DNA of 64,000 nt from Hymenobacter roseosalivarius DSM 11622 (GTDB taxonomy: Bacteria > Bacteroidota > Bacteroidia > Cytophagales > Hymenobacteraceae): positions 1 to 64,000 of the forward strand of contig NZ_FWWW01000091.1 of assembly GCF_900176135.1 (NCBI RefSeq). The letters are read 5' to 3'. Under the pieces are notes generated by a model. That model was not told the origin of the DNA and ran no database searches. It saw only the letters and a program-made list of their open reading frames with translations. This document shows, one piece after another, positions 1-64,000 of this stretch (position 1 is the stretch's first letter; each line of letters begins with the position of its first letter). Made by a program: the position numbers and the translations under genes.

Positions 1-213
1 ATGTACCCTACTAAAGGACTGAAAAATACGTTGCCCTCTTACGCTTACATAACCTGGCTCTACCCGGTGTTGCGGCCGCTATTTCCTAAGTACGTTTCCA
101 CGTTGCGGGAACTGGGTTTAGCCATGCTCAACGCGGTCCGGGTCGGGTACTCTAAACCCGTGCTGGAAGTGCCTGATATCGTAGCGCTGGCAAAGCAGCA
201 GGTACGGACGTAG
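1..213 (+). CDS. NAD(P)-dependent epimerase/oxidoreductase, C-terminal part (left edge truncated)
   Basis: This is the last 70 codons of a gene whose start lies left of the window; the ATG at base 1 is probably an internal methionine. The residues PTKGLKNTL, WLYPVLRPLFP and GYSKPVLEVPDI resemble the C-terminal tail of the short NAD(P)H-binding epimerase proteins (YbjT/HTATIP2-like) common in Bacteroidota. The Rossmann nucleotide-binding part is not in view, so the family rests on the tail only and the substrate is unknown. Confidence 0.55.
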   Translation: MYPTKGLKNTLPSYAYITWLYPVLRPLFPKYVSTLRELGLAMLNAVRVGYSKPVLEVPDIVALAKQQVRT

Positions 214-276
214 TCTGGCTGTGGGGGCAAATACCCGTAGAAGGCATACTATATTCTTCTGACATCTGCCTTCTAC

Positions 277-960
277 ATGATCAAAACCGTCATTTTCGAT
301 ATGGACGGCGTGCTGGTTGACACCGAGCCGCTCCACCGCGACGCCTTTTTTCGGCACTTCGCCGAGCTGGGCATCACGCTAACGGCTGAGAAATACGCCA
401 CCTTTCTGGGCTCCTCCACCCGCAATATGTACCAGCAGTTCAAGGCAGAATTTGGGCTGACGCAGGATGTTGAAACGCTGATGAGCCGCAAGCGGAAATT
501 TTTCGGTAAGTCTTTCGACGATTCTACCGATATGGAGCTGCTGCCCGGCGCCCGTGAGCTGGTCGAGGACCTACACCGCGCGGGAGTGCCGCTACAGTTG
601 GCTTCGTCGGCTTCCAAAGAAACAATTCACCGCGTGTTCAAGCGCTTCGAGCTGTATCCTTACTTCGACAACATCGTTAGCGGAGAAGATTTCCCCCAGT
701 CGAAGCCCAATCCTGCGCTGTTTCTGCACGCCGCCAAGCTGGCCGGTAAGCCGCCACAGGAGTGCCTGGTAATTGAAGATTCGGCCAACGGCGTGACAGC
801 GGCCAAAGCGGCTGGTATGTACTGCATCGGCTTCAGTAGCCCCCATTCCGGCGGCCAGGATCTAAGCCACGCCGATCAGGTTGTGTCGGATCTGCGACAG
901 CTTAGTGCTGAGTTGATTTTGGGACTTTCAACGCCCGTAAGTAAAGTCGAAAACCAGTAA
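277..960 (+). CDS. HAD-superfamily hydrolase, beta-phosphoglucomutase/phosphatase-like
   Basis: The 227-residue protein is a typical subclass I HAD enzyme. The nucleophile motif is DMDGVLVDTEP with Asp8 and Asp10, followed by a helical cap of about 70 residues, motif II in LASSAS, the lysine of motif III in SKPNPALFLHAAK, and the metal-binding motif IV in IEDSANGV. Family members dephosphorylate or isomerise small sugar phosphates (beta-phosphoglucomutase, 2-deoxyglucose-6-phosphatase, GS1-like types); the sequence does not settle which. It is cytosolic, with no signal peptide. It starts 63 bases after the epimerase-like gene on the same strand, so the two may be cotranscribed. Confidence 0.9.
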   Translation: MIKTVIFDMDGVLVDTEPLHRDAFFRHFAELGITLTAEKYATFLGSSTRNMYQQFKAEFGLTQDVETLMSRKRKFFGKSFDDSTDMELLPGARELVEDLHRAGVPLQLASSASKETIHRVFKRFELYPYFDNIVSGEDFPQSKPNPALFLHAAKLAGKPPQECLVIEDSANGVTAAKAAGMYCIGFSSPHSGGQDLSHADQVVSDLRQLSAELILGLSTPVSKVENQ

Positions 961-993
961 GTTGATGTAGGTCTTCGTAGTAACTCCGAGACA

Positions 994-1314
994 ATGGAGA
1001 AACGTCTGTTGACCCTGCCAGAGCTGGGTTTGCTGATTTACATGCTGCGAGGCAAGCATCAGGTGGAAAGCATCCTGGCCTTGCTGCCCACAGCCGAAGT
1101 AGAAGAGATGGACGATGGTGGCACGGGCAACCTGCGCTTTGTAAGCAGCAAACCGAACCGGCGGCTGGGAAAAGTAGTAGCCGAGCTTTTATATCACGAT
1201 GAGGATGCCGCACCTGTATTAGCAACTCTTTATCTTGATACTGAAGGTGGTATATATGAGCTTGACAGCTGGAAAGTTGACTTTTCGCCCTTGAAGCGCA
1301 TACCTGCTTTCTGA
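994..1314 (+). CDS. DUF6984-like small protein
   Basis: A 106-residue cytosolic protein without signal peptide or membrane segment. The blocks VEEMDDGGTGNLRFVSS and YELDSWKVDFSPLKRIP match the conserved pattern I associate with DUF6984 proteins, whose function is unknown. The N-terminal half is helical (LPELGLLIYMLRG, VESILALLPT). The ATG is 33 bases after the HAD gene, suggesting one transcript. It converges on the NTF2-like gene with only 6 bases between the stops. The family assignment is from memory of the pattern. Confidence 0.65.
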   Translation: MEKRLLTLPELGLLIYMLRGKHQVESILALLPTAEVEEMDDGGTGNLRFVSSKPNRRLGKVVAELLYHDEDAAPVLATLYLDTEGGIYELDSWKVDFSPLKRIPAF

Positions 1315-1320
1315 CTGTAT

Positions 1321-1779
1321 CTACTTACACTTCTCCTTGCGGCGCGTGTCGATGATGTGCACTATTTTCCAGCCCTCGGCCAGCTTCACCAGCTGAAACG
1401 AATTGTAGCCGCAGTGGCTGAAGGTGGAGCCGATATAAAACTGGTACGGCGTCCAGACGCTGGCCAGGTTGGCGTCTATGAGCACTTGCTCGAAGGTGAT
1501 GCGCTCATCGTACACTTCCTTGTGAGGCGTGCCTACGCTTTTCAGAAAACCAGCCACTTTCTCTGTCTGCACCTGGATTTTTCCTTCGCGGTTGGCAATG
1601 ACCTGAAACACAGCGCCCGGCGCCAAAGTGCTCCGTACCATTGTGCTGTCGCCGCGCCGCATACCGTCGAAAAAGGTGGTGATGGTTTGCTTCACGGCGG
1701 CGGTTTCGGCGGTGCTGGTTTGGGCAAAGGCAGCAAAATTGCCCCCCAGAAGCAGGGTAGCGAGGAGAAGGTTTTTCAT
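1321..1779 (-). CDS. Secreted NTF2-like (SnoaL) protein
   Basis: A 152-residue protein with a clear signal peptide (MKNLLLATLLLGGNFAAFA, cleavage near residue 19) and one NTF2/SnoaL-like domain. The recognisable features are the N-terminal helix around VKQTITTFFDGMRRGDSTMVRSTLAPGA, the central FEQVLIDANLASVWTPYQFYI strand pair, and the terminal FQLVKLAEGWKIVHIIDTRRKEKC. Such domains often bind small hydrophobic ligands, and in this subgroup the function is undefined. It is probably periplasmic. The codons for GGNF near residue 13 contain one copy of the W(4)GCCCCCCA motif described in the findings. Confidence 0.8.
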   Translation of the reverse strand: MKNLLLATLLLGGNFAAFAQTSTAETAAVKQTITTFFDGMRRGDSTMVRSTLAPGAVFQVIANREGKIQVQTEKVAGFLKSVGTPHKEVYDERITFEQVLIDANLASVWTPYQFYIGSTFSHCGYNSFQLVKLAEGWKIVHIIDTRRKEKCK

Positions 1780-1904
1780 GAGAGCGGGGTAGGGAAAAGT
1801 TGTTTAATGTAATACAACAGCAAGGACGCTGCTGGTTAAAGTAAAGCTGCCCCGTAGTATTTACTCCCCGAAAAAAGCCCCCTAGCGCGATTATTTATCC
1901 ATTC

Positions 1905-1945
1905 AAAAAAGGGGGTGCTCTTTTGAGAAAGAACACCCCCTTTTA
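1905..1945. terminator. Rho-independent terminator
   Basis: A perfect stem GGGGGTG-TTCTTT type hairpin (GGGGGTG(C)TCTTTT against AAAGAACACCCCC) is flanked by A-runs on the left and TTTTAT on the right, so it can act in both directions. It lies 39 bases beyond the stop of the haloperoxidase-like gene and separates it from the NTF2-like gene. Confidence 0.85.
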
Positions 1946-1984
1946 TCTGACTAGCCTAACGCTCAATTCATCGTCTGCACATTA

Positions 1985-3337
1985 CTAATTAGGTGTTAGG
2001 TCAAGGTTGGCGATATTATTCCCAAGCTCTTTGCCCATTTCCACAGAAATGATCTGCGTAAAGGGGTAGTGTATGCCTGCATAGACCCTGGAAAAAGAGG
2101 CCTCTTCTCTCAATGCCGAAATAGAAGCGTACTGCCGGGGAGCTAAACCTCTCCAGGCATACGCATTGTCGGTTACCGGAATGTCGCCGAATTCTCTTAT
2201 TAATACCTGCGTAACGGGACCGAGATGCCCGATAAGTCCGGAAGGATACTCAGGGTAAGGAGGTGAGGGCAAATATGATTGCCAGGTTGGATCAATATGC
2301 CGTTGGATATACGTAACCGGCCGCAGTAGATTATATTGATATTTCGCTCTAAATGTATTGATAGGACCGTCCTTCATTGCAATCCCGGTTTTGGCATACA
2401 CTTCCACCGCCCGTCCCAGCTTGGCATTATTACTTTCCAAAAGCCCGGTTATAAGAGAAATATTATGATAAGGTGCTGGAACTCCCACGCCTACTCCACC
2501 CGCATCAGCCCACCAGTTAGCCGTTGCTCTTTGCTCCGGAGTCAAGGCTTTTCCAATATCATAAACTGCTTTTGCCTCTTGATAGAATTGAGAGGCTGGA
2601 TCTTCTGAATAAGCAATTGGTAATGGGGGCGCTGTGGCCGTTAAGTTTGATGCCAGAAAAGGCCTTGAATTCTGTAAAAAAGATCCTACAGGGGCGGCAA
2701 AAGCAGGTGGGGTAAGTACCCAGGAGCTTGGAAATGCAGGTAGCATATATCCCTGACTGCCCAGGTTAAAATTATCGGTTGTTGACCAGTTGTATATACT
2801 AGCAGCAATGGCACGCCCATAGGCTTGCGAACGGGTGATAACTGCATCGGAGGCACTTAATCTGAATCGGTTGTTATAGGCATTTTCCAACGAATCAATA
2901 CGGGCTTTATCAGCGTCGGTCAGGCCAACTAATAACTGCTTACACATACTTGCCAGGGCCGCATTGGCACTAGCACCCCACAGATACTCGCGTGCCAGTT
3001 CCGGTGCCGGCATGGCGGGCATCTGATAAAGCTTTGTAGATAAGCTCACTGCTCCTTTTATGCCAGGACGTACGGCTTCGTAAAGGCCTACGCCTATGTA
3101 CCCGAAATTTCGGTTGTTTAAAATAATAACCGGTTGTGGGGTTCTACGCAGTTCAATTCTTCCTGCCAACTTATACCAGTCGTACACTACGGTGGCACTT
3201 TCCTCCTGGGCAGGCTTTGACGGCTTGCGAACCAATTCCTCGTATAGCTCATCGCAGCTGTAGAAGAGCATAGCGGAAATTAAAAGCACGAACAGATGAA
3301 CCACTTTTCGGCGGCTGTTCACAGATGGTAGCTTCAT
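1985..3337 (-). CDS. Vanadium-dependent haloperoxidase-like / PAP2-superfamily lipoprotein
   Basis: The 450-residue protein begins with a lipoprotein signal (lipobox FYSC, Cys28). The C-terminal half has the vanadate/phosphate site of the haloperoxidase-PAP2 superfamily: Lys332 and Arg339-Pro340 (KxxxxxxRP), then PPYPEYPSG with its histidine at 371, and SRVYAGIHYP with Arg417 and His423. The second motif is unusual: family members read PSGH, whereas here three residues separate PSG from the histidine, and the usual Asp after HYP is missing. It may have altered or lost catalysis. It is expected on the cell envelope. The gene ends at the terminator at 1905-1945 and has a long AT-rich upstream region. 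Confidence 0.8.
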   Translation of the reverse strand: MKLPSVNSRRKVVHLFVLLISAMLFYSCDELYEELVRKPSKPAQEESATVVYDWYKLAGRIELRRTPQPVIILNNRNFGYIGVGLYEAVRPGIKGAVSLSTKLYQMPAMPAPELAREYLWGASANAALASMCKQLLVGLTDADKARIDSLENAYNNRFRLSASDAVITRSQAYGRAIAASIYNWSTTDNFNLGSQGYMLPAFPSSWVLTPPAFAAPVGSFLQNSRPFLASNLTATAPPLPIAYSEDPASQFYQEAKAVYDIGKALTPEQRATANWWADAGGVGVGVPAPYHNISLITGLLESNNAKLGRAVEVYAKTGIAMKDGPINTFRAKYQYNLLRPVTYIQRHIDPTWQSYLPSPPYPEYPSGLIGHLGPVTQVLIREFGDIPVTDNAYAWRGLAPRQYASISALREEASFSRVYAGIHYPFTQIISVEMGKELGNNIANLDLTPN

Positions 3338-3788
3338 GGCGAATGATTGGTTTGGTGAAAGAATACAGGTAGGGAAATGGCAAGAGGCTCAGGCGCGGAC
3401 TGCCCATCGCATGGACATCCTGCCCTCCAGGTGAGATAGGAGAGGGAACAGCTTCTATGGCTTTTTTGAACATAGCAATAGCTGTAAGCTATTGGCGCTG
3501 TACTGGAAGTTCGAAAGGCTCTTCTTAGGGCTTACCCTTATATCAGGAGTAGATCATAAGTACTCATATAATTTAATAAAATATTGATATAAGTCAAATT
3601 ATTATTTGATAAATTATAAACAAAAAAATTCGTTTTAATGGGCCTTATAGCTCTAAAAAGCGTTTTTAGAGGCTGTAAAGCAGGTTTTTCTACTCTATCA
3701 GAGATGACCAGTTTATGTATTTATTTTAACTTGCAGCAAATCATTCTTGCCTGTCAGGTGTTATTATAGCGTATCAAAAGCAACTGTA
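3338..3788. other. Intergenic region, AT-rich, divergent promoters expected
   Basis: About 450 bases lie between the divergently read haloperoxidase-like and DUF6728-like genes. Bases 3540-3760 fall to roughly 30 % GC. A short palindrome, CTCTAAAAA-GCG-TTTTTAGAG, sits at 3651-3670 and could be a terminator or operator. I see no convincing gene, RNA or repeat of the larger families here. Confidence 0.6.
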
Positions 3789-3962
3789 ATGAAAGCTCGC
3801 AACCTGTTTAATTTCGGTCCTGCCCTCGGTTACTTCTTCCGCAAGAACGACCCGAACCGGCACACCAATTTCAATTTGCGCAGCATGCATTTTATCAATA
3901 AGCTCTCTATGGCCATGTTCCTGGTGGGCTTGCTGGTGATGCTGTTCCGCTACGTGCTCTAG
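3789..3962 (+). CDS. DUF6728-like small membrane protein
   Basis: A 57-residue protein, starting at the ATG of MKARNLFNFG. An earlier in-frame codon exists at 3747 but would add unsupported residues. The soluble part, FGPALGYFFRKNDPNRHTNFNLR, is followed by one membrane helix, LSMAMFLVGLLVMLFRYVL, at the C-terminus. This layout matches a small conserved protein of Cytophagales that I recall as DUF6728. It starts only 8 bases before the next gene, so they are probably cotranscribed. The function is unknown. Confidence 0.7.
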   Translation: MKARNLFNFGPALGYFFRKNDPNRHTNFNLRSMHFINKLSMAMFLVGLLVMLFRYVL

Positions 3963-3969
3963 TCTTAAA

Positions 3970-4389
3970 ATGAACATCGAGGAGTTTCGCGATTACTGCT
4001 TGCTAAAGCCCGGCGTGACCGAGGAAACTCCCTTCGATGAGGACACGCTGGTGTTCAAGGTAGGGGGCAAAATCTTCGCCCTCACTAGCATCAGCCGCTA
4101 CAGCAGCGTTAATCTGAAGTGTGATCCTGAGCGCGCCATTCAACTCCGCGAGGAGTTTGACTACGTACTTCCGGGGTACCACATGAATAAAAAACATTGG
4201 AACACCGTTGTCATTGGCAGCGGTGTTTCTGCCTCTCAGCTTCGCGAGTGGACCGACCATTCGTACGAGCTAGTGCGAGCATCGCTGCCGAAAGGTCGCC
4301 TTACCCCCCGTGCCTCACCCCTCGACCCCGGTTCGCTTAAAGCGCGAAGTCCTAGGGGAGAGGGGGAGCCTGACGACCGGCCTACGTAG
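3970..4389 (+). CDS. MmcQ/YjbR-family DNA-binding-like protein with repeat-derived tail
   Basis: Residues 1-108 are a standard MmcQ/YjbR domain: FRDYCLLKPGVTEETPF, DTLVFKVGGKIFAL, VNLKCDPERAIQLREEF, PGYHMNKKHWNTV and WTDHSYELVRASLPK. The family has a CyaY-like/DNA-binding fold, and its precise role is unsettled. Residues from about 109 to 139 (GRLTPRASPLDPG onward) do not belong to the family; their codons are one arm of an intergenic inverted repeat whose partner arm lies at 4563-4634. The gene therefore appears to have been extended by repeat insertion at its 3' end, and the stop now lies beyond the repeat arm. Confidence 0.85.
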   Translation: MNIEEFRDYCLLKPGVTEETPFDEDTLVFKVGGKIFALTSISRYSSVNLKCDPERAIQLREEFDYVLPGYHMNKKHWNTVVIGSGVSASQLREWTDHSYELVRASLPKGRLTPRASPLDPGSLKARSPRGEGEPDDRPT

Positions 4390-4634
4390 CACCTTCGGCT
4401 TGCGCCTCAGGTACTGCTACCGCTCTCGTGAAGAACTGAAGAGAAACTGAAAAGCAAAAAGCCAACGACTATGGTCGTTGGCTTTTTTGCTTGGGGAATC
4501 AAATTGTATTTAACGTGCGGTAGCGGTAGCGGAGGCGGCAGCCGACGTAGCCGCGCAGGCTGAGCATTTGGTCCCCCCTCTCCCCTGGGACTTCGCGCTT
4601 TAAGCGAACCGGGGCCGGGGGGTGAGGCAAACGT
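4303..4634. repeat. Long inverted repeat pair flanking a terminator
   Basis: The left arm (about 4303-4372) and right arm (about 4563-4634) are near-perfect reverse complements, sharing the core GGTTCGCTTAAAGCGCGAAG and the flanks CCTCACCCC and GGGGAGAGGGGG. The left arm is read through by the MmcQ/YjbR gene; the right arm stops 6 bases short of the leuS stop codon. The 190-base centre holds a terminator. The arms look like two copies of one mobile repeat in opposite orientation. Confidence 0.85.
4453..4490. terminator. Rho-independent terminator
   Basis: The hairpin AAGCCAACGAC-TAT-GGTCGTTGGCTT has an 11-base perfect stem and is followed by TTTTTTGC; A-runs on the other side make it usable in both directions. 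It ends the MmcQ/YjbR transcript and may also stop leuS readthrough. Confidence 0.9.
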
Positions 4635-4639
4635 CAGGC

Positions 4640-7588
4640 TTACACCACCACATTCACCATCCGCCCCGGCACGACGATTACCTTTTTCGCCGCTTTGCCT
4701 TCGCTAAACTTCTCGAAAATCTCGGAGGCCAGCACTTCCTTCTCAATATCGGCTGCCACGGCGGCGGCGGCGAAGGTCATTTTGCCGCGCATTTTGCCGT
4801 TGAAGGAAATAGGGTAGTCGATGCTGGCTTCTTCGAGGTACTTCTCCTCGAACACTGGGAACTGCGCGTTGGTAATGCTGCCGGGCTCGTGGCCAAGCTC
4901 CGCCCACAGCTCCTCAGCCAGGTGAGGCGCGTAGGGAGAAATGATGACGGTAAGCGGCTCCAGAATGGCGCGCTTGTGGCAATTCAGGGCCGTCAACTCG
5001 TTTACGGCAATCATGAAGGTGCTCACGGAGGTATTGAACGAGAACCGCTCAATGTCTTCCTGCGCCTTTTTGATGGCTTTGTGCAGGGCTTTCAGCTCGG
5101 CGGGCGTCGCGGCCTCGTCGGTGACGGCCAGCTTACCATCTTCGGGATGGAAGAGACGCCAGAGCTTCTTGAGGAAGCTGCTCACGCCGCTCATGCCGCT
5201 GGTATTCCAGGGCTTGAACTGCTCCAGCGGCCCCAAGAACATCTCGTAGAGGCGCAAAGCGTCAGCGCCGTAACGGCTTATCAGGTCGTCAGGGTTGACT
5301 ACGTTGTGCTTCGACTTCGACATCTTCTCGACTTCCCAATTGCATACGAAAGAACCATCAGGCTCACATATAAACGTGGCATTAGCAAAGTCAGGTCGCC
5401 ATGCTTTTAGTCTTTCGACATTGATAACGTCGTTCTCAACGAGCGTCACATCGACATGGATAGGAATAGTATGAAATTCCGTTTCTGGTCGATAAATAGT
5501 TCTGTCTGTGTATTGACTCTTTAGCTTTTCAAAAATAAGGTCAATAGTATCATTAACTATCTCTTTATCCCTAAGCGAGAACGTACCACTTGACATACGC
5601 TCAGATATGTCTTTTGAAATGAAAATGCTCGGTATCTGTAAATCAGAAACTCCCTCATCTGATACAGTTCCCCAAGCCAAATTCAAATAATACACGAAGT
5701 TCGAGCGCCCCAAAATCATCCCCTGATTGATCAGCTTCTGGAAAGGCTCGTTGCCGCTGACGAGGCCCAGATCCTTCAGGAACAGATACCAGAAGCGTGA
5801 GTACAGTAAGTGGCCGGTGGCGTGCTCAGCCCCGCCCATGTAGAGGTCCACGGTTTGCCAGTACTGCTCGGCTTCCTCGCCCACAAACCGCTCGTCGTTG
5901 TGCGGGTCCATGTAGCGCAGGTAGTACCAGCTGGAGCCGGCCCAACCGGGCATGGTGCTTAGCTCAAAGTCGAACTTCCCGCGGTACTTCCAGTCCTGGG
6001 CACGACCCAGGGGCGGCTCGCCGGTTTCGGTGGGCTTGTACTCGTCAATTTCGGGTAGCACAATGGGCAAGTCGGCTTCAGCTACGCCGTAGGCCAGACC
6101 TTCTTTGTAGTAGATCGGGAGGGGCTCGCCCCAGTAGCGCTGACGGCCAAAAATGGCGTCGCGCAGGCGGAAGTTTACCTTACCTTTGCCCAGATTATGC
6201 TCTTCGAGCCAGGCAATGAGCTTGTCGGTGGCTTCTTTGTAGGCGAGGCCATTGATAAGCTCAGAATTGATGTAGTGGCCTTCCTTGGTGGGGTCGGCCT
6301 GCTGATCGAGGTTCTGCTGGGCATCGGTGACGGCCACGATGGGCAGGTCGAAGTGCTTGGCGAAGAGGTAGTCGCGCTGGTCGCCGCTGGGCACGGCCAT
6401 TACGGCGCCGGTGCCGTAGCCGGCCAGCACGTAGTCGGCCAGCCACACGGGAACGGGCTCGCCACTGACCGGATTGAGGGCGTAGCTGCCGGTAAACACG
6501 CCCGATACGGTTTTGGTGTCGGCCATCCGGTCGCGCTCCGAGCGGCGCTTGCTGGCCAGCACGTAGGCGTCCACCGCTTCTTTCTGCTCGGGCGTGGTGA
6601 GCTGGGCGGCCAGCTCGTGCTCGGGCGCCAACACCATGAAGGTGGCACCATAAATGGTGTCGACGCGGGTGGTGTATACCTTAATACCCTGCTGGGGGGC
6701 ATTTTGGAGCGGAAACGTGACTTCCGCGCCCACCGAGCGGCCAATCCAGTTGCGCTGCATTTCCTTCACCGGCTCGGGCCAGTCGATGGTGTCGAGGCCT
6801 TGGAGCAGGCGGTCGGCGTAGGCGGTGATGCGCAGGTTCCACTGGGGCATGAGGCGGCGCTCCACGGGGTAGCCGCCGCGCTCCGAGAGGCCATCTTTCA
6901 CCTCATCATTGCTCAACACGGTGCCCAGCACCGCGCACCAGTTCACGTACGTATCCGATTGATACGCCAGACGATAGGGGTGAACCGCGTCGATGCGCTG
7001 CTTCTCGGTCATCATCTGCCACTGACCGGCCGTGAAGTCGTGGCGCTCGTCGGTGTCGCCGGCAGCGCGCACGCCAGCGCTGCCTTTCTCGCCAAAAATA
7101 TCCTGCAAAGTGCGGATGCTCTCGGCGCGGTTGGTTTCCAGGTTATACCAGGAGTTGAATAGCTTCAGGAAAATCCACTGCGTCCACTTGTAGTATCTGG
7201 CGTCGGAAGTACGGATTTCGCGGCTCCAGTCGTAGCTGAAGCCCAGCGAGGAAAGCTGCTCAATATAGCGCTGAATGTTCTCGCGGGTCGTTTTTTCGGG
7301 GTGCTGGCCGGTCTGGATAGCGTACTGCTCGGCGGGCAAACCAAATGAGTCGAAGCCCATGGGATGCAGCACGTTGAAGCCCTGCAACCGCTTGAAGCGC
7401 GACACAATATCGGAGGCAATGTAGCCCAGCGGGTGCCCTACGTGCAGGCCCGCGCCGCTGGGGTACGGGAACATATCCAGCACGTAGTACTTGGGCTTGT
7501 CGGAGCTGTTGCTGACCTCGAAAGTTTTATGCGTTTTCCAGTGGGCTTGCCACTTCTTTTCAATTTCCTCGGGACGATACGCGGGCAT
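4640..7588 (-). CDS. leuS: Leucyl-tRNA synthetase
   Basis: A 982-residue class I synthetase that charges tRNA-Leu with leucine in the cytosol. The start is the ATG of MPAYRPEEIEKKW; an in-frame ATG at 7852 would add 88 residues translated from a palindromic repeat. The HIGH-type motif is HVGH at residues 49-52, the editing domain has TRVDTIYGATF, and KMSKS is at 755-759. The C-terminus ends KKVIVVPGRMVNVVV as in other Bacteroidota. Between GRSNFVY and IPIHVDV about 55 residues more than usual are present (roughly residues 634-707), encoded by a stretch near 40 % GC within a gene near 60 %. A near-consensus promoter element TAATTTCG lies at 7618-7625. Confidence 0.97.
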   Translation of the reverse strand: MPAYRPEEIEKKWQAHWKTHKTFEVSNSSDKPKYYVLDMFPYPSGAGLHVGHPLGYIASDIVSRFKRLQGFNVLHPMGFDSFGLPAEQYAIQTGQHPEKTTRENIQRYIEQLSSLGFSYDWSREIRTSDARYYKWTQWIFLKLFNSWYNLETNRAESIRTLQDIFGEKGSAGVRAAGDTDERHDFTAGQWQMMTEKQRIDAVHPYRLAYQSDTYVNWCAVLGTVLSNDEVKDGLSERGGYPVERRLMPQWNLRITAYADRLLQGLDTIDWPEPVKEMQRNWIGRSVGAEVTFPLQNAPQQGIKVYTTRVDTIYGATFMVLAPEHELAAQLTTPEQKEAVDAYVLASKRRSERDRMADTKTVSGVFTGSYALNPVSGEPVPVWLADYVLAGYGTGAVMAVPSGDQRDYLFAKHFDLPIVAVTDAQQNLDQQADPTKEGHYINSELINGLAYKEATDKLIAWLEEHNLGKGKVNFRLRDAIFGRQRYWGEPLPIYYKEGLAYGVAEADLPIVLPEIDEYKPTETGEPPLGRAQDWKYRGKFDFELSTMPGWAGSSWYYLRYMDPHNDERFVGEEAEQYWQTVDLYMGGAEHATGHLLYSRFWYLFLKDLGLVSGNEPFQKLINQGMILGRSNFVYYLNLAWGTVSDEGVSDLQIPSIFISKDISERMSSGTFSLRDKEIVNDTIDLIFEKLKSQYTDRTIYRPETEFHTIPIHVDVTLVENDVINVERLKAWRPDFANATFICEPDGSFVCNWEVEKMSKSKHNVVNPDDLISRYGADALRLYEMFLGPLEQFKPWNTSGMSGVSSFLKKLWRLFHPEDGKLAVTDEAATPAELKALHKAIKKAQEDIERFSFNTSVSTFMIAVNELTALNCHKRAILEPLTVIISPYAPHLAEELWAELGHEPGSITNAQFPVFEEKYLEEASIDYPISFNGKMRGKMTFAAAAVAADIEKEVLASEIFEKFSEGKAAKKVIVVPGRMVNVVV

Positions 7589-7893
7589 TAGCAGGAGTTT
7601 AGGCTGTTCTGAACTGGCGAAATTACGCAAAAAGCCGCGCGGCTTTTGTATAAAGTAGCCAGGGTTGGACACGAGGTACGCTTCGTCGGCTCTGGGGGGC
7701 TTTATCGCCCTCCCCGGGACCCCACCCCCGGCCCCTCCCCTCCGGGAGAGGGGAGCCGAATAAAAGAACGTCTTGGTTTTAACCCGTCTGGCTCCCCTCT
7801 CCCGGAGGGGAGGGGCCGGGGGTGGGGTCCACCGGGGAGCACGGCCATACACGCACCAGAAACCGATGTTACGTGTTTATTAAAGACATCTGA
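7589..7893. other. leuS upstream region carrying a large palindrome
   Basis: This 305-base gene-free stretch lies between leuS and the porin gene. It holds the leuS promoter region (7610-7640) and the long palindrome at 7714-7834. One copy of the GGGGGGC motif lies near 7694. No gene of its own is apparent. Confidence 0.7.
7714..7834. repeat. Long GC-rich palindromic element
   Basis: Two arms of about 41 bases form an almost perfect inverted repeat around a loop near 7760-7788. The left arm contains CCCCACCCCCGGCCCCTCCC and the right arm its complement. Long C-runs and a CCGGGAGAGGGGAG block are also seen in the repeat arms at 4303-4634, so the two may be related. It resembles the repetitive extragenic palindromes of GC-rich bacteria. 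Confidence 0.85.
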
Positions 7894-9099
7894 TTAAATC
7901 CCCAGCTCAAACTGAAACACCCCACCCCAGCGGTTGCCAGACGCATCGAGGTCCCAGTTGCCGCGCGCGGGCTGGTAGCTGGCACTTACCTGGGCTTTCA
8001 CGCGGTGCTTGCGTAGGTATCTGGTCAGGCCAACTTCCAGTACTTCCTGCTGGTTAAAATGCTCGCTGAGTACCTGGTCGGGCCGCAGCCAGGAGTAGCG
8101 CAGCGCCGGCTCCCAGCGCGAGGGGAAATAGTAGGAGAGCTGTTGATTAAAGCCCCGGCCCACGAAGGCGTAGCGCAACTCGTCGGCGGGGCCAAAGGTA
8201 AACGGATCGGGGCTGTGGCGCTCCAGGTATTCGCCCAGATACGCCCAGCCGCGGTATTTTACCATGGCATCGGCAATGAAGGTTCCCAGATCGACGGGGC
8301 TATACAACCCGAGGCCGAGCTGCCCGCCGCTGCGCGTGGTGTTCCGGTTGAAGCTGTAGCCCGCCGCCACCGATACTTTGGGCGTCGGCTCACGGGCCAG
8401 GTCGCCTTCGGAGTAGTCGCCGCCATCCTGGAAAGCGCCCAGTGGCAGCAGCTCGGCCCGGCCGGTATACGCCAGGCTCGGCCCGGTGCCATTGGGGCTG
8501 CGGCCCTCGCCGGTCGTAATGGCTCCTTTCAGCGAGTACAGCGCCACGGGGCCGAGGGGGTGGGTATAATACAGCTTAATGCCAAAGTCGCGGTCAATGG
8601 TCAAGGCCGAATTCACGATGGAACGCTCCGCGAACTGCAGCTGCCCCGACGAGGTAACCCGCTGCCGATTGCCGGGCAGTTTATTCAACCCAAAAGCCAC
8701 GTAAAAATTGGGCGTGATGTTGTAGAAAATCACCGCGTCGCGTACGATGTTGGCCACGCCGGAAGCCTCAAAATCCTGGTCGCCGCGGGAAAAGGACAAT
8801 TGCAGGCTGTACCCGAGCTTTTCCCGCAGCACGTAGCCGTCGGCCCGCAGGCGCAGGCGGCGCACCCGCGCGTCGTACTCGCGCACGCGCAGGTCGGTGC
8901 CCGAGCGGGAAATGAAGCCCGCCCTGTTTTGCATCCGAAAGCGGAAGTTGATGTAAAACAGGGAATCGGCCGAGCGGAACTCCATGCCATTGAAGCGCAT
9001 GGGCCGCTCGTCAATCTCGACCTGTGCCCGCGCTTTCTGTTCAAGACCCAGCACTAAAATTCCACTCAGGCTCGCGGCCAGTACTAAACGTCTCATCAT
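7894..9099 (-). CDS. OprO/OprP-like outer membrane porin
   Basis: A 401-residue protein starting at the first of two adjacent ATGs (9099 and 9096) so that the signal peptide reads MMRRLVLAASLSGILVLGLEQKARAQ. The mature part has alternating beta-strand patterns typical of 16-strand porins: FYINFRFRMQNRAGF, RLRADGYVLREKLGYSLQLSFSRGDQDF, FYVAFGLNKLPGNRQRV, and the final strand GGVFQFELGI ending in a hydrophobic residue. The pattern matches the phosphate/pyrophosphate-selective porin family; substrate selectivity cannot be told from sequence. It lies in the outer membrane. The divergent side carries a palindromic repeat. Confidence 0.78.
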   Translation of the reverse strand: MMRRLVLAASLSGILVLGLEQKARAQVEIDERPMRFNGMEFRSADSLFYINFRFRMQNRAGFISRSGTDLRVREYDARVRRLRLRADGYVLREKLGYSLQLSFSRGDQDFEASGVANIVRDAVIFYNITPNFYVAFGLNKLPGNRQRVTSSGQLQFAERSIVNSALTIDRDFGIKLYYTHPLGPVALYSLKGAITTGEGRSPNGTGPSLAYTGRAELLPLGAFQDGGDYSEGDLAREPTPKVSVAAGYSFNRNTTRSGGQLGLGLYSPVDLGTFIADAMVKYRGWAYLGEYLERHSPDPFTFGPADELRYAFVGRGFNQQLSYYFPSRWEPALRYSWLRPDQVLSEHFNQQEVLEVGLTRYLRKHRVKAQVSASYQPARGNWDLDASGNRWGGVFQFELGI

Positions 9100-9156
9100 A
9101 AGCCCGCAAAGTAAGTGAAGCAACCACAGTCGGTTACAAGAAATTTATATAAAAGC

Positions 9157-9250
9157 CCGTCATGCTGAGGTACGAAGCATCTCGCGTGCTGATGTTGGAT
9201 TACTACTGCAACGAAGCGAGCGAGATGCTTCCTGTCGTCAGCATGATGGT
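9157..9250. repeat. Palindromic intergenic element, family A
   Basis: The left arm reads GTCATGCTGAGGTACGAAGC followed by ATCTCGCGTGCTGATG, and the right arm gives its imperfect complement ending GTCAGCATGATGG. Relatives lie at 10042-10281, 25921-26009, 29201-29293 and 36491-36590. It fills the gap between the porin and CrtA-like genes. Confidence 0.85.
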
Positions 9251-9269
9251 CTTTTAAGTATGCGTTCTT

Positions 9270-9986
9270 CTAAAATGAGCCCGCAGAAGCCAGCGGATTT
9301 TTGCCCCCCCAGGTGCCTTCACTGCTCAGCACCCGAAACCGCGCGAACAGCTCTTCCCCATACCATTTCTCCTGTCGCGTCAGCCGGATAACCTCCTTGT
9401 GCTTCTCGTCCCGATACGCGTACTGCTGCATGGCCCGCGCCGATTCCCAGATGCTGAACGTGGCCTGCCGCACCACCGGCAGCTCGCCCAGCCCCACGGC
9501 TGCCAGCACCCCTGAGGCATTGGCAATGGCGGCACTGGTAGGGGCCACGTAGCGCCAGAAGCGCGGCGTTTTCCACCAGCGAATCGAGGCGCGGGTAAGC
9601 ACTGCCACCGGCCCGTCGCTGGGGGACATTTCTGTTGAATAATCAAACGGATTGATCCCATCCCACAGCCCGTGGGCTTTGATAGGAGCCAGGCGCGCCG
9701 TCCAGATCTCGTGGCTGCGGCGCTGGTAGTCCGCCCAGAGCGGATGCGCCGTAAAAAAAGCCTCAGCTGCCGCCGCCGATTCCCACACCGCCATCATCCC
9801 GTACAGATGCAGATTCGGCCGCAGGCCAAACCCGTTATCGGCCCCGCTGCCCAGCAGCTTGAAAAACCGCAGCCCCGCCACCCGGCGCAATGGCACCTGC
9901 GAAGTACCCATCTGGGCCAGCCCCCAGCGCGCCTGGCCGGGCGCGAGGCCGAATAAGGAAATGGTAGTGAGTGGGGTGGAGGCCAA
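9270..9986 (-). CDS. CrtA-like spheroidene monooxygenase family protein
   Basis: A 238-residue protein matching the CrtA family through LTTISLFGLAPGQARWGLAQMG, LRFFKLLGSGADNGFGLRPN, WESAAAAEAFFTAHPLWADY, ASIRWWKTPRFWRYV, and FSIWESARAMQQYAYRDEKHK. In phototrophs CrtA adds a keto or hydroxy group at C-2 of acyclic carotenoids; in pigmented Cytophagales a similar enzyme would suit 2'-hydroxylated carotenoids such as 2'-hydroxyflexixanthin. No other carotenoid gene is in view, so this role is inference. It is flanked on both sides by family A repeats and appears monocistronic. Confidence 0.8.
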   Translation of the reverse strand: MASTPLTTISLFGLAPGQARWGLAQMGTSQVPLRRVAGLRFFKLLGSGADNGFGLRPNLHLYGMMAVWESAAAAEAFFTAHPLWADYQRRSHEIWTARLAPIKAHGLWDGINPFDYSTEMSPSDGPVAVLTRASIRWWKTPRFWRYVAPTSAAIANASGVLAAVGLGELPVVRQATFSIWESARAMQQYAYRDEKHKEVIRLTRQEKWYGEELFARFRVLSSEGTWGGKNPLASAGSF

Positions 9987-10041
9987 GGAAGCAGTGTTCA
10001 GAATCGAAAGTGAAGATGGAGTGCTACAATAATATTAGGCG

Positions 10042-10281
10042 GTCATGTAGAGGCGGAGCCGAAGCATCTCGCGTGCTGATGTTGCCCTACTATTTGTCAT
10101 CCTGAATCTGGCGTCCGCTTGCGAAGGACCTTCTCACCGATGAATAACTAGACTAGCAACGCCTTGTTCAGACGTGTAAAGGTCCTTCGCAAGCGGACGC
10201 CAGATTCAGGATGACAGACGGCTTTTGGCAATGACCGGAGCAACGACCGTACGCGAGATGCTTCGCGCCGCTCTGCATGAC
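10042..10281. repeat. Nested palindromic elements: family B inside family A
   Basis: The outer arms (10042-10080 and 10250-10281) are family A, with GAAGCATCTCGCGT on the left and ACGCGAGATGCTTCGCG on the right. In the loop sits a complete family B palindrome at 10095-10216, with arms starting TGTCATCCTGAATCTGGCGT and joined by a short loop. The family B arms match each other base for base over about 38 positions. Confidence 0.9.
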
Positions 10282-10318
10282 ATTCTGATAAAAGCGTAAT
10301 TGTAAAACTAGTAAGCAA

Positions 10319-10352
10319 CAAAAAAGGGCCGGAATTGCTTCCGACCCTTCGT
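10319..10352 (-). terminator. Rho-independent terminator of the PPOX gene
   Basis: Read on the minus strand, GGGTCGGAA-GCAA-TTCCGGCCC is followed by TTTTTTG, 19 bases after the stop of the pyridoxamine-oxidase-like gene. Confidence 0.8.
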
Positions 10353-10370
10353 TTATAGCTCAGAAAAGCA

Positions 10371-10880
10371 CTATTGGGGATTCACTTTCGTATGCTCGTC
10401 GCCGGTGGGCTGGTACCGCTCGCCGGTGGTTACAGCCTTCACGTAGCCGAAAGCGCGAACCAGCACGTTGCTGGGCTGGTCCCAATACTCGCCGCGCTCA
10501 ATATCCACTTTGAGCAATGAAATATTCGGATCATCGGAGCCTTTTGGGAACCAGGCGCGTAAGCCTTCGCTCCATAAGTCCTTGATTTTCTGTCGATCAT
10601 TTACTACGCTGGCGGTGCCGGAAACGGACACGTACAGGTTATCGTCGGGCTGGGAGTAGCCCAGGTTGATGTGCCGATCTTGCTGCACCTCATCGATTTT
10701 GGCGGAGTCGCGCTCGGTGAAAAACCACAGCGTGCCATCCTCATCGGGCTGCTGTGTGTACATCGGGCGACTGTGCAGCATGCCGTTGGTTTCGGCCGTG
10801 GTCATCATCGCGATTCTAATGTCTTTAATACGCTCAATCAGCTTGCTAACGTCGTTACTTACGGCTACTTGCTCGGCCAT
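10371..10880 (-). CDS. Pyridoxamine 5'-phosphate oxidase-family protein (general stress protein 26-like)
   Basis: A 169-residue protein; the start is the ATG of MAEQVAVSND, since an upstream alternative would run into the acpH promoter. The split-barrel flavin-binding fold is indicated by LIERIKDIRIAMMTTAETNG, LHSRPMYTQQPDEDGTLWFFT, VQQDRHINLGYSQPDDNLYVSVSG, and the terminal LLKVDIERGEYWD. Relatives bind FMN or F420 and are stress-induced; the substrate is unknown. It is cytosolic and divergent from acpH, with about 110 bases between the start codons. Confidence 0.88.
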   Translation of the reverse strand: MAEQVAVSNDVSKLIERIKDIRIAMMTTAETNGMLHSRPMYTQQPDEDGTLWFFTERDSAKIDEVQQDRHINLGYSQPDDNLYVSVSGTASVVNDRQKIKDLWSEGLRAWFPKGSDDPNISLLKVDIERGEYWDQPSNVLVRAFGYVKAVTTGERYQPTGDEHTKVNPQ

Positions 10881-10977
10881 GATTTCTAGGGTTTTGGTGG
10901 TGTTAAGATCAGTGCCTAGAAATACGGCCGGTACGACCGAAGGTTCAGCACTGCCCAGCTTTTCGCCCGCCGCCGCG

Positions 10978-10985
10978 TACTTTTG
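10978..10985 (+). promoter_or_regulatory. Candidate -7 promoter element TACTTTTG for acpH
   Basis: TACTTTTG fits the Bacteroidota -7 consensus TAnnTTTG exactly. The ATG of acpH begins 6 bases after it, so transcription would start at or next to the start codon and the message would be leaderless. The same bases run into a W(4)GCCCCCCA motif. No clear -33 TTTG is visible. Confidence 0.5.
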
Positions 10986-10991
10986 CCCCCC

Positions 10992-11609
10992 ATGAATTTT
11001 CTGGCCCACCTGCTGCTATCCGGCTCGCCCGCCGCCCCCGATTACTCCGATATCGTGGTGGGCAACTTCGCGGCTGAAGCCGTGCGAGGGCAGGCCGGGG
11101 TGTTGGCCTACCCGCCCGCCGTGCAGCGTGGCATCCGCCTGCACCGCTTCATCGACTCATTTACTGATGCCCACCCGCTGGTGCGCCGCACCACCGCCCG
11201 CCTGCGCACGGCCGGCCTGGGCAAGTGGGCCGGCGTGGTCTCCGATATGGGCTTCGACCACCTGCTGGCCCGCGACTTCGCCCACTACCACCAGATCCCC
11301 ACCGAGTCGTTGCCCGCCTTCGCCCAGCGCCACTACGCCCTGCTCCACGCCCGCCGCCACGAGCTGCCCGAGCGCCTCCGCCACCTGCTCCACTACATGC
11401 GCCGCGACGATTGGCTCACCGGTTACGCCCGCCCCCAAGGCCTGGAACGGGCCCTGCTGGGTCTCAGCCGCCGCGTACCCAGCGCCGAAATTCTAGCCAC
11501 GGGAGCCGCCGCGTTTCTGGCGGAGCTGCCGACGTATGAGGCGGATTTTCGGGAGTTCTGGCCGGAGCTGCGGGGGGCTTCTCAACTTTTTATCAGTACA
11601 GAAGTGTAG
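10992..11609 (+). CDS. acpH: Acyl carrier protein phosphodiesterase
   Basis: A 205-residue protein of the AcpH family, which removes the 4'-phosphopantetheine arm from holo-ACP. The diagnostic N-terminus MNFLAHLLLSG, the block DIVVGNFAAEAVRG, and the HD-like metal-site residues in GIRLHRFIDSFTDAHP and VSDMGFDHLLARDF are all present, as is YMRRDDWL. The ATG of MNFLAH is chosen over a TTG three codons earlier. It is cytosolic and has no obvious operon partner. Confidence 0.9.
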   Translation: MNFLAHLLLSGSPAAPDYSDIVVGNFAAEAVRGQAGVLAYPPAVQRGIRLHRFIDSFTDAHPLVRRTTARLRTAGLGKWAGVVSDMGFDHLLARDFAHYHQIPTESLPAFAQRHYALLHARRHELPERLRHLLHYMRRDDWLTGYARPQGLERALLGLSRRVPSAEILATGAAAFLAELPTYEADFREFWPELRGASQLFISTEV

Positions 11610-11628
11610 AGGTAGTTTTAGAACTAGC

Positions 11629-11675
11629 GCGAGCTTGTAGCTCGTGTCAATCATGTCGGGAGGCTGCGCCTCCCT
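11629..11675. repeat. Twin small hairpins in an intergenic repeat
   Basis: CGAGCTTGTAGCTCG and GGGAGGCTGCGCCTCCC lie 13 bases apart just downstream of acpH. The first carries the wording GCGCGAGCTTGTAGCTCG typical of short repeated intergenic units. The poly-T needed for an intrinsic terminator is missing. Confidence 0.5.
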
Positions 11676-11837
11676 CGCCAGAACAAAATCGTTGTGATGA
11701 GTCTTGCAATAATTTGGCTCCAACTTGTCGCTTTGCGGCAATGGAGGTACAACCTTCATTCATGATTAAGCACAAGTAATGTAGTGCTGAATTCACGACG
11801 GATTAGTCTATTTTATTAAAAATAAAGTCTCTTTAAA

Positions 11838-12302
11838 ATGAATAGTATAAATAATTTTTTCGATAATATATTATTAGTTATTATAACTGCCCTATTGGTA
11901 TTAGGAGGGTGTCAAGATAATTATTCTGAGAAGCAAATTATCGAGGTAGCTAGGCGCACTGAAGGTGTTGTTGCATTAGAGCCCTTTGATGAATTTTATA
12001 AGAGATTTACAAATGATAGCGTGTTTCAAGTACAAAGGATAAACTTTCCTTTGCCCGGCATAAATACTGATGAAATGGATGTGACTAATAAAATATATTA
12101 TTGGCAAAAAGATGAATGGAGAATGTATAAAGGAATTCCAGGCAAGATTGATACTATGAATTTTGAGGTGCAAAAAATGCGGTTAGATACTATTGCTATT
12201 GATGAGGTGGCACAGAAGAATGCTTCTTTTGGTTCAAAATACACTTTCAAGCCCAAAGCAGGTAAATGGTTTTTGGTTTATTACGAAGATATTAATCTGT
12301 GA
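11838..12302 (+). CDS. AT-rich DUF4348-like lipoprotein
   Basis: A 154-residue protein with a lipoprotein signal ending VLGGC (Cys25). After it, FDEFYKRFTNDSVFQVQRINFPLPG follows the F..F..F..D..FQ..R..FPL pattern of DUF4348 lipoproteins known from Bacteroides; the rest ends GSKYTFKPKAGKWFLVYYEDINL. The function is unknown, and it is probably anchored in the envelope. Its DNA is near 32 % GC, far below the neighbours, which suggests recent transfer. It ends just before a bidirectional terminator shared with slyD. Confidence 0.7.
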   Translation: MNSINNFFDNILLVIITALLVLGGCQDNYSEKQIIEVARRTEGVVALEPFDEFYKRFTNDSVFQVQRINFPLPGINTDEMDVTNKIYYWQKDEWRMYKGIPGKIDTMNFEVQKMRLDTIAIDEVAQKNASFGSKYTFKPKAGKWFLVYYEDINL

Positions 12303-12356
12303 TTATTAAGGTCAGAAAAACCTTTAAAAGAATAATGTTTTCAGAACTAAACAAAC

Positions 12357-12388
12357 AAAAAACGGGGCCTCAAAGCCCCGTTTCTTAT
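12357..12388. terminator. Bidirectional terminator
   Basis: AACGGGGC-CTCAAA-GCCCCGTT has A-runs before it and TTTCTT after it. It lies between the convergent lipoprotein and slyD genes and can end both transcripts. Confidence 0.9.
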
Positions 12389-12407
12389 TCAAGCCAAAAC
12401 GTATTTA

Positions 12408-12923
12408 TTAATGCTGATGCCCACCCTCACCGTGCACATGGCCGTGGGCTAGCTCTTCCTGCGTAGCGTCGCGGACGGCGGCGACCTGGCCGTCGAAGTG
12501 CATAACCATGCCGGCCAGGGGGTGGTTGAAGTCCATTTGCACTTCCGTGTCGCCGATGGACACGACTTTGCCCTGCATCTGGTGGCCTTCGTTGTCGGAC
12601 ATGGGCAGGAAGTTGCCTTCCTGAAGCATTTCCTCATCTATCTGGCCGTCGATTTCGAACACCTGCTTTGGAATGGCCACGACGGCTTGTTGGTCGTAGT
12701 CGCCGTAGGCCTGGTCGGGGGTGAGGGAGAAAGTGAACGCGTCGCCGGCTTGCTTGTCAGCTAGCTGATTTTCAAACTCTTCGGGCAGGCCGCTGTGGCC
12801 AAACAGAAACACCATGGGGCTATCCGCCTCGGCAGATTCGACCAATACTTTTTCGTTGTTTTCGTCCGTCACGCTCAGGTCGTAGGTGATGGTAACGACT
12901 TTGTTTTCGCTGATAGAGGCCAT
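12408..12923 (-). CDS. slyD: SlyD-type FKBP peptidyl-prolyl cis-trans isomerase
   Basis: A 171-residue FKBP of the SlyD type with an insert-in-flap chaperone domain. It shows ITYDLSVTDENNEKVLVES, the substrate-pocket block MVFLFGHSGLPEEFENQL, DAYGDY-like PDQAYGDYDQQ, the IF domain from about residue 72 to 130, and the FKBP return strands DFNHPLAGMVMHFDGQVAAVRDAT. The tail HGHVHGEGGHQH is histidine-rich and probably binds nickel or zinc as in other SlyD proteins. It is cytosolic, helping proline-limited folding and perhaps metal delivery. It is monocistronic. Confidence 0.93.
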   Translation of the reverse strand: MASISENKVVTITYDLSVTDENNEKVLVESAEADSPMVFLFGHSGLPEEFENQLADKQAGDAFTFSLTPDQAYGDYDQQAVVAIPKQVFEIDGQIDEEMLQEGNFLPMSDNEGHQMQGKVVSIGDTEVQMDFNHPLAGMVMHFDGQVAAVRDATQEELAHGHVHGEGGHQH

Positions 12924-13028
12924 AGGAAAGAGGCGGGGTGTTTTAGTGGGGAATAATAGAGTTGAACTCGCAAGTACGGATTTTAGCGCGGTTTTCGGGT
13001 CAAGGGTTGTCCGGTGCTGGCTGTACTA

Positions 13029-13135
13029 TAGCGCGAAGCTTCCGCTGCGCGCATCATTGTTTAGTGGGTAGAAATGCCCCCCAACCCGCGTCGTTCAACC
13101 TCCGCAACAATGCGCGCAGCGGAAGCTTCGCGCTA
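13029..13135. repeat. Palindromic intergenic element with TAGCGCGAAGCTTCC arms
   Basis: A left arm at 13029-13061 (TAGCGCGAAGCTTCCGCTGC and on) pairs with a right arm at 13106-13135, mismatching only where the left arm has two or three extra bases. One GCCCCCCA motif lies in the loop. The right arm ends 4 bases before the helicase stop codon, so it may also serve as its terminator structure. Confidence 0.8.
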
Positions 13136-13139
13136 CTGA

Positions 13140-15122
13140 CTACTGCATCTCCCAGGCCGTGCGATACGCCCCGATACGCTCCACATAATCTAGAAAGTCC
13201 TTGTAGAACGGGTGTCGACCTAGCGTACTGGAGTCGCCGACGATGAGGAGCTTGCGGCGGGCGCGGGTCATGCCGACGTTCATGCGGCGGATATCGGAGA
13301 GGAAGCCAATCTCTCCGGCGGCGTTGGAGCGCGTCATCGATACGCAGATAATGTCGCGCTCCTGGCCCTGGAAGGCGTCGACGGTGCCCACGGTGAGTAG
13401 GCGGTGGGTGGTCATTTCGGCCAGCTCAGGGGTTTCTTCTACCCGGTCCTTTAAATAGTTAATCTGGGAGCGGTAGGGGGCAATTACGCCCACGGTGAGT
13501 AGGTCTTCCAGGTGGTCTTCGGGCACGTAGGCAGCCAGCAGCTCGGTCAGGCGGCGCAGGAGCAAGTCGGCTTCCTCGGGGTTAGCCACGGAGCGGCTTT
13601 CGGCCAGGCTCACTTCCTGGAAGCCAAAGCCAGCGGTGTCCAGAAACTCCACGGCCAGGTCGGGGGCGAAACGGAGGTCGTAGTCGGGCAGGTCGGCGTG
13701 GCGGACGGTGGCGTGCGCCACCAGCTTGTTGTCGTAGAACTGGGCCGAGCTGAAGGCCATAATCTGCTCGTGCATCCGGTACTGCACTTCCAGCATCCGG
13801 GCCACGTCGGGCTGGCGCTGAATGCACTTCTCAAACAAGGTTTCGCGCAAACCGTCGCGGGCGGCCTGCTCGCTTTTCACCGTGGGGGGCAATTGGCAAT
13901 GGTCGCCGGCCAGCACCACGCGGTTAGCGCGGGTAATCGGAATCCAGCAGCCGGGCTCCAGGGCCTGGGCCGCTTCGTCGATAAAGACGGTTTCGTAGGT
14001 GAGGTGGCGAATGGCCCGGTTGCCCGCGCCCACCAGCGTACAGGTGATTACCTGTACTTTATCCAACAAATCCTCCGTGATGTAGCGCTCCAACTGGTCC
14101 GACTCCTGCAACAGTTGGTGCGCCTGCTCTTTTAGCAAGCGGCGCTGCTCGCGCTCCTCCCACCCGAAATGGCGCTTGAATTTGCCGGCCATGTCGCGAT
14201 ACTGCTCAGCCGTCTGGCGCATCGATTTCAGCTCGGAGTAGCTCTTGTGGCCCATAATCTGCGCGTCGAGCGTATGCTCCAGCAGCAAATCGGACACCCG
14301 CGAGGGGTTGCCCATGCGAATGACGTTTACGCCGCGCTCGGCCAGCTTTTCGGTGAGCAAATCCACGGCTGTATTGGAGGGCGCGCACACCAGCACCCGC
14401 CGCTCGCGCCGGATGGTTTCGATGATGGCCTGTACCAGCGTGGTGGTTTTGCCCGTGCCGGGTGGACCGTGAATGATGGCCACATCCTGGGCAGCCAGCA
14501 CATGGCGCACCGCCGCCAGCTGCGACTCGTTCAGCGGACTCGGATAGTACAGCGTTGCCTCCGCCTCGGGCCGGAAGCGGGCCAATTTGCCCCCCAGCAG
14601 CACGTCGCGCAGCTCGGCCAGGCGGTTTTCGTACGCGCCCATGACTTTGCCCAGGGCGTAGTCCATTTCGCGGTAGCTCACCTCATCAAAGGTCAGGTCC
14701 ACGCCCAGCTTACCTTCGTCCACCCAATCGGGTAGGTCTTCCTTATTGGTGGCGAGCAGGATTTTGTTGCGGCGCACGGCCGTAATCACGCCGTTGAGCG
14801 TGGGTCGGTCGGAGCCGGCACGGTTGGGGATGTTGCCGAACAGCGCGGCGTTGCGGCCCACCTGAAACAGGTGCAGACTGCTCTGGCTGGCCGGGCGCTC
14901 CAACTCCAGCACCAGCTTGCCGCCAAAGCCGATTTCTTCCTTGGTTATCGTGACCGGATACCACGTCAGGCCGCGGTGCTGGCGCTCAGCGATGGTGGTT
15001 TTGGCACTCTTGATTTTAAACTGCTCCAGGTCTTCCTGCTGCTCTAGCTTCAGCAGGGCCTGCACCTTGCGCAGCTCTTTTTCCAGCGCGTAAGGATCAG
15101 TGAGGGTAGGTTGTTCAGACAA
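13140..15122 (-). CDS. UPF1/SMUBP2-like superfamily 1 helicase
   Basis: A 660-residue SF1B helicase read from a TTG start (MSEQPTLTDP), there being no suitable ATG nearby. Walker A is GPPGTGKTT at 219-227, Walker B IDEAAQ at 381-386, motif III GDHCQLPPTV, motif IV-V QYRMHEQI and GTVDAFQGQERDII, and motif VI MNVGMTRARRKL. The N-terminal 1B/stalk region spans about residues 20-200. Relatives (IGHMBP2, DNA2/NAM7 family) unwind DNA or RNA 5' to 3'; the bacterial role is unclear. No nuclease domain is attached. It is preceded by a 279-base AT-shifting gap and the unrelated HNH gene. Confidence 0.9.
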   Translation of the reverse strand: MSEQPTLTDPYALEKELRKVQALLKLEQQEDLEQFKIKSAKTTIAERQHRGLTWYPVTITKEEIGFGGKLVLELERPASQSSLHLFQVGRNAALFGNIPNRAGSDRPTLNGVITAVRRNKILLATNKEDLPDWVDEGKLGVDLTFDEVSYREMDYALGKVMGAYENRLAELRDVLLGGKLARFRPEAEATLYYPSPLNESQLAAVRHVLAAQDVAIIHGPPGTGKTTTLVQAIIETIRRERRVLVCAPSNTAVDLLTEKLAERGVNVIRMGNPSRVSDLLLEHTLDAQIMGHKSYSELKSMRQTAEQYRDMAGKFKRHFGWEEREQRRLLKEQAHQLLQESDQLERYITEDLLDKVQVITCTLVGAGNRAIRHLTYETVFIDEAAQALEPGCWIPITRANRVVLAGDHCQLPPTVKSEQAARDGLRETLFEKCIQRQPDVARMLEVQYRMHEQIMAFSSAQFYDNKLVAHATVRHADLPDYDLRFAPDLAVEFLDTAGFGFQEVSLAESRSVANPEEADLLLRRLTELLAAYVPEDHLEDLLTVGVIAPYRSQINYLKDRVEETPELAEMTTHRLLTVGTVDAFQGQERDIICVSMTRSNAAGEIGFLSDIRRMNVGMTRARRKLLIVGDSSTLGRHPFYKDFLDYVERIGAYRTAWEMQ

Positions 15123-15401
15123 AAGGGTAGGCGTTTATAAAATCGTTGGTAACAACGGAAACGGGGAAATGGTGGCTGAAAGGAAGGGGGAAGACTTTGG
15201 AGAGTGGCGGCCGACAGGTTATGTCTAGCGTTAAAGGACTGTTTGATTTAAGCTGTTTGGCTGGTCAAAACGCAGTAGGTAAGCATTACTTGGCTTGCCA
15301 TCGTTAAATGACGTACACACAGCCCGGACGACGAACCGTCATTCATTTTTCTTATATTTCTATAAGAATTCTATCAAACAAAAACTAAGACGCTAAACCA
15401 A

Positions 15402-16241
15402 ATGACGAAAACGCCTCAACAGAAACTGACAGAAGATCAGACTCATAAAGCCTACTTGATAGCAAAATATGTTTATGAAAATCCGAAGACAAAAACCATA
15501 GCACAAGGGGCAAAAGAATTGAGTTCAGAACATAAAGTTAATTTTGGGACCGCAAAAATTCTGATAAGAGTTCTTCAAGACTTGTTATCAGGATTAGAAT
15601 TTACAAGAGCTTTAAACGAATATACGATGCGCTACTATTTGCAAAATATTACTCTTGACTACGGTTTGAGTGCACGAGACAGAGCTTTAATGGCACTTAT
15701 GAAACATATCATATATAGGGAAACAGGGAATAAATTAACAGGTAGAAAACCTGTTAAACAAATAGCAATGAGGCTCGCGTATGAAGAGTTTCTCTCCGAT
15801 GGTGACAAGTACAAGGGATTAGCAGAAGATCAAATTGAACAAGAAAAAATATTAAAAAATTTAGTAAATAAAAATTTAATTAATAAAAGTATAAAAGATG
15901 AAATTAGAAGAATGAATGGTGATGAAACCGAGATAATAACAATTACTCTATCCTTATATAAAAGAGAAAATAGAGCCGTTGCTTTAATTAAATTATTGCG
16001 TGGAGCTAAATGTCAAATGTGCGGAACAGGCATTCTAAAACAAGATGATAGTTACTATATTGAAGCTGCTCATATAACTCCAAAGTATATGGGCGGAAAA
16101 GAAACACTTGAAAACATCATTATTCTCTGCCCCAACCATCACAAAGAATTTGACTTGGGAGCTTGTAAGATTACACATCGGGACACAAAAAGCATTGCTT
16201 TCACCTTGAACGGACAACATTATAATTTGTCTCTTGATTAG
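15402..16241 (+). CDS. HNH endonuclease, AT-rich
   Basis: A 279-residue protein with a C-terminal HNH nuclease domain: CQMCG (zinc-type Cys pair), EAAHI, LENIIILCPNHHKEFD and the trailing GACKITH. The EAAHI/NHH pattern is that of McrA-like restriction and homing HNH enzymes. The N-terminal 190 residues are helical and charged, with HKAYLIAKYVYENPKTKTIAQGAKELS resembling a DNA-binding head, but I do not recognise a family. GC is near 35 %, unlike the flanking genes. No methyltransferase or second subunit is nearby, so it may act alone as a defence nuclease against modified DNA or be a relic of a selfish element. Confidence 0.8.
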   Translation: MTKTPQQKLTEDQTHKAYLIAKYVYENPKTKTIAQGAKELSSEHKVNFGTAKILIRVLQDLLSGLEFTRALNEYTMRYYLQNITLDYGLSARDRALMALMKHIIYRETGNKLTGRKPVKQIAMRLAYEEFLSDGDKYKGLAEDQIEQEKILKNLVNKNLINKSIKDEIRRMNGDETEIITITLSLYKRENRAVALIKLLRGAKCQMCGTGILKQDDSYYIEAAHITPKYMGGKETLENIIILCPNHHKEFDLGACKITHRDTKSIAFTLNGQHYNLSLD

Positions 16242-16295
16242 AATACCGCCGTTCCTCCCCCGAACCCTTCCAGTAGTCCTTGGGTGATCAACTTT

Positions 16296-16334
16296 CATCA
16301 CGCGTGATGCTTCGGCAAGCTCAGTATGACGTCT
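16296..16334. repeat. Single arm of a family A palindrome
   Basis: The stretch GATGCTTCGGCAAGCTCAGT, followed by ATGACG, is one right arm of the family A element without a partner arm. It may be a solo remnant left by recombination or decay. Confidence 0.65.
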
Positions 16335-16352
16335 GCAACAGAAATAAGATAA

Positions 16353-18761
16353 CTACTCCGCTACAACCGTCACTTCCGCCGCCGGCAACCCCTCCGCGCT
16401 TGCCCGTAGCGTAATTTTCCCCGCCTGCTCGCCCGATTTAATAATCACCAACGCCCGGCCTTGCCAGGCATTGCGCTGGGGTCGCTGGTAGCTCTCGAGG
16501 CTGCGCGGATTGGCGTTGCCCACGCCGATGATGGTGCCAGGACCAGACAATTCAAACTTCAGCGCATTTTCAGCTTTGGGATGGCGCACGCCTTTGCTGT
16601 CGACCAGCTCTACGGCGATGTAGCTCAAATCCTGACCGTTGGCCTGGATAGTGGGCCGGTCGGGGGTGAGCGTAAGCCGGACAGGCTGGGCGGCTGATTG
16701 CAGGGTGGCGGTGCTGACGACTTTGTCGCCGGTGCGGCCGATGGCCTTTAGCTCGCCGGGCTGGTAGGGCACGCTCCAGGTAGCCGTGAAGCGGGTGGCG
16801 CGGGTGGTGGGCTTTACACCGAGGCTTTTGCCGTTGAGCAGCAGCTCCACCTGCTCGCAGGATGAATACACTTCCACGGTCAGGGGCTGATTTTCCTGGC
16901 CCGGCCAGGTCCAGTCGGCCAGCACGTCGTGCCATTCCCACTTGCTCCATTCTTCCTTGTTAGGGTTCAGAGGGAAAGAAGGTGTGGGGGGCTTTACGAA
17001 GAGGGAAACCTGGTTCTCTTTCCAGAGCGCGTCGCGGTAGTAAGACTGGGGGCGTTTCCAGCCGCAGATGTCGATGTCGCCGCAAAAGGCGAGGTTCCAG
17101 GGATAGAAGCCCTGGCTTTGCCAGTAGCCCAGCCAGCCGATGCTGGCCTCGCCGATGTAGTCGACGGCGGTCCAGACGAAGTCGCCGAGTACGTAGGGGT
17201 GGTCCACCACGTCCATCCAGCTGCCGAAAGCTTCCAGCGGATACGATTCCGAGCCGTACATCAGGCGCTGGGGCAGGCGGGCATGGTCGTCGGCATAGAT
17301 GGCCTGCTTGTGATGGTCGCCGGCGGCGGCGTAGTTGTAGCCGGCCACGTCGAGCACGGCGAAGTAGGGGTCTTTGTCGGGGGCCAGACCATTGACGCCG
17401 GCCGTGATGGGCCGGGTAGCATCGAGCGAGCGGATGTGGTCGGCCAGCTGGCGGGCGGTTTTTACGCCTTCGGGGCTGCCGCGCTCCGGGATTTCATTGC
17501 CCAGGCTCCACAAGATGATGCTGGGGTGGTTACGGTCGCGGCGCACCATGCTGGCCACGTCCTGCTGCCACCACTGGTCGAAGTAGAGGTGATAGTCGTA
17601 GGGGTTTTTGCCGTAGCGCCACATATCAAAGGCCTCATCGATGACGAGCATGCCTAGCCGGTCGCAGGCGGCGAGCAGGGCAGGGGAGGGCGGATTGTGG
17701 GAGCAGCGGATGGCGTTGTAGCCGCTGGCCTTGAGCAGCTCCATCTTGCGCTCCTCGGCCCGGTCGTAGGCTTTCGCCCCCAACGGACCATTATCGTGGT
17801 GAATACAGCCGCCTTTCAGCTTTACGGTCTGGCCATTGAGGCGGAAACCGTTCTGAGCATCAAACGAAATCGAGCGAATCCCAAACGGCGTTTCCACTTG
17901 ATCCGTGACCTGCTGGCCCTGGTAGATTTCCGTCAGGGCCGTGTACAGTGTCGGTTTATCCACCGACCAGCGTTCCGGCGACTTCACCGTCAGCGTTTGA
18001 GCTACCGTGGCGGTGGTGCCCGCCGCTATGGTTTGCTTCGCTTCGGTGCGGGCCACTTCCTGGCCGGCAGGGTTGCGCAGGCGGGTAACGAGCGTGATCT
18101 GGGCCGCTTGCTTGCTGTCGTTGGCCACCTGAGTCTGGGCTTTCACCTGGGCCGCCGCGGCCGTGATGTCGGGTGTGGTGAGGTAAGTGCCCCACTGCCC
18201 GACGTGTACGGGGGCCTGGACCGTGAGCCATACGTGCCGGTAAATGCCCGAGCCCGAGTACCAGCGGCTGTTTGCGCCTTCGTTTCTGACCTGCACGGCC
18301 AGCACGTTATCTGCTCCAAACTGCACCTTGTCGGTCACGTCGTACCAGAAGCTGGTGTAGCCGTAGGGATGCGTGCCCAACGACTGCCCATTCAGCCAGA
18401 CCTCGGCGTTCATGTACACGCCATCAAATTGCAGCTGAATACGTTGGCCCTTTTGGCTGGGGGGCAAAATGAACGTTTTCCGATACCAGCCGGTGCCGCC
18501 GGTGGTGAAGCCGCCGCTGACCTGACTGACGGCCTCGGGGCTGAACGGGGAAGCGGTGCCGGGCAGATCTTCGATGCTCCAGTCGTGGGGCAGGTCGACG
18601 GGCTGCCATCGGGCATCGTCGAATTCCGGCTTTTCGGCCCCCTGGGCCCCGCCGCGCTGGAAGCGCCAGCCGGCATCAAAGAGGGTGGTTTTGGCGGGGC
18701 GGTTCTGCGCTTGCATGATCATAGTGAGCAGCAGGAAAAACAGGATCGGAATGCGTTTCAT
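16353..18761 (-). CDS. Glycoside hydrolase family 2, beta-galactosidase-like
   Basis: An 802-residue secreted enzyme starting at the ATG of MKRIPILFFLLL, with a signal peptide ending near MQAQ. The order is a sugar-binding jelly roll (about 50-180), an immunoglobulin-like domain (190-300), the catalytic barrel, a DUF4982-type domain and a C-terminal beta domain. The acid/base is Glu423 in LGNEIPERG, the predicted nucleophile Glu505 in MYGSESYPLE, and CSHNPPSP is intact. This layout fits Bacteroidota GH2 enzymes that release beta-galactosyl or related sugars outside the cell. There is no SusC/SusD pair nearby, so no polysaccharide utilisation locus can be claimed. Confidence 0.92.
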   Translation of the reverse strand: MKRIPILFFLLLTMIMQAQNRPAKTTLFDAGWRFQRGGAQGAEKPEFDDARWQPVDLPHDWSIEDLPGTASPFSPEAVSQVSGGFTTGGTGWYRKTFILPPSQKGQRIQLQFDGVYMNAEVWLNGQSLGTHPYGYTSFWYDVTDKVQFGADNVLAVQVRNEGANSRWYSGSGIYRHVWLTVQAPVHVGQWGTYLTTPDITAAAAQVKAQTQVANDSKQAAQITLVTRLRNPAGQEVARTEAKQTIAAGTTATVAQTLTVKSPERWSVDKPTLYTALTEIYQGQQVTDQVETPFGIRSISFDAQNGFRLNGQTVKLKGGCIHHDNGPLGAKAYDRAEERKMELLKASGYNAIRCSHNPPSPALLAACDRLGMLVIDEAFDMWRYGKNPYDYHLYFDQWWQQDVASMVRRDRNHPSIILWSLGNEIPERGSPEGVKTARQLADHIRSLDATRPITAGVNGLAPDKDPYFAVLDVAGYNYAAAGDHHKQAIYADDHARLPQRLMYGSESYPLEAFGSWMDVVDHPYVLGDFVWTAVDYIGEASIGWLGYWQSQGFYPWNLAFCGDIDICGWKRPQSYYRDALWKENQVSLFVKPPTPSFPLNPNKEEWSKWEWHDVLADWTWPGQENQPLTVEVYSSCEQVELLLNGKSLGVKPTTRATRFTATWSVPYQPGELKAIGRTGDKVVSTATLQSAAQPVRLTLTPDRPTIQANGQDLSYIAVELVDSKGVRHPKAENALKFELSGPGTIIGVGNANPRSLESYQRPQRNAWQGRALVIIKSGEQAGKITLRASAEGLPAAEVTVVAE

Positions 18762-18831
18762 AAAGCAGTAAAAACGGACTGGCCTTCGGGCAATACTCGT
18801 ATATTTTTCCCTAAGCAAGGCATATACGGCT

Positions 18832-19182
18832 TTAGCCCGAAAACTCGGCCCCGCAGCTCTGGCACTCGTATAGGGTTGTGCCCGCGTAAAACAGCCGTTT
18901 CCACCAGGCCGGCCGCAGTACAGGCGCGTTATTCAGGGAGCCGCAGCGTGGGCACCGCTGTACTGCCAGACCGACGCGGCGAAGCTCAAACGCCGCCACG
19001 ATTTCCTGGGCCGCCGGGACTTCATCTTCCTCAATCAATAACTGGTAATACAGCCCGTCGCCAAAGGGCAGCGAGGGCGGACCGCAGGTTTTGACCAAAG
19101 TGGCAATGTCGGCGTCGCGCAGCTGATTATACAGGTCCACGGCTTCAGCATAGGTAAGATATTGCGCGGCCGGAAGTAGCAT
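18832..19182 (-). CDS. DUF2007 zinc-ribbon protein
   Basis: A 116-residue protein. The first half (YAEAVDLYNQLRDADIATLVKTCG to AAQEIVAAFE) is the DUF2007 putative signal-transducing fold. The second half holds two zinc-binding pairs, CPRCGS and CQSCG, separated by 34 residues, forming a rubredoxin-like ribbon. It is cytosolic and its ligand is unknown. It follows the two coiled-coil genes on the same strand, separated by the short hairpin repeat at 19217-19254. Confidence 0.85.
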   Translation of the reverse strand: MLLPAAQYLTYAEAVDLYNQLRDADIATLVKTCGPPSLPFGDGLYYQLLIEEDEVPAAQEIVAAFELRRVGLAVQRCPRCGSLNNAPVLRPAWWKRLFYAGTTLYECQSCGAEFSG

Positions 19183-19216
19183 ATGGAGCCACTGGGGGGC
19201 TTTTTTAATTAAATAA

Positions 19217-19254
19217 AACGAGATTGAGACGCGAGTACGCGTTTCAATCTCGTT
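19217..19254. repeat. Short family C hairpin
   Basis: AACGAGATTGAGACGCG and CGCGTTTCAATCTCGTT pair with one G-T position around a three-base loop. The arm contains GATTGAGACGCG, the same wording as the long family C element at 41567-41673. It is immediately followed by a GGGGGGCAAATTTA motif at the end of the next gene. Confidence 0.8.
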
Positions 19255-19267
19255 CTGGGGGGCAAAT

Positions 19268-19843
19268 TTACCGCCGGGCGGGAATGCGCTGGCGCAGGCG
19301 GAAAATGTAAAACAAAAGACCGGCGCTCAGCAGGGCCAACCCTACGGCCAGCATCTCGCGGCTGGTGCGGTCCGCCTCAGCTTCCTTGGCGGCGGCCTGA
19401 GCATCGAGGAGCTTTTTCTCGCGCTGCTTGTCGCGCATCTCCAGGTTCTGGATCTGGTTTTCCAGGTCGTAGAAGCGTTGCTGGGTGCTGCTCTGGTCGG
19501 TCTGGGCAACGGTAATCTGCTGCTGGGCCTGCTGCTTTTCGGCCACAACGGTGGCCGTGCGGCGCAGGGCGTCGTTTTTTACGGCCTGCACGATTTCCGT
19601 GTCCTTGCGGATAATGCCTTTCAGAGCATCTACTACTTCTTGCAGGTCTTTTTTGGAAGGCTGATTGCCGAACAGGCTGTTGCGGCGGGCGTTGGCCGCC
19701 TCGTACTGGCGCACCAGCAGCTCCCGCTCCTGAATCAGGCGGGCAACTGGGCTGGGCTCCGTAACCGGAACAGATTCAGGAGTTTGAGCCGCGGCGAAGA
19801 AGGTAATCAGCAGGAAAAATCCAGAAAGCAAGCGTTGTTTCAT
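19268..19843 (-). CDS. Coiled-coil, C-terminally anchored membrane protein (second of a tandem pair)
   Basis: A 191-residue protein starting at MKQRLLSGFFLL. It has a signal peptide ending near FFAAAQ, a long charged coiled coil from about residue 35 to 150 (IQERELLVRQYEAANARRNSLFG, ENQIQNLEMRDKQREKK), and one membrane helix near the C-terminus (MLAVGLALLSAGLLFYIF) ending in basic residues. It is a paralogue of the gene at 19869: both share NSLFG/NGLFG, KKDL, LKGIIRKDTEI-type blocks and the same layout. It lies 25 bases after that gene, so they are surely one transcript. The family is unrecognised. Confidence 0.75.
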   Translation of the reverse strand: MKQRLLSGFFLLITFFAAAQTPESVPVTEPSPVARLIQERELLVRQYEAANARRNSLFGNQPSKKDLQEVVDALKGIIRKDTEIVQAVKNDALRRTATVVAEKQQAQQQITVAQTDQSSTQQRFYDLENQIQNLEMRDKQREKKLLDAQAAAKEAEADRTSREMLAVGLALLSAGLLFYIFRLRQRIPARR

Positions 19844-19868
19844 GCAGCAAAGTAACAACAGCTTCCTG

Positions 19869-20486
19869 TTACTCAACCAGCGGCCGGCTGCGGTGCTGGA
19901 AGGCAACGGGCCGGCGCTGACCCTGGCGGCGGCGCTGCCACAGAATGTAGCCGAGCAGTCCCGCGCAGAGCAGTGCTAAGCCCACAGCTATCATTTCGTG
20001 CTTAGTGCGAACCTGCTCAGCCTCGGCGGCGGCGGCCTGAGCTATCAGCAGACGGGTTTCGCGTTCTACTTCCAGCTTTTCGCGCTCCATCTCCCTGATC
20101 TGCAACTCCTCAATCTGGTTTTCCAGGGCGGCGTATTTGCCATTGGTAGCCTCGACGGCCTTCGTTTCTGCCTTGACGCGAGCGGCCTCAACCTGAGCAA
20201 TATTGGGCAGGGTGCGCTGCCTGACGGCCTGCAGAATTTCGGTGTCTTTGCGGATGATGCGCCGCAACGCCGCATTCACCTGGTTAAGATCTTTTTTGGA
20301 CGCTTTTTTTCCAAATAGCCCATTGCGCTGAGCACTGGTTTGCTCATAGGCCTGCATCAATTGCTCCCGCTCCCGAATTTCGCGCAGCAGCGGGCCATTA
20401 GCCGCGGTGGTTTGCTGGGCCAGCGCTCCATTGCCGCCACCGACCAGCAACAGTAGTAAGAAAAATAAATACCTCTTCAACCTCAT
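19869..20486 (-). CDS. Coiled-coil, C-terminally anchored membrane protein (first of a tandem pair)
   Basis: A 205-residue paralogue of the gene at 19268. It shows a signal peptide (MRLKRYLFFLLLLLVGGGNG to ALAQ), the shared block FGKKASKKDLNQV, ALRRIIRKDTEILQAV, a heptad-rich coiled coil (about 90-155), and a C-terminal membrane helix MIAVGLALLCAGLLGYILW followed by an arginine-rich tail. The topology would leave the coiled coil in the periplasm and the tail in the cytosol. It starts 64 bases after the MMPL/RND exporter gene on the same strand, suggesting a shared transcript and perhaps a shared envelope role. Confidence 0.75.
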   Translation of the reverse strand: MRLKRYLFFLLLLLVGGGNGALAQQTTAANGPLLREIREREQLMQAYEQTSAQRNGLFGKKASKKDLNQVNAALRRIIRKDTEILQAVRQRTLPNIAQVEAARVKAETKAVEATNGKYAALENQIEELQIREMEREKLEVERETRLLIAQAAAAEAEQVRTKHEMIAVGLALLCAGLLGYILWQRRRQGQRRPVAFQHRSRPLVE

Positions 20487-20550
20487 ATGGCACTATAACG
20501 GTGAAGTGCCGCGTGTAGTTTGTGCAGACAGCGGCTTATATAGTAAGCCG

Positions 20551-22881
20551 CTAATTAGCCCCCAGCGCCGCCACTGGCTGCCGTATTTCGCGGGGCTTGT
20601 GCTTGTAGAAGTAAAGAATTAGTAGGGGCAGCAGGGTCAGCTCGGCAATTACCCCGAACAGCAGTGTGAGGCCAATGAGCAGACCCACGTAAAACGTGCC
20701 ATCGAAGGAGGAAAATAACAGCGTCGAAAAGCCCCCCACGAGTATTAAGGAGGTGACAATAACGGCTTTGCCCGCCATCAGGTACGTGCGCCGCACGGCC
20801 AGGAACAAGGTGGGTTCCTTCAGTAATGTCAGCTTTAACTTGCTGATAAAGTGAATGGTATCATCCACGGCAATGCCGAAGGCGATGGTGAAGATGATGC
20901 TGGTGCTCACCTTCATGCTCACCCCGGCCAGGCCCATCACGCCCGCCACCACAATGATGGGCACCAGATTGGGTACCAGCACCACGGCCGTCATGCGCAG
21001 GCTGCGGAACAACGCCAGCACGATGAGCGTGACCATGACCACGTCGATGCTCATGCCCACGATCATGTCGCGGGTCAGGTTCTGGTTGTTTTTATCGATG
21101 AGGTTGGCCGAGCCGGTGAGGCGGGTTTGGAGAATGCTGGCGTCGATATTCTGCGTTAGAAACGTGCGCAGCCTGGCATTGGCCGCGTCGGCGCGAATGC
21201 TGCCTACGTCCGGCATGCGGCCCGTAAGGCGGCCTTCGCGGGCGTCGGGCTGCACCAGGGAGCGAAACTCCTGCTTCTTGCGAAACAGCCTGACTTTAGC
21301 CACAATACGGCGCAGCTCTGCTTCCGATTCGGGCAAGCGATACTCGGCTACGTCGCCGCCGTTCAGCGCCTTGCGCACCGATTTTATAATCGTGACTGGT
21401 GAGGCCACGAAGTTTAGGCCAACCTCCTGGCGCAGATACGTTTCGACGCGCTCAATCTGGCGTAGCACGGCCAGATCGTAGATGGTGCCGCCATTGGCGG
21501 GCTTCAAATCCAGCTCGAAAGGCCGAACACCGGCGAAGTGCCGCTCAAAAAAACCGAAGTCCTGGCGCACCGGGTCGCCCTCCGACAAGTCGTCGAGCAG
21601 CGCCGAGTTGATGCGCACCTGCATGGCTAAGGCGATGGAGCCGGCAATTAGTAGCCCCCCAAGCCCAAATACCAGCCGCCGCCGCACGAGTACCCAGCGA
21701 AATAAGCGGCCCAGCACACCGTCCCAATCATGGCCGTGCTGGCGGGGCACGCGCAACTGGGGCTTGCGCAAGAGTAGGAGCAGAGCGGGCAACAGGGTGA
21801 AAGTCAGTACAAAAGCCAGCAGCACCGAAATGCCCGTGAATAGCCCGAAGTTGTGAATGGGCCGAATGGAGCTGGTCATCAGCGTAAAAAAACCGATGCT
21901 GGTCGTTAGCGCCGATAGGCCAGAGCCGAAGCCCGATTCACGGATAGTAGTGCGCAGGGCGTCGTTTTTGGTAGCACCGTAGCCCAGCTCTGTCACGTAG
22001 CGCGTGATGAAGTGAATGGTATCGGACATGCCCACCGTGAACATAATCACCGGCAGCAGAGCCGTCATCAGGTCAATGCTCACCCCGCAGGCCGACATCA
22101 GCCCCAGCCCCCACAAAATGGCCCCCAGCACCACTACCAGCGGCAATACCACGCCCCACCAGGTCCGAAACGTAAACCACAGCAGCCCCGTGACCAGCAG
22201 CACCGACAAGCTCATAAATAGAATCATCTCCCGCTGCAACCGGTCCACGAACACGGATTGGGCCACCAGCTTACCGGCTATGTGGTAGTCGCTCGGGGCA
22301 AATCCCAGCTGGGTGAGCTTAGTTGTCAGGCTGGTCATCAGCGAGTCGCCGGGGGGCTTTTTCAGGTCGGGCGCGGTCTGCAGTATGACCGTAACGGCGC
22401 GTCCGTTGGTCGCGAAAAGGTTGCCCACCAAGCCCGGCGTCTGATAGATGATAGCTGAGTCGGCGGGCAGGCGCGCGGGTTCATCGAGGTGCAGATACGG
22501 AATGTTGAACACACCCAGACCTTCCACAATAGGGTTAGTAAGAGTAGTGGGCGAGGTGACTTGCTCCACATAGCGCTGGCGCTGGACAAAGCGCGTAAAC
22601 GAATCGACGCGGGCCAGAAATGGCGCGTTGAACACGGTGCCGCCGGCCGGCGCTTCCAGGCCAATGAGCACGTAGTCATTATCGTTGCCAAAGCGCTTGG
22701 AGTACTGCTCGTAGTAATCCAGGTCGGGGTCGCCGGCGGGGTAGAAGTCGTTGAAGTTATAGTTGAAGCGCAGCTGAGCCACGTAATACACGCTCAGGGC
22801 CGACACCAGGGCCAACACCAACAGCGTGAGGTAACTAAGTTTGCGAAGGGGCATTCGGGCTAGATAGGATATACTGAGCAT
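20551..22881 (-). CDS. MMPL/RND-family membrane exporter
   Basis: A 776-residue protein with the RND two-fold repeat: one membrane helix, a periplasmic domain, then a five- or six-helix bundle, repeated. The first bundle starts MILFMSLSVLLVTGLLWFTF and contains VGMSDTIHFI; the second contains the matching FGIAVDDTIHFISKL, the usual proton-relay region. Single-subunit MMPL relatives export lipids, sterol-like compounds or hopanoids. The substrate is unknown and no membrane-fusion protein or outer-membrane channel lies beside it. A start nine codons later (MPLRKLSYL) is also possible. Confidence 0.88.
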   Translation of the reverse strand: MLSISYLARMPLRKLSYLTLLVLALVSALSVYYVAQLRFNYNFNDFYPAGDPDLDYYEQYSKRFGNDNDYVLIGLEAPAGGTVFNAPFLARVDSFTRFVQRQRYVEQVTSPTTLTNPIVEGLGVFNIPYLHLDEPARLPADSAIIYQTPGLVGNLFATNGRAVTVILQTAPDLKKPPGDSLMTSLTTKLTQLGFAPSDYHIAGKLVAQSVFVDRLQREMILFMSLSVLLVTGLLWFTFRTWWGVVLPLVVVLGAILWGLGLMSACGVSIDLMTALLPVIMFTVGMSDTIHFITRYVTELGYGATKNDALRTTIRESGFGSGLSALTTSIGFFTLMTSSIRPIHNFGLFTGISVLLAFVLTFTLLPALLLLLRKPQLRVPRQHGHDWDGVLGRLFRWVLVRRRLVFGLGGLLIAGSIALAMQVRINSALLDDLSEGDPVRQDFGFFERHFAGVRPFELDLKPANGGTIYDLAVLRQIERVETYLRQEVGLNFVASPVTIIKSVRKALNGGDVAEYRLPESEAELRRIVAKVRLFRKKQEFRSLVQPDAREGRLTGRMPDVGSIRADAANARLRTFLTQNIDASILQTRLTGSANLIDKNNQNLTRDMIVGMSIDVVMVTLIVLALFRSLRMTAVVLVPNLVPIIVVAGVMGLAGVSMKVSTSIIFTIAFGIAVDDTIHFISKLKLTLLKEPTLFLAVRRTYLMAGKAVIVTSLILVGGFSTLLFSSFDGTFYVGLLIGLTLLFGVIAELTLLPLLILYFYKHKPREIRQPVAALGAN

Positions 22882-23006
22882 CGGCTCACTTGGTGCTTTG
22901 GGTCGCTGTTCGTACTTTAGAAGCGGCGTGAATCAGTAAGAAGGCGTAGCCAAGCCAACCGTGCCCCGCCAGGTTTTGTTTCCTCACTTTTTGCTTCTTC
23001 CCCTTT

Positions 23007-23228
23007 ATGAAAAACGCCCTGCTGGCCCTCGCCTTGTTTGCTTTCGTTGGTACCGCCACTGCCCACGAGGGCAAAGACGAGAAGAAGTCCAAGAAAAGCA
23101 CCGCCGCCAAAACCTGCTCCATGCCCGAGAAAGGCAGCGCCGCCTGCTGTATGAAGAAAGACACCAAAACCGCCGCGGTGAAAGCCGCGCCCGCGCCGGC
23201 CGCCGCGCCAGTTGCGAAGTCGCTGTAA
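23007..23228 (+). CDS. Small secreted Lys/Ala-rich cysteine-containing protein
   Basis: A 73-residue protein with a clean signal peptide (MKNALLALALFAFVGTATA) and a short, lysine- and alanine-rich mature part holding three cysteines in the segment TCSMPEKGSAACCMKK. The cysteines may form a disulfide or bind metal. I do not recognise a family. It is followed by a strong terminator at 23258-23298. An opposite-strand reading frame exists here but lacks any coding sign. Confidence 0.6.
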   Translation: MKNALLALALFAFVGTATAHEGKDEKKSKKSTAAKTCSMPEKGSAACCMKKDTKTAAVKAAPAPAAAPVAKSL

Positions 23229-23257
23229 AAAGCCAATTACATTGATGCCTTTACAAC

Positions 23258-23298
23258 AAAAAGGGCGCAGTTCTTACAATGAGAATTGCGCCCTTTTT
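23258..23298. terminator. Rho-independent terminator
   Basis: AAAAAGGGCGCAGTTCT-TACAAT-GAGAATTGCGCCCTTTTT is a long stem with one or two weak pairs and symmetrical A/T runs. It ends the small secreted-protein gene, and the next gene's start lies 20 bases beyond it. Confidence 0.9.
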
Positions 23299-23317
23299 GC
23301 TATTTAATCATTCTGAT

Positions 23318-23746
23318 ATGCGAGTATTTTATCTGTTACTACCATTGCTGTTCTGTGCCCGTACTGGTAGCGCGTGTAGCTGTATACCCACTACTATGGA
23401 AGAAAATTTTAAAAAGGCAGATTATGTAATAAAGGTTCAGGTAGTTTCTTTGGCTGATACACTTCATTTCGACTTATACAGCAACCCTGTTCGTCCGCCT
23501 TTCACATATGGTTATAGCCCTAGTTTATTGGTTAATAAAGTGCTTAAAGGCCAGATGAAAGAAGGCGAAATGATTCGAATAATTGCCGCTAATTCAATGT
23601 GTAGTTATTATTTCGGCCTTGGGTTATCCTATGTCGTTTTTATTTATGTACATGATAAGGCATTCACCACTTCAGTGTGTAGCAAGAATTTTTTGCAAAC
23701 CGATAGAAAATCTATGGCAATAGTTAAAAGTTTAAGTCGGAGATAG
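23318..23746 (+). CDS. TIMP/netrin-like secreted protein, AT-rich
   Basis: A 142-residue protein; the ATG of MRVFYLLLPLLF is chosen because the earlier in-frame ATG lies inside the terminator stem. The signal peptide ends at SACSC, and the mature part begins with CSCIPTTMEENFKKADYVIKVQV, the pattern of bacterial TIMP-like (netrin-type OB fold) proteins, whose CSC is normally disulfide-bonded. SLLVNKVLKGQMKEGEMIRII fits the following strands. The function is unknown. GC is near 38 %, marking the start of an AT-rich patch. Confidence 0.65.
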   Translation: MRVFYLLLPLLFCARTGSACSCIPTTMEENFKKADYVIKVQVVSLADTLHFDLYSNPVRPPFTYGYSPSLLVNKVLKGQMKEGEMIRIIAANSMCSYYFGLGLSYVVFIYVHDKAFTTSVCSKNFLQTDRKSMAIVKSLSRR

Positions 23747-23770
23747 GGCTCATGAAAATGAGCTTTGGTT

Positions 23771-23806
23771 AGGGCTAATAATATGGATGGATTTAAGAGT
23801 AATCAA
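23771..23806 (+). pseudogene. Relic of a TIGR03643-family 3' end
   Basis: These bases read R-A-N-N-M-D-G-F-K-S-N-Q, matching R-A-D-G-M-D-G-F-K-S-N-Q in the intact gene at 24134-24430. In the MDGFKSNQ block all base differences are synonymous third positions, as expected of two once-coding copies. No upstream frame continues the match for more than a few residues, so only a fragment remains. Confidence 0.45.
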
Positions 23807-24047
23807 AGTTTAAAATATATTAAAGCTTTAGCTATAACTACTGTTTATTGCTACCGTGTATTGTGGTCTGGCAGCTTTAGATGTTATGGTCAGTCTTAAG
23901 TACGAAACGGATAGTATGGGTGACTGCATATCGAGTATTACTGGCTATGATCTATGTTTTATGTTGAAAGTATATCCAACTACTAGTATTATCTGTTGTT
24001 TGTTAGCAATGGGATTACTGGCTTGGAAACAAGCCCTTAAAAGGTAG
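23783..24047 (+). pseudogene. Possible frameshifted small membrane protein
   Basis: One frame runs from the ATG at 23783 through LKYIKALAITT, and another, open from about 23835, continues LLFIATVYCGLAALDVM and ends LLAMGLLAWKQALKR at 24047. Joining them by a one-base shift near 23835-23845 gives a protein of about 87 residues with two hydrophobic helices. Alternatively the second part is a separate gene starting at the GTG at 23856. The family is unrecognised, and the DNA is AT-rich. Confidence 0.35.
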
Positions 24048-24133
24048 CTGAACCTGCATAGTAGATGGGCAGAGATGAATGTAAAATCTATATCCACTCC
24101 TTGTTTCCTTGACCATTATTTCTCGAATATTAT

Positions 24134-24430
24134 ATGAAAGACGAAGAAACCGGATACCAAAACCTCTCAGCCGCCGATGTTGACCGCATCATAGAAATGG
24201 GCTGGGAAGACCGCACGCCTTTCGAGGCCATCGAAGCACAGTTTGGCCTCGCGGAGAAAGACGTTATTGCCCTCATGCGGAAGATGATGAAGGCGTCCTC
24301 GTTCAGGATGTGGCGCAAGCGTATGGCTGGCCGTAGCACCAAGCATCTGGCGTTGCGGGCCGATGGAATGGATGGCTTCAAGAGCAATCAGCAGCGCGCT
24401 ATTTCGCTGAATAAGATCAGCAAGCGGTAG
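24134..24430 (+). CDS. TIGR03643-family protein
   Basis: A 98-residue cytosolic protein carrying the family pattern almost whole: LSAADVDRIIEMGWEDRTPF, EAIEAQFGLAEKDVIALMRK, SSFRMWRKRMAGRSTKH and SLNKISKR at the end. The family is short, basic and uncharacterised; the first half resembles a helix-turn-helix. GC content returns to the host level here, unlike the preceding 800 bases. A fragment of a second copy lies upstream at 23771-23806. Confidence 0.87.
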   Translation: MKDEETGYQNLSAADVDRIIEMGWEDRTPFEAIEAQFGLAEKDVIALMRKMMKASSFRMWRKRMAGRSTKHLALRADGMDGFKSNQQRAISLNKISKR

Positions 24431-24487
24431 CTTGATGCGATTTATCTTAAAGGTGTCTGAGTATCGTACACGCCGCACTACGCAATA

Positions 24488-24979
24488 ATGCCCAAAATCG
24501 AGATTGTCACGACGATCAACGCTCCCCAGCAAATCTGTTTTCAGTTAGCCCTAAGCGTTGATCTGCACACTATCTCCACTCGCCAAACGCAAGAAGAAAT
24601 CGTGGCGGGAGTGCGAACTGGCATCCTACAACTAGGGGATAGTGTTACGTTTCGAGCGCGCCACTTCGGTATTTGGCAGACGTTAAGCAGCAAAATCACC
24701 GAATTTAAAGCGCCTATTTATTTTTGCGACGTCATGCAAAAAGGAGCATTTAAGTCGATGCGTCATGAGCATTACTTCCAACCCAGCGGCGCAGTGACTA
24801 TTATGCGTGACGTGTTTGAGTTCGAGTCACCCTTGGGGCACTTGGGGAAATTGGTCGATGCGCTGATACTGAAACGATATCTGCGAAAGTTTTTGCGGGA
24901 ACGATGCAATGTGGTGAAGCAATATGCTGAGAGCGGAGCTTGGCGAGAAGTTCTGTCTGTTCCAACTTCAGTATCTTGA
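24488..24979 (+). CDS. SRPBCC (START-like) ligand-binding protein
   Basis: A 163-residue cytosolic protein with the SRPBCC fold: [26 protein letters not shown] (first strand and helices), [53 protein letters not shown] and the long C-terminal helix [22 protein letters not shown]. Members bind hydrophobic ligands, and this cyclase/dehydrase-like subgroup is uncharacterised. A terminator follows at 25001-25030, so it is separate from thyA. Confidence 0.85.
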
Positions 24980-24997
24980 ACCAAGGAAAGTCAAAAA

Positions 24998-25030
24998 CAG
25001 AAAAGCCGCCCCAAACCGGGCGGCTTTTTC
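24998..25030. terminator. Rho-independent terminator
   Basis: AAAAGCCGCCC-CAAACC-GGGCGGCTTTTT is a ten-base perfect stem with a T-run. It separates the SRPBCC gene from thyA. Confidence 0.92.
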
Positions 25031-25038
25031 TATTTTTG
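25031..25038 (+). promoter_or_regulatory. Candidate -7 promoter element TATTTTTG for thyA
   Basis: TATTTTTG fits TAnnTTTG and lies directly after the terminator, 57 bases before the thyA ATG. No good -33 element can be made out because the terminator stem occupies that place. Confidence 0.5.
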
Positions 25039-25095
25039 ACAACTCGACCTCTCCGCACCTCTTTCAAGCCAGCTTCGGCGGGCGCTATTCTTCTC

Positions 25096-25890
25096 ATGCA
25101 GCAGTACCTCGACCTCGTTCGTCATATCCTCGACCACGGCACCCCCAAAACCGACCGCACCGGCACCGGCACGCTCTCGGTATTCGGCTACCAGATGCGC
25201 TTCGATCTGGCCCAGGGCTTTCCGCTGGTTACCACCAAAAAAGTCCACCTCAAAAGCATTATCCACGAGCTGCTGTGGTTTCTGCGCGGCGACACCAGCA
25301 ATACGTCGCTGGAAGAAGTGGGCGTGAGCATCTGGCGGGAGTGGGCCGACGCCAACGGCAACCTGGGGCCCATCTACGGCAAGCAGTGGCGCAGCTGGTC
25401 CGCGCCCGACGGCCAAAGCATCGACCAAATAGCCGAAATGGTGCGCCTGCTGCGTGAGCAGCCCGACTCGCGGCGCATGGTGGTATCGGCCTGGAACGTG
25501 GCCGACCTGCCCCTGATGCGCTTAACGCCCTGCCACGCCCTGTTTCAGTTTTACGTGGCCGACGGCAAGCTTTCCTGCCAGCTTTACCAGCGCTCCGCCG
25601 ACGTGTTTTTGGGCGTGCCCTTCAATATTGCCTCCTACGCCCTGCTCACGCTGATGATGGCCCAGGTAACCGGCCTGCAGCCCGGCGAGTTCATCTGGAC
25701 CGGTGGCGACACACACTTATACTCCAACCACCTGGAGCAGGCCCGCCTGCAGCTCACGCGGCTGCCGCGCCCGCTGCCCCAGCTGCGCCTGAACCCGGCC
25801 GTGACCGAACTATTCGGCTTTCAGTATGAGGACTTTACCCTCGAAAATTACGAGCCGCACCCAGCCATTAAGGCACCCGTAGCCGTATAG
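25096..25890 (+). CDS. thyA: Thymidylate synthase
   Basis: A 264-residue enzyme converting dUMP to dTMP with methylenetetrahydrofolate in the cytosol. The start is the ATG of [15 protein letters not shown], giving exactly the E. coli length. The catalytic cysteine is Cys146 in [12 protein letters not shown]; the dUMP-phosphate arginines are in DRTGTGT and DSRRM; the [26 protein letters not shown] and [10 protein letters not shown] blocks are intact. Its own promoter and an upstream terminator suggest independent transcription. Confidence 0.98.
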
Positions 25891-25920
25891 GCGGTTAGCT
25901 GCTCATCGCGTAAGGCAGTC

Positions 25921-26009
25921 CTGCTGAGCAGCGCGACGCCTCTCGCGTGCCCGCGTCGCAATGGTATCCCTGCCGGTCAGCACGCGAGAGGCGTCGCGCT
26001 GCTCAGCAG
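25921..26009. repeat. Family A palindrome with compensated arms
   Basis: A perfect 30-base inverted repeat with left arm CTGCTGAGCAGCGCGACGCC and on. Compared with other family A copies, GAAGCATCTC has become GACGCCTCTC in the left arm, and the right arm carries the matching complement, keeping every pair. Confidence 0.9.
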
Positions 26010-26135
26010 GAGGTTCTTATATGAATGTCGAATAACATTCGGCAACGAGGAATTTATTTGCTTGGACACACGTAGCCTATCAAGCCAGTCAAATCTGCCC
26101 CCCGGCATCCGTCAACTTTAGAAGTAGTAAGTACG

Positions 26136-26720
26136 ATGAAGCGTAGCGCCGCGAGCTTGAAGCACAAAGGATTTCTGCTGCTCATGGGGGGCTTATGGCT
26201 GGCCCTGATGGTGCCGGTGCCCGCTGCCCTGGCCCAGGGCAGCTACAACCGCTGGACCGCCCAGCCGCCCGCCACTATTGAGCCCTTACAAAAGAAAGTA
26301 CGAGCAGCTAAGCCCCAACCGGCTGCGGCTCCTGATACCACTGAGCAGCCTCGCGTAGCCCAGTCTAAGCTGCTCAAGCGCGGCTTGGGCAGCCGCATGC
26401 GCCAGGGGCAATCATTGCTTGAAGACAGTATTTCAATGGTATTCTTCTCCCAAAATAGTCGCTACCCAGCGCCGGCCGTGCAGGCTCGGGCCGAGGCAAA
26501 GGTGGTTATCAGGCTGCAAGTGGCACCGAATGGTCGGGTTAGTCGGACGTCGGTAGTCGCCCTGACACCGGTATCCAACCCATATCGCGATGGACCAGTG
26601 CCCGCGCCTGCCCTCCAGGCCCTCGCCGACGAGGCCCAGCGGGTATTCCGAATGCTGCGTTTTGAGCCTGGTCCGCAGACCTCAGAAGAGGATTTGAGCG
26701 CGAACTTCTCTATTCAATAA
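26136..26720 (+). CDS. TonB C-terminal-domain (energy transducer-like) protein
   Basis: A 194-residue protein with an N-terminal hydrophobic segment (GFLLLMGGLWLALMVPVPAALAQ) that reads as a signal peptide or anchor, a Pro/Ala-rich linker, and a C-terminal domain of the TonB type: YPAPAVQARAEAKVVIRLQVAPNGRVSRTSV and ALADEAQRVFRMLRFEPG. ExbB/ExbD are not nearby. Such stand-alone proteins are numerous in Bacteroidota and may not all energise receptors. A GCCCCCCGG motif lies about 40 bases upstream. Confidence 0.75.
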   Translation: MKRSAASLKHKGFLLLMGGLWLALMVPVPAALAQGSYNRWTAQPPATIEPLQKKVRAAKPQPAAAPDTTEQPRVAQSKLLKRGLGSRMRQGQSLLEDSISMVFFSQNSRYPAPAVQARAEAKVVIRLQVAPNGRVSRTSVVALTPVSNPYRDGPVPAPALQALADEAQRVFRMLRFEPGPQTSEEDLSANFSIQ

Positions 26721-26878
26721 GGCTTTCTGTCTAGCTTAATTTATTGTATTTATAACAAAAAAAGCCCTAATATAAAGTTTTTGGAGGGTAATAATATTTA
26801 TTTAATATAATTTTTTATATAAAGGCAAATTATAGAAATTGGCAATCCAAGCATACTAAGTCTTTCGTAACTGCCCGC

Positions 26879-27100
26879 GTGATTACCCGCGACTATTTTT
26901 CATTTTACGCTGCCGAAACCGAGCAAAGTGTACTGACGCGTCGGCATCGCGCATGGGTAGCACTCTATGCCTTGGCCGCCGGACAGGGGCCACGGGCTGA
27001 GGTACTGGGCCTGAATGAAGTAACGGAGGCCGATTTGCTGGAGTTTGAGGCTAGCTGGCGTCAACTCAAGCGGCACAATACCCCTCAGCTAACTCGATAA
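26879..27100 (+). CDS. Small conserved hypothetical protein
   Basis: A 73-residue protein from a GTG start (MITRDYFSFYAAETEQ). It is soluble and helical, with RHRAWVALYALAAGQG and LLEFEASWRQLKRHNT; I recognise no family. It is preceded by about 150 very AT-rich bases that could hold its promoter. Its 3' end overlaps the convergent class IV aminotransferase by 16 bases. Codon use is that of the host, which supports it being real. Confidence 0.55.
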   Translation: MITRDYFSFYAAETEQSVLTRRHRAWVALYALAAGQGPRAEVLGLNEVTEADLLEFEASWRQLKRHNTPQLTR

Positions 27101-27957
27101 TCTGCTTCCCACAGCTGTAGCTTCGTGTACAAAGGGTAAGGTTCAGCAGCAAAGGTCGTTTCGCCTATTTGCCGGATGGATCGCAGCGAAGCCACGTTGG
27201 CGGTAAATACTGCCTCGGCTGTCAGTAGCTCTTCAGCCAAATAAAGCCCTTCTTCGGTAGGTAAGCCCTGTAGTTGAGCCGTGCGCAGCAAATGAGTGCG
27301 GCGCACGCCGGCCACGCAACCCGTGCTAAGAGTCGGCGTGTAAAGACAGCCGTTCTTAAACCAGAAAATAGCGGCTGCTCCTGCTTCGGCTACGTGACCG
27401 GCACTATCTAGCAGAATAATCTCATCGAGACCACGGGCCGCCCGTTCGCGGGCTGCAAGCACGTACGTCAGCGCATGGGGGCCTTTGCAAAAGCTCAGCG
27501 GTGAGAGGTGGGTGTGCACTTGCTGGCTGAAATCGGCTCGTGCACCAGTGGGTGCGGTCGGCTCGTAGGCCACGGCCGTAATCAGGTAGTCGGCGGCGAC
27601 GGTGGCGGGCGTGTAGAGCCCCGCGCCCGCCCGCCACAGCTGCAGGCGCAGGCGGGCCGCTTTCAGGCCCTGAGTGGCCACCACTTGCTTAAAAATGCCC
27701 CCCAGACCTTCCAGGGTAGATAATTCGATCGGTAGAGTCAGCTGAAGCGCCGCCGCCGCCGCCTGCACCCGGTTCAGGTGATAGGCGAGCAGGCGCACCC
27801 CGCCATCGGTCCAGATCAGCGTTTCAAAAAAGCCGTCGTTGTAAAACAGGCCCCGATTGGGCAGGGGCAGCGCGAAGGCGGCTTCCTCGCGAAGCTGGCC
27901 GTTGAAGATGAGGTAAGACAAACCAGGCGAATGGATGAAAAGTAAGCGCGGAGCCAT
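27085..27957 (-). CDS. Class IV aminotransferase (PabC/BCAT-like)
   Basis: A 290-residue PLP enzyme of fold type IV. The pattern includes NRGLFYNDGFFETLIW near the N-terminus, the likely PLP lysine Lys158 in LSFCKGPHALTYVLAARE, LDEIILLDSAGHVAEAGAAAIFW and CVAGVRR. It could be 4-amino-4-deoxychorismate lyase for folate or a branched-chain or D-amino acid aminotransferase; its single-domain size and divergence favour the first. It is cytosolic. It starts 28 bases after dprA on the same strand, so these two are probably cotranscribed. Confidence 0.85.
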   Translation of the reverse strand: MAPRLLFIHSPGLSYLIFNGQLREEAAFALPLPNRGLFYNDGFFETLIWTDGGVRLLAYHLNRVQAAAAALQLTLPIELSTLEGLGGIFKQVVATQGLKAARLRLQLWRAGAGLYTPATVAADYLITAVAYEPTAPTGARADFSQQVHTHLSPLSFCKGPHALTYVLAARERAARGLDEIILLDSAGHVAEAGAAAIFWFKNGCLYTPTLSTGCVAGVRRTHLLRTAQLQGLPTEEGLYLAEELLTAEAVFTANVASLRSIRQIGETTFAAEPYPLYTKLQLWEADYRVS

Positions 27958-27985
27958 GTGGTACTACCACTTTGGGCGATAATTA

Positions 27986-29107
27986 TTACAGCAACGAGAA
28001 CCGCTTGCCGGGCAGGGCTTTCACAACGCCCCGAAACTCCAGTCCCAACAGCAGGCTGGCCGCCTGATTGACGGGCAGCTGCGCTTTCCAACTAAGGTTA
28101 TCCAGCAGCTCTTCCTGCAACGCCAGCACCTGAATGAGCTTAAACTCTTCCGCCGAAAAATCATCCGCGTCGTAGGTGGCTGGGGAACGTTTTTTGCCGG
28201 TTTGGTGCAGGGCCTCATCCCAATTCAGCAGTTCCTCCAGGTCACGGGGCTCGGCATACATGGCTGCTTTGTTGCTTTTGATCAGATGATTACAGCCTTC
28301 CGACGTGTCGGTGCCCAGGTTGCCGGGTACGGCCAGCACGTCGCGGTTGTAGCTCAGCGCAATTTCGGCCGTGATGAGCGCGCCACCCTTGCGGGCCGCT
28401 TCCACGACCACGGTGCCATCGGAGAGGCCGGCGATAATGCGGTTGCGGGCCGGGAAATTGTAGCGGTCGGGCTGGGTACCGAAGGGAAACTCGGTGAGCA
28501 GGCCGCCCTGGGTGAGCATTTTCTCGGCCGTTTTGCGGTGGGCGGCGGGGTAAATAATATCCAGGCCCGTGGCCATGACGCCGATGGTCTCCAGCCCTTC
28601 CTGCAAAGCGGCGCGGTGGGCCGTGATATCAATGCCATACGCCAGTCCGCTGACCACTAACGCATTATGGGTTACCATGCCCTGCACGATGCGCTCGGTT
28701 TGCTCCCGACCATAGTCGGTGGCCTTGCGGGTGCCGACCAGAGCTACCGTTTTGGGATGGTTGAGGTCGGCGGTGCCTTGATAGTAGAGCAGGGCCGGCG
28801 CGTCGGGAATGGTTTTGAGGCGACTGGGGTAGCGCTTGCTGGTATAAAATAACAGCTGTACGCCATCCTTCTCGGCCCGACGCAGGGTGGTTTCGGCCAG
28901 GTTAAGTGCTTTACCCCGCTCCGAGCCCGTGAGCGTAGCCACCGTCGTGTTGCCGACGCCCGGAATCTTGCGCAGCTTGCCGGGGGGCAAATGCAGGACG
29001 TTTTTGGCCGAGCCGCCATAGCTCATTAGCTGGCGGGTGAGCTGAGGACCAATTCCGGGAAAAAGGGTGAGGGCGACTTCGTAGAATAGCGTATCGTCGG
29101 CGGACAT
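27986..29107 (-). CDS. dprA: DNA-processing protein DprA
   Basis: A 373-residue protein that loads RecA onto incoming single-stranded DNA during natural transformation. The start is the ATG of MSADDTLFYEV; the frame stays open upstream only because it runs through a family A repeat. An N-terminal helix-hairpin-helix region (FPGIGPQLTRQLMSYGG) precedes the Rossmann core with LVGTRKATDYG, VSGLAYGIDITAHRAAL, GGLLTEFPFG, PARNRIIAGLSDG and the GGALITAE block, and a C-terminal winged helix ends at LPGKRFSLL. It is the only competence gene in view. Confidence 0.95.
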   Translation of the reverse strand: MSADDTLFYEVALTLFPGIGPQLTRQLMSYGGSAKNVLHLPPGKLRKIPGVGNTTVATLTGSERGKALNLAETTLRRAEKDGVQLLFYTSKRYPSRLKTIPDAPALLYYQGTADLNHPKTVALVGTRKATDYGREQTERIVQGMVTHNALVVSGLAYGIDITAHRAALQEGLETIGVMATGLDIIYPAAHRKTAEKMLTQGGLLTEFPFGTQPDRYNFPARNRIIAGLSDGTVVVEAARKGGALITAEIALSYNRDVLAVPGNLGTDTSEGCNHLIKSNKAAMYAEPRDLEELLNWDEALHQTGKKRSPATYDADDFSAEEFKLIQVLALQEELLDNLSWKAQLPVNQAASLLLGLEFRGVVKALPGKRFSLL

Positions 29108-29200
29108 GAAGTGATAATCGGAGATAGGAGCGAGGAGAGGATAGGGAATCTGCCCAATCAATAACAATGCAGAACAGAGTGATTTGGTAATAATTAGAAC

Positions 29201-29293
29201 GTCATGCTGAGCACGGCGAAGCATCTCTATGAGTAGTAAACTCAGCGAAGCGGGAGAGATGCTTCGACTCCGCTCCGCGGCGCTCAGCATGAC
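29201..29293. repeat. Palindromic intergenic element, family A
   Basis: The left arm GTCATGCTGAGCACGGCGAA, continuing GCATCTCT, pairs with a right arm ending GCGCTCAGCATGAC; the right arm carries about ten extra bases. It lies between dprA and the MerR gene. Confidence 0.88.
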
Positions 29294-29318
29294 TACCTTT
29301 AATAAATCATATAGCCAA

Positions 29319-29675
29319 TTACTGTGCTTTGCTGATAGCGTCCAGCTCCTTCTTCATCGTCACCATAAACTTGCGAATCTTCTCCAAGCTCTGAATCACG
29401 TCGATTTTTTCCTTGAGCTGGGGGCCTTTTTGCTTCATCAAATCCCGCGCGCCGGGGATGGTGTAGCCGCGCTCCTTCACCAGATGGTAGATGGTGCGGA
29501 AGATGTCGATGTCCTGGGGTGTGTAGAGGCGGTTGCCCTTTTTGCTCTTGCGGGGGCGCAATTCTTCAAACTCCGTTTCCCAGAAGCGAATCAGCGAGGG
29601 CGCGACGTTGAATTGCGCGGCCACCTCGCCGATGGTGAAGTACTGCTTTTCGATGTCGCGTTCTTTGTAGGGCAT
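29319..29675 (-). CDS. MerR-family transcriptional regulator
   Basis: A 118-residue protein starting at MPYKERDIEKQY. The winged-helix domain is KQYFTIGEVAAQFNVAPSLI followed by RFWETEFEELRPRKSKKG and RLYTPQDIDIFRTIYHLVKERG. The C-terminal helix is a dimerisation coil with no cysteine or other metal site, so the effector is unknown. This short form is widespread in Bacteroidota. It is divergent from alaS, with two palindromic units between. Confidence 0.92.
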   Translation of the reverse strand: MPYKERDIEKQYFTIGEVAAQFNVAPSLIRFWETEFEELRPRKSKKGNRLYTPQDIDIFRTIYHLVKERGYTIPGARDLMKQKGPQLKEKIDVIQSLEKIRKFMVTMKKELDAISKAQ

Positions 29676-29683
29676 GGGGCGAA

Positions 29684-29772
29684 GTAGGGGCGCGTCGCAA
29701 CGCGCCTGGCGAAAAAGCAATAAAGGGCCGGCTACGGCAAACTACAACGGGTGCGTTGCGACGCGCCCCTAC
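29684..29772. repeat. Palindromic element, family D
   Basis: GTAGGGGCGCGTCGCAACGC and its exact complement GCGTTGCGACGCGCCCCTAC form 20-base arms around a 49-base loop. The element fills the space between the MerR start and the alaS promoter. Confidence 0.88.
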
Positions 29773-29797
29773 GTTTCGGTTTACAACCCAAGTCGGC

Positions 29798-29805
29798 TAA
29801 CTTTG
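29798..29805 (+). promoter_or_regulatory. Candidate -7 promoter element TAACTTTG for alaS
   Basis: TAACTTTG fits TAnnTTTG exactly. It leaves a 5' leader of about 110 bases before the alaS ATG, into which a partial repeat unit has been placed (29896-29919). Confidence 0.5.
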
Positions 29806-29895
29806 TCGAAAGCTAATCTCGTCTGAAAGGCGAAAAGTAGCCAAAATTCAGCCAGCCGCCAACTTTCTGGTGGTGCTATTCCATCGTTCAACGAC

Positions 29896-29919
29896 GGGCG
29901 CGTGCCACGCGCCCCTACC
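29896..29919. repeat. Short hairpin of family D in the alaS leader
   Basis: GGGCGCGTGCCACGCGCCCC is followed by TACC. The arm wording matches family D at 29684-29772 but the loop is reduced to a few bases. It ends 3 bases before the alaS ATG, so the hairpin could mask the ribosome site. Confidence 0.7.
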
Positions 29920-29922
29920 GCC

Positions 29923-32640
29923 ATGTCACTGCCAACCGCCAGCTCCGTCCGTCAGCAATTCCTCGATTTCTTCGCTTCCAAAGGCCACCACATCGTACCC
30001 TCGGCGCCCATTGTGGTGAAGGACGACCCGACGCTGCTGTTCATCAACTCGGGCATGGCCCCGTTCAAGGATTATTTCCTCGGCAACAAGCCCGCGCCCT
30101 TCAAACGCATCGCTGATACGCAGAAATGCCTGCGCGTGTCGGGCAAGCACAACGACCTGGAAGAGGTAGGCTACGATACCTACCACCACACCATGTTCGA
30201 GATGCTCGGCAACTGGTCGTTTGGCGATTATTTCAAGAAAGACGCCGTTGCCTGGGCCTGGGAGCTGCTCACCGACGTGTATAAGCTGCCCAAAGACCGC
30301 CTCTACGTTACCTATTTTGAAGGCGATAAAGGCGACGGCCTCGGCGCCGATACCGAGACCCAGGAACTGTGGCGGCAGTACGTGGCCGAGGAGCGCATTA
30401 TGCCCGGCAACAAGAAGGATAACTTTTGGGAAATGGGCGATACCGGCCCCTGCGGCCCCTGCACTGAAATTCACATCGACCTGCGCGACGAGGCCGAAGT
30501 AGCCCAAAAATCGGGGCGGGAGCTGGTGAATAACGACCATCCGCAGGTAGTCGAAATCTGGAACAACGTGTTCATGGAATTCCAGCGCCTGGCCGATAAG
30601 TCGCTGGTGAAGCTGCCGGCTCAGCACGTCGATACGGGCATGGGCTTCGAGCGCCTTATGATGGCCGTGTCGGGCGTAAAATCGAACTACGACACCGACG
30701 TTTTCCAGCCCCTGATTCAGTTCATTGCCAAGGAGGTAGGCCTGGAATACCACGGCACGGCCCCGGCCACCGTGAACGACCAGCCCGCCACGGAGAATGA
30801 AAAAACGGACATTGCCATCCGCGTAATCGCCGACCATATCCGCACCATCAGCTTCACCATTGCCGACGGCCAGTTGCCCAGCAATGTGAAGGCCGGCTAC
30901 GTGATTCGCCGCATTCTGCGCCGCGCCGTGCGCTATGCTTTCTCGTCGCTGAATCAGAAGCAGCCCTTCCTATACAAGTTGGTGCCCGTGCTGGCTGACC
31001 AGATGCGTAATATTTTCCCCGAGCTAAAGCAGCAGCAGCAATTTGTGCAGCGCGTGATTGAGGAGGAAGAAATTGCCTTTTTGAAGACTCTGGAAAACGG
31101 TCTGCGCCGCCTGGATGCCTTGGAAGCAACTGCTAAAGCCAACGGCAACCGCATCGACGGTGCCACGGCTTTTGAGCTGTCGGATACCTTCGGCTTCCCC
31201 CTGGACCTTACCGCTCTCATTGCCCGCGAAAAGAGCCTGACCGTGGATGAGGAAGGCTTCAAGAAAGAACTGGAAGCCCAGAAAAGCCGCTCGCGCAACG
31301 CTCAGGAGGCCGAGCAGAGTGACTGGACCATCGTAACCGAATCGGAGGAGCAGCCCGCATTTGTGGGCTACGACTTGGAGGAAGCGCCGGCCCGCATTCT
31401 GCGCTACCGCCGCACCGACCGCAAAGGCAAAACCGAGTATCAGGTCGTACTCGACCAAACGCCGTTCTATGCGGAGTCTGGGGGGCAAATTGGCGACACG
31501 GGGTATCTGGAGTCGGACTTGTCGAAGGTGCGGGTGATTGACACGAAAAAGGAAAATGACCTGATCGTGCACACTATGCTGGATTTGCCCGAAGACCTGA
31601 GCGCCGAGTTCATCGGCCGCATCGACCACGCCCGCCGCGACCAAATCCGCCGCAATCATACGGCTACGCACTTGCTGCAAGCCGCTCTGCGCGAGGTAGT
31701 AGGCCCCCACGTCGCCCAAAAAGGCTCGTTAGTAAACGAAAAGCTCCTGCGCTTCGACTTCAGCCACTTCACCAAAGTAACCGACGACCAGCTGCGCCAG
31801 GTGGAAACGCTGGTAAATGAGCGCATCCGCCAGCAAATCCCGCTGGATGAGCGCCGCAACGTGCCTATTGCCGAGGCGAAAGAGCTGGGCGCCACGGCCT
31901 TATTCGGGGAGAAATACGGCGACTTCGTGCGCGTCATCACCTTCGACCGGGACTTCTCCGTGGAACTCTGCGGCGGTACCCACGTGCGCACCACCGGCGA
32001 CATCGGCTTCTTCAAAATCACTTCTGAGTCGGCGGTAGGAGCCGGCGTGCGCCGCATCGAAGCCGTAACGGCCGAGGCTGCCGAAGCTTACGTGAACCAG
32101 CAGCTAGATTTGCTTCAGCAGGTGCGCGAGGCACTGGGCAACCCACAACATTTGCTGACCAGCATCGAAAAGCAAACGGAAGAAATTGCTGGCCTGCGCA
32201 AGCAGATTGAGCAGTTTGCCTTGCAAAGCATCAATCAGCAAAAGGACCAGCTTGCGGCCCAAGTAAAGTCGTTGAACGGCGTGAACTTCCTCGCCGCTCA
32301 GGTACAGGCCAACTCGGCAGACGGATTGAAAACATTAGCTTTCAACCTGCGTCAAGCTGTGCCCAATCTCGTATTGGTACTAGGCGCTGAAATAGACGGA
32401 AAGCCTCAATTGGCGGTAATGCTGGCCGATGAATTAGCTGCGGGGGGCAAATTAAATGCTTCCACGCTGGTGCGCGAGCTGGCCAAGGAAATTCAGGGCG
32501 GCGGTGGCGGTCAGCCGTTCTTCGCTACGGCTGGCGGGAAGAACGTGGCTGGTCTTGGCGCGGCTATTGGGAAGGCGGAGGAGCTTATAGCTAATAATAG
32601 AGACCTTAAGATAGACCTTATGCCTGATTACCCTCTCTAG
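29923..32640 (+). CDS. alaS: Alanyl-tRNA synthetase
   Basis: A 905-residue class II synthetase. The start is the ATG of MSLPTASSVRQQFLDFF; the in-frame GTG at 29902 lies inside a repeat hairpin. The catalytic core shows FINSGMAPFKDYFLG, TQKCLRVSGKHNDLEEVG and YHHTMFEMLGNWSFGDYFK, and the editing domain has the zinc residues in HTATHLLQAAL and CGGTHVRTTGDIG. The C-Ala oligomerisation tail ends with GGGGGQPFFATAGGKN. It acts in the cytosol, joining alanine to tRNA-Ala and clearing Ser/Gly mischarges. Two W(4)GCCCCCCA motifs lie within the gene. Confidence 0.98.
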   Translation: MSLPTASSVRQQFLDFFASKGHHIVPSAPIVVKDDPTLLFINSGMAPFKDYFLGNKPAPFKRIADTQKCLRVSGKHNDLEEVGYDTYHHTMFEMLGNWSFGDYFKKDAVAWAWELLTDVYKLPKDRLYVTYFEGDKGDGLGADTETQELWRQYVAEERIMPGNKKDNFWEMGDTGPCGPCTEIHIDLRDEAEVAQKSGRELVNNDHPQVVEIWNNVFMEFQRLADKSLVKLPAQHVDTGMGFERLMMAVSGVKSNYDTDVFQPLIQFIAKEVGLEYHGTAPATVNDQPATENEKTDIAIRVIADHIRTISFTIADGQLPSNVKAGYVIRRILRRAVRYAFSSLNQKQPFLYKLVPVLADQMRNIFPELKQQQQFVQRVIEEEEIAFLKTLENGLRRLDALEATAKANGNRIDGATAFELSDTFGFPLDLTALIAREKSLTVDEEGFKKELEAQKSRSRNAQEAEQSDWTIVTESEEQPAFVGYDLEEAPARILRYRRTDRKGKTEYQVVLDQTPFYAESGGQIGDTGYLESDLSKVRVIDTKKENDLIVHTMLDLPEDLSAEFIGRIDHARRDQIRRNHTATHLLQAALREVVGPHVAQKGSLVNEKLLRFDFSHFTKVTDDQLRQVETLVNERIRQQIPLDERRNVPIAEAKELGATALFGEKYGDFVRVITFDRDFSVELCGGTHVRTTGDIGFFKITSESAVGAGVRRIEAVTAEAAEAYVNQQLDLLQQVREALGNPQHLLTSIEKQTEEIAGLRKQIEQFALQSINQQKDQLAAQVKSLNGVNFLAAQVQANSADGLKTLAFNLRQAVPNLVLVLGAEIDGKPQLAVMLADELAAGGKLNASTLVRELAKEIQGGGGGQPFFATAGGKNVAGLGAAIGKAEELIANNRDLKIDLMPDYPL

Positions 32641-32646
32641 AATACT

Positions 32647-33051
32647 ATGGAAGAAGTATTAGTAATACTTACCAGGTATGGCCCAGCTTTAAGTGCAGTC
32701 GGTGCAGCAGTAGCTTTTGTTTGGACAATCATTCAATTTCTGTCTGTTCGAGGACGTGAGGCGAAAACAAGGGAGTTTGAAGTTTTTCATCGGTTGATAA
32801 AGGAATTAGTCGAACCACCATCCGCTGATGGCTCATTGTATGTAGATCGACAATGCGCAATTATGTTTGAGTTGAGATTTTTTCCGCGCTATTATCCGTT
32901 TACAAAAAGAACGTTACTTGGGTTGAGGAGCAGATGGTCAAAACTGGAAGGGGTTTATGATCGACTCATAGACGAATTGGATATTACAATAGGCTGTATA
33001 GACGACCATCCGCCTAAATTCCAGCGATTATTTAAGAAAAAGAGCTACTGA
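32647..33051 (+). CDS. Single-pass membrane protein of unknown function
   Basis: A 134-residue protein with an N-terminal membrane helix (LSAVGAAVAFVWTIIQFLSV) and a cytosolic charged domain (REFEVFHRLIKELVE, MFELRFFPRYYPFTKR, LEGVYDRLIDELDITIG). No family is recognised. Its ATG is 6 bases after the alaS stop, implying readthrough transcription, but its GC content (about 42 %) is well below that of alaS, suggesting a late arrival beside it. Confidence 0.6.
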   Translation: MEEVLVILTRYGPALSAVGAAVAFVWTIIQFLSVRGREAKTREFEVFHRLIKELVEPPSADGSLYVDRQCAIMFELRFFPRYYPFTKRTLLGLRSRWSKLEGVYDRLIDELDITIGCIDDHPPKFQRLFKKKSY

Positions 33052-33078
33052 ATTTCGACGCTTTAACTTGATTGCTAT

Positions 33079-33306
33079 ATGCGAATCACATTCGAAGTAC
33101 CCGACAATCGCGCCGAGTTCATTCTGGAATTGCTACGCAGCCTGCCGTTCGTGAAAAATCCGCGTTCTAAGCCTGCTTCGAAAGCTGCTCAGATGGACAC
33201 CACCGAATACCTGTTAGCTTCGCCAGCCAACGCTGAGCACTTGCGCGAGTCACTCGCACAGCTACAGCGGGGACAAACGGTACAGGTAGCTATTCCGGTG
33301 GAGTGA
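33079..33306 (+). CDS. YefM/RelB-like antitoxin
   Basis: A 75-residue protein placed directly before a YoeB-type toxin and overlapping it by 4 bases. The C-terminal part, TEYLLASPANAEHLRESLAQ, is the toxin-neutralising helix typical of YefM. The N-terminus, MRITFEVPDNRAEFILELL, is not the usual YefM Phd-type domain but looks like the short N-terminal strand and helix seen before RelB/DUF2683-like antitoxins in Bacteroidota. It should bind the toxin and repress its own operon. Confidence 0.75.
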   Translation: MRITFEVPDNRAEFILELLRSLPFVKNPRSKPASKAAQMDTTEYLLASPANAEHLRESLAQLQRGQTVQVAIPVE

Positions 33307-33566
33307 GAAACGTAGTTTTCTCAGCGAATTCCTTTGAGCATTACCAATACTGGCAGGAGACCGACCAAAAAATTCTGCGCAAGCTCAATCAATTGCTACG
33401 TGAGTGTCAGCGAATGCCTTTCGCGGGAACCGGCAAGCCCGAGCCGCTGAAAGGTGAGTTGGCAGGGCTGTGGTCGCGGCGCATCACCCAGGAGCACCGT
33501 TTAGTATACAGGGTCGACTCAACTAATGTGTTCGTAGCTTCCTGCCGCTACCACTACGAGAAATAA
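33303..33566 (+). CDS. Txe/YoeB-family mRNA-cleaving toxin
   Basis: An 87-residue RelE-superfamily toxin from a GTG start that overlaps the antitoxin stop (GTGA). It carries FSANSFEHYQYWQETDQKIL, KLNQLLRECQRMPFAGTGKP, EPLKGELAGLWSRRITQEHRLVY and the terminal CRYHYEK. The catalytic set of YoeB is preserved: Glu in GTGKPEPLKGEL, the arginine of SRRITQEHRLVY, and the His-Tyr end. It cuts mRNA in the ribosomal A site. It is the expected second gene of a type II module. Confidence 0.92.
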   Translation: MRNVVFSANSFEHYQYWQETDQKILRKLNQLLRECQRMPFAGTGKPEPLKGELAGLWSRRITQEHRLVYRVDSTNVFVASCRYHYEK

Positions 33567-33642
33567 AAGGTAGTCAGCGTGTCCTACCTTCGCATTATAA
33601 ATCAGCGCAATCAGCTGTAAAATCAGCGTAAATCTGCGATTC

Positions 33643-35100
<1,458 letters not shown>

Positions 35101-35117
35101 CGTGTGAGTTTAAGGAG

Positions 35118-35153
35118 AGGAGACACAACTATGTGTCTCTACCTCGTTCTAGC
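35118..35153. repeat. Partial family C unit
   Basis: GGAGACACAACTATGTGTCTCT folds on itself, and ACCTCGTTCTAGC continues it. The same frame in the long family C element reads GACGCG/CGCGTC; here it reads GACACA/TGTGTC, so both sides changed together. The unit lies between gatB and the thioredoxin lipoprotein. Confidence 0.65.
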
Positions 35154-35262
35154 TTTTAAGTGTCAGCTTAGCGGAAACTCGGGGTTACGCGAGGAACCTC
35201 AGCCGTTTAAATCGGTTTAGAGTGAATATTCCCTGGTCTGATCAGGATTTTTAACGGAGAGA

Positions 35263-36420
35263 ATGAAGAAAATGAAGAGTATTCTGCTAATAACTGCCGT
35301 GCTGGGCATGGCTAACGCTTGTAATCGGGCCACGGCCCCAACCTCTGATACCGCTAACGGCGGTAATGGGGAGAGCTACCAAGTGAGTGGGCAGCTAACG
35401 AATGCTCCGGCGGGCACCAAAGTGTACCTCGCTGAGCTGGGCGAAACGCAGTTTATTTCCCGCGATACGGCCACCGTTGATGAGAAAGGCGCTTTCACTA
35501 TGAAAGGCAGCGTGCCTGAAGCCGGCCTGTATCAGCTTAAAACGGACGATGCCAACCAGGTGCTGCTGGCTCTCAACAATGGCAGCCAGGTGCAGGTAAG
35601 CGGGGATGCTACCCAACTAAGCACCAGCTACACGGTAAAAGGCTCGCCCGATTCGGAGCTGCTTCAGCGTCTGATGCGCGAGCTGGACAAAACCAAAAAA
35701 ACGGTGGAAAGCCTGGGCGAGCGTTACAATCAGGCGGCGCAAGCGGGCCGCGAGGATACGATGCGGGCCATTAGAGAGCGTTTCACCACGGTGCAGGCCC
35801 GCAATATTGCTGGTATCAAGAACTTAGTGCGGCAAAATCCGAACTCGGTGGTGTCGGCTTTCGTGGTGGGGAGCGTGCTGAATCCGGATGAGCAGTTTCC
35901 GTTCGCTGATTCCATGGCGGCGCAGTTCAAGAAGACCCTGCCTGACTCGCGCTACACGCAGTCGTTGGTGACGCGGCTGGACGTGCTGCGCCCCACGGCC
36001 GTAGGCGTGGTAGCCCCCGATATCAAGCTGGCCTCGCCCACTGGTGCGCCCGTGGCGCTGAGCAGCCTGCGCGGCAAGTACGTGCTGATTGACTTCTGGG
36101 CTTCGTGGTGCGGCCCATGCCGGCAGGAAAACCCCAACGTGGTACGTATGTACAATAAGTACAAAAGCAAAGGCTTCGAGATTTACGGCGTCTCCTTCGA
36201 CCAAGATAAAACCAAGTGGGAGAAAGCCATTGCCAAAGACGGCCTTACCTGGACGCACGTTTCGGATCTGAAAGGCTGGGAAAGCGCTGCCGGCCAAACC
36301 TATGGCGTGAAATCAATTCCTCAAACGCTGCTGCTGGATCCGCAGGGCCGCATCATCGCCAAAAACCTACGCGGCGCGGAGCTGGAAGAAAAGCTGAAGT
36401 CAGTGCTGGCTGCTAATTAA
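35263..36420 (+). CDS. TlpA-like thioredoxin lipoprotein with DUF4369
   Basis: A 385-residue protein with a lipoprotein signal (lipobox MANAC, Cys20), a DUF4369-type beta domain (about residues 38-125), a helical linker, and a C-terminal AhpC/TSA-Redoxin domain. FWASWCGPCRQENPNVV holds the redox CxxC pair, and KSIPQTLLLDPQGRI the cis-proline loop. It should reduce or oxidise disulfides on the periplasmic side of the envelope. Purine-rich GGAGAG lies before the ATG. A terminator follows. Confidence 0.9.
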   Translation: MKKMKSILLITAVLGMANACNRATAPTSDTANGGNGESYQVSGQLTNAPAGTKVYLAELGETQFISRDTATVDEKGAFTMKGSVPEAGLYQLKTDDANQVLLALNNGSQVQVSGDATQLSTSYTVKGSPDSELLQRLMRELDKTKKTVESLGERYNQAAQAGREDTMRAIRERFTTVQARNIAGIKNLVRQNPNSVVSAFVVGSVLNPDEQFPFADSMAAQFKKTLPDSRYTQSLVTRLDVLRPTAVGVVAPDIKLASPTGAPVALSSLRGKYVLIDFWASWCGPCRQENPNVVRMYNKYKSKGFEIYGVSFDQDKTKWEKAIAKDGLTWTHVSDLKGWESAAGQTYGVKSIPQTLLLDPQGRIIAKNLRGAELEEKLKSVLAAN

Positions 36421-36440
36421 GGTTCTGAACTGTCATAGAT

Positions 36441-36475
36441 AAAAAGTCCCCCAGAGGATTTCTGGGGGGCTTTTT
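36441..36475 (+). terminator. Terminator built from the GGGGGGC motif
   Basis: AAAAAGTCCCCCAGA-GGAT-TCTGGGGGGCTTTTT forms a ten-base stem followed by five T. The right arm is an exact copy of the W(4)GCCCCCCA motif. It ends the thioredoxin lipoprotein gene. Confidence 0.9.
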
Positions 36476-36490
36476 ATGTCTTCTGGAAAA

Positions 36491-36590
36491 GGCGGTCATG
36501 CTGAGTTTGTCGAAGCATCTCGCGGGTTTAACAGGATTACCAATCAGACATCAGCACGCGAGATGCTTCGCGCTGCTCAGCATGACCGCC
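36491..36590. repeat. Palindromic intergenic element, family A
   Basis: The left arm GGCGGTCATGCTGAGTTTGT and CGAAGCATCTCGCG pairs with the right arm CGCGAGATGCTTCGCGCTGC and TCAGCATGACCGCC around a loop of about 35 bases. Confidence 0.9.
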
Positions 36591-36620
36591 TGTATTTATT
36601 ATGAATGATCAAACCGCGTT

Positions 36621-37388
36621 CTAACTCAAAAACATACGCTGCATAGCTTGCCAGAGGAGCTTTTTGCGGCTGGTATCTTCCTCTAATAACTCGATTTCGG
36701 CGGCGGGCAGGTAGGCCACATCATTTACCAGCAGCACAGGCTCATAAAGCTGCGTCTTGTACACGGCCACATCGAGCAGGTTTTTGCCGAAGCCAATGAT
36801 CTGCTTGGCGGCCAGCTTCTGACGCAACGTGCTCAGGGCCACGGGTAAATTTGATTCCACGTTTATCAGCACCACATCTTCCACAATCAGGCGGATAGCC
36901 TTGAGCAGGTTGTTCAGAAACACGTTTTTGGGCAGCCGCCGAAACCGCTCCGGGTCCATGCGCACGATGATAACAAGGCCGTTGGCATTGCTGCCCAAGG
37001 TGGAATAAGGCGTTTCGGTAAGTGGCGGGGCCGTACGCTGCGGCTGGTCCGGCACGGGTGGGACAGGCGGAGCAGGAGCAGGGCTTGCCGGAGCCGCAAC
37101 AGCAGGCGTGGGGGGCAAATTCAGCCCGGCTAAGGAAGGCAGCTTCGCGGGCGCAACCGGCTTCACCGCCACAGGTGGAGCAGATACAGGCGGTGCCGGT
37201 ACTGCGGGCGGCGAAGGAAGCTGGGGGGCAAAAACGGGCGCTACCATAGCCGCAACAGGCTCAGCGGCAGCAGGTGCCGCAGTAGCTACTGCGGGTAGCT
37301 GGGGGGCATTTTCAGCCGCCTCCGCCACCACGTACAGGGATACGTTGGTATAGAAGTTCTGAAAAAAAGCCAGCGATGCCTCGTGCAT
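36621..37388 (-). CDS. Proline/alanine-rich protein, possibly DNA polymerase III psi-like
   Basis: A 255-residue protein starting at MHEASLAFFQNFYTNVSLYV. A short N-terminal helix is followed by a Pro/Ala/Val linker (about residues 30-130) and a globular C-terminal domain: LVIIVRMDPERFRRLPKNVF, LNNLLKAIRLIVEDVVLINV, KQIIGFGKNLLD, LYEPVLLVNDVAYLPAAE, and the end KKLLWQAMQRMFLS. This run of an alpha/beta domain ending in a 'lysine-x-leucine-W-Q-x-hydrophobic' helix recalls HolD-type psi subunits of the clamp loader, but I cannot confirm it. The start is preceded by CTCACC repeats. Confidence 0.6.
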   Translation of the reverse strand: MHEASLAFFQNFYTNVSLYVVAEAAENAPQLPAVATAAPAAAEPVAAMVAPVFAPQLPSPPAVPAPPVSAPPVAVKPVAPAKLPSLAGLNLPPTPAVAAPASPAPAPPVPPVPDQPQRTAPPLTETPYSTLGSNANGLVIIVRMDPERFRRLPKNVFLNNLLKAIRLIVEDVVLINVESNLPVALSTLRQKLAAKQIIGFGKNLLDVAVYKTQLYEPVLLVNDVAYLPAAEIELLEEDTSRKKLLWQAMQRMFLS

Positions 37389-37425
37389 GGGTGAGTGGTG
37401 AAGTGGTGAGTGGTGAGTGGTGAGA
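37389..37425 (-). repeat. CTCACC tandem microrepeat in a 5' leader
   Basis: Read on the minus strand, the bases before the ATG at 37388 are CTCACCACTCACCACTCACC and then ACTTCACCACTCACCC. Similar CTCACC-rich leaders precede the genes starting at 42984 and 44047. Confidence 0.65.
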
Positions 37426-37493
37426 TGGCAAAGAACGAAGCACATTGCTCACTGTCCATTGCTCACTATTCATTCTTCATTAAGCAACGCGTC

Positions 37494-38012
37494 TTACTCC
37501 AACTCAAAAATCGCCTTTAGCTCGGTGGCCTCTTCGGGCTTCATGCGGCCACCGAGTACCAGGCGCAATTGCCGCCGCCGCAGCGCCCCATCGTATAGTT
37601 TAATTTCCTCTTCCGTTTCGGCCACGGCTTCCGGCACGTCAATCGGGCGGCCCGATTGATCCACGGCCACGAAGGTGAAGAAGGCTTCGTTAGATTTGAT
37701 TTTGGTGCCCGTCGGGATGTCCTCGGCCCACACGTTGATGTGTACTTCCATCGACGAGCTGAACGAGCGCGTCACCTGGGCCTGCAAGGTCACCACGTTG
37801 CCGAGGCGAATGCCAGAGCTGAACGATACATTGTCCACGGAAGCCGTCACGACGATGCGGTTGGAGTGTTTCTGGGCCGAAATAGCGGCGGCAATGTCCA
37901 TCAGGTGCATCATGCGGCCGCCCATCAGGTTGTTGAGCGTATTGGTATCGTTGGGCAGCACCAGCTCGGTCATATTCACGAACGAGTCTTTGACGGGCTT
38001 CTGTTTACGCAT
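37494..38012 (-). CDS. Hotdog-fold acyl-CoA thioesterase
   Basis: A 172-residue cytosolic protein starting at MRKQKPVKDSFVNMTELVLP. The YciA/BACH-type pattern is clear: NDTNTLNNLMGGRMMHLMDIAAAISAQKHS (active-site Asn/Asp helix), VVTASVDNVSFSSGIRLGNVV, and VHINVWAEDIPTGTKIKSNEAFFTFVAVD. It hydrolyses acyl-CoA esters of medium or long chain. It reads in the same direction as the psi-like gene and follows the thioredoxin gene at 38096. Confidence 0.92.
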   Translation of the reverse strand: MRKQKPVKDSFVNMTELVLPNDTNTLNNLMGGRMMHLMDIAAAISAQKHSNRIVVTASVDNVSFSSGIRLGNVVTLQAQVTRSFSSSMEVHINVWAEDIPTGTKIKSNEAFFTFVAVDQSGRPIDVPEAVAETEEEIKLYDGALRRRQLRLVLGGRMKPEEATELKAIFELE

Positions 38013-38095
38013 TGGGGTAGTGATAATAGGCGTATGAAGCCGCGAAGATAGGTGCCCGGAGCGGGTATGCCCACCATTTAGCCGCAAAACGGGTG

Positions 38096-39151
38096 CTAAG
38101 GCTTTGCCAAAAGAGCTTTCAATTTTTCCTCAATAGGCCCTAAGTCTCTGCCTCTTTCCAGCACGATACCTTGCTTATCCAGCAGTAAATAAGTAGGAAA
38201 CCCTGTGATGTTATATTGCTCAATCACGCCTTTATCTCCTTTTAGCTCCGAAAGCTGGGTCCAGTTGGCCTGATGCTTCCGAATGGCTGCCATCCACAAT
38301 TTCTTATCGTCGGCCGCTTCCATTCCAATGCCAACTACCGCCAGTTCACGAGCATACTGAGACTGTAAGGCTTTAAGGTGAGGCATTGCCCTGATGCAGG
38401 GGCCGCACCAGTGTCCCCAGAAATCGAGCAGCACGTACTGGCCCTTAAAGCGGTCAAGCGATACGGCTACCCCGGCAGTATCGGGCATGGTAAAGCCCGG
38501 CACCGGCCGACCTACGATGGGCTGATTTTTCAGTATTAATAAGCGGCGCGCCACTTTCTGACCCTGCGGGCTAGCCTGCACACTCGCCGATAAGCCGCGC
38601 AGCAGTTGTTCGTATTCAGCGGTAGGTTTGTCGTCGTAAATGGCTTGCAAGTACAGCAGGTTGGCGCTGGTGCGGCTCTGCGGGTGAGCTTTTATAAAAT
38701 TAAGAGTAGGTCGCTGCGCCAACTGCCGCAAAGCAAGCATGGAATCAGGATGAGCGACCATTCGCTGATTAAATTTCCAACCAATCTGTTGATTGTATTG
38801 TGTAAGCAAAGCATTCTCAGGAGTGCCTACTATTGTCAGCTGGGCTGGCTTATTTATTGAGCCCGTGGCTGTTAGCTTGCCTGGCTCATGCCAGAATTGT
38901 GTAAAGCGCGGACCAGCGATATATAGAGTGAAAGTGCCGTCGTCGCTGGGGTGCGCTACGTAGCTGAAACGATCATTAATGGCGCGCACCGTATCCTGAT
39001 GCGACTTGCCATCACGTTCATAAGAGAATACTATGGCCTTGTTACCAAGCCCTTTAATATTGCCCGTAACCTGGCAGGGGCGGGGCTTATGAGCAAAAGA
39101 GGGCGCGATGGCTACACCAAACAGTGCGAAAAGAATACCGTATTTAAGCAT
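38096..39151 (-). CDS. TlpA-like thioredoxin with DUF4369
   Basis: A 351-residue protein related in layout to the gene at 35263. It has a signal peptide (MLKYGILFALFGVAIAPSFA, no lipobox), a DUF4369 beta domain up to about residue 110, a helical linker, and a redoxin domain with FWGHWCGPCIRAMPHLKALQ (CxxC) and ITGFPTYLLLDKQGI (cis-Pro loop). It is probably a periplasmic disulfide reductase. It is the first gene read in the minus direction, with a promoter region of about 80 bases before the pcm stop. Confidence 0.9.
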   Translation of the reverse strand: MLKYGILFALFGVAIAPSFAHKPRPCQVTGNIKGLGNKAIVFSYERDGKSHQDTVRAINDRFSYVAHPSDDGTFTLYIAGPRFTQFWHEPGKLTATGSINKPAQLTIVGTPENALLTQYNQQIGWKFNQRMVAHPDSMLALRQLAQRPTLNFIKAHPQSRTSANLLYLQAIYDDKPTAEYEQLLRGLSASVQASPQGQKVARRLLILKNQPIVGRPVPGFTMPDTAGVAVSLDRFKGQYVLLDFWGHWCGPCIRAMPHLKALQSQYARELAVVGIGMEAADDKKLWMAAIRKHQANWTQLSELKGDKGVIEQYNITGFPTYLLLDKQGIVLERGRDLGPIEEKLKALLAKP

Positions 39152-39234
39152 AATAGAATGGCCATAGAAAAGATTTAAGAATAAATATAGGTGGTTAAAT
39201 ATGGTATACTATAACGTTCTTTTATTCGGCCAGC

Positions 39235-39888
39235 TTACCCACCCCAGCCGGCCCGGCCCAGCAGCGGCACAAACCGAAACTCCTCGAATATCTCCCGCGA
39301 AAACTCATCCTCGCTTTCCCTCACCACGCGCATCATGCGCTGCGCCTGCGCATCACCCACCGGAATAACCAGCGCGCCGCCCACGCGCAGCTGCCGCAGC
39401 AACGGCCGCGGAATAGTAGGCGAGCCAGCCGTCACCAGAATCTTGTCGAAGGGCGCTTGCTCGGGTAGGCCCAGCGAACCGTCTCCGCAGACCAGATGAG
39501 CGTGCTGATGCAAAGCGGTCAGGCGCTTACGGGTACCTTCAAATAATACCGGATTGTACTCAATGCTGTAGACGTGGGGCGTGAGCTGGAGCAGCACGCA
39601 GCACTGATAGCCCGAGCCGGTGCCTATTTCCAGTACCTTGTCGTGGGGTGCTAAGCGGAGCAGCTCGGTTTGGTAAGCTACCGTGTAGGGCTGCGAGATG
39701 GTCTGGCCTTCGCCAATCGGGAAGGCCTTGTCCTGATAGGCGTGGGTCTGAAAAGCCGGCGCGAAAAAAAGGTGACGCGGCACGGTGCCCAAGGCCGCGA
39801 GCACCCGGTCGTCGCAAATGCCCTTGCGGCGAAGCTCTTCCACGAGGGCACGGCGTAGGCCGCGGTGCCGGTAGCTGTTAGCGTCCAT
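39235..39888 (-). CDS. pcm: Protein-L-isoaspartate O-methyltransferase
   Basis: A 217-residue enzyme starting at MDANSYRHRGLRRALVEEL. It shows VPRHLFFAPAFQTHAYQDKAFPIGEGQTISQPY, the SAM-binding EIGTGSGYQCCVL, VYSIEYNPVL, GDGSLGLPEQAPFDKILVTAGSP and LRVGGALVIPVGD. It repairs isoaspartyl residues in aged proteins in the cytosol. A much longer reading frame upstream is open but overlaps the promoter of the divergent glycosyltransferase gene and is not supported. Confidence 0.96.
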   Translation of the reverse strand: MDANSYRHRGLRRALVEELRRKGICDDRVLAALGTVPRHLFFAPAFQTHAYQDKAFPIGEGQTISQPYTVAYQTELLRLAPHDKVLEIGTGSGYQCCVLLQLTPHVYSIEYNPVLFEGTRKRLTALHQHAHLVCGDGSLGLPEQAPFDKILVTAGSPTIPRPLLRQLRVGGALVIPVGDAQAQRMMRVVRESEDEFSREIFEEFRFVPLLGRAGWGG

Positions 39889-39944
39889 GAGATGAATACG
39901 GGATAGGTAGGGGCAGGAGGCCGGAAAATTCCGCTTTAATGCTC

Positions 39945-39952
39945 TACCTTTG
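39945..39952 (+). promoter_or_regulatory. Candidate -7 promoter element TACCTTTG
   Basis: TACCTTTG matches TAnnTTTG exactly, lying before the polyprenyl glycosylphosphotransferase gene. If used, transcription begins near 39958, so the TTG at 39950 cannot be the translation start. Confidence 0.5.
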
Positions 39953-41497
39953 ACTACTCCGAGAGAAAGCAAAATTGCCCCCCAACGCAGCTCTGACGGC
40001 GAAATTACGCTTTCGTCGCCATTGCCACCCCACCACCTATTGTTGCCGGCCCGCGAGGTCCGGCTTGCTTGTCCGCCCTTGATTCGTACCATCCAAAAGC
40101 TGAAGCTGATAGGCGCCGACTTCGGTGCGGCCCTCCTGGCATGGATATGTTTTTTTCTGCTGCGCAAATACCTGCTCAGCGAAATCAATGCGGGCTACGT
40201 TTTCACTGAAAGCGTACTATTCTCGCTCACCGGCTCGGCCCTCGTTATTGCCTCCTTCTGGCTTGTCCTCTATGCCCTGATTGGGGAGTACCGCGACATT
40301 TTTCGTAAATCCCGCCTGGCTGAAATCATCGGGCTGGCGCGGGTATCAGTGATTGGGGCGATTGTTATTTTCTTCACTTTCCTGCTCGATGACGAAGGCG
40401 TAAGCAGCTACCAGCTCTATTATAAGACAATTTCGGCGTACTTCCTGCTGCATTTCTTTATCACGGCGGTGCTGCGTACCTGGGCCGTGAGCAGCGTGCA
40501 GAAGCTGGTGCGCGGTGGGGTAATCTCATTTAATACTCTGCTGGTCGGCTCCAACGCCCTGGCCCACGATACCTACCACGAGCTGGCGCGTACCAGTCGC
40601 CATCTGGGCCTCAAACTCGTCGGATTTACGCCCGTGGGCGACACCATAGATGAGGCCCTGGCCGCCGCCCTGCCCCGCCGCGGCAGCTACCAGCGCCTGC
40701 CGGCTCTCATCCGGGCCCTGCACATCGAGCAGGTGGTCATTGCCATCGAGCCCAGCGAGCACCGCATGATTCAGGAGCTGCTGGCGCTGCTGGAAGGCAC
40801 GACCGCCCGCGTGAGCGTGCTGCCCGACCTCTACCAGATGCTGCTGGGCTCGGTGAAGGTAAATCACCTGTTTGGCACTCCCCTTATCGAGATAAAGCAG
40901 GATTTGCTGCCGCTGTGGCAACAGATTTTGAAGCGACTGATCGATGTAGTCGGCTCAGGCTTGTTTTTGCTGCTGGCCTGGCCGGGGTATGCCATTACGG
41001 CCGTTATGGTTAAGCTATCCTCGCCGGGGCCCGTCTTTTATGCGCAGGAGCGCATCGGGCACCACGGGGTGCCGTTTCGGATATATAAGTTTCGCTCCAT
41101 GTATGTGGACGCTGAAGATTGCGGCCCCGCCCTCAGTTCCGACCGCGACCCGCGCATTACGCCCTGGGGCCGCTTTATGCGCAAGGTGCGCCTCGACGAG
41201 CTGCCCCAGTTCTGGAACGTGATTAAGGGCGATATGAGCATCGTGGGACCGCGCCCGGAGCGTCAGTTTTTTATCAACCAGATTACCAAAATTGCCCCCC
41301 ATTACCGCCATCTGCACCGCGTCCGTCCCGGCCTGACCTCGCTGGGCCAGGTGAAGTACGGCTACGCCGAAACCGTTCCGCAAATGGTCGAACGCCTTAA
41401 ATTTGATATTCTCTACATCGAGAATATGAGCCTGGCCATGGACTTTCGGGTGCTCCTCTACACGCTCAAAATCATTATCGAGGGCCGGGGGAAATAA
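39950..41497 (+). CDS. Undecaprenyl-phosphate sugar phosphotransferase (exopolysaccharide initiation)
   Basis: Up to 515 residues; the left limit given is the first possible codon (TTG), and the real start lies somewhat downstream, perhaps at a TTG or GTG near 40040-40080. Four membrane helices (ADFGAALLAWICFFLL to YFLLHFFITAVL) precede a CoA-binding-like central part (FNTLLVGSNALAHDTYHELA) and the catalytic domain from about residue 325: KRLIDVVGSGLFLLLAWPGY, LSSPGPVFYAQERIG, IYKFRSMYVDAE, KVRLDELPQFWNVIKGDMSIVGPRPE, RPGLTSLGQVKYG. It transfers a sugar-1-phosphate onto the lipid carrier at the inner membrane. Confidence 0.9.
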   Translation: MTTPRESKIAPQRSSDGEITLSSPLPPHHLLLPAREVRLACPPLIRTIQKLKLIGADFGAALLAWICFFLLRKYLLSEINAGYVFTESVLFSLTGSALVIASFWLVLYALIGEYRDIFRKSRLAEIIGLARVSVIGAIVIFFTFLLDDEGVSSYQLYYKTISAYFLLHFFITAVLRTWAVSSVQKLVRGGVISFNTLLVGSNALAHDTYHELARTSRHLGLKLVGFTPVGDTIDEALAAALPRRGSYQRLPALIRALHIEQVVIAIEPSEHRMIQELLALLEGTTARVSVLPDLYQMLLGSVKVNHLFGTPLIEIKQDLLPLWQQILKRLIDVVGSGLFLLLAWPGYAITAVMVKLSSPGPVFYAQERIGHHGVPFRIYKFRSMYVDAEDCGPALSSDRDPRITPWGRFMRKVRLDELPQFWNVIKGDMSIVGPRPERQFFINQITKIAPHYRHLHRVRPGLTSLGQVKYGYAETVPQMVERLKFDILYIENMSLAMDFRVLLYTLKIIIEGRGK

Positions 41498-41566
41498 TAG
41501 TGTATAGCTCTGGTTTATACCTTGGTCTTACCAGTGAAAGGCCGTTTGCGCTAGCTGGAACGAGGT

Positions 41567-41673
41567 AGAGACGCGCATTCGCGTCTCAATCGTTGTGGTC
41601 GTTGTTTGGGCAGAACGGCGCGGTGCCGATCGTTCAACGATTGAGACGCGAATACGCGTCTCTACCTCGTTCC
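41567..41673. repeat. Palindromic intergenic element, family C
   Basis: GGAACGAGGTAGAGACGCGC and ATTCGCGTCTCAATCGTT form the left arm, with the right arm AACGATTGAGACGCGAATAC and GCGTCTCTACCTCGTTCC. Each arm is itself a hairpin (GAGACGCG-AATA-CGCGTCTC). Related units lie at 19217-19254, 35118-35153 and 43041-43140. Confidence 0.9.
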
Positions 41674-41682
41674 GGCTGACTG

Positions 41683-42984
41683 CTACAGGACTTCTTTCCG
41701 CGGTGTAGCGGGCTCTACCGGCAAATTGGGCAAAGACGGATCGTACTGCTCAATAGCTTCATCCACTGTCGCGACGGTGGTATGACCGCCCAGCATGCGC
41801 TCGGCCTGGGCGTGGTCGAGGGCGCCTTCGTTGTGGGCCAGGAAGATGGTGGCTACTCCGTTGCCGATGAAGTTAGTGATGGAGCGCGCCTCCGACATAA
41901 AGCGGTCGACGCCCAGCAGCAGGGCCAGACCTTCCACCGGAATAACTTTGATGGCCGTAAGCGTGCTGGCCAGCACCACAAATCCCGAGCCCGTGACGCC
42001 CGCCGCGCCTTTGCTGGTTACCATCAGAATACCGATTACCGTCAGAATTTGCCCCCCGGTCAGCGTCACGTTGTACACCTGAGCCAAAAACAGCGTGGCC
42101 AGGGAAAGGTAAATGGTGGTGCCATCGAGGTTAAAGGAGTAGCCGGCTGGCACAACCAACCCTACCACTGGTTTGGCGCAGCCCATGCGCTCCAGCTTCT
42201 CCATCAGGCCCGGCAAGCCTGCTTCCGAGGAGGAAGTACCCAGCACAATCAACAGTTCCTCTTTGATATAACCCAAAAAGGCCCAAAGCTTAAGGCCGCA
42301 GTAGCGCAAAATGGTCCCCAACACCAGAAAAACGAACAGGGCCATGGTGATATACACCGTCACCATGAGCTTGCCCAACGGAATCAGCGTCGCGACGCCG
42401 TACTTGCCGATGGTGAAAGCCATGCCGCCAAAGGCTCCGATAGGCGCGAAGCGCATCACCCAGTGCAGGCCCAGAAACACGTAGCGCGAGGCCCAGGTAA
42501 GCTGGTCGATGACGGGCTGGCGCCGGGCGTAGCGGCTCAGAAAAATGCCCCCCACGATGGATACGAGCAGGACTTGCAGGGTCAGGTTGTCGGCCAGGAA
42601 CTGAAGCCAGGAAAACTCACCGGCTTTCTGGGTGTATTGATTGATGCTCGCGCCGTCGGCATTTTGGGGCACCACGCCCGCCCCCGGCTGAATGACGTAG
42701 GCCACGCCAATGCCGATAACCAGGGCGAGCGTGGTAACGACTTCAAAGTAAAGCAGCGCCTTGCCGCCAATCCGGCCCACCTTCTTCAAATCGCCCATGC
42801 TGCTGATACCCAGGGTGATAGTCAGGAAGATAATGGGGTTGATAAAGAGCTTGACAACACTGATAAAGGCCTTGCCGAGTACGTCCATCTTCACGGCCGT
42901 GGCGGGCGCGAAGTGCCCCAGCAATGCCCCGGCTATGATGGCGGTCAGCACCCAGAAGGTAAGGTTGGTGACGATTTTTTTCAT
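41683..42984 (-). CDS. dctA: Dicarboxylate/amino acid:cation symporter (DctA-like)
   Basis: A 433-residue inner-membrane protein of the DAACS family with about eight membrane helices. It carries NPIIFLTITLGISSMGDLKK, ALLYFEVVTTLALVIGIGVAY, LGTSSSEAGLPGLMEKLERMG, SFNLDGTTIYLSLATLFLAQ (the substrate-binding helix NLDGT) and the terminal VGNGVATIFLAHNEGALD-type block. C4-dicarboxylates such as succinate or malate are the likely cargo; glutamate is an alternative. Its start is preceded by CTCACC-rich leader repeats. It is monocistronic between two family C repeats. Confidence 0.92.
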   Translation of the reverse strand: MKKIVTNLTFWVLTAIIAGALLGHFAPATAVKMDVLGKAFISVVKLFINPIIFLTITLGISSMGDLKKVGRIGGKALLYFEVVTTLALVIGIGVAYVIQPGAGVVPQNADGASINQYTQKAGEFSWLQFLADNLTLQVLLVSIVGGIFLSRYARRQPVIDQLTWASRYVFLGLHWVMRFAPIGAFGGMAFTIGKYGVATLIPLGKLMVTVYITMALFVFLVLGTILRYCGLKLWAFLGYIKEELLIVLGTSSSEAGLPGLMEKLERMGCAKPVVGLVVPAGYSFNLDGTTIYLSLATLFLAQVYNVTLTGGQILTVIGILMVTSKGAAGVTGSGFVVLASTLTAIKVIPVEGLALLLGVDRFMSEARSITNFIGNGVATIFLAHNEGALDHAQAERMLGGHTTVATVDEAIEQYDPSLPNLPVEPATPRKEVL

Positions 42985-43040
42985 GAAATCAACCTGAGGA
43001 GAGGTGAGAGGTGAGACATAGCTGGAGCAGCTTTCGGCTT

Positions 43041-43140
43041 GGTGTAGAGACGCATAGTTGCGTTTTGGCTAAACGCCATAAAGCCAGTCGTTAGCTGCGC
43101 TGATCTTCGATTCAACGACAAGACGCAATTATGCTTCTCT
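43041..43140. repeat. Palindromic intergenic element, family C variant
   Basis: GTAGAGACGCATAGTTGCGTTTTG at the left and CAACGACAAGACGCAATTATGC with CTCTAC at the right pair imperfectly. The hairpin halves carry CATAGTTGCG rather than the CGAATACGCG of the copy at 41567. The right arm ends at the stop of the AEC transporter gene. Confidence 0.7.
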
Positions 43141-44047
43141 ACTTGGTAAACCACCAGCCCAGCAGTGCCAGCAACGGCAAAGAAAGCGGAATTCCCAGGC
43201 CCACCATTTGAGCGGCCAGGGGCGGGTCGAGGCCGTAGCGCTCCGCCACGACCGCCGCCGTATTCATGGGGCCAATAGCGGCTCCCAGTATGCAAAGATC
43301 CACCACGCGGCCGTGCTGATGGGCGGCGGCCTGGTAGAGGCCATAGATGAGCAGCGGGGCCACAAGCAGCTTATACGATAAGCCCAACACCAGCGGGCGG
43401 GCCTGCGCCGGCGGCACTCTCAGATTCATCTGCAAGCCCACCGAGAGCAGCGCGATAACCGGAAAGGGGCCGCTTATTTTTTCCAGCACCCCGCGCACTA
43501 GCTCCGGGTGCTGGTACCCGGCCGCGTTGGCTACCATCGCCAGCACGAAGGCCAGAAAGGGCGGGAACCGCAGCACGTTGCGGAACATTGCCCCCCACGA
43601 GGGCTCGGCGGCTCCGTACCAGGAGGCTACCGCTACGCCCAGCGTGACGCCCACCAGAAACGAGCCGGCCTGGCTCATCATAATGCCCAGCTCCAGCCCT
43701 TCGCGCCCGTACAGCAACTCAAAAATCGGGAAGCCGACAAACGAGGTGCTGCTGATGCCTCCCGTCAGAATCAGGGCCCCGATGGTGGCCCGCGACAGCT
43801 TCATTCGCCGGCCCACGGCCTCAAAGAACAGATAGCCAGCCCCAAAAATCAGCCACGGGGCCAGTACCGGCAGCAGAAAATGACTGTCGAGCCGGGCCAC
43901 GGCCAGATGCAGAAAGGTAAGCGCCGGCATGAACACCATCACCAGCAGCTGGTTGAGCACGCCAGCCGCCCCCACCGGCACCAGCCCCCACCGCCGCAGC
44001 GCCGCCCCGGCGCCCAGACACAGCAGCAGTAAGGTGAGGTTAGTCAT
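43139..44047 (-). CDS. AEC-family transporter
   Basis: A 302-residue membrane protein of the auxin efflux carrier family with ten predicted helices. The pattern includes LLLLCLGAGAALRRWGLVP, LNQLLVMVFMPALTFLHLA, ILTGGISSTSFVGFPIFELL, MSQAGSFLVGVTLGVAVASWYG, SVGLQMNL, YKLLVAPLLIYGLYQAAA, AIGPMNTAAVVAERYGLDPPLAAQMVGLGIPLSLPLLALLGWW. Bacterial relatives move malate, malonate or similar acids. The leader just before the ATG is CTCACC-rich. Family B and C repeats flank it on either side. Confidence 0.9.
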   Translation of the reverse strand: MTNLTLLLLCLGAGAALRRWGLVPVGAAGVLNQLLVMVFMPALTFLHLAVARLDSHFLLPVLAPWLIFGAGYLFFEAVGRRMKLSRATIGALILTGGISSTSFVGFPIFELLYGREGLELGIMMSQAGSFLVGVTLGVAVASWYGAAEPSWGAMFRNVLRFPPFLAFVLAMVANAAGYQHPELVRGVLEKISGPFPVIALLSVGLQMNLRVPPAQARPLVLGLSYKLLVAPLLIYGLYQAAAHQHGRVVDLCILGAAIGPMNTAAVVAERYGLDPPLAAQMVGLGIPLSLPLLALLGWWFTK

Positions 44048-44092
44048 TTTTTAAAGGTGAGAGGCGAGCGGTAAGAAACAATTGTCATCCTG

Positions 44093-44180
44093 AGGAACGA
44101 AGGACCTTATTACATTAGCACAAGTCGTCATTTCGCTGGTCGCTCACTTGTGATAAGGTCCTTCGTTCCTCAGGATGACA
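44093..44180. repeat. Palindromic intergenic element, family B
   Basis: TGTCATCCTGAGGAACGAAG and GACCTTAT pair exactly with ATAAGGTCCTTCGTTCCTCA and GGATGACA. It is the same family as the element nested at 10095-10216. Confidence 0.9.
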
Positions 44181-44199
44181 GACTTTATTGCTTCCCTTT

Positions 44200-47100
44200 C
44201 TAAAAGGTCAGCGTCACGTTGGTGTAGTAATATGCCCCATTGAAGCCGAACTGGGCTACGTTGCGGGAGTAGGGGATTTCGCCATTGGAGTAGCTGCCGA
44301 AGCGGGCGGCATCCACCCGGTCGGGGTAAACGTTGGTGAGGTTGTTGGCACCCACGGATACGGAAACCGCCTTGACCGGCGTGTACACCAGCGCCAGGTC
44401 GAACAGGGTTTTGCCCTCAAATTTCTGGCTGATGTGGGGTACGTATACCGTGGCTCCGCTTACCACGCGATTGGCGGGCTTTTCGTAGGCCGTTACTGGC
44501 CCGAAGTAGGAGGCGCGGGGCGTGAGGCTAAACTTGCCCACCTGGTAGGTGACCGAGAACAGCACTTTCTGACGCGGCTGGGCCTGCTCAATCAGCCCGA
44601 TGCTGACTGTGTCGATGAGCAGAATGCGGTTGGTGGTGCCGGCCTGCAGCTCTGCCGGCGTATTGCTGGTGCGCACGATGTTGGTGGCGTTGAAGGTCAG
44701 GGCCAAGCTGGTGCTCAGGCGGCTGCGGTCACTGATATCGTACTTGTAAGTCGTCACCAGGTCGATGCCGCGGGTACGGGTATCGATGGCGTTGGTGAAA
44801 AAGCGGATTTCGCTGATGTTGGCAAAGTCCGGCGTTTGCAGGGCCCGAATGTCACTTTTCACTAGGCGCTCACTATTGATGATGCGGTCCTGAATGTCAA
44901 TCTGGTAGGCATCGACGGTGAAGAGCAGATCTTCCGTGAGCCGGGCGGCTACGCCGAGGCTGTAGTTCCAGGAAGTTTCGGCCTTGGGGTCGGCTACGCC
45001 CAGCGGCACGAGGCGGGGGTCGTTGTTGCGCAGCTGCTTGGTTTGCACGATGGCCCCGGCCTGCACCGTGGAGGTCGATACGCTGTTGAACGTCTGCTGC
45101 AAAGAGGGTGCGCGGAAGCCGCGGTTGATGGAGCCGCGCAGGGCAATGCCTTCCGTCAGCTTCATCCGCGAGGCCAGCTTACCCGAGATGTTGGAGCCGA
45201 AGTCGGAGTAGTTCTCGTAGCGCAGGGCCGAGGTTACCAGCAGGCGCTCGGTGATGTCGCTTTCCACGTCTACGTACACGCCAATGTTGCTGCGGGTGGT
45301 GTTGGTTTCGTCGTCGGGGGCGATGCCGGGCCGGCCGCTGGAGCCGGGGGCCTTGGCAGTGCGGGCGGGCGAAGTAGGCGTGGCCGGCGCGGCCAGCGCG
45401 AACGGACCCACCTCGTAGGAGGCGGGGCTGCCTTTTTCCAGCTCAAAGCGGTCAACCCGGAACTGGCTGCCCAAGGCCAGGTTGAAGGACTTGGTACCAA
45501 ACAGGCCCACGTAGTTGCGCGACACGTTCACCTCGCTCGTGCTCTGCCCAAAGGCGCTGCGGCCCACGTAGAAATCGGTGGGCGAGGCGTTGCCCAGTGA
45601 AGGGTTAGCTGTTTTGTTGGCAAACAGGTCGAGGTAGTTGTGGCCGTAGCCCGTGCTGAAATCCAGGTTCCAGCCGCCGGCCAGCTTGCGGTTCAGGCCC
45701 ACGACGGCCGAGTAGTCGTCGCTGCGACCGGGCAGCTCGGGCAGGTAGCCGTCGGGGTGAATGGGGCTGTAGTTGACGTTGTTGGGCTGGGCATTACGAA
45801 AGAAGCCGTAGGCCAGAATATCCTTGCGCGAGTACCCGCCGAAGCTGTACACCGACCAGCCGGCGCTGCCCACCGGCACGCCCAGGTTATAGAAACCCTG
45901 GTAGATGTCGGCCTGGTTGCTGCCGTACACGCCTACCTTGAAGGGCTCCCCAACGGGCGGATACACGCCCCGCTCGGCCCGCATGCGGTTCTCGTTGGCA
46001 ATCTGGGTGGGCGTGGGCGTCGGGTTGGCGGCGGTCAGGGCCGGGAAGGCCGTATAAATGCCCCCCACGTAGTTATCCGAGCGGTCGGTCTGGTTCTGAC
46101 GCTGGTATTGCAGCGTCAGATTGAGGTAGCCGGGATTGGTTTTGCCCAGCTTAACGCCATAATTGGCCCCCGCCAGGTACTGCGTCCCGTCGCCTTCCTG
46201 CGTGACGCCAAACTGGGTTCTGATGGTGGCAACACCCGTGCTTTTATTTAGGCCCAAGTTGATAACCCCGGCAATAGCGTCGGAGCCGTACTGGGCCGCC
46301 GCCCCGTCGCGCAGCACTTCAATGCGCTCGATAGCCAGCGACGGCACGGCGTTCAGGTCAGTTACCACGGTGCCGCTACCCACGGTCACGTTCAGGTTGA
46401 GGGCCGAAAACTGGTGGCGACGCTTGCCGTCCACGAGCACCAGCACCTGGTCGGGGGAGAGGCCGCGCAGGGTGGCTGGGTCGGCGTAATTGGCCACGCC
46501 GTTTACACCGGTTTTGGCGGAGTTGAAAGAGGGAGAATTAAACTGCACCTGCTGGCCGAGATCAACCTGGCCGGTGGCTTGCAGCTCCTTGGCATTGAGT
46601 ACGTCCACGGGGGCCGGACGTTCCACGTCGGTGCGGGGCAGGCCGCGCGAGCCCACTACCGTTACCTGACCCAGCTCAGTAGTGCTGGATTGCAGGCGCA
46701 CGTCCAGCGTGGTCCGGTCGCCCACGGCTATCTGCTGGCTTTTGAAGCCAATGGCCGAGACTACCAACGTAGCGCCCGGCTTGACGGTGATGGAAAAGCG
46801 CCCGTCGCCGTCGGTGCTGATGCCATTGTTCGTGCCTAGCTCCAGTACCGTAGCGCCCGGAATAGCCTCCCCGCCTTCGCTGGTCACGCGGCCGGTAATG
46901 GTGGCATCCACCGCCGTTTTGGGCAAAGGCAAGGGCGCAAGCAGAATGCCGCTGTTTACTACTTCATAGGTAATCTGGAGCGGTCCGAATAAGGATTGCA
47001 ATACGCCACTGAGCGGCGTATCCACTGCCTGCACCGTCACCTTGCGGTTGGCGCCAATAAGCTGTGGGCTGTACAAAAAGCGCGTGTGCACCTGATTTTC

Positions 47101-47277
47101 GAGACTAGCTAGGGCCGTGAGCACCGGCTGCTCTTGCACTTGCAGCGTTACATGCTGTTCCAGTACGCTCTGTTCGGTCCGGTCGGCCGCCGCTGCTGGC
47201 GCGGCCAGCCCGAGGAACGGCACCAGCGCCAGCACCAGCTGCCGGCAAAGGTGAGTGAGAGGTAGAAGTGATTTCAT
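44200..47277 (-). CDS. TonB-dependent outer membrane receptor with STN domain
   Basis: A 1025-residue receptor. The order is a signal peptide (to AAPAAAA), an STN signalling domain (about 35-110), a carboxypeptidase-like regulatory domain (ITGRVTSEGGEAIPGATVLE, 125-205), a TonB box/plug (VERPAPVDVLNAKELQATGQ, VLVLVDGKRRH, AIERIEVLRDGAAAQYGSDAIAGVINL), and a 22-strand beta barrel ending GAYYYTNVTLTF with a terminal Phe. The STN domain is the part that contacts FecR, matching the overlapping fecR gene upstream. The ligand is unknown; FecA-type substrates are iron chelates, but many Bacteroidota members take up glycans. Confidence 0.93.
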   Translation of the reverse strand: MKSLLPLTHLCRQLVLALVPFLGLAAPAAAADRTEQSVLEQHVTLQVQEQPVLTALASLENQVHTRFLYSPQLIGANRKVTVQAVDTPLSGVLQSLFGPLQITYEVVNSGILLAPLPLPKTAVDATITGRVTSEGGEAIPGATVLELGTNNGISTDGDGRFSITVKPGATLVVSAIGFKSQQIAVGDRTTLDVRLQSSTTELGQVTVVGSRGLPRTDVERPAPVDVLNAKELQATGQVDLGQQVQFNSPSFNSAKTGVNGVANYADPATLRGLSPDQVLVLVDGKRRHQFSALNLNVTVGSGTVVTDLNAVPSLAIERIEVLRDGAAAQYGSDAIAGVINLGLNKSTGVATIRTQFGVTQEGDGTQYLAGANYGVKLGKTNPGYLNLTLQYQRQNQTDRSDNYVGGIYTAFPALTAANPTPTPTQIANENRMRAERGVYPPVGEPFKVGVYGSNQADIYQGFYNLGVPVGSAGWSVYSFGGYSRKDILAYGFFRNAQPNNVNYSPIHPDGYLPELPGRSDDYSAVVGLNRKLAGGWNLDFSTGYGHNYLDLFANKTANPSLGNASPTDFYVGRSAFGQSTSEVNVSRNYVGLFGTKSFNLALGSQFRVDRFELEKGSPASYEVGPFALAAPATPTSPARTAKAPGSSGRPGIAPDDETNTTRSNIGVYVDVESDITERLLVTSALRYENYSDFGSNISGKLASRMKLTEGIALRGSINRGFRAPSLQQTFNSVSTSTVQAGAIVQTKQLRNNDPRLVPLGVADPKAETSWNYSLGVAARLTEDLLFTVDAYQIDIQDRIINSERLVKSDIRALQTPDFANISEIRFFTNAIDTRTRGIDLVTTYKYDISDRSRLSTSLALTFNATNIVRTSNTPAELQAGTTNRILLIDTVSIGLIEQAQPRQKVLFSVTYQVGKFSLTPRASYFGPVTAYEKPANRVVSGATVYVPHISQKFEGKTLFDLALVYTPVKAVSVSVGANNLTNVYPDRVDAARFGSYSNGEIPYSRNVAQFGFNGAYYYTNVTLTF

Positions 47278-48464
47278 GAGGTGGGAATGGGTTTGGTGGG
47301 ATTTGAAGGGTAAGAATTGAGAGATGAATGGAGCAGCCTGCGGAGCCCGGAATCAGGGCTCAGATGGTGCCGGGGGGCTTTTTTAACTAATTCTTCGACC
47401 GAGGACGTATTCGCTGGGTGGAGTTTGTTGCCACAGCCTTTGCTGTGAAAAATGACTTTAGTGCCGGCTCGCTCATAGGTAGCGCCCAGCGCTTTGCACA
47501 GCAGATCGAGCTTTTCAAACATCGGCTCATCTTTGAAGAGCAGGCGCACGGTGCAGCCCATCAGCACCTCCTCGTCGTAGACGATAGGCACGCCGTAGGC
47601 ATGCTCCAGGGCTTGGATTACTTCCGTTACCGGCCGGTCGTCGAAGGCGAACGGGCGGGGGATAAGCAGGGCCGGCCGCTCAACCAGCTCCTTGCGCATT
47701 TCCAGCACCTGCGGCGAATACGCCACCTGCTGATTAGGCATCAGCTCCAGCGGCGCTGCCATCCGGCCGGCCGCGCTGCCTGCCCCGGATGGGCGCGGAC
47801 TTACCCGCACCCGGCCGGTACGCACCATCACGAGTGCCTGGGGTTGCTCGGGGTAAGCGCGCACCGTGAAGCTGGTGCCGAGCACGGTGGTTACGACCTT
47901 GTCGGTTACCACCAGAAAGGGCTTAACGGGATTGCGCGCAATCTCAAAAAAAGCCTCGCCCTGCAGGAATACCTCCCGCTTCGCATTGGTAAATTGTTGA
48001 GGATAGCGCAGGGTGCTGCGTGGCTGCAAGCGCACGGTGCTGCCGTCGGCCAGCGCGAGGCGGACGACCTGGGAAGTAACATTCGTATGCGTAATCCATT
48101 GGTTGGCGCTCAGGGATGGCGTCGTGTGAGGAACGGCCAGCCGGGCAGCCGTCACCGGTGCCCGTTGGGGCTGGAGTAGCAGCACGCCGAAGCCTAAACC
48201 CAGCACCAGCAGCGCGGCCACGGCCCAACGAAGCGGGTTTAATCGCCACATCGGAAATACTTCGTGGGCTGAGGTTGGGGCCTGAATCACGGTCTCAATC
48301 CGATTCCACAGTTTGGCTTTCAAGCGGGCATTATCGGCGAGGCTCAACTCGGTTTGAGAAGCAGCCAGGGCTTCATACCACTGCTCCACCCGCTTTGCCT
48401 CGTCTGGGGGGCTTTCTCCGCGCAGATAGCGCTGCAATACAGCCTCTTGGTTTTCTGACTTCAT
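47274..48464 (-). CDS. FecR-family anti-sigma/sigma regulator
   Basis: A 396-residue protein starting at the ATG of MKSENQEAVLQRYLRGESP (an upstream in-frame TTG is less likely). The cytosolic N-terminus (DEAKRVEQWYEALAASQ) precedes one membrane helix (WAVAALLVLGLGFGVLLL) and the periplasmic FecR domain: LALADGSTVRLQPRSTLRYP, FLQGEAFFEIARNPVKPFLV, TTVLGTSFTVRAYPEQ, with a C-terminal DUF4974-like domain (YGVPIVYDEEVL). It relays receptor state to the ECF sigma factor. Its stop overlaps the receptor start by four bases (ATGA), so translation is coupled. Confidence 0.93.
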   Translation of the reverse strand: MKSENQEAVLQRYLRGESPPDEAKRVEQWYEALAASQTELSLADNARLKAKLWNRIETVIQAPTSAHEVFPMWRLNPLRWAVAALLVLGLGFGVLLLQPQRAPVTAARLAVPHTTPSLSANQWITHTNVTSQVVRLALADGSTVRLQPRSTLRYPQQFTNAKREVFLQGEAFFEIARNPVKPFLVVTDKVVTTVLGTSFTVRAYPEQPQALVMVRTGRVRVSPRPSGAGSAAGRMAAPLELMPNQQVAYSPQVLEMRKELVERPALLIPRPFAFDDRPVTEVIQALEHAYGVPIVYDEEVLMGCTVRLLFKDEPMFEKLDLLCKALGATYERAGTKVIFHSKGCGNKLHPANTSSVEELVKKAPRHHLSPDSGLRRLLHSSLNSYPSNPTKPIPTS

Positions 48465-48470
48465 ACTCAA

Positions 48471-48814
48471 TGGTAATAAGTAGGGCTACCTTATCAGGTC
48501 GGACTTCGTGTGCTCATCCCTTGCCTAAGCCTGAACTATTTTTAGTAGGAATAGGCGGGGGCATAAAAAATGCTCGGCTCGCAACGGGGGCGAATGGAGC
48601 GTATATGTACTCTACTGGTTGTTTTTTAACTGTTTATGAAGCTGTTCAGAAAGTCGACTTCGGGTCATGCTTCATCTGGCGTCCGCTCGCCGAAGCATCC
48701 CTTCCGCTTCGTATGGGTCGTCTAACGAAGAGGGAGAGATGCTTCGGCGAGCGGACGCCAGATGAAGCATGACATTCTAATGTGATTTTAACGACTTCCG
48801 AAACTGCTTTTATA
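48471..48814. other. Gap between sigma factor and fecR, carrying a repeat
   Basis: Apart from the palindrome at 48664-48773, the remaining 200 bases hold no recognisable gene or RNA. Part of it must contain the fecR promoter, expected to be recognised by the neighbouring sigma factor. Confidence 0.6.
48664..48773. repeat. Palindromic element with mixed family A/B arms
   Basis: GTCATGCTTCATCTGGCGTC and CGCTCGCCGAAGCATC pair exactly with GATGCTTCGGCGAGCGGACG and CCAGATGAAGCATGAC. The outer GTCATGC and the inner GAAGCATC are family A wording, while CTGGCGTCCGCT between them is family B wording. Confidence 0.88.
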
Positions 48815-49432
48815 CTAAAAAGGTAGTTGAGAAAACAGCAGCAGGAATACTAAAAAATCCTTCAGGCGGGTTCGCAAGAAACGCAGCGCGCGGGTGAGAT
48901 GGTACTCCACGGTTTTGGGTGCTAGGTTCAGCCGCACCGCTATCTCCGGCACTGATTGGTACTGCTCCCGACTCAGGCGGAACACGGCCTGGGTATTGGC
49001 GGGTAAGCTCCCCACACTGGCCGCCAGGGCCGCTGACAGGTCGGCCGCGCCCATCATTTCTTCCGTTGTGCAGTCTGCCAGGGCGGAGCGCGGAGCCGCG
49101 GAGGCTACGTAGCCCTCATGAGCTATTCGGGACCGGATGCGGTCGATGATCTTGTATTTAGCGGCCGTAAACAGGTAGACATCCAGCTTGTGAATGTGAG
49201 CAACGGATCGTTTATGCCACAGGCCAACAAATACGTCCTGTACGACCTCCTCAGCATCGGCTCCGGAGCCGAGTTTGCGGTGCGTCAGCTCGTAGAGCCG
49301 CTGCCAATAGCGCTCATATATGTGGGCGAAGGCGTTTTCGTCGCCGGACTCCAAGGCTGACACCAGCGCATCATCGTCCCAGGCCGAATAAAACCGCGGG
49401 CTGTTGGAGGCAGCGGAAGAAAGCACTCTCAT
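48815..49432 (-). CDS. ECF RNA polymerase sigma factor (FecI-like)
   Basis: A 205-residue sigma-70 family protein. Region 2 is FAHIYERYWQRLYELTHRKLG, DAEEVVQDVFVGLWHKRS and VYLFTAAKYKIIDRIRSRI; region 4 is AVFRLSREQYQSVPEIAVRLNLAPKTVEYHLTRALRFLR. It stands before fecR and the receptor on the same strand, as in the FecI-FecR-FecA circuit: receptor occupancy releases the sigma factor via FecR, and the sigma factor then drives the receptor genes. It is cytosolic. Confidence 0.94.
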   Translation of the reverse strand: MRVLSSAASNSPRFYSAWDDDALVSALESGDENAFAHIYERYWQRLYELTHRKLGSGADAEEVVQDVFVGLWHKRSVAHIHKLDVYLFTAAKYKIIDRIRSRIAHEGYVASAAPRSALADCTTEEMMGAADLSAALAASVGSLPANTQAVFRLSREQYQSVPEIAVRLNLAPKTVEYHLTRALRFLRTRLKDFLVFLLLFSQLPF

Positions 49433-49571
49433 AAATACATGAAAACCAGCTTACAATGGCCTCTACAATTTATAATAAATTATCAATTAAAGTACATTTG
49501 TATACGAGCCTCGCAGGCTGAACGGTGGAGCTTGTCGGTCGGTGCCCGTTGGGGTGGTTGGTTCTATTCGG

Positions 49572-49625
49572 CAACAACCTGGAAATCATTTCCTCGCCTC
49601 AGGTTGTTAGGAGTCCTACTCCCTG
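49572..49625 (+). promoter_or_regulatory. Structured leader before riboflavin synthase
   Basis: AACAACCT and AGGTTGTT pair as an outer stem, enclosing the small hairpin GGAAATCATTTCC; directly after it comes GGAGTCCTACTCC. No sequence block of the known FMN riboswitch is visible. Whether it is a regulatory RNA is not established. Confidence 0.3.
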
Positions 49626-49678
49626 CCGATTTCTACGGTAGCCGTACATTCGTACCTCAAAAATCAGCGCAGCACCCC

Positions 49679-50269
49679 GTGTTTACTGGAATAATAGAAT
49701 CGCTCGGCACGATCACCGATGTGCAATCGCAAGGCACCAATCGTCACTTCACGGTGGTCACAGCCTTTGCCCATGAATTACAAATTGACCAAAGCGTAGC
49801 CCACGACGGCGTCTGCCTGACGGTAGTAGCCGTGGACGCGGCAGCCGGCACCCACACCGTAACGGCTATTGATGAGACTCTGCGAAAAACCAACCTGGGC
49901 AATTGGCAGCCCGGCCGCCGCGTAAACCTGGAGCGGTGCCTGGCGGCCAGTGGCCGCTTCGATGGCCACATTGTGCAGGGCCACGTTGACCTGACGGCTA
50001 CCTGCGAGAGCGTAACTGACCAGAACGGCTCGTGGGTGTACCGCTTTCGCCACGAGCCCGGCCCCGGCCGCGTGACGGTGGAGAAAGGCTCCATTAGCAT
50101 CAACGGCACCAGCCTCACCTGCTTTGATAGCACCGACGACGGCTTTAGCGTGGCCATCATTCCCTACACCTACGAGCACACCACCTTCCAGGACCTGCAC
50201 CCCGGCGACCTGGTAAATCTGGAGTTTGATATCGTCGGGAAGTACGTAGCCAAGCTACTGGGTAAGTAG
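49679..50269 (+). CDS. ribE: Riboflavin synthase, alpha chain
   Basis: A 196-residue enzyme made of two lumazine-binding repeats, joining two lumazines into riboflavin in the cytosol. The GTG start gives the canonical MFTGIIESLGTITD; the frame is open for 240 bases upstream, but the extra residues have no family match. Repeat 1 holds DGVCLTVV and VNLERCLAASGRFDGHIVQGHVD; repeat 2 holds KGSISINGTSLTC and FSVAIIPYTYEHTTF. No other rib gene is nearby. A terminator follows. Confidence 0.96.
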   Translation: MFTGIIESLGTITDVQSQGTNRHFTVVTAFAHELQIDQSVAHDGVCLTVVAVDAAAGTHTVTAIDETLRKTNLGNWQPGRRVNLERCLAASGRFDGHIVQGHVDLTATCESVTDQNGSWVYRFRHEPGPGRVTVEKGSISINGTSLTCFDSTDDGFSVAIIPYTYEHTTFQDLHPGDLVNLEFDIVGKYVAKLLGK

Positions 50270-50796
50270 CGAGCTTATCAACGCAAGAAAGCCCCCCAGT
50301 CCGGAATTCTTTAGGTTGGGGGGCTTTTTTGGGTTGATACAGTTACTCGAAGATCATGCGGGCAGCAACCGTACCGTAAACTGAACCGTAGAGACAGATA
50401 ACAGGCCGCCAGCTGTTTGTGCAGTAGAGCAGACAGCCTATCGTGGAAATAAAGTAATCCCTTTGCCTGAGCCCATGCAAAGCTCCCGTGCCCTTGTTTT
50501 TCGGTTGACCCCGCCCTGAGCGCAGGTGTGACTACTCTGGGTTAGCACCTCCCGTCAGAGGTGAGCGGTAACCGTATTGCCAATTCTTAGCGACACTCAG
50601 CGACAATTTTCGCGCTATGAGGCACGCGCATGGGCCGACAACCAGGCGGGGAGGACAGAGAGTACGGAAAATAATAGCTATACAGCAGAGAGGCCCTACG
50701 CTACGGCTTGCTGAGCTATTACTTTTAAAATAGGAAGAGTAGAACCGCGCCAAACAGCAGTGGAATTCCTGCGCTGTGTCGCTAATTCGCATTACC
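50270..50796. other. Gene-poor gap downstream of ribE
   Basis: After the terminator at 50287-50330 about 470 bases hold no convincing gene, repeat or structured RNA. A minus-strand frame across 50532-50951 has serine/cysteine-rich translation and overlaps the plus-strand gene, so I do not count it. Confidence 0.55.
50287..50330 (+). terminator. Terminator built from an inverted motif pair
   Basis: AAAGCCCCCCAG and TTGGGGGGCTTTTTT form the arms around a loop of about 20 bases. Both arms are copies of the W(4)GCCCCCCA motif. It ends ribE. Confidence 0.85.
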
Positions 50797-51264
50797 ATGA
50801 AGCTTCCCCTGGCCGAGCAGTTGTTCGTAGAATTTGTCACTGGTATTCTGAAAGTCCAATTTACGGAGCAGCAGCTACTTATGAATCTGATAAATCTGCC
50901 TAAAAAGGTTAATCGGGAAATAACTCCCGCTGGAAATCCTACGCTGCGCATTCAGCATGAATACTTTAGGGCGCTCATTCTTCTAAATGAGCCCACGCGT
51001 CAGCTTTCCAGCGTTATGGTGGTTGTGGGCTGCCAGCTATTTAAAGAAATGTTGACTTATGCCCAAACTCCGCACTGGCTGGAAAAAACCAATCATAAAA
51101 GCCAGGACATCCAGCTCGACTGGTATCAGGATGAGTTTAGTCTGAATAACAGGTTGGTGTTGAAGCAGTTGCCGGACTTGGTAGAAGTAGCCTCCGTGGC
51201 TTTCTTCGATTATCCCGGCACCTTCGATGCCCATATCGTGCATTTTCGCCGCCAGCTAACCTAG
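50797..51264 (+). CDS. Hypothetical protein
   Basis: A 155-residue soluble protein starting at MKLPLAEQLFVEFVTGILK. It alternates helices and strands (TEQQLLMNLINLPKKV, RQLSSVMVVVGCQLFKEMLT, LVEVASVAFFDYPGTFDAHIVHF), with no signal peptide or motif I recognise. Codon use is mixed and GC about 50 %. It converges on the PAP2 gene. That it is a real gene rests on length and amino-acid composition only. Confidence 0.5.
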   Translation: MKLPLAEQLFVEFVTGILKVQFTEQQLLMNLINLPKKVNREITPAGNPTLRIQHEYFRALILLNEPTRQLSSVMVVVGCQLFKEMLTYAQTPHWLEKTNHKSQDIQLDWYQDEFSLNNRLVLKQLPDLVEVASVAFFDYPGTFDAHIVHFRRQLT

Positions 51265-51314
51265 TTGTTTGGTGCTGCTAGCTGGCCTTTACCGGCTTCC
51301 TAGTAGGCGCTACC

Positions 51315-51896
51315 TCAGACGGCTGGCTCACTGTGCCACCAGCGCTTTACCCCAAGCTGATACAACTTGGCGCATGCCCAGGCGGCGAGGCTGCCCAGCA
51401 GCGTGCCGGCCAGCACATCGGAAGGATAATGTACGCCCAGATACATGCGGGTGTACGAAACAGTTACGGCCCAGACGATCAACAAAATCTTGACCAGCCA
51501 AAAGCGGGGCGGCAGCACCAGAATCAGAAAGACGGCCAGCGAAAAGGCGTTGGCCGCGTGTGAAGATATAAACCCAAATTGCCCCCCGCAGCCATGCACC
51601 AGGTTCAGCGTCTCCGATAAGTTGGGGTCGTGGCAGGGGCGCAGACGGGCGAAATAGGGTTTGAATACGCGGCTGGAAATGGCATCAGAGAGTAGCACGC
51701 TCAGGCCTAACAGGGGCAGCAGCAGCCGGGCGCGCCGCTTGTATAAGTAGCCCAGCGCAAGGGCTATCACGAAGTAGGCCGGAAACCACACGAAGCGGTC
51801 GGTGAAAAAGATCATCCACGCGTCCATACCGGGCGAGTGGCTGTTATTGGCAGCTATCAGCAGCCAGCGGTCTAGGGCTTGAAGTCGTTCGATCAA
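51315..51896 (-). CDS. PAP2-family membrane phosphatase
   Basis: A 193-residue inner-membrane protein with about five helices, read from a TTG start. The acid-phosphatase motifs are present: KPYFARLRPCHDP (KxxxxxxRP), ISSHAANAF in place of PSGH, and SYTRMYLGVHYPSD (SRxxxxxHxxxD). Such enzymes remove phosphate from lipid carriers such as undecaprenyl pyrophosphate or from phosphatidic acid. No linked gene tells which; recycling of undecaprenyl carrier is plausible. Confidence 0.9.
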   Translation of the reverse strand: MIERLQALDRWLLIAANNSHSPGMDAWMIFFTDRFVWFPAYFVIALALGYLYKRRARLLLPLLGLSVLLSDAISSRVFKPYFARLRPCHDPNLSETLNLVHGCGGQFGFISSHAANAFSLAVFLILVLPPRFWLVKILLIVWAVTVSYTRMYLGVHYPSDVLAGTLLGSLAAWACAKLYQLGVKRWWHSEPAV

Positions 51897-51921
51897 TGAG
51901 CGGGTGAGTAAACGGGCGGGG

Positions 51922-52890
51922 TCAGGACTTGGGGGGCATTTCGGCCCAGAATACGCCTTTGCGCAGCCAGGCCAGCGTTGCCGCTTCGGGCGAATGAGGC
52001 TCGGGCTGCTGATCGTAATGCCACTCGCAGCGGGGCGGTAGGCTCATCAGAATGCTCTCGGTGCGCCCGCCGGTTTCCAGCCCAAATCGTGTGCCACGGT
52101 CGAAGGCCAGGTTAAACTCCGCGTAGCGCGACCGGCGCAGCATCTGCCAGTTTTCCTCGCGCGGACCGTAAGGCAGAGAGGCATTCTGGCGCATTAGCTC
52201 GGTATAGGTGGGGCCGAAAATGTCACCTATTTCTTGTACAAAGGCAAAAAGCTTGTCGGCCGAGCCATGCTGCCCCACGGTCAGACGGTCGAAGAAAATG
52301 CCCCCCACGCCGCGGGTTTCCTGCCGGTGGGGCAAATAAAAGTAGTCGTCGGCCGTTTCCCGAAAGCGCGGGTAATACGTGGTGTCGTGCCGGTCACAGG
52401 CGGTTTTCAGGGTTTGGTGAAACCAGCGGGCCTGGGCTTCATCCACGTAAATCGGCGTCAGATCGATGCCGCCGCCAAACCAAGCCTCGCCGTTGCCGGC
52501 CTCAAAATAGCGCACGTTCATGTGGATAATGGGCACCCTGGGACTGCGTGGATGCATGACTACGGACACGCCCGTGGCGAAAAAGTGCGGGTCGGGCATG
52601 AGCAGCACCTTGGCCGCCTGGGCGCTCATTTCGCCGTGCACCGCCGAAAAACCCACGCCGCCTTTTTCCAGAATGGCCCCATTTTCCAGTACCCGTGATA
52701 CGCCGCCGCCGCCGCCGGGCCGCTCCCACGCGTCGGTGTGGAAAGCCGCACCACCGTCGGCCGCTTCCAGCTGGGCACACAGACGCGTTTGGAAGGCCCG
52801 CATCCAGTCTTCGACAGCGGCGCGAAGCGGACCGGCCAGGGCAGCGGCTGGAGTTTTTGCCAAAGGTTGGCTGTTCAGTATTGAACTCAT
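51922..52890 (-). CDS. hemF: Oxygen-dependent coproporphyrinogen III oxidase
   Basis: A 322-residue enzyme of heme synthesis that decarboxylates coproporphyrinogen III with O2 in the cytosol. The start is the ATG of MSSILNSQPLAK. It has WERPGGGGGVSRVLENG, EKGGVGFSAVHG, HPRSPRVPIIHMNVRYFE, AWFGGGIDLTPIY, RGVGGIFFDRLTVG, RRSRYAEFNLAFDRGTRFGLETGGRTESILMSLPP. All family blocks are intact. A consensus promoter element is at 52920-52927. Presence of the aerobic enzyme fits an oxygen-respiring host. Confidence 0.97.
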   Translation of the reverse strand: MSSILNSQPLAKTPAAALAGPLRAAVEDWMRAFQTRLCAQLEAADGGAAFHTDAWERPGGGGGVSRVLENGAILEKGGVGFSAVHGEMSAQAAKVLLMPDPHFFATGVSVVMHPRSPRVPIIHMNVRYFEAGNGEAWFGGGIDLTPIYVDEAQARWFHQTLKTACDRHDTTYYPRFRETADDYFYLPHRQETRGVGGIFFDRLTVGQHGSADKLFAFVQEIGDIFGPTYTELMRQNASLPYGPREENWQMLRRSRYAEFNLAFDRGTRFGLETGGRTESILMSLPPRCEWHYDQQPEPHSPEAATLAWLRKGVFWAEMPPKS

Positions 52891-52919
52891 AGCGGATAAT
52901 TCGGAGCGGGTTCGTAGAC

Positions 52920-52927
52920 CAAAATTA
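52920..52927 (-). promoter_or_regulatory. Candidate -7 promoter element TAATTTTG for hemF
   Basis: Read on the minus strand, TAATTTTG matches TAnnTTTG and lies 30 bases before the hemF ATG. A near match for the divergent dehydrogenase gene, TAATTTCG, is at 52970-52977. Confidence 0.5.
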
Positions 52928-52999
52928 CGCAGAAAACCCGCCGCCTCACCAACTCTGCCCCCGATGCCGTAATTTCGCCTTCCCACTTTCCCGCCGTTC

Positions 53000-55147
53000 A
53001 TGCTGCACTCGACCGCCCCCGCGCCCGACACCGAATTTGCCTCCCACCCGCCCAATTTTACCGCGCCTAATCCCACCCGCGAAACGCTGTTGCGCGCCTA
53101 CCGCCTCATGCGCACGGCCGATGAAATGGCGCGTCTTTACGAGGAAAATAAGGCCGTAACGGCTAAATACGTGCATGCCACGGCGCGGGGCCACGAGGCC
53201 ATTCAGCTGGCCGCTGCCTTCCACCTGCTGCCCACCGACTACGCCGCGCCCTACTACCGCGACGATGCCATGCTGCTGGGCATAGGCATTACGCCCTACG
53301 AGCTTATGCTTCAGCTGATGGCCAAGCGGGACGACCCGTTCAGTGGGGGACGCACGTATTATTGCCATCCATCGTTGAGCCGGGCGGGCTTTCCCACCAT
53401 TCCCCACCAAAGCTCCGCTACCGGCATGCAGGCCATTCCGGCCACGGGTATGGCTCACGGAATCAAGTATTTAGAAGGCCAAAGGGTGCAAGGTTCGGCG
53501 GCCGATTATTCCTCGTCAACTACTGATGCCGCGCCGGTTGTCTTGTGCTCCATCGGGGATGGGGCCATGACGGAGGGCGAGGTGTCGGAGGCCCTGCAAA
53601 TGGCTGTTTTGCACCAGCTGCCCATTATTTATCTGGTGCAGGATAATGACTGGGGAATTTCGGCAACCGGGCGGGAGATGCGGGCCATGGACGCCTACGA
53701 ATTTGCATCTGGCTTTAAAGGACTGCACCGCCTGCGCGTAGATGGGGCTGATTTTTCGGCTTCGTATTCCGTTATGAGTGAGGCGTTTGCTTACGTGCGC
53801 CGCACCCGTGGCCCGGTGTTAGTGCACGCTAAGTGTCCGCTGCTCGGCCACCACACCAGCGGCGTGCGCCGCGAGTGGTACCGGGGTGACAACCTGGCCC
53901 AGCACACACCGCAGGACCCGTTGCCCCGCCTGCACCAGCAGCTGTTGCTGCGCAGCTTCACTAAACGAGAGCTGGAGCAAGCGGCCACCGAAGCCGCCGC
54001 CCTCGTGCGCGCCGATTATGAGCGCGCCCTCCTCGCGCCCTCGCCCGACCCCGCCACCTTCGCCGACCACGAATTTGCCCCCCAGGCCGTGACCGAGGAA
54101 GCTGGGGAACGTACGCCCGCCGGTGCCGACAAAGTGCTGATGGTGGATGCCGCACTGCACGCCGTTGATGATATTTTGCGCGAATTTCCCGAGGCCTTAT
54201 TCTATGGGCAGGACGTGGGCGGCGAGCTGGGGGGCGTTTTTCGCGAAGCGGCGCTGCTGGCCAAGAAGTACGGCGATGCGCGCGTATTCAATACGCCGAT
54301 TCAGGAAGCCTACATTGTGGGCAGCACGGCCGGCATGAGCGCCGTGGGTGCGAAGGCCATTGTCGAAATTCAGTTTGCCGACTACATCTGGCCGGCTCTC
54401 AATCAGCTGGTGGAAGAGTTGTCGAAGTCCTGTTATCTGTCGAATGGGCAGTTTCCGGTGCAGGCGCTGATCCGGGTACCCATTGGCGCGTACGGCGGGG
54501 GCGGGCCTTATCATTCGGGCTCTATTGAAAGCACCTTGCTTACTATTCGCGGTATTAAAGTGGTGTACCCGAGCAATGCTGCCGACATGAAAGGCTTACT
54601 GCGCGCTGCCTTCCTCGATCCTAATCCGGTAGTGCTGCTGGAGCATAAAGGGCTGTATTGGAGCAAAGTGCCCGGCACGGAAGATGCCAAAACCATTGAG
54701 CCGGCGGCGGGCTACGTGCTGCCGTTAGGTAAAGCCGCCATTGCCCAGGCCGCCGCCGCTGAGCAGCTGCGTCGGGGCAATACCTGCGTGGTAGTTACGT
54801 ATGGCATGGGTGTGCATTGGGCCAAAACGGCCAGTCGGCAGTTTCCCGGTCAGGTGGAGGTGTTAGACCTGCGTACCCTGAATCCATTGGATTTCGACGC
54901 CGTGCAGGCCGCCGTAGTGCGCCACAGCAAAGTGTTGGTACTCACCGAGGAACCCTTAATGAACTCCTTCGCCGAGTCGTTGGCGGGTCGCATTCAGCGC
55001 ACTTGCTTCCAGCAACTCGATGCGCCCGTATTCACGTTAGGTGCTGCTAATCTGCCCGCTATTGCGTTGAACGTGGACCTGGAGCGGCAGATGCTGCCCA
55101 ATCCGACTAAGGTAGCAGCGGCTTTGCAGGAACTGCTGGAATATTAA
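53000..55147 (+). CDS. Branched-chain 2-oxoacid dehydrogenase E1, fused alpha and beta subunits
   Basis: A 715-residue thiamin-diphosphate enzyme. Residues 30-340 are E1-alpha: HATARGHEAIQLAAAF, PYYRDDAMLLGIG, FPTIPHQSSATGMQAIPATG, and the ThDP motif GDGAMTEGEVSEAL (186-199) closing at Asn216 in QDNDWGIS. Residues from about 375 are E1-beta: VDAALHAVDDILREFPEALFYGQDVG, TPIQEAYIVGSTAGMSAVG, PYHSGSIESTLLTI. It decarboxylates branched-chain 2-oxoacids and passes the acyl group to E2 lipoate. The fused form is common in Bacteroidota. E2 and E3 are elsewhere. Confidence 0.95.
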   Translation: MLHSTAPAPDTEFASHPPNFTAPNPTRETLLRAYRLMRTADEMARLYEENKAVTAKYVHATARGHEAIQLAAAFHLLPTDYAAPYYRDDAMLLGIGITPYELMLQLMAKRDDPFSGGRTYYCHPSLSRAGFPTIPHQSSATGMQAIPATGMAHGIKYLEGQRVQGSAADYSSSTTDAAPVVLCSIGDGAMTEGEVSEALQMAVLHQLPIIYLVQDNDWGISATGREMRAMDAYEFASGFKGLHRLRVDGADFSASYSVMSEAFAYVRRTRGPVLVHAKCPLLGHHTSGVRREWYRGDNLAQHTPQDPLPRLHQQLLLRSFTKRELEQAATEAAALVRADYERALLAPSPDPATFADHEFAPQAVTEEAGERTPAGADKVLMVDAALHAVDDILREFPEALFYGQDVGGELGGVFREAALLAKKYGDARVFNTPIQEAYIVGSTAGMSAVGAKAIVEIQFADYIWPALNQLVEELSKSCYLSNGQFPVQALIRVPIGAYGGGGPYHSGSIESTLLTIRGIKVVYPSNAADMKGLLRAAFLDPNPVVLLEHKGLYWSKVPGTEDAKTIEPAAGYVLPLGKAAIAQAAAAEQLRRGNTCVVVTYGMGVHWAKTASRQFPGQVEVLDLRTLNPLDFDAVQAAVVRHSKVLVLTEEPLMNSFAESLAGRIQRTCFQQLDAPVFTLGAANLPAIALNVDLERQMLPNPTKVAAALQELLEY

Positions 55148-55267
55148 AGTACCATGTGTTCTGACGAGCGGCTTCATTTTTTGGTCCTAGTTAGCTCTGG
55201 GTGCTGAGTCTTCGGAAAAGGGCGCGGAGCAACAGTTGGTATAGGTACTTTTTAAGTTTTTAGCGTC

Positions 55268-55912
55268 ATGCGTCTTCTGTCAGTCAACACGGGGCTTCCC
55301 CAAGAAATCAGCTGGCAAGACAAGCTCGTGCGCACCAGCATTTTCAAGCAGCCCGTTGCCGAACCAGTGTATGTGCACGCGGAACACCTAGCCGGCGATG
55401 GGCAAGCCGATTTGCGGGTGCATGGCGGCCCAAACAAGGCGGTGTATGCCTATCCGCACGAGCACTACGCTTTTTGGCAAGACTTTCTGCCGCCCTCCAG
55501 GTTAGTTATCGGAGCCTTCGGTGAGAATCTGACAACTATTGGGCTACTGGAAAACCAGGTGCGGGTGGGCGACTGCTACCAGATAGGTACGGCCGTTCTG
55601 ATGGCTATTCAGCCCCGGCAGCCCTGCTTTAAGCTGGGCATTCGCTTGCAGGATGAAAGCATCGTGCGGCGCTTTGAGCAGTCCCGCCGAAGCGGTATTT
55701 ATTTTCGGGTGCAGCAGGAGGGCATACTCCAAGTGGGCGATGCCATCACCTTGGTACAGCCCTCCGCCTCCGCCGTCACTATTCAGGACATGATAGATAG
55801 CAACGCGCCGGGACCGAAAAACCCGCACAAAATTCGGGAAATTTTGGAGCTGCCGCATCTGTCGCCTAGTTGGCGGGAAAGACTAAGCCAACTAATAGCC
55901 GCAGGAAATTAG
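55268..55912 (+). CDS. MOSC-domain protein (YiiM-like)
   Basis: A 214-residue cytosolic protein. The MOSC domain covers most of it: LLSVNTGLPQEISW, GDGQADLRVHGGPNKAVYAYPHEHY (the HGG block), FGENLTTIGLLENQVRVGDCYQIGTAVL, QPRQPCFKLGIRL (the conserved cysteine) and RSGIYFRVQQEG. A short 3-alpha tail (LPHLSPSWRERLSQLI) follows, as in YiiM. Such enzymes reduce N-hydroxylated compounds using the molybdenum cofactor. A bidirectional terminator follows. Confidence 0.93.
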   Translation: MRLLSVNTGLPQEISWQDKLVRTSIFKQPVAEPVYVHAEHLAGDGQADLRVHGGPNKAVYAYPHEHYAFWQDFLPPSRLVIGAFGENLTTIGLLENQVRVGDCYQIGTAVLMAIQPRQPCFKLGIRLQDESIVRRFEQSRRSGIYFRVQQEGILQVGDAITLVQPSASAVTIQDMIDSNAPGPKNPHKIREILELPHLSPSWRERLSQLIAAGN

Positions 55913-55914
55913 CT

Positions 55915-55951
55915 AAAAAGCCCCCCAGAGCATCTCTGGGGGGGGCTTTTT
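55915..55951. terminator. Bidirectional terminator built from an inverted motif pair
   Basis: AAAAAGCCCCCCAGAG-CAT-CTCTGGGGGGGCTTTTT has a stem of about 15 bases with one extra G. Both arms are W(4)GCCCCCCA copies. It lies between the convergent MOSC and T9SS-protein genes. Confidence 0.92.
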
Positions 55952-55965
55952 GTTAATTCTGAAAG

Positions 55966-58900
55966 CTAATTCTTAACCAGCTTCAGCAGCTGATGGAAAT
56001 TGCTATTCGCTACCCGAATCATGTAAGTGCCCATAGGATAAACGGCTGTTGCCAAGCGTAAAGGAGCTCCACCAGCCGCCTCAAATCGGGCGAGCATTCG
56101 TCCGTCGGCCCCATGTATTTCTATAGTATATGTTACCTGTGCTAGCCCCGACAAATCGAGAATTGTGTAATCGGTAGCGGGGTTGGGGTAAAGCGTCAGC
56201 AGCGCGGCGGGTTGGGTGATAAAAGTAACGGGCCTTACCTCACTGAGCGTTGCTTTTTCGTTCGTATCTACCTGGCGCAGACGATAGTATACCGTGCCAG
56301 GCGTGGCCCCGATGTTTTTGTCGCGGAAATCATAGGCCTGACGCTGGGTAGTTGAGCCGCTTCCTAAACGCTGCCCTATCACTTCAAACACCTGTCCGTC
56401 GAGGGAGCGCTCAATGTCAAAGCGAGCATTGGTTTGCTCCTGAGCCGTGGCCCAGGAAAGCAGCGCGTCGCGTCCGGCGGCGTGAGCTTGAAAGTCGATG
56501 AGTACTACGGGTAGCGGAGCGGCCGGCAGCGGACCCTTTTCTGGCAACGTTATCTTTACTGGCTGGGGCACAAAGCGGAAATCGGCATCAGCCTGGGCTG
56601 GGTCGCGGCGGGGAGCGGTCGAGGGTGTCCCACCATAAGCAGGGTCAAAAATATCAACCAAGCCATTGCTATTATCGTCGTGGTAGTGCGCGTTGCCCGG
56701 ATCGAGGAAGTTTGGTATTTCATCGCCATCCGCATCTTCCAGCCAAGCCGGAACGGGGTTGCCAGCGGCCGCATAATACGATGCTTTGCCTGGGTTGACT
56801 GTGACGAACTTAGCCGCCCGAGCTATCAGATCATCAAGGCTGCTGTTGTTCTTATTATCATCAAAACCTTCCTGCCAGTCAGGAAAGGCATCATTGTCAG
56901 AGTTTAAGTCGAGCACGTCAGCCAAGGTGTCGCGGTCAGTATTTGCCAGGTTAGCTGCACTCAACTCCGTGCCGGCCGCGGCTACCAGTCCCGTGGCTGG
57001 ATCAGTGCCGGGGGCTGAATCGTAGGCATTATCCAGGCCATCGTGGTCGAAGTCCAGGCCCGAAGGGGCGCGGTAGGCAGCCGTGGTTTGGGCTTCGCGA
57101 TTGTCCAAAATACCATCGTTGTCGGAGTCCATGTCCAGCATATTCGGCACGCCGTCGGCATCAGAGTCTGCGTTAGCAAAAATGGTCTGGCGGCTACCCG
57201 CGCTGAGTTGAGCGGCCAACGGCATTCCCAACACATCAACCGCGCCGCCAATGCGACCCGAGCCCGACTGATACTGGGTGGGCATGACGTAGTTATTAGC
57301 TTCCAGCGCATCTGTGATGCCGTCGCCGTCCGAGTCAGCATCCTGATGGTTGGGGGTGCCGTCCAGATCCCGATCAAAGAGGTCATTGATACCATCCCCG
57401 TTCACATCGCGAAAGCCCCCCACGCCGGGCACCACGAAGGTGCCAGCCAAATAGCGTGGCGTGCCATTTACCAGCACATCAGGGTCGATACCAAAGCTTT
57501 CCAGTAAGTCAGGAATGCCGTCGTTGTCGTCGTCAATATCGGCCAGATCATCTACGCCATCCTGGTCAAAGTCGCAGCTGTAGGCGTAGGTATACATCGT
57601 CTCGCTGGGGGCCGAAATAAAGCCGTAGGTCCAGGTATTGATCGTGTAATCGTTGCCAGCCTCGTTGCTGTCGTCGCCCCAGCGGTGTACGCCCTGGTAA
57701 GCGGCGGTGCTGGAAATAACGCCATCGGTGCGCACGCTGGCCATGTCGGGCGCGGGGCGGGTTTCGGGGAAAAACTGCGGTTTGGCCGCCGTGAGCCGCG
57801 AGTCGTCCCAGTAGAGGCGGTCATAGTAGGTATTGCCCCCCACCGACGGCCGGATATTCTGCACCCGCAGCCCACTGGAATTGCCTTCCACATCATATAC
57901 CGGGAAGTTTACGGGAGCTCCCTGACTCGTGAAAGAGAGCTTAATGGGCAAGCCAGCCACTACTACCTTACCCGCGCGGTCCAGGCCATTCCATACCAGC
58001 GTGTTAGCTCCCGGCACCACCGACTGCTCCAACAGGACGTCGTCGCCGTCCTGTACGCCGTTGCTATTCAGGTCAATCAGAATAGCGACGGTGCCCGTCT
58101 CGTCGGAAACGGTGGTGAAAGCTACCTTCCCCAGGCCACCTTCGCAGAAACCGCGCTGAGAAGTAGTAAAGCGGGGCGCCGGGGCGCTGGGCCACAATTC
58201 TTTGTCGGGGTTGTTTACGAAGTTTGGATATTCGGGGTAGCCTGTATTGCCGGCCTGGCTGCGGCGGCGCTCCACGAAAGTAGCGCCGGTGGCCGCGCTG
58301 GCCCGTGAGCCATTAGCGTTCGAAACAAAGTAAAACACGAGCGGCCGAATCCCGGCCAGCTCGATCTGCTTCACGTAGTACTGGCCCTGGTGCTGAGGGC
58401 TCTCTATCAAAGGAAAAAGGGCAAAGTTGGCCGAAAGCCGGTTTTCATAGCCTGTGCCGCCCGACGTAGTAGTTGTGAACGACCACAGCTTGCTGAACAG
58501 CCGCCCTGGCTTTACCTGCCCGGCCGCGTCGCGCACGGTGAAGTCCCAGAAGTCATACTCAGAGCGCACGGCGCTCATGAAATTGGGGTTGCGGGCACCT
58601 AAATCATTGAAGCCCGCTTGGGTGCCTTTGTTTGTAAACTCGCCTTCCTGAGTGAACTCAACGTAAAAATCGCGGGTGGCACCGGTAGTATTCGTGTAGG
58701 TCAGGGGCTCATAGCCGCCGTCGCCGGCAGCTACGGAAGGCCCGATCTGGTGCTGAGCGGTAGTAGCAATTACGCCTGCCTGATTGGCCAGCAAGCTCGC
58801 CTGACTTGGGCTGGCCAAATCACGCAGCAGCTTGCTTTGGCTGACAATAGTGCCCGCGCCAGCTCCATAGCGGAGGGTAAGCAGCAGGTTGGCGTGCGTG

Positions 58901-59238
58901 CCGCCCCCGATCCGCGCTACGCGGTGCACCCCGTAGTTGAGGGTTTCGCCAGCCTTGAGCCGAATATGCAGGCGATAATCTTCCAGAAAAGAAACGTCGC
59001 TGGTGCCCCAGGCTAGCGGTTTTAAAAAGCCCAAAGACAAATTTAGCCCCCCGGTGGCGGCGTTTACATCGTGGGTCAGGAAGCCCGCCCGATCGTTTCG
59101 CGGGTCGGTGAGCGGGTACGGTAGGGTAGTAGCAGGATTAACAGCTTGGTTTGGCGTAAGCTGACGCGAGCCTTCAGCTAGCAACAGAGAGGGGGCAAGT
59201 GCTAAGACCAGAGCAATAGCGCGTAAGAATATTCTCAT
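55966..59238 (-). CDS. Secreted T9SS-sorted protein with DUF4114-like region and thrombospondin type 3 repeats
   Basis: A 1090-residue secreted protein with a signal peptide (MRIFLRAIALVLALAPSLLLA). Residues 30-540 are a beta-rich region that holds a DUF4114-like FYVEF...FYFVSNANGSR part. From about 550 to 905 calcium-binding thrombospondin type 3 repeats follow: DFDQDGVDDLADIDDDNDGI, DSDGDGITDALE, NADSDADGVPNMLD, DFDHDGLDNAYD and DADGDEIPNFLDP. A fibronectin-like domain (FQAHAAGRDALLSWATAQEQ) leads to a type A T9SS sorting tail with LTLYPNPATDYTILDLSG and a terminal KLVKN. It should be exported and attached to the cell surface. Role is unknown; adhesion or gliding is a guess. Confidence 0.88.
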   Translation of the reverse strand: MRIFLRAIALVLALAPSLLLAEGSRQLTPNQAVNPATTLPYPLTDPRNDRAGFLTHDVNAATGGLNLSLGFLKPLAWGTSDVSFLEDYRLHIRLKAGETLNYGVHRVARIGGGTHANLLLTLRYGAGAGTIVSQSKLLRDLASPSQASLLANQAGVIATTAQHQIGPSVAAGDGGYEPLTYTNTTGATRDFYVEFTQEGEFTNKGTQAGFNDLGARNPNFMSAVRSEYDFWDFTVRDAAGQVKPGRLFSKLWSFTTTTSGGTGYENRLSANFALFPLIESPQHQGQYYVKQIELAGIRPLVFYFVSNANGSRASAATGATFVERRRSQAGNTGYPEYPNFVNNPDKELWPSAPAPRFTTSQRGFCEGGLGKVAFTTVSDETGTVAILIDLNSNGVQDGDDVLLEQSVVPGANTLVWNGLDRAGKVVVAGLPIKLSFTSQGAPVNFPVYDVEGNSSGLRVQNIRPSVGGNTYYDRLYWDDSRLTAAKPQFFPETRPAPDMASVRTDGVISSTAAYQGVHRWGDDSNEAGNDYTINTWTYGFISAPSETMYTYAYSCDFDQDGVDDLADIDDDNDGIPDLLESFGIDPDVLVNGTPRYLAGTFVVPGVGGFRDVNGDGINDLFDRDLDGTPNHQDADSDGDGITDALEANNYVMPTQYQSGSGRIGGAVDVLGMPLAAQLSAGSRQTIFANADSDADGVPNMLDMDSDNDGILDNREAQTTAAYRAPSGLDFDHDGLDNAYDSAPGTDPATGLVAAAGTELSAANLANTDRDTLADVLDLNSDNDAFPDWQEGFDDNKNNSSLDDLIARAAKFVTVNPGKASYYAAAGNPVPAWLEDADGDEIPNFLDPGNAHYHDDNSNGLVDIFDPAYGGTPSTAPRRDPAQADADFRFVPQPVKITLPEKGPLPAAPLPVVLIDFQAHAAGRDALLSWATAQEQTNARFDIERSLDGQVFEVIGQRLGSGSTTQRQAYDFRDKNIGATPGTVYYRLRQVDTNEKATLSEVRPVTFITQPAALLTLYPNPATDYTILDLSGLAQVTYTIEIHGADGRMLARFEAAGGAPLRLATAVYPMGTYMIRVANSNFHQLLKLVKN

Positions 59239-59574
59239 ACAACAGAACCAGGCGTTAGGAGAAGCAGACCAGAGCCTACCCAGCGCGGCCCGGACGAGGA
59301 AGCCTGCGCTGCCCCGCGCCCAGACCCAGGCAGGAGAAACACAATTAACAGGAAGAGTAGAAGCGGTGTTAGGCTGCTTCTAAAGTAGAAATAAACCTAC
59401 GTCTCACAGATAATCGTGTGAGGTCTCGGATAGCAAAATTATGGCCATAAAACGCTTATATAGGCATTTTACGCGCTAAATATTGGTAAAAGCATATTGA
59501 TATGTAAAAGTAGTTTGTTTTGTTTTTATAACTTAACTAATGAAACCTTTTAATAAATAATGCTTGGTTAAATC
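59239..59574. other. AT-rich intergenic region
   Basis: About 336 bases separate the T9SS-protein gene from the TamA-like gene. Bases 59420-59570 are near 28 % GC and should hold the promoter of the T9SS protein. No gene, repeat or terminator stem is visible; the TamA-like gene ends here without a hairpin. Confidence 0.6.
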
Positions 59575-62088
59575 CTAGAACGGATACCCAATACCTAAGT
59601 TGAAGGCAGTCTGGTCCTCGCTTTTGCCCAAGAATTTGAAGTTTTGGATAGCCCATTTTTCCCCATTGGGCGCCGTGGGATCATACACTTTAGTAGCGAT
59701 GTCGAGGCGTAGAATTAGGAAGGAAAAGTCGAGCCGGATGCCTACGCCGGAGCCCACGGCAAACTGTTTCCAAAACTGATCGGACTTGAATTGAGCGCCC
59801 GGACGAGGGTCGCTTTGCAGTGTCCAGACGTTGCCGGCATCCGTGAAAACGGCCCCATTAATGAAGCTATATATTGGGAAACGGTACTCCACGTTGGCCT
59901 CCAGCAGCAGCTCGCCGGGCTGCTCCAGGTTGTAGTCGCGCACCACCTGGCCATCATCAACGCGGGTGGTAGTATAGACGCCGGGTCCCAGGCGGCGCGG
60001 CTTCCAGGCCCGGACGCTGGAGCTGCCCCCGGCAAACAAATACTTATCGTAGGGGATAATCAGCTCGCCCGACACGTTGCCCACCGAGTCCGGTACGTCG
60101 GTGCGGGTGAGGGCGCGGGCAATGCCGCCGTTGAAGCGGTATACGAAGAAAGTTTTGGGTCCCAGCTTATGGTAACGGCGGTAGTCGGCGGTAAACTTGG
60201 CGAAGTCGTACACGTTCAGGCTGATGCGGTCTTGGTACAGCCTGCGCGTCAGGCCGCCTACCTCCGCGAACAGGCGCAGAAAGCGCGCGTCGCGGGTTTG
60301 ATTGAAGTCGTTGGAATTGAAGAGCGACGTGGCATTGATGCTCGGTACGTACAGCTGCGTGAAGCTGCGAAACAACGGCGAGCCGTCGTTGGCCAGCCGA
60401 TTGAGGCGCACCTGAAACGAGTCGGAAACGGCAGTGGTATTAATGATGCTTACATCGATGGGCGTAAGTACCCACTGATGATATAAGGAACGCTGCCAGA
60501 TGTAGTCGAAAGTGCCTTCTAGGTTGGTGCGCGTGTATTCTGGGCGCTGCACGTAGGTATATGTAAGATTGAGCCGGGTGCGGGGATTGTAGCGCGACAA
60601 AATACGGCCCGAGCGCCAGGGCAGAATAAACTGCGGAATAACCAGGTTAATATTGCCCCCCAGCTGGGTGGTGAGCACGGTCTGGGGAATATTGGAGCCG
60701 GTTACGCGGTTGTATTGACCCTCAAAACCAGCCCGCACGCCAAACTCCAGCACCTCGGCACCCCCGAATACATTCCTAACCTTCAGACGGGCATTGACGA
60801 AGGGTCCTACCTGCTCGGCCACGTAGGTAGCGCCTAACTCGGACAACTCTTGGAAGCGCTTGTGCGGCGAGGCATTCACGACCGCGTCGAGCTGGTAGGT
60901 AGTATCGGTGCCAATGGTGGGGTCTACCTTGACGTAGTTGACGTTGTTGAAGCGAAAGACATCCAGGTCAGCCAGTTGGCGCTGGGTAAGCTGGGTATTC
61001 GCCAGACTATAGCGCTGATCGGGGCGTATGGTCAGTTTGCGGTCGAGCACGCGGGTGCTGAAGCGGTGGCGAAAAGCCAGGTAATACACGGAGTCGCGCA
61101 CGATGGTGTCGCGCTTCACCCCAAAGCGTATCACGCCGGCATCCGTCAGAAAATTTACGTGCCGAATGGAATACACGCGGTGCTCGGTGCCCGGTGCCGG
61201 GCTGGCAATAAGGGTGCGCAGCCGCACCGTGTTGGGGGCAAAGCTGGTATCGGCTTCGAGAGTGATGTACTGCTGACGAAAATCATAGTAGCCGGCATTT
61301 TTGAGCAGGGTTTCCAGGCGCGCCCGTTCCTGCCCGATCAGGGCTTCATTGTAGCGCTGGCCTACCTGTAGCAGCGAGGCTTTCTGGTTGGCTCGCACCA
61401 CGCGCGCCACGCCCGAATCGGGAATGGCATACTCGAGCTGCGCATAGGTGAAGGGCGTATTTTCGGTAATGTGATAGGTCACGGTCACCATGCGCTTGCG
61501 CACGGTATCGGTGGCCGTCACGCGGCTGCGGAAAAAGCCCTGCGACCTCAGATAAATGTCGAGCTGCTCCACCGTTTGCTGGGTCAGGGTGGAGTCGTAC
61601 ACTACGGGCGCTTCGCCCAGGCGCATAATGGCGTTGCCTTTGTCCAGGGCCAGCTGGTGGCGGCGCAGGTGCTGGTCGCGCTTGACGAGCAGCTTGCCCA
61701 CCTTCACCGAGTCGGGGCGGGCGGCCTGGATGCGCTTGCGGTAGTTGAGGCGCTCATCTTCGAGGCGCTTCTGCACTTTGTCGCGGTTGTAGAAAGTGTT
61801 GCCCAGCTGGTAGATGGCTAGCTTCGGCAACGGAAAGCGGGAGTTAGGCTGCTGCTGATACAGGGCCTCCAGGCTCAAGGCGTCGGCCTGCTCTACGCCC
61901 GTGAGCTTGTTGGTGCGCAGTAGATTACGGCCGGGCGGCAACAGGCGCGTGGGCGTGCAGTTACCCAGCAGCCCGATGAGCAGAAATACCAGCCAGCCAA
62001 CGCGACTTTTCTCCTTAAAAAAGCCCCCCAACGGGTCCGGAAACGGCGAATATGGTTTCAAAAGCGGTAGCGAAGTACGTGCACGCAT
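59575..62088 (-). CDS. BamA/TamA-family outer membrane protein
   Basis: An 837-residue outer membrane protein. A hydrophobic segment with lipobox GLLGNC follows a basic stretch at about residues 28-45, so it may be lipid-anchored at the N-terminus. POTRA-like repeats cover about 140-400 (LPKLAIYQLGNTFYNRDKVQK, GVARVVRANQKASLLQVGQRY, VRFGVKRDTIVRDSVYY). The C-terminal Omp85 barrel ends LDIATKVYDPTAPNGEKWAI and FNLGIGYPF with a terminal Phe; the conserved LFAGGSSSVRAW is the L6-type loop. It inserts or exports proteins, as TamA does. The ATG of MRARTSLPLL is uncertain. Confidence 0.93.
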   Translation of the reverse strand: MRARTSLPLLKPYSPFPDPLGGFFKEKSRVGWLVFLLIGLLGNCTPTRLLPPGRNLLRTNKLTGVEQADALSLEALYQQQPNSRFPLPKLAIYQLGNTFYNRDKVQKRLEDERLNYRKRIQAARPDSVKVGKLLVKRDQHLRRHQLALDKGNAIMRLGEAPVVYDSTLTQQTVEQLDIYLRSQGFFRSRVTATDTVRKRMVTVTYHITENTPFTYAQLEYAIPDSGVARVVRANQKASLLQVGQRYNEALIGQERARLETLLKNAGYYDFRQQYITLEADTSFAPNTVRLRTLIASPAPGTEHRVYSIRHVNFLTDAGVIRFGVKRDTIVRDSVYYLAFRHRFSTRVLDRKLTIRPDQRYSLANTQLTQRQLADLDVFRFNNVNYVKVDPTIGTDTTYQLDAVVNASPHKRFQELSELGATYVAEQVGPFVNARLKVRNVFGGAEVLEFGVRAGFEGQYNRVTGSNIPQTVLTTQLGGNINLVIPQFILPWRSGRILSRYNPRTRLNLTYTYVQRPEYTRTNLEGTFDYIWQRSLYHQWVLTPIDVSIINTTAVSDSFQVRLNRLANDGSPLFRSFTQLYVPSINATSLFNSNDFNQTRDARFLRLFAEVGGLTRRLYQDRISLNVYDFAKFTADYRRYHKLGPKTFFVYRFNGGIARALTRTDVPDSVGNVSGELIIPYDKYLFAGGSSSVRAWKPRRLGPGVYTTTRVDDGQVVRDYNLEQPGELLLEANVEYRFPIYSFINGAVFTDAGNVWTLQSDPRPGAQFKSDQFWKQFAVGSGVGIRLDFSFLILRLDIATKVYDPTAPNGEKWAIQNFKFLGKSEDQTAFNLGIGYPF

Positions 62089-62455
62089 GGCACCTGAAAA
62101 AGTGTCGGTTCCGGCCCGGTGCCATTCTTGGTGAGGAAAGGAAAAGCGCGCCGGCGCGGCTAAATTCCACCTTTTTGCCGGACTACGCCGAAATAGGTAA
62201 GCTCAACCGGGTAGATTACTATTTTCGGGCGGAAAGCTAGTAAAAGTAGAACGAATCAATTTAACCCATTCTGATTGTAGAGGGCTGGCTATAAAGCTAG
62301 ACGAGTAACGTAAAATTACGCGGTAGCGGCTAAACCTGCTTACCCCTGGACTTAAGCAGAAGTAAGCTATATAGTCATGACTTGGGTATTAGGACCCAAC
62401 TTGCTCCCGCACCATCATGCAAGCACTAGTGCCTTGTATTGAGTATATTAGCTTC
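62089..62455. other. Intergenic region between divergent envelope genes
   Basis: About 367 bases with mixed GC content, containing the promoters of the TamA-like and creatininase-like genes. I find no strict TAnnTTTG element, repeat or short gene. Confidence 0.55.
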
Positions 62456-63487
62456 ATGGCTAAGCCTCACTTCCTCGTGCTGACAGTGCTAGCCCTAGCC
62501 ACCCTCGCTTGCCATACCAACAACCAGAAAAGCCCCCCACCAGCGGCGGCTTCGAGTGAACAGAGGATTTTGCACCTCCGGGAGCTGACTAGCCGTCAAA
62601 TAAAGGGGCTCGACAAAGCGAAAACCGTGGTGCTGATTCCCGGTGGCATCCTGGAAGCGCATGGACCCTACCTGCCAATCTTCAGCGATGGGTACTGGAA
62701 TCAAAAATTAACGGATACGCTCGCCCAGGCTATTGCTACCCAACTGCCGTGGCAGGTGGTTGTGTTTCCGGTGATTCCGTTGGGCAACAGTGGCGCCAAT
62801 GACATCGGCGGCAACTACGCGGTGGCGGGTACCTACTCCGTTCGGTTCGAAACGCTGCGTGCCGTATTCATGGACCTGGGCACGGAGCTGGGTGAGCAAG
62901 GCTTTCGGCACATCGTGGTGGTGCATGGTCATGGCGCCCCTATGCATCAGCGGGCGCTGGATCAGGCGGCGGCTTTTTTTGAGGACACGTATGGGGGGCA
63001 AATGCTGAACCTGATGGGCCTGCAAACAGTTATGAGCACTTGGTTTGAAGCGCCCAAAACGGCCCAGCAGCAAGCTGAAGATGGCCTCAGCGTGCACGCC
63101 GGCCTGGCGGAAACGAGCAGCATGCTTTATCTGGTACCCACCCTGGTTGACCCCCGATACGCCCAGGCTCCACCTATTACCGGGACCCATATGGAGACTC
63201 TCGTCCGGCATGCCCAACAGCCTAGCTGGCCCGGCTACTTTGGCTCCCCGCGGCTGGCTTCCCGCGCCTATGGCCGCACGGCATGGCGCCAGAACGCGGC
63301 AGTATACACTCGGTTGGTGCTCGATATCCTCACCAAGAAGATAAATCCAGACACGCTCGCCCACTTCGGTGACGCTATGGCGCATGATGTTGTTAATTCG
63401 TGGCTGGATAGCCTCTCTTTACGCGAAGAACGCCGCCGCCAGCAACAGCAAGCTGACTGGCTGGCTAAACAGGATCTGCTCCGTTAA
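62456..63487 (+). CDS. Creatininase-family lipoprotein
   Basis: A 343-residue protein starting at MAKPHFLVLTVLALATLAC, a lipoprotein signal with lipobox ATLAC (Cys19). The metal-dependent amidohydrolase fold is indicated by VLIPGGILEAHGPYLPIFSD (Glu and His ligands), PLGNSGANDIGG, FRHIVVVHGHGAP and VHAGLAETSSML (Glu ligand). Creatininase relatives act on cyclic amides and formamides; envelope-bound members are not characterised. Two GGGGGGC motifs lie within it. It is not obviously in an operon with gntK, which starts 51 bases later, but they could be cotranscribed. Confidence 0.9.
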   Translation: MAKPHFLVLTVLALATLACHTNNQKSPPPAAASSEQRILHLRELTSRQIKGLDKAKTVVLIPGGILEAHGPYLPIFSDGYWNQKLTDTLAQAIATQLPWQVVVFPVIPLGNSGANDIGGNYAVAGTYSVRFETLRAVFMDLGTELGEQGFRHIVVVHGHGAPMHQRALDQAAAFFEDTYGGQMLNLMGLQTVMSTWFEAPKTAQQQAEDGLSVHAGLAETSSMLYLVPTLVDPRYAQAPPITGTHMETLVRHAQQPSWPGYFGSPRLASRAYGRTAWRQNAAVYTRLVLDILTKKINPDTLAHFGDAMAHDVVNSWLDSLSLREERRRQQQQADWLAKQDLLR

Positions 63488-63538
63488 AGGCTTTTGTGGA
63501 TAAAAGCACCGTTTTCTGACCCCTTACTTGCCACCAGT

Positions 63539-64000
63539 ATGATTTGTATCGTCATAGGCGTTTCGGGCAGCGGCAAAACCACCGTTGGGCGCGAATTGGC
63601 CCGCGCCCTGAGCCTGCCTTTCCATGACGCCGACGATTTTCATTCGGCGGCGAACGTGGAGAAGATGCGCTACGGTACCCCGCTGACCGATGAAGACCGC
63701 CACGACTGGCTGGCGGCCCTGGCGGCGGGCCTCAGCGCCTGGGAAGCGGCGGGCGGTGCCGTGCTGGCCTGCTCGGCGCTGAAAGAGAAGTACCGCGCCG
63801 TACTGCGAGCGGCCGTAGCGCACTCCCTTACCTGGGTGGTGCTGGAAGGGGATAAGGAATTGCTGGTGGCCCGGTTGCGGGCGCGCTCAGGCCACTACAT
63901 GAAGGAGCAATTGCTCAACTCACAACTGGCCGACTATGAATCGCCGGCCTACGGACTGCACCTGCGTATTGAGGCAACGCCCGAAACGCTGGTGCGGCAA
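63539..64000 (+). CDS. gntK: Gluconokinase (right edge truncated)
   Basis: The first 154 codons of a shikimate-kinase-fold gluconokinase: MICIVIGVSGSGKTTVGRELA (Walker A at 8-15), LPFHDADDFHSAANVEKMRYGTPLTDEDRHDWL (substrate-binding block of GntK), VLACSALKEKYRAVLR, LEGDKELLVARLRAR, and HYMKEQLLNSQLADYE. It phosphorylates gluconate to 6-phosphogluconate in the cytosol. The last helix and stop lie beyond the window. Confidence 0.95.
   Translation, partial: MICIVIGVSGSGKTTVGRELARALSLPFHDADDFHSAANVEKMRYGTPLTDEDRHDWLAALAAGLSAWEAAGGAVLACSALKEKYRAVLRAAVAHSLTWVVLEGDKELLVARLRARSGHYMKEQLLNSQLADYESPAYGLHLRIEATPETLVRQ

Follow-up and report, generated by a model that had tools for sequence, protein, structure and literature searches.

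Among described repeat systems, the closest to the one studied here are CGTC-tagged REPs, REPINs and quasipalindromes altered by template switching. The unit descriptions in Di Nocera et al. (2013; PMC3733652) give CGTC REPs a terminal CGTC (or TGTC, CCTC) tag outside the stem, A-T and T-A as the first two pairs, a stem of 8 or 9 bp, a loop of 4–5 and a tail fitting CCA, with no RAYT flanked by the repeats. In REPINs, as outlined by Bertels and Rainey (2011; PMC3116915), two inverted REPs and their spacer fold as a single long hairpin, and compensatory changes are common in these hairpins; matched changes as such are therefore not new. Arm homogenization by template switching is reported for numerous organisms in the portion of PMC8604942 that treats short inverted repeats. 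Our literature search found no paper joining inverted repeat, template switching and repetitive extragenic palindromes, and queries on Hymenobacter with repeat or REP returned no close match; a term search found no mention of Hymenobacter in PMC12306157 or PMC6006769.

Architecture of the copy and of its family

The window analyzed here is the whole stretch of 64 kb, bases 1–64000 of contig C74 from a Hymenobacter genome of 4.95 Mb in 122 contigs. The copy at 25918–26012 consists of two REP-type units inverted head to head, with the GTC tag outside (Table 1). Its arms are 32 nt long and 100% complementary, with 29 nt between them; the earlier note had given a perfect stem of 30 bases, correct as to its perfection and too short as to its length. 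The two units differ solely at the first base, and the tags read AGTC on the left and CCTC on the right. Three changes from the family consensus are matched, A-to-C in the left arm and T-to-G in the right. A paired change in both arms had been recognized before and is confirmed, although its number was understated, the pair 25921/26009 having been missed. At 25935–25944, GAAGCATCTC is replaced by GACGCCTCTC, and the complement is likewise replaced in the right arm.

Table 1. Coordinates of the copy, its parts, neighboring reading frames and related repeats in the window.
Feature	Coordinates	Strand	Remarks
Upstream ORF	24940..25890	+	ends 27 bp before the repeat
Left REP-type unit	25918..25945	+	GTCCTGCTGAG-CAGCGC-GACGCCTCTCG
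Left arm of 32-bp perfect stem	25919..25950	+	
Spacer separating perfect arms	25951..25979	no strand	
Right arm of 32-bp perfect stem	25980..26011	-	
Right REP-type unit, inverted	25985..26012	-	loop CAGCGC and inner part GACGCCTCTCG as in left unit
Matched change 1, A to C	25921	+	partner 26009; unit start GTCCTGC, consensus GTCATGC
Matched change 2, A to C	25937	+	partner 25993
Matched change 3, A to C	25940	+	partner 25990
Downstream ORF	26136..26720	+	same direction
Further family A doublet	9159..9247	+	arm loops differ, GTAC vs GACAG
Further family A doublet	36495..36586	+	arm loops differ, TTTGTC vs CAGCGC
Family C doublet	41553..41677	+	GAGACGCG..CGCGTCTC units

DNA folding of 25914–26016 gave -52.7 kcal/mol (z -12.3, equalled by 0 of 200 shuffles), and RNA folding of the copy gave -86.6 (z -10.7). 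Within each unit, three of the five internal pairs are mismatched (C.T, T.C, T.C), including the first two stem pairs, C.T and T.C; the third mismatched pair (8-22) is generally unpaired in the family, being formed in 39 of 278 arms. The unit's own short hairpin therefore cannot be keeping the arms of this copy alike. The upstream reading frame has a C-terminal sequence that we take to resemble thymidylate synthase.

Family units have the form GTC-ATGC(A/T)GAG-loop-GAAGCAT-CTCG, with the consensus GTCATGC(A/T)GAG-loop-GAAGCATCTCG, and two head-to-head units plus a spacer make up a doublet of ~93 bp. A 12-base unit-start probe with at most one mismatch matched the genome 488 times, as against 235 for its reversed control, and the genome holds the exact core pair GAAGCATCTCGC..GCGAGATGCTTC in 37 positions. 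Distinct doublets were gathered from stretches fetched around search matches by means of a consensus-favoring pattern. The resulting sets, 56 in this genome, 41 in the relative G107 and 42 in the relative G087, do not amount to a census; with an earlier pattern that differed slightly, this genome yielded 58. Outside the units the flank is rich in A, AGAAC preceding GTC in 67 of 278 arms and AGGCG in 37, and the sequence downstream of the stem is consequently T-rich.

The family resembles the head-to-head dimers of CGTC-tagged REPs in its short palindromic units, outer GTC tag and orientation, and in that no dedicated transposase was found, as far as those dimers are described in PMC3733652. 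Among 278 arms collected with a pattern that itself favors GTC and the consensus, the GTC tag is almost invariant and the first stem pairs are CGTC-like (A-T in 267, T-A in 268); GTC follows C in 168 arms, G in 68, T in 34 and A in 8. Unlike the 8 or 9 pairs given in that paper for CGTC REPs, the continuous internal stem here has 4–5 pairs, with pairs 4-26 to 7-23 formed in 270, 269, 273 and 274 of the 278 arms, and the tail is CTC instead of CCA (columns 27–29 are C, T and C with 3, 8 and 3 exceptions). Homogenized arms combined with anti-matched spacer halves are absent from the relevant sections of PMC3733652, which report homodimers or heterodimers by family.

The two inverted units and their spacer are also like REPINs as defined in PMC3116915, from which they differ in having no linked RAYT among 32 Y1_Tnp loci and in spacer halves that avoid likeness. 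A unit-like match, and a poor one, was present in one of these loci (30 among the matches listed plus the two of this genome). Neither of the two Y1_Tnp genes of this genome has a doublet beside it, and G006, G010 and G023 lack a Y1_Tnp match at E 0.001 although their doublet-length matches number at least 4, 6 and 6. RAYT-linked mobility is therefore unsupported: the genome's own Y1 genes lack an adjoining doublet and these doublet-bearing relatives lack a Y1_Tnp match. It had been proposed that the arms are copied from one another during mobility; copying is the better-supported half of that proposal, and the tie to mobility is unsupported, no Y1 transposase having been seen linked to the repeats and one fixed shared site having a change matched in both arms (see below). 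Because the CGTC stem length and tail and the RAYT linkage of REPINs are all lacking, we describe the family as CGTC-like and REPIN-like and assign it to neither group. Like template switching at quasipalindromes in the account of PMC8604942, the present case extends identity between the arms of an imperfect inverted repeat, although that is a mutational process whereas this is a repeat family.

Matching between arms and its possible causes

The covariation above drift that the earlier note expected is present in each of three genomes. The loop is identical in both arms of 31 of 56 doublets in this genome (shuffle mean 3.8), 27 of 41 in G107 (4.2) and 19 of 42 in G087 (5.7), figures reached by 0 of 5000 shuffles in every case, in tests of arm matching that ignore kinship between copies. 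The outer part of the unit is matched beyond shuffles in all three genomes (reached by 0, 2 and 0 of 5000), and so is the inner part in two of them, this genome and G087 (0 and 5 of 5000). The inner part in G107 has no match beyond shuffles (32 vs 30.7; 813 of 5000 reach it), which counts against copying. Arm mismatches total 89, 43 and 45 in this genome and its two relatives vs shuffle means of 183.0, 79.8 and 82.4, each total lying under the lowest of 300 shuffles, and the three bases just outside the unit match between arms in 40 of 139 doublets vs 19.0 in shuffles. Length variants are matched as well: loops of 2, 4, 7 and 8 bases occur in the same form in both arms, an outcome that is hard to obtain through paired point mutation. 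Among loci of other named Hymenobacter(aceae), 16 of 24 doublets have a loop common to both arms (shuffle mean 4.1, 0 of 2000). Doublets of other phyla, a group biased by the choice of loci on one arm's sequence, have the same loop in 3 of 46 (shuffle mean 4.5), so arm matching does not hold for this REP type in general; this, too, counts against copying.

Since kinship of copies could inflate these counts, we also counted private states, those confined to a single doublet of the genome concerned. Such states are present in both arms in 4, 2 and 1 cases in the three genomes, vs 0.02, 0.04 and 0.03 expected from independent hits, and two of the four in this genome are in the copy at 25918–26012. 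Private states confined to one arm outnumber them (12, 21 and 18), which indicates that copying is not fast relative to mutation or that selection also acts. When the three genomes were pooled, 2 private states were in both arms and 14 in one. Private loops number 6, 3 and 2 in both arms and 17, 5 and 16 in one arm.

These private states bear on whether the matching is simply inherited, the doublet lineage having been matched already or copied whole into a site, with mismatches arising later through decay or recombination between lineages. The recurrence of common loop types (CAGCGC, CGAAGC, CGGAGC, CGGTAGC) in many doublets accords with inheritance, as do the mostly different loops and spacers at shared sites, by which whole-element replacement appears to happen. 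Against it, the both-arm private states, including the two in this copy, have no other bearer among the genome's collected doublets, and the spacer halves of the same doublets are unmatched. The 15-mer GCGACGCCTCTCGCG, which contains two of the three matched changes, likewise argues against inheritance. Among 120 genomes of the genus, two contain it: this one, once per arm, and G104, a single time and by eye outside any such repeat; no other REP copy in the 120 bears it. Descent of the variant from another lineage was rejected on this ground, and we consider inherited matching improbable. The change at 25940 by itself is also found in one arm of another doublet (L029).

With moderate confidence, we infer that what keeps the arms alike is mostly copying between them at the level of DNA, as opposed to selected double mutation; an enzymatic route and a direction of copying can only be proposed. 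The likely route would be a template switch while the quasipalindrome is replicated, or repair of mismatches in an extruded or single-stranded hairpin. The three A-to-C substitutions of this copy would have arisen in one arm and reached the other through a single copying event or a few such events, and the spacer, offering no matching partner, would mark the boundary of copying. DNA-level copying accounts for private two-arm variants, matched length changes, the lack of a G.U bias and the boundary at the spacer. The evidence in its favor includes the arm matching in three genomes of the genus, the private both-arm states, the absent G.U bias, the broken short stem and a matched base at one shared site (see below). 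Counted against copying, the doublets provide no step-by-step series and no direction of change that can be fixed.

The main rival to arm copying is selection on the long hairpin, whether as single-stranded DNA, a cruciform or a terminator-like stem behind genes, which would keep the arms complementary via compensatory double changes and could act alongside copying. Its appeal lies in the very stable fold, the A-rich flank outside the stem and the position of the elements near gene ends (median 38 bp from the 3' end and 74 bp from the 5' end); compensatory changes are, moreover, stated in PMC3116915 to be common in REPIN hairpins. The gene context itself is much like that of intergenic gaps in the same loci. 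By simple ORF calling, the 139 doublets comprise 89 tandem, 33 convergent, 11 divergent, 5 unclassified and 1 within an ORF, and gaps of at least 90 bp in the same loci comprise 114 tandem, 39 convergent and 17 divergent; these counts show no clear preference of doublets for 3' ends. At least one arm mismatch or gap is present in 97 of the 139 doublets (42 have none), and the matched changes in loop length would require exact double indels. A terminator scan was silent at the copy, although the scan was limited to loops of 3–8 and blind to such a spacer. Given this evidence, together with the strand counts below, selection on the long hairpin appears unlikely as the principal cause of the matching.

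A transition in one arm gives a G.U or an A.C pair, depending on the strand, and a selected RNA stem is expected to tolerate G.U better. On the sense strand, as defined by doublets between same-direction genes only, one-arm transitions gave 28 G.U vs 27 A.C. G.U is thus not in excess, which argues against selection on the long hairpin and was our ground for rejecting RNA selection as the cause of matching; the suggestion that the folded RNA form is selected finds no support here. Selection on an RNA from the element, either a structured small RNA or an mRNA stabilizer, would fit the nearness to gene ends. Rfam gave no match at gathering scores anywhere in the 64-kb window, and little side preference relative to the upstream gene is seen for the most frequent spacer module (30 v 23 among 89 tandem elements, with 4 having it on both sides and 32 on neither). 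An RNA-level explanation is accordingly very improbable.

Spacer halves and the same sites in relatives

The spacer halves, unlike the arms, avoid likeness to each other, which was unexpected. Over spacer positions 5–13, this genome has 161 matches where shuffles average 205.8 (none of 5000 as low) and G107 has 141 vs 173.1 (10 of 5000), with G087 showing a difference that is not significant (147 vs 158.8; 730 of 5000). With module classes made by eye, same-module spacers number 3 of 55 in this genome (8.1 expected), 2 of 41 in G107 (10.4) and 2 of 42 in G087 (7.6), or 7 of 138 overall where ~26 are expected; values as low were obtained in 82, 1 and 19 of 5000 re-pairings. The halves may be unlike because a very long perfect palindrome is avoided. 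Di Nocera et al. (PMC3733652), in their remarks on heterodimers, suggest that these may escape enzymatic removal, and name the SbcCD complex. The combination of like arms and unlike spacer halves offers a testable handle on how REP doublets persist short of long perfect palindromes. Spacer inversion is a known by-product of template switching. Two of 10 ortholog pairs score higher when the spacer is inverted, one of them by 10.5 v 0.5, a suggestive case that consists of common modules and is given no weight, and a convincing inversion is absent among the 10, which we count against template switching.

In G010, G107 and G087 the site of the copy is occupied by a decayed half-element. Its scores against the half-element consensus are 23, 17 and 16 (reached by 0 of 500 shuffles in each case), and perfect inverted repeats there do not exceed 8 bases in any of the three genomes. 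Compared with the decayed elements, the window copy scores 11, 8 and 8, values reached by 19, 287 and 295 of 500 shuffles. The two sets of scores indicate that the site is old and its content different; the likeness of the window copy at or near chance counts against copying.

For G104 and G131, taken to be very closely related species, the best repeat matches did not correspond to each other, and these loci enter no count. Thirty-one ortholog pairs, chosen from flank matches, were compared, and in seven of them both 40-base flanks had at least 0.60 identity (random 95th percentile 0.59). These seven comprise three with matched but different loops, one with the same loops and three matched in only one species. 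From 200 kb of G087, both flanks of 13 of 15 doublets were found in G107, where a doublet is present in 5 of the 13; from 200 kb of G107, 15 of 16 doublets were flanked in G087, 5 with a doublet there, not counting a sixth whose target gap spans 20 kb. Element content is widely different at most shared sites, so matched arms may stem from replacement. At the shared site that gives the clearest case (G087 C2:1653662 and G107 C11:353933), with flanks ~91 and 94% identical, a single C/A difference is matched in both arms. The right half-spacer is conserved there and the left half-spacer is different, so the element at this site may have been partly exchanged.

Private variants, the G.U and A.C counts, this same-site ortholog and the contrast of spacer with arms point to concerted copying. 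When bacterial hairpin repeats change in pairs, structural selection is the usual reading; on the present evidence, covariation alone is no proof of a functional fold, of RNA or of DNA, in repeats of this kind. A more tentative reading, which we regard as doubtful, is that Hymenobacter doublets are cassette-like, with arms homogenized per copy, unlike spacer-half modules drawn from a small set, and halves swapped at fixed sites of the chromosome faster than flanks diverge. If true, it would imply active half-element exchange free of a transposase, in addition to arm copying. Five target regions were drawn in search of a clean empty site defining the inserted unit, and none was tidy. In one of the five, the place in G107 syntenic to G087 C2:1551925 holds a perfect 28-base palindrome, as if formed by a central, symmetric deletion.

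Family C and other repeats

Family C, the GAGACGC repeats of the same genome, is like family A in consisting of head-to-head pairs of short hairpin units. Paired changes had been noted in it as similar to those of the copy at 25918–26012, and they are right as sequence (GACGCG/CGCGTC at 41565–41587, GACACA/TGTGTC at 35120–35142); they lie, however, within one short hairpin and do not run from arm to arm as in family A. The unit is GAGAC-NNN-loop-NNN-GTCTC, with inner triplets GCG/CGC in 19, GCA/TGC in 6 and ACA/TGT in 5 of 38 units. Covariation was scored on these 38 units of 23 bases, 17 longer ones being left out; all three inner pairs (G.U allowed) are formed in 31 of the 38, whereas shuffles average 23.0 and reach 29 at most. 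Family C thus covaries inside each short hairpin, whereas the copy at 25918–26012 has a broken internal stem, and the two cases should not be pooled. Family C also has arm matching, of a weaker degree: five of 16 head-to-head pairs have identical units (shuffle mean 1.1; 9 of 5000 reach 5), and in three of these five the unit type is unique within the list.

The unit GTCATGCTGAGCNNNGCGAAGCATCTCGC, with 26 fixed bases, is found exactly in at least 118 stretches (L041–L158), of which 28 are from Hymenobacter(aceae); the other bearers, among the matches listed, include Chloroflexi, Acidobacteria, Planctomycetes, Deltaproteobacteria, Armatimonadota, Nitrospinae and Bacteroidales. Outside Hymenobacter, internal pair 6-24 covaries in these stretches, being G-C in 97, T-A in 35 and C-G in 23 of 157 units. 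Head-to-head doublets with the same stem type number 1 of 46 in other phyla vs 23 of 24 in Hymenobacter, a heterodimer contrast that is a lead only, since selection of the loci by the sequence of one arm biases partner frequencies.

Elsewhere in the window, a G+C-rich inverted repeat of another kind at 7717–7830 is perfect over 41 bases. The inverted repeats at 10095–10216 and 48664–48773 have an uncommon long unit loop (..CTGGCGTCCGCT..), which is matched between the arms within each copy.
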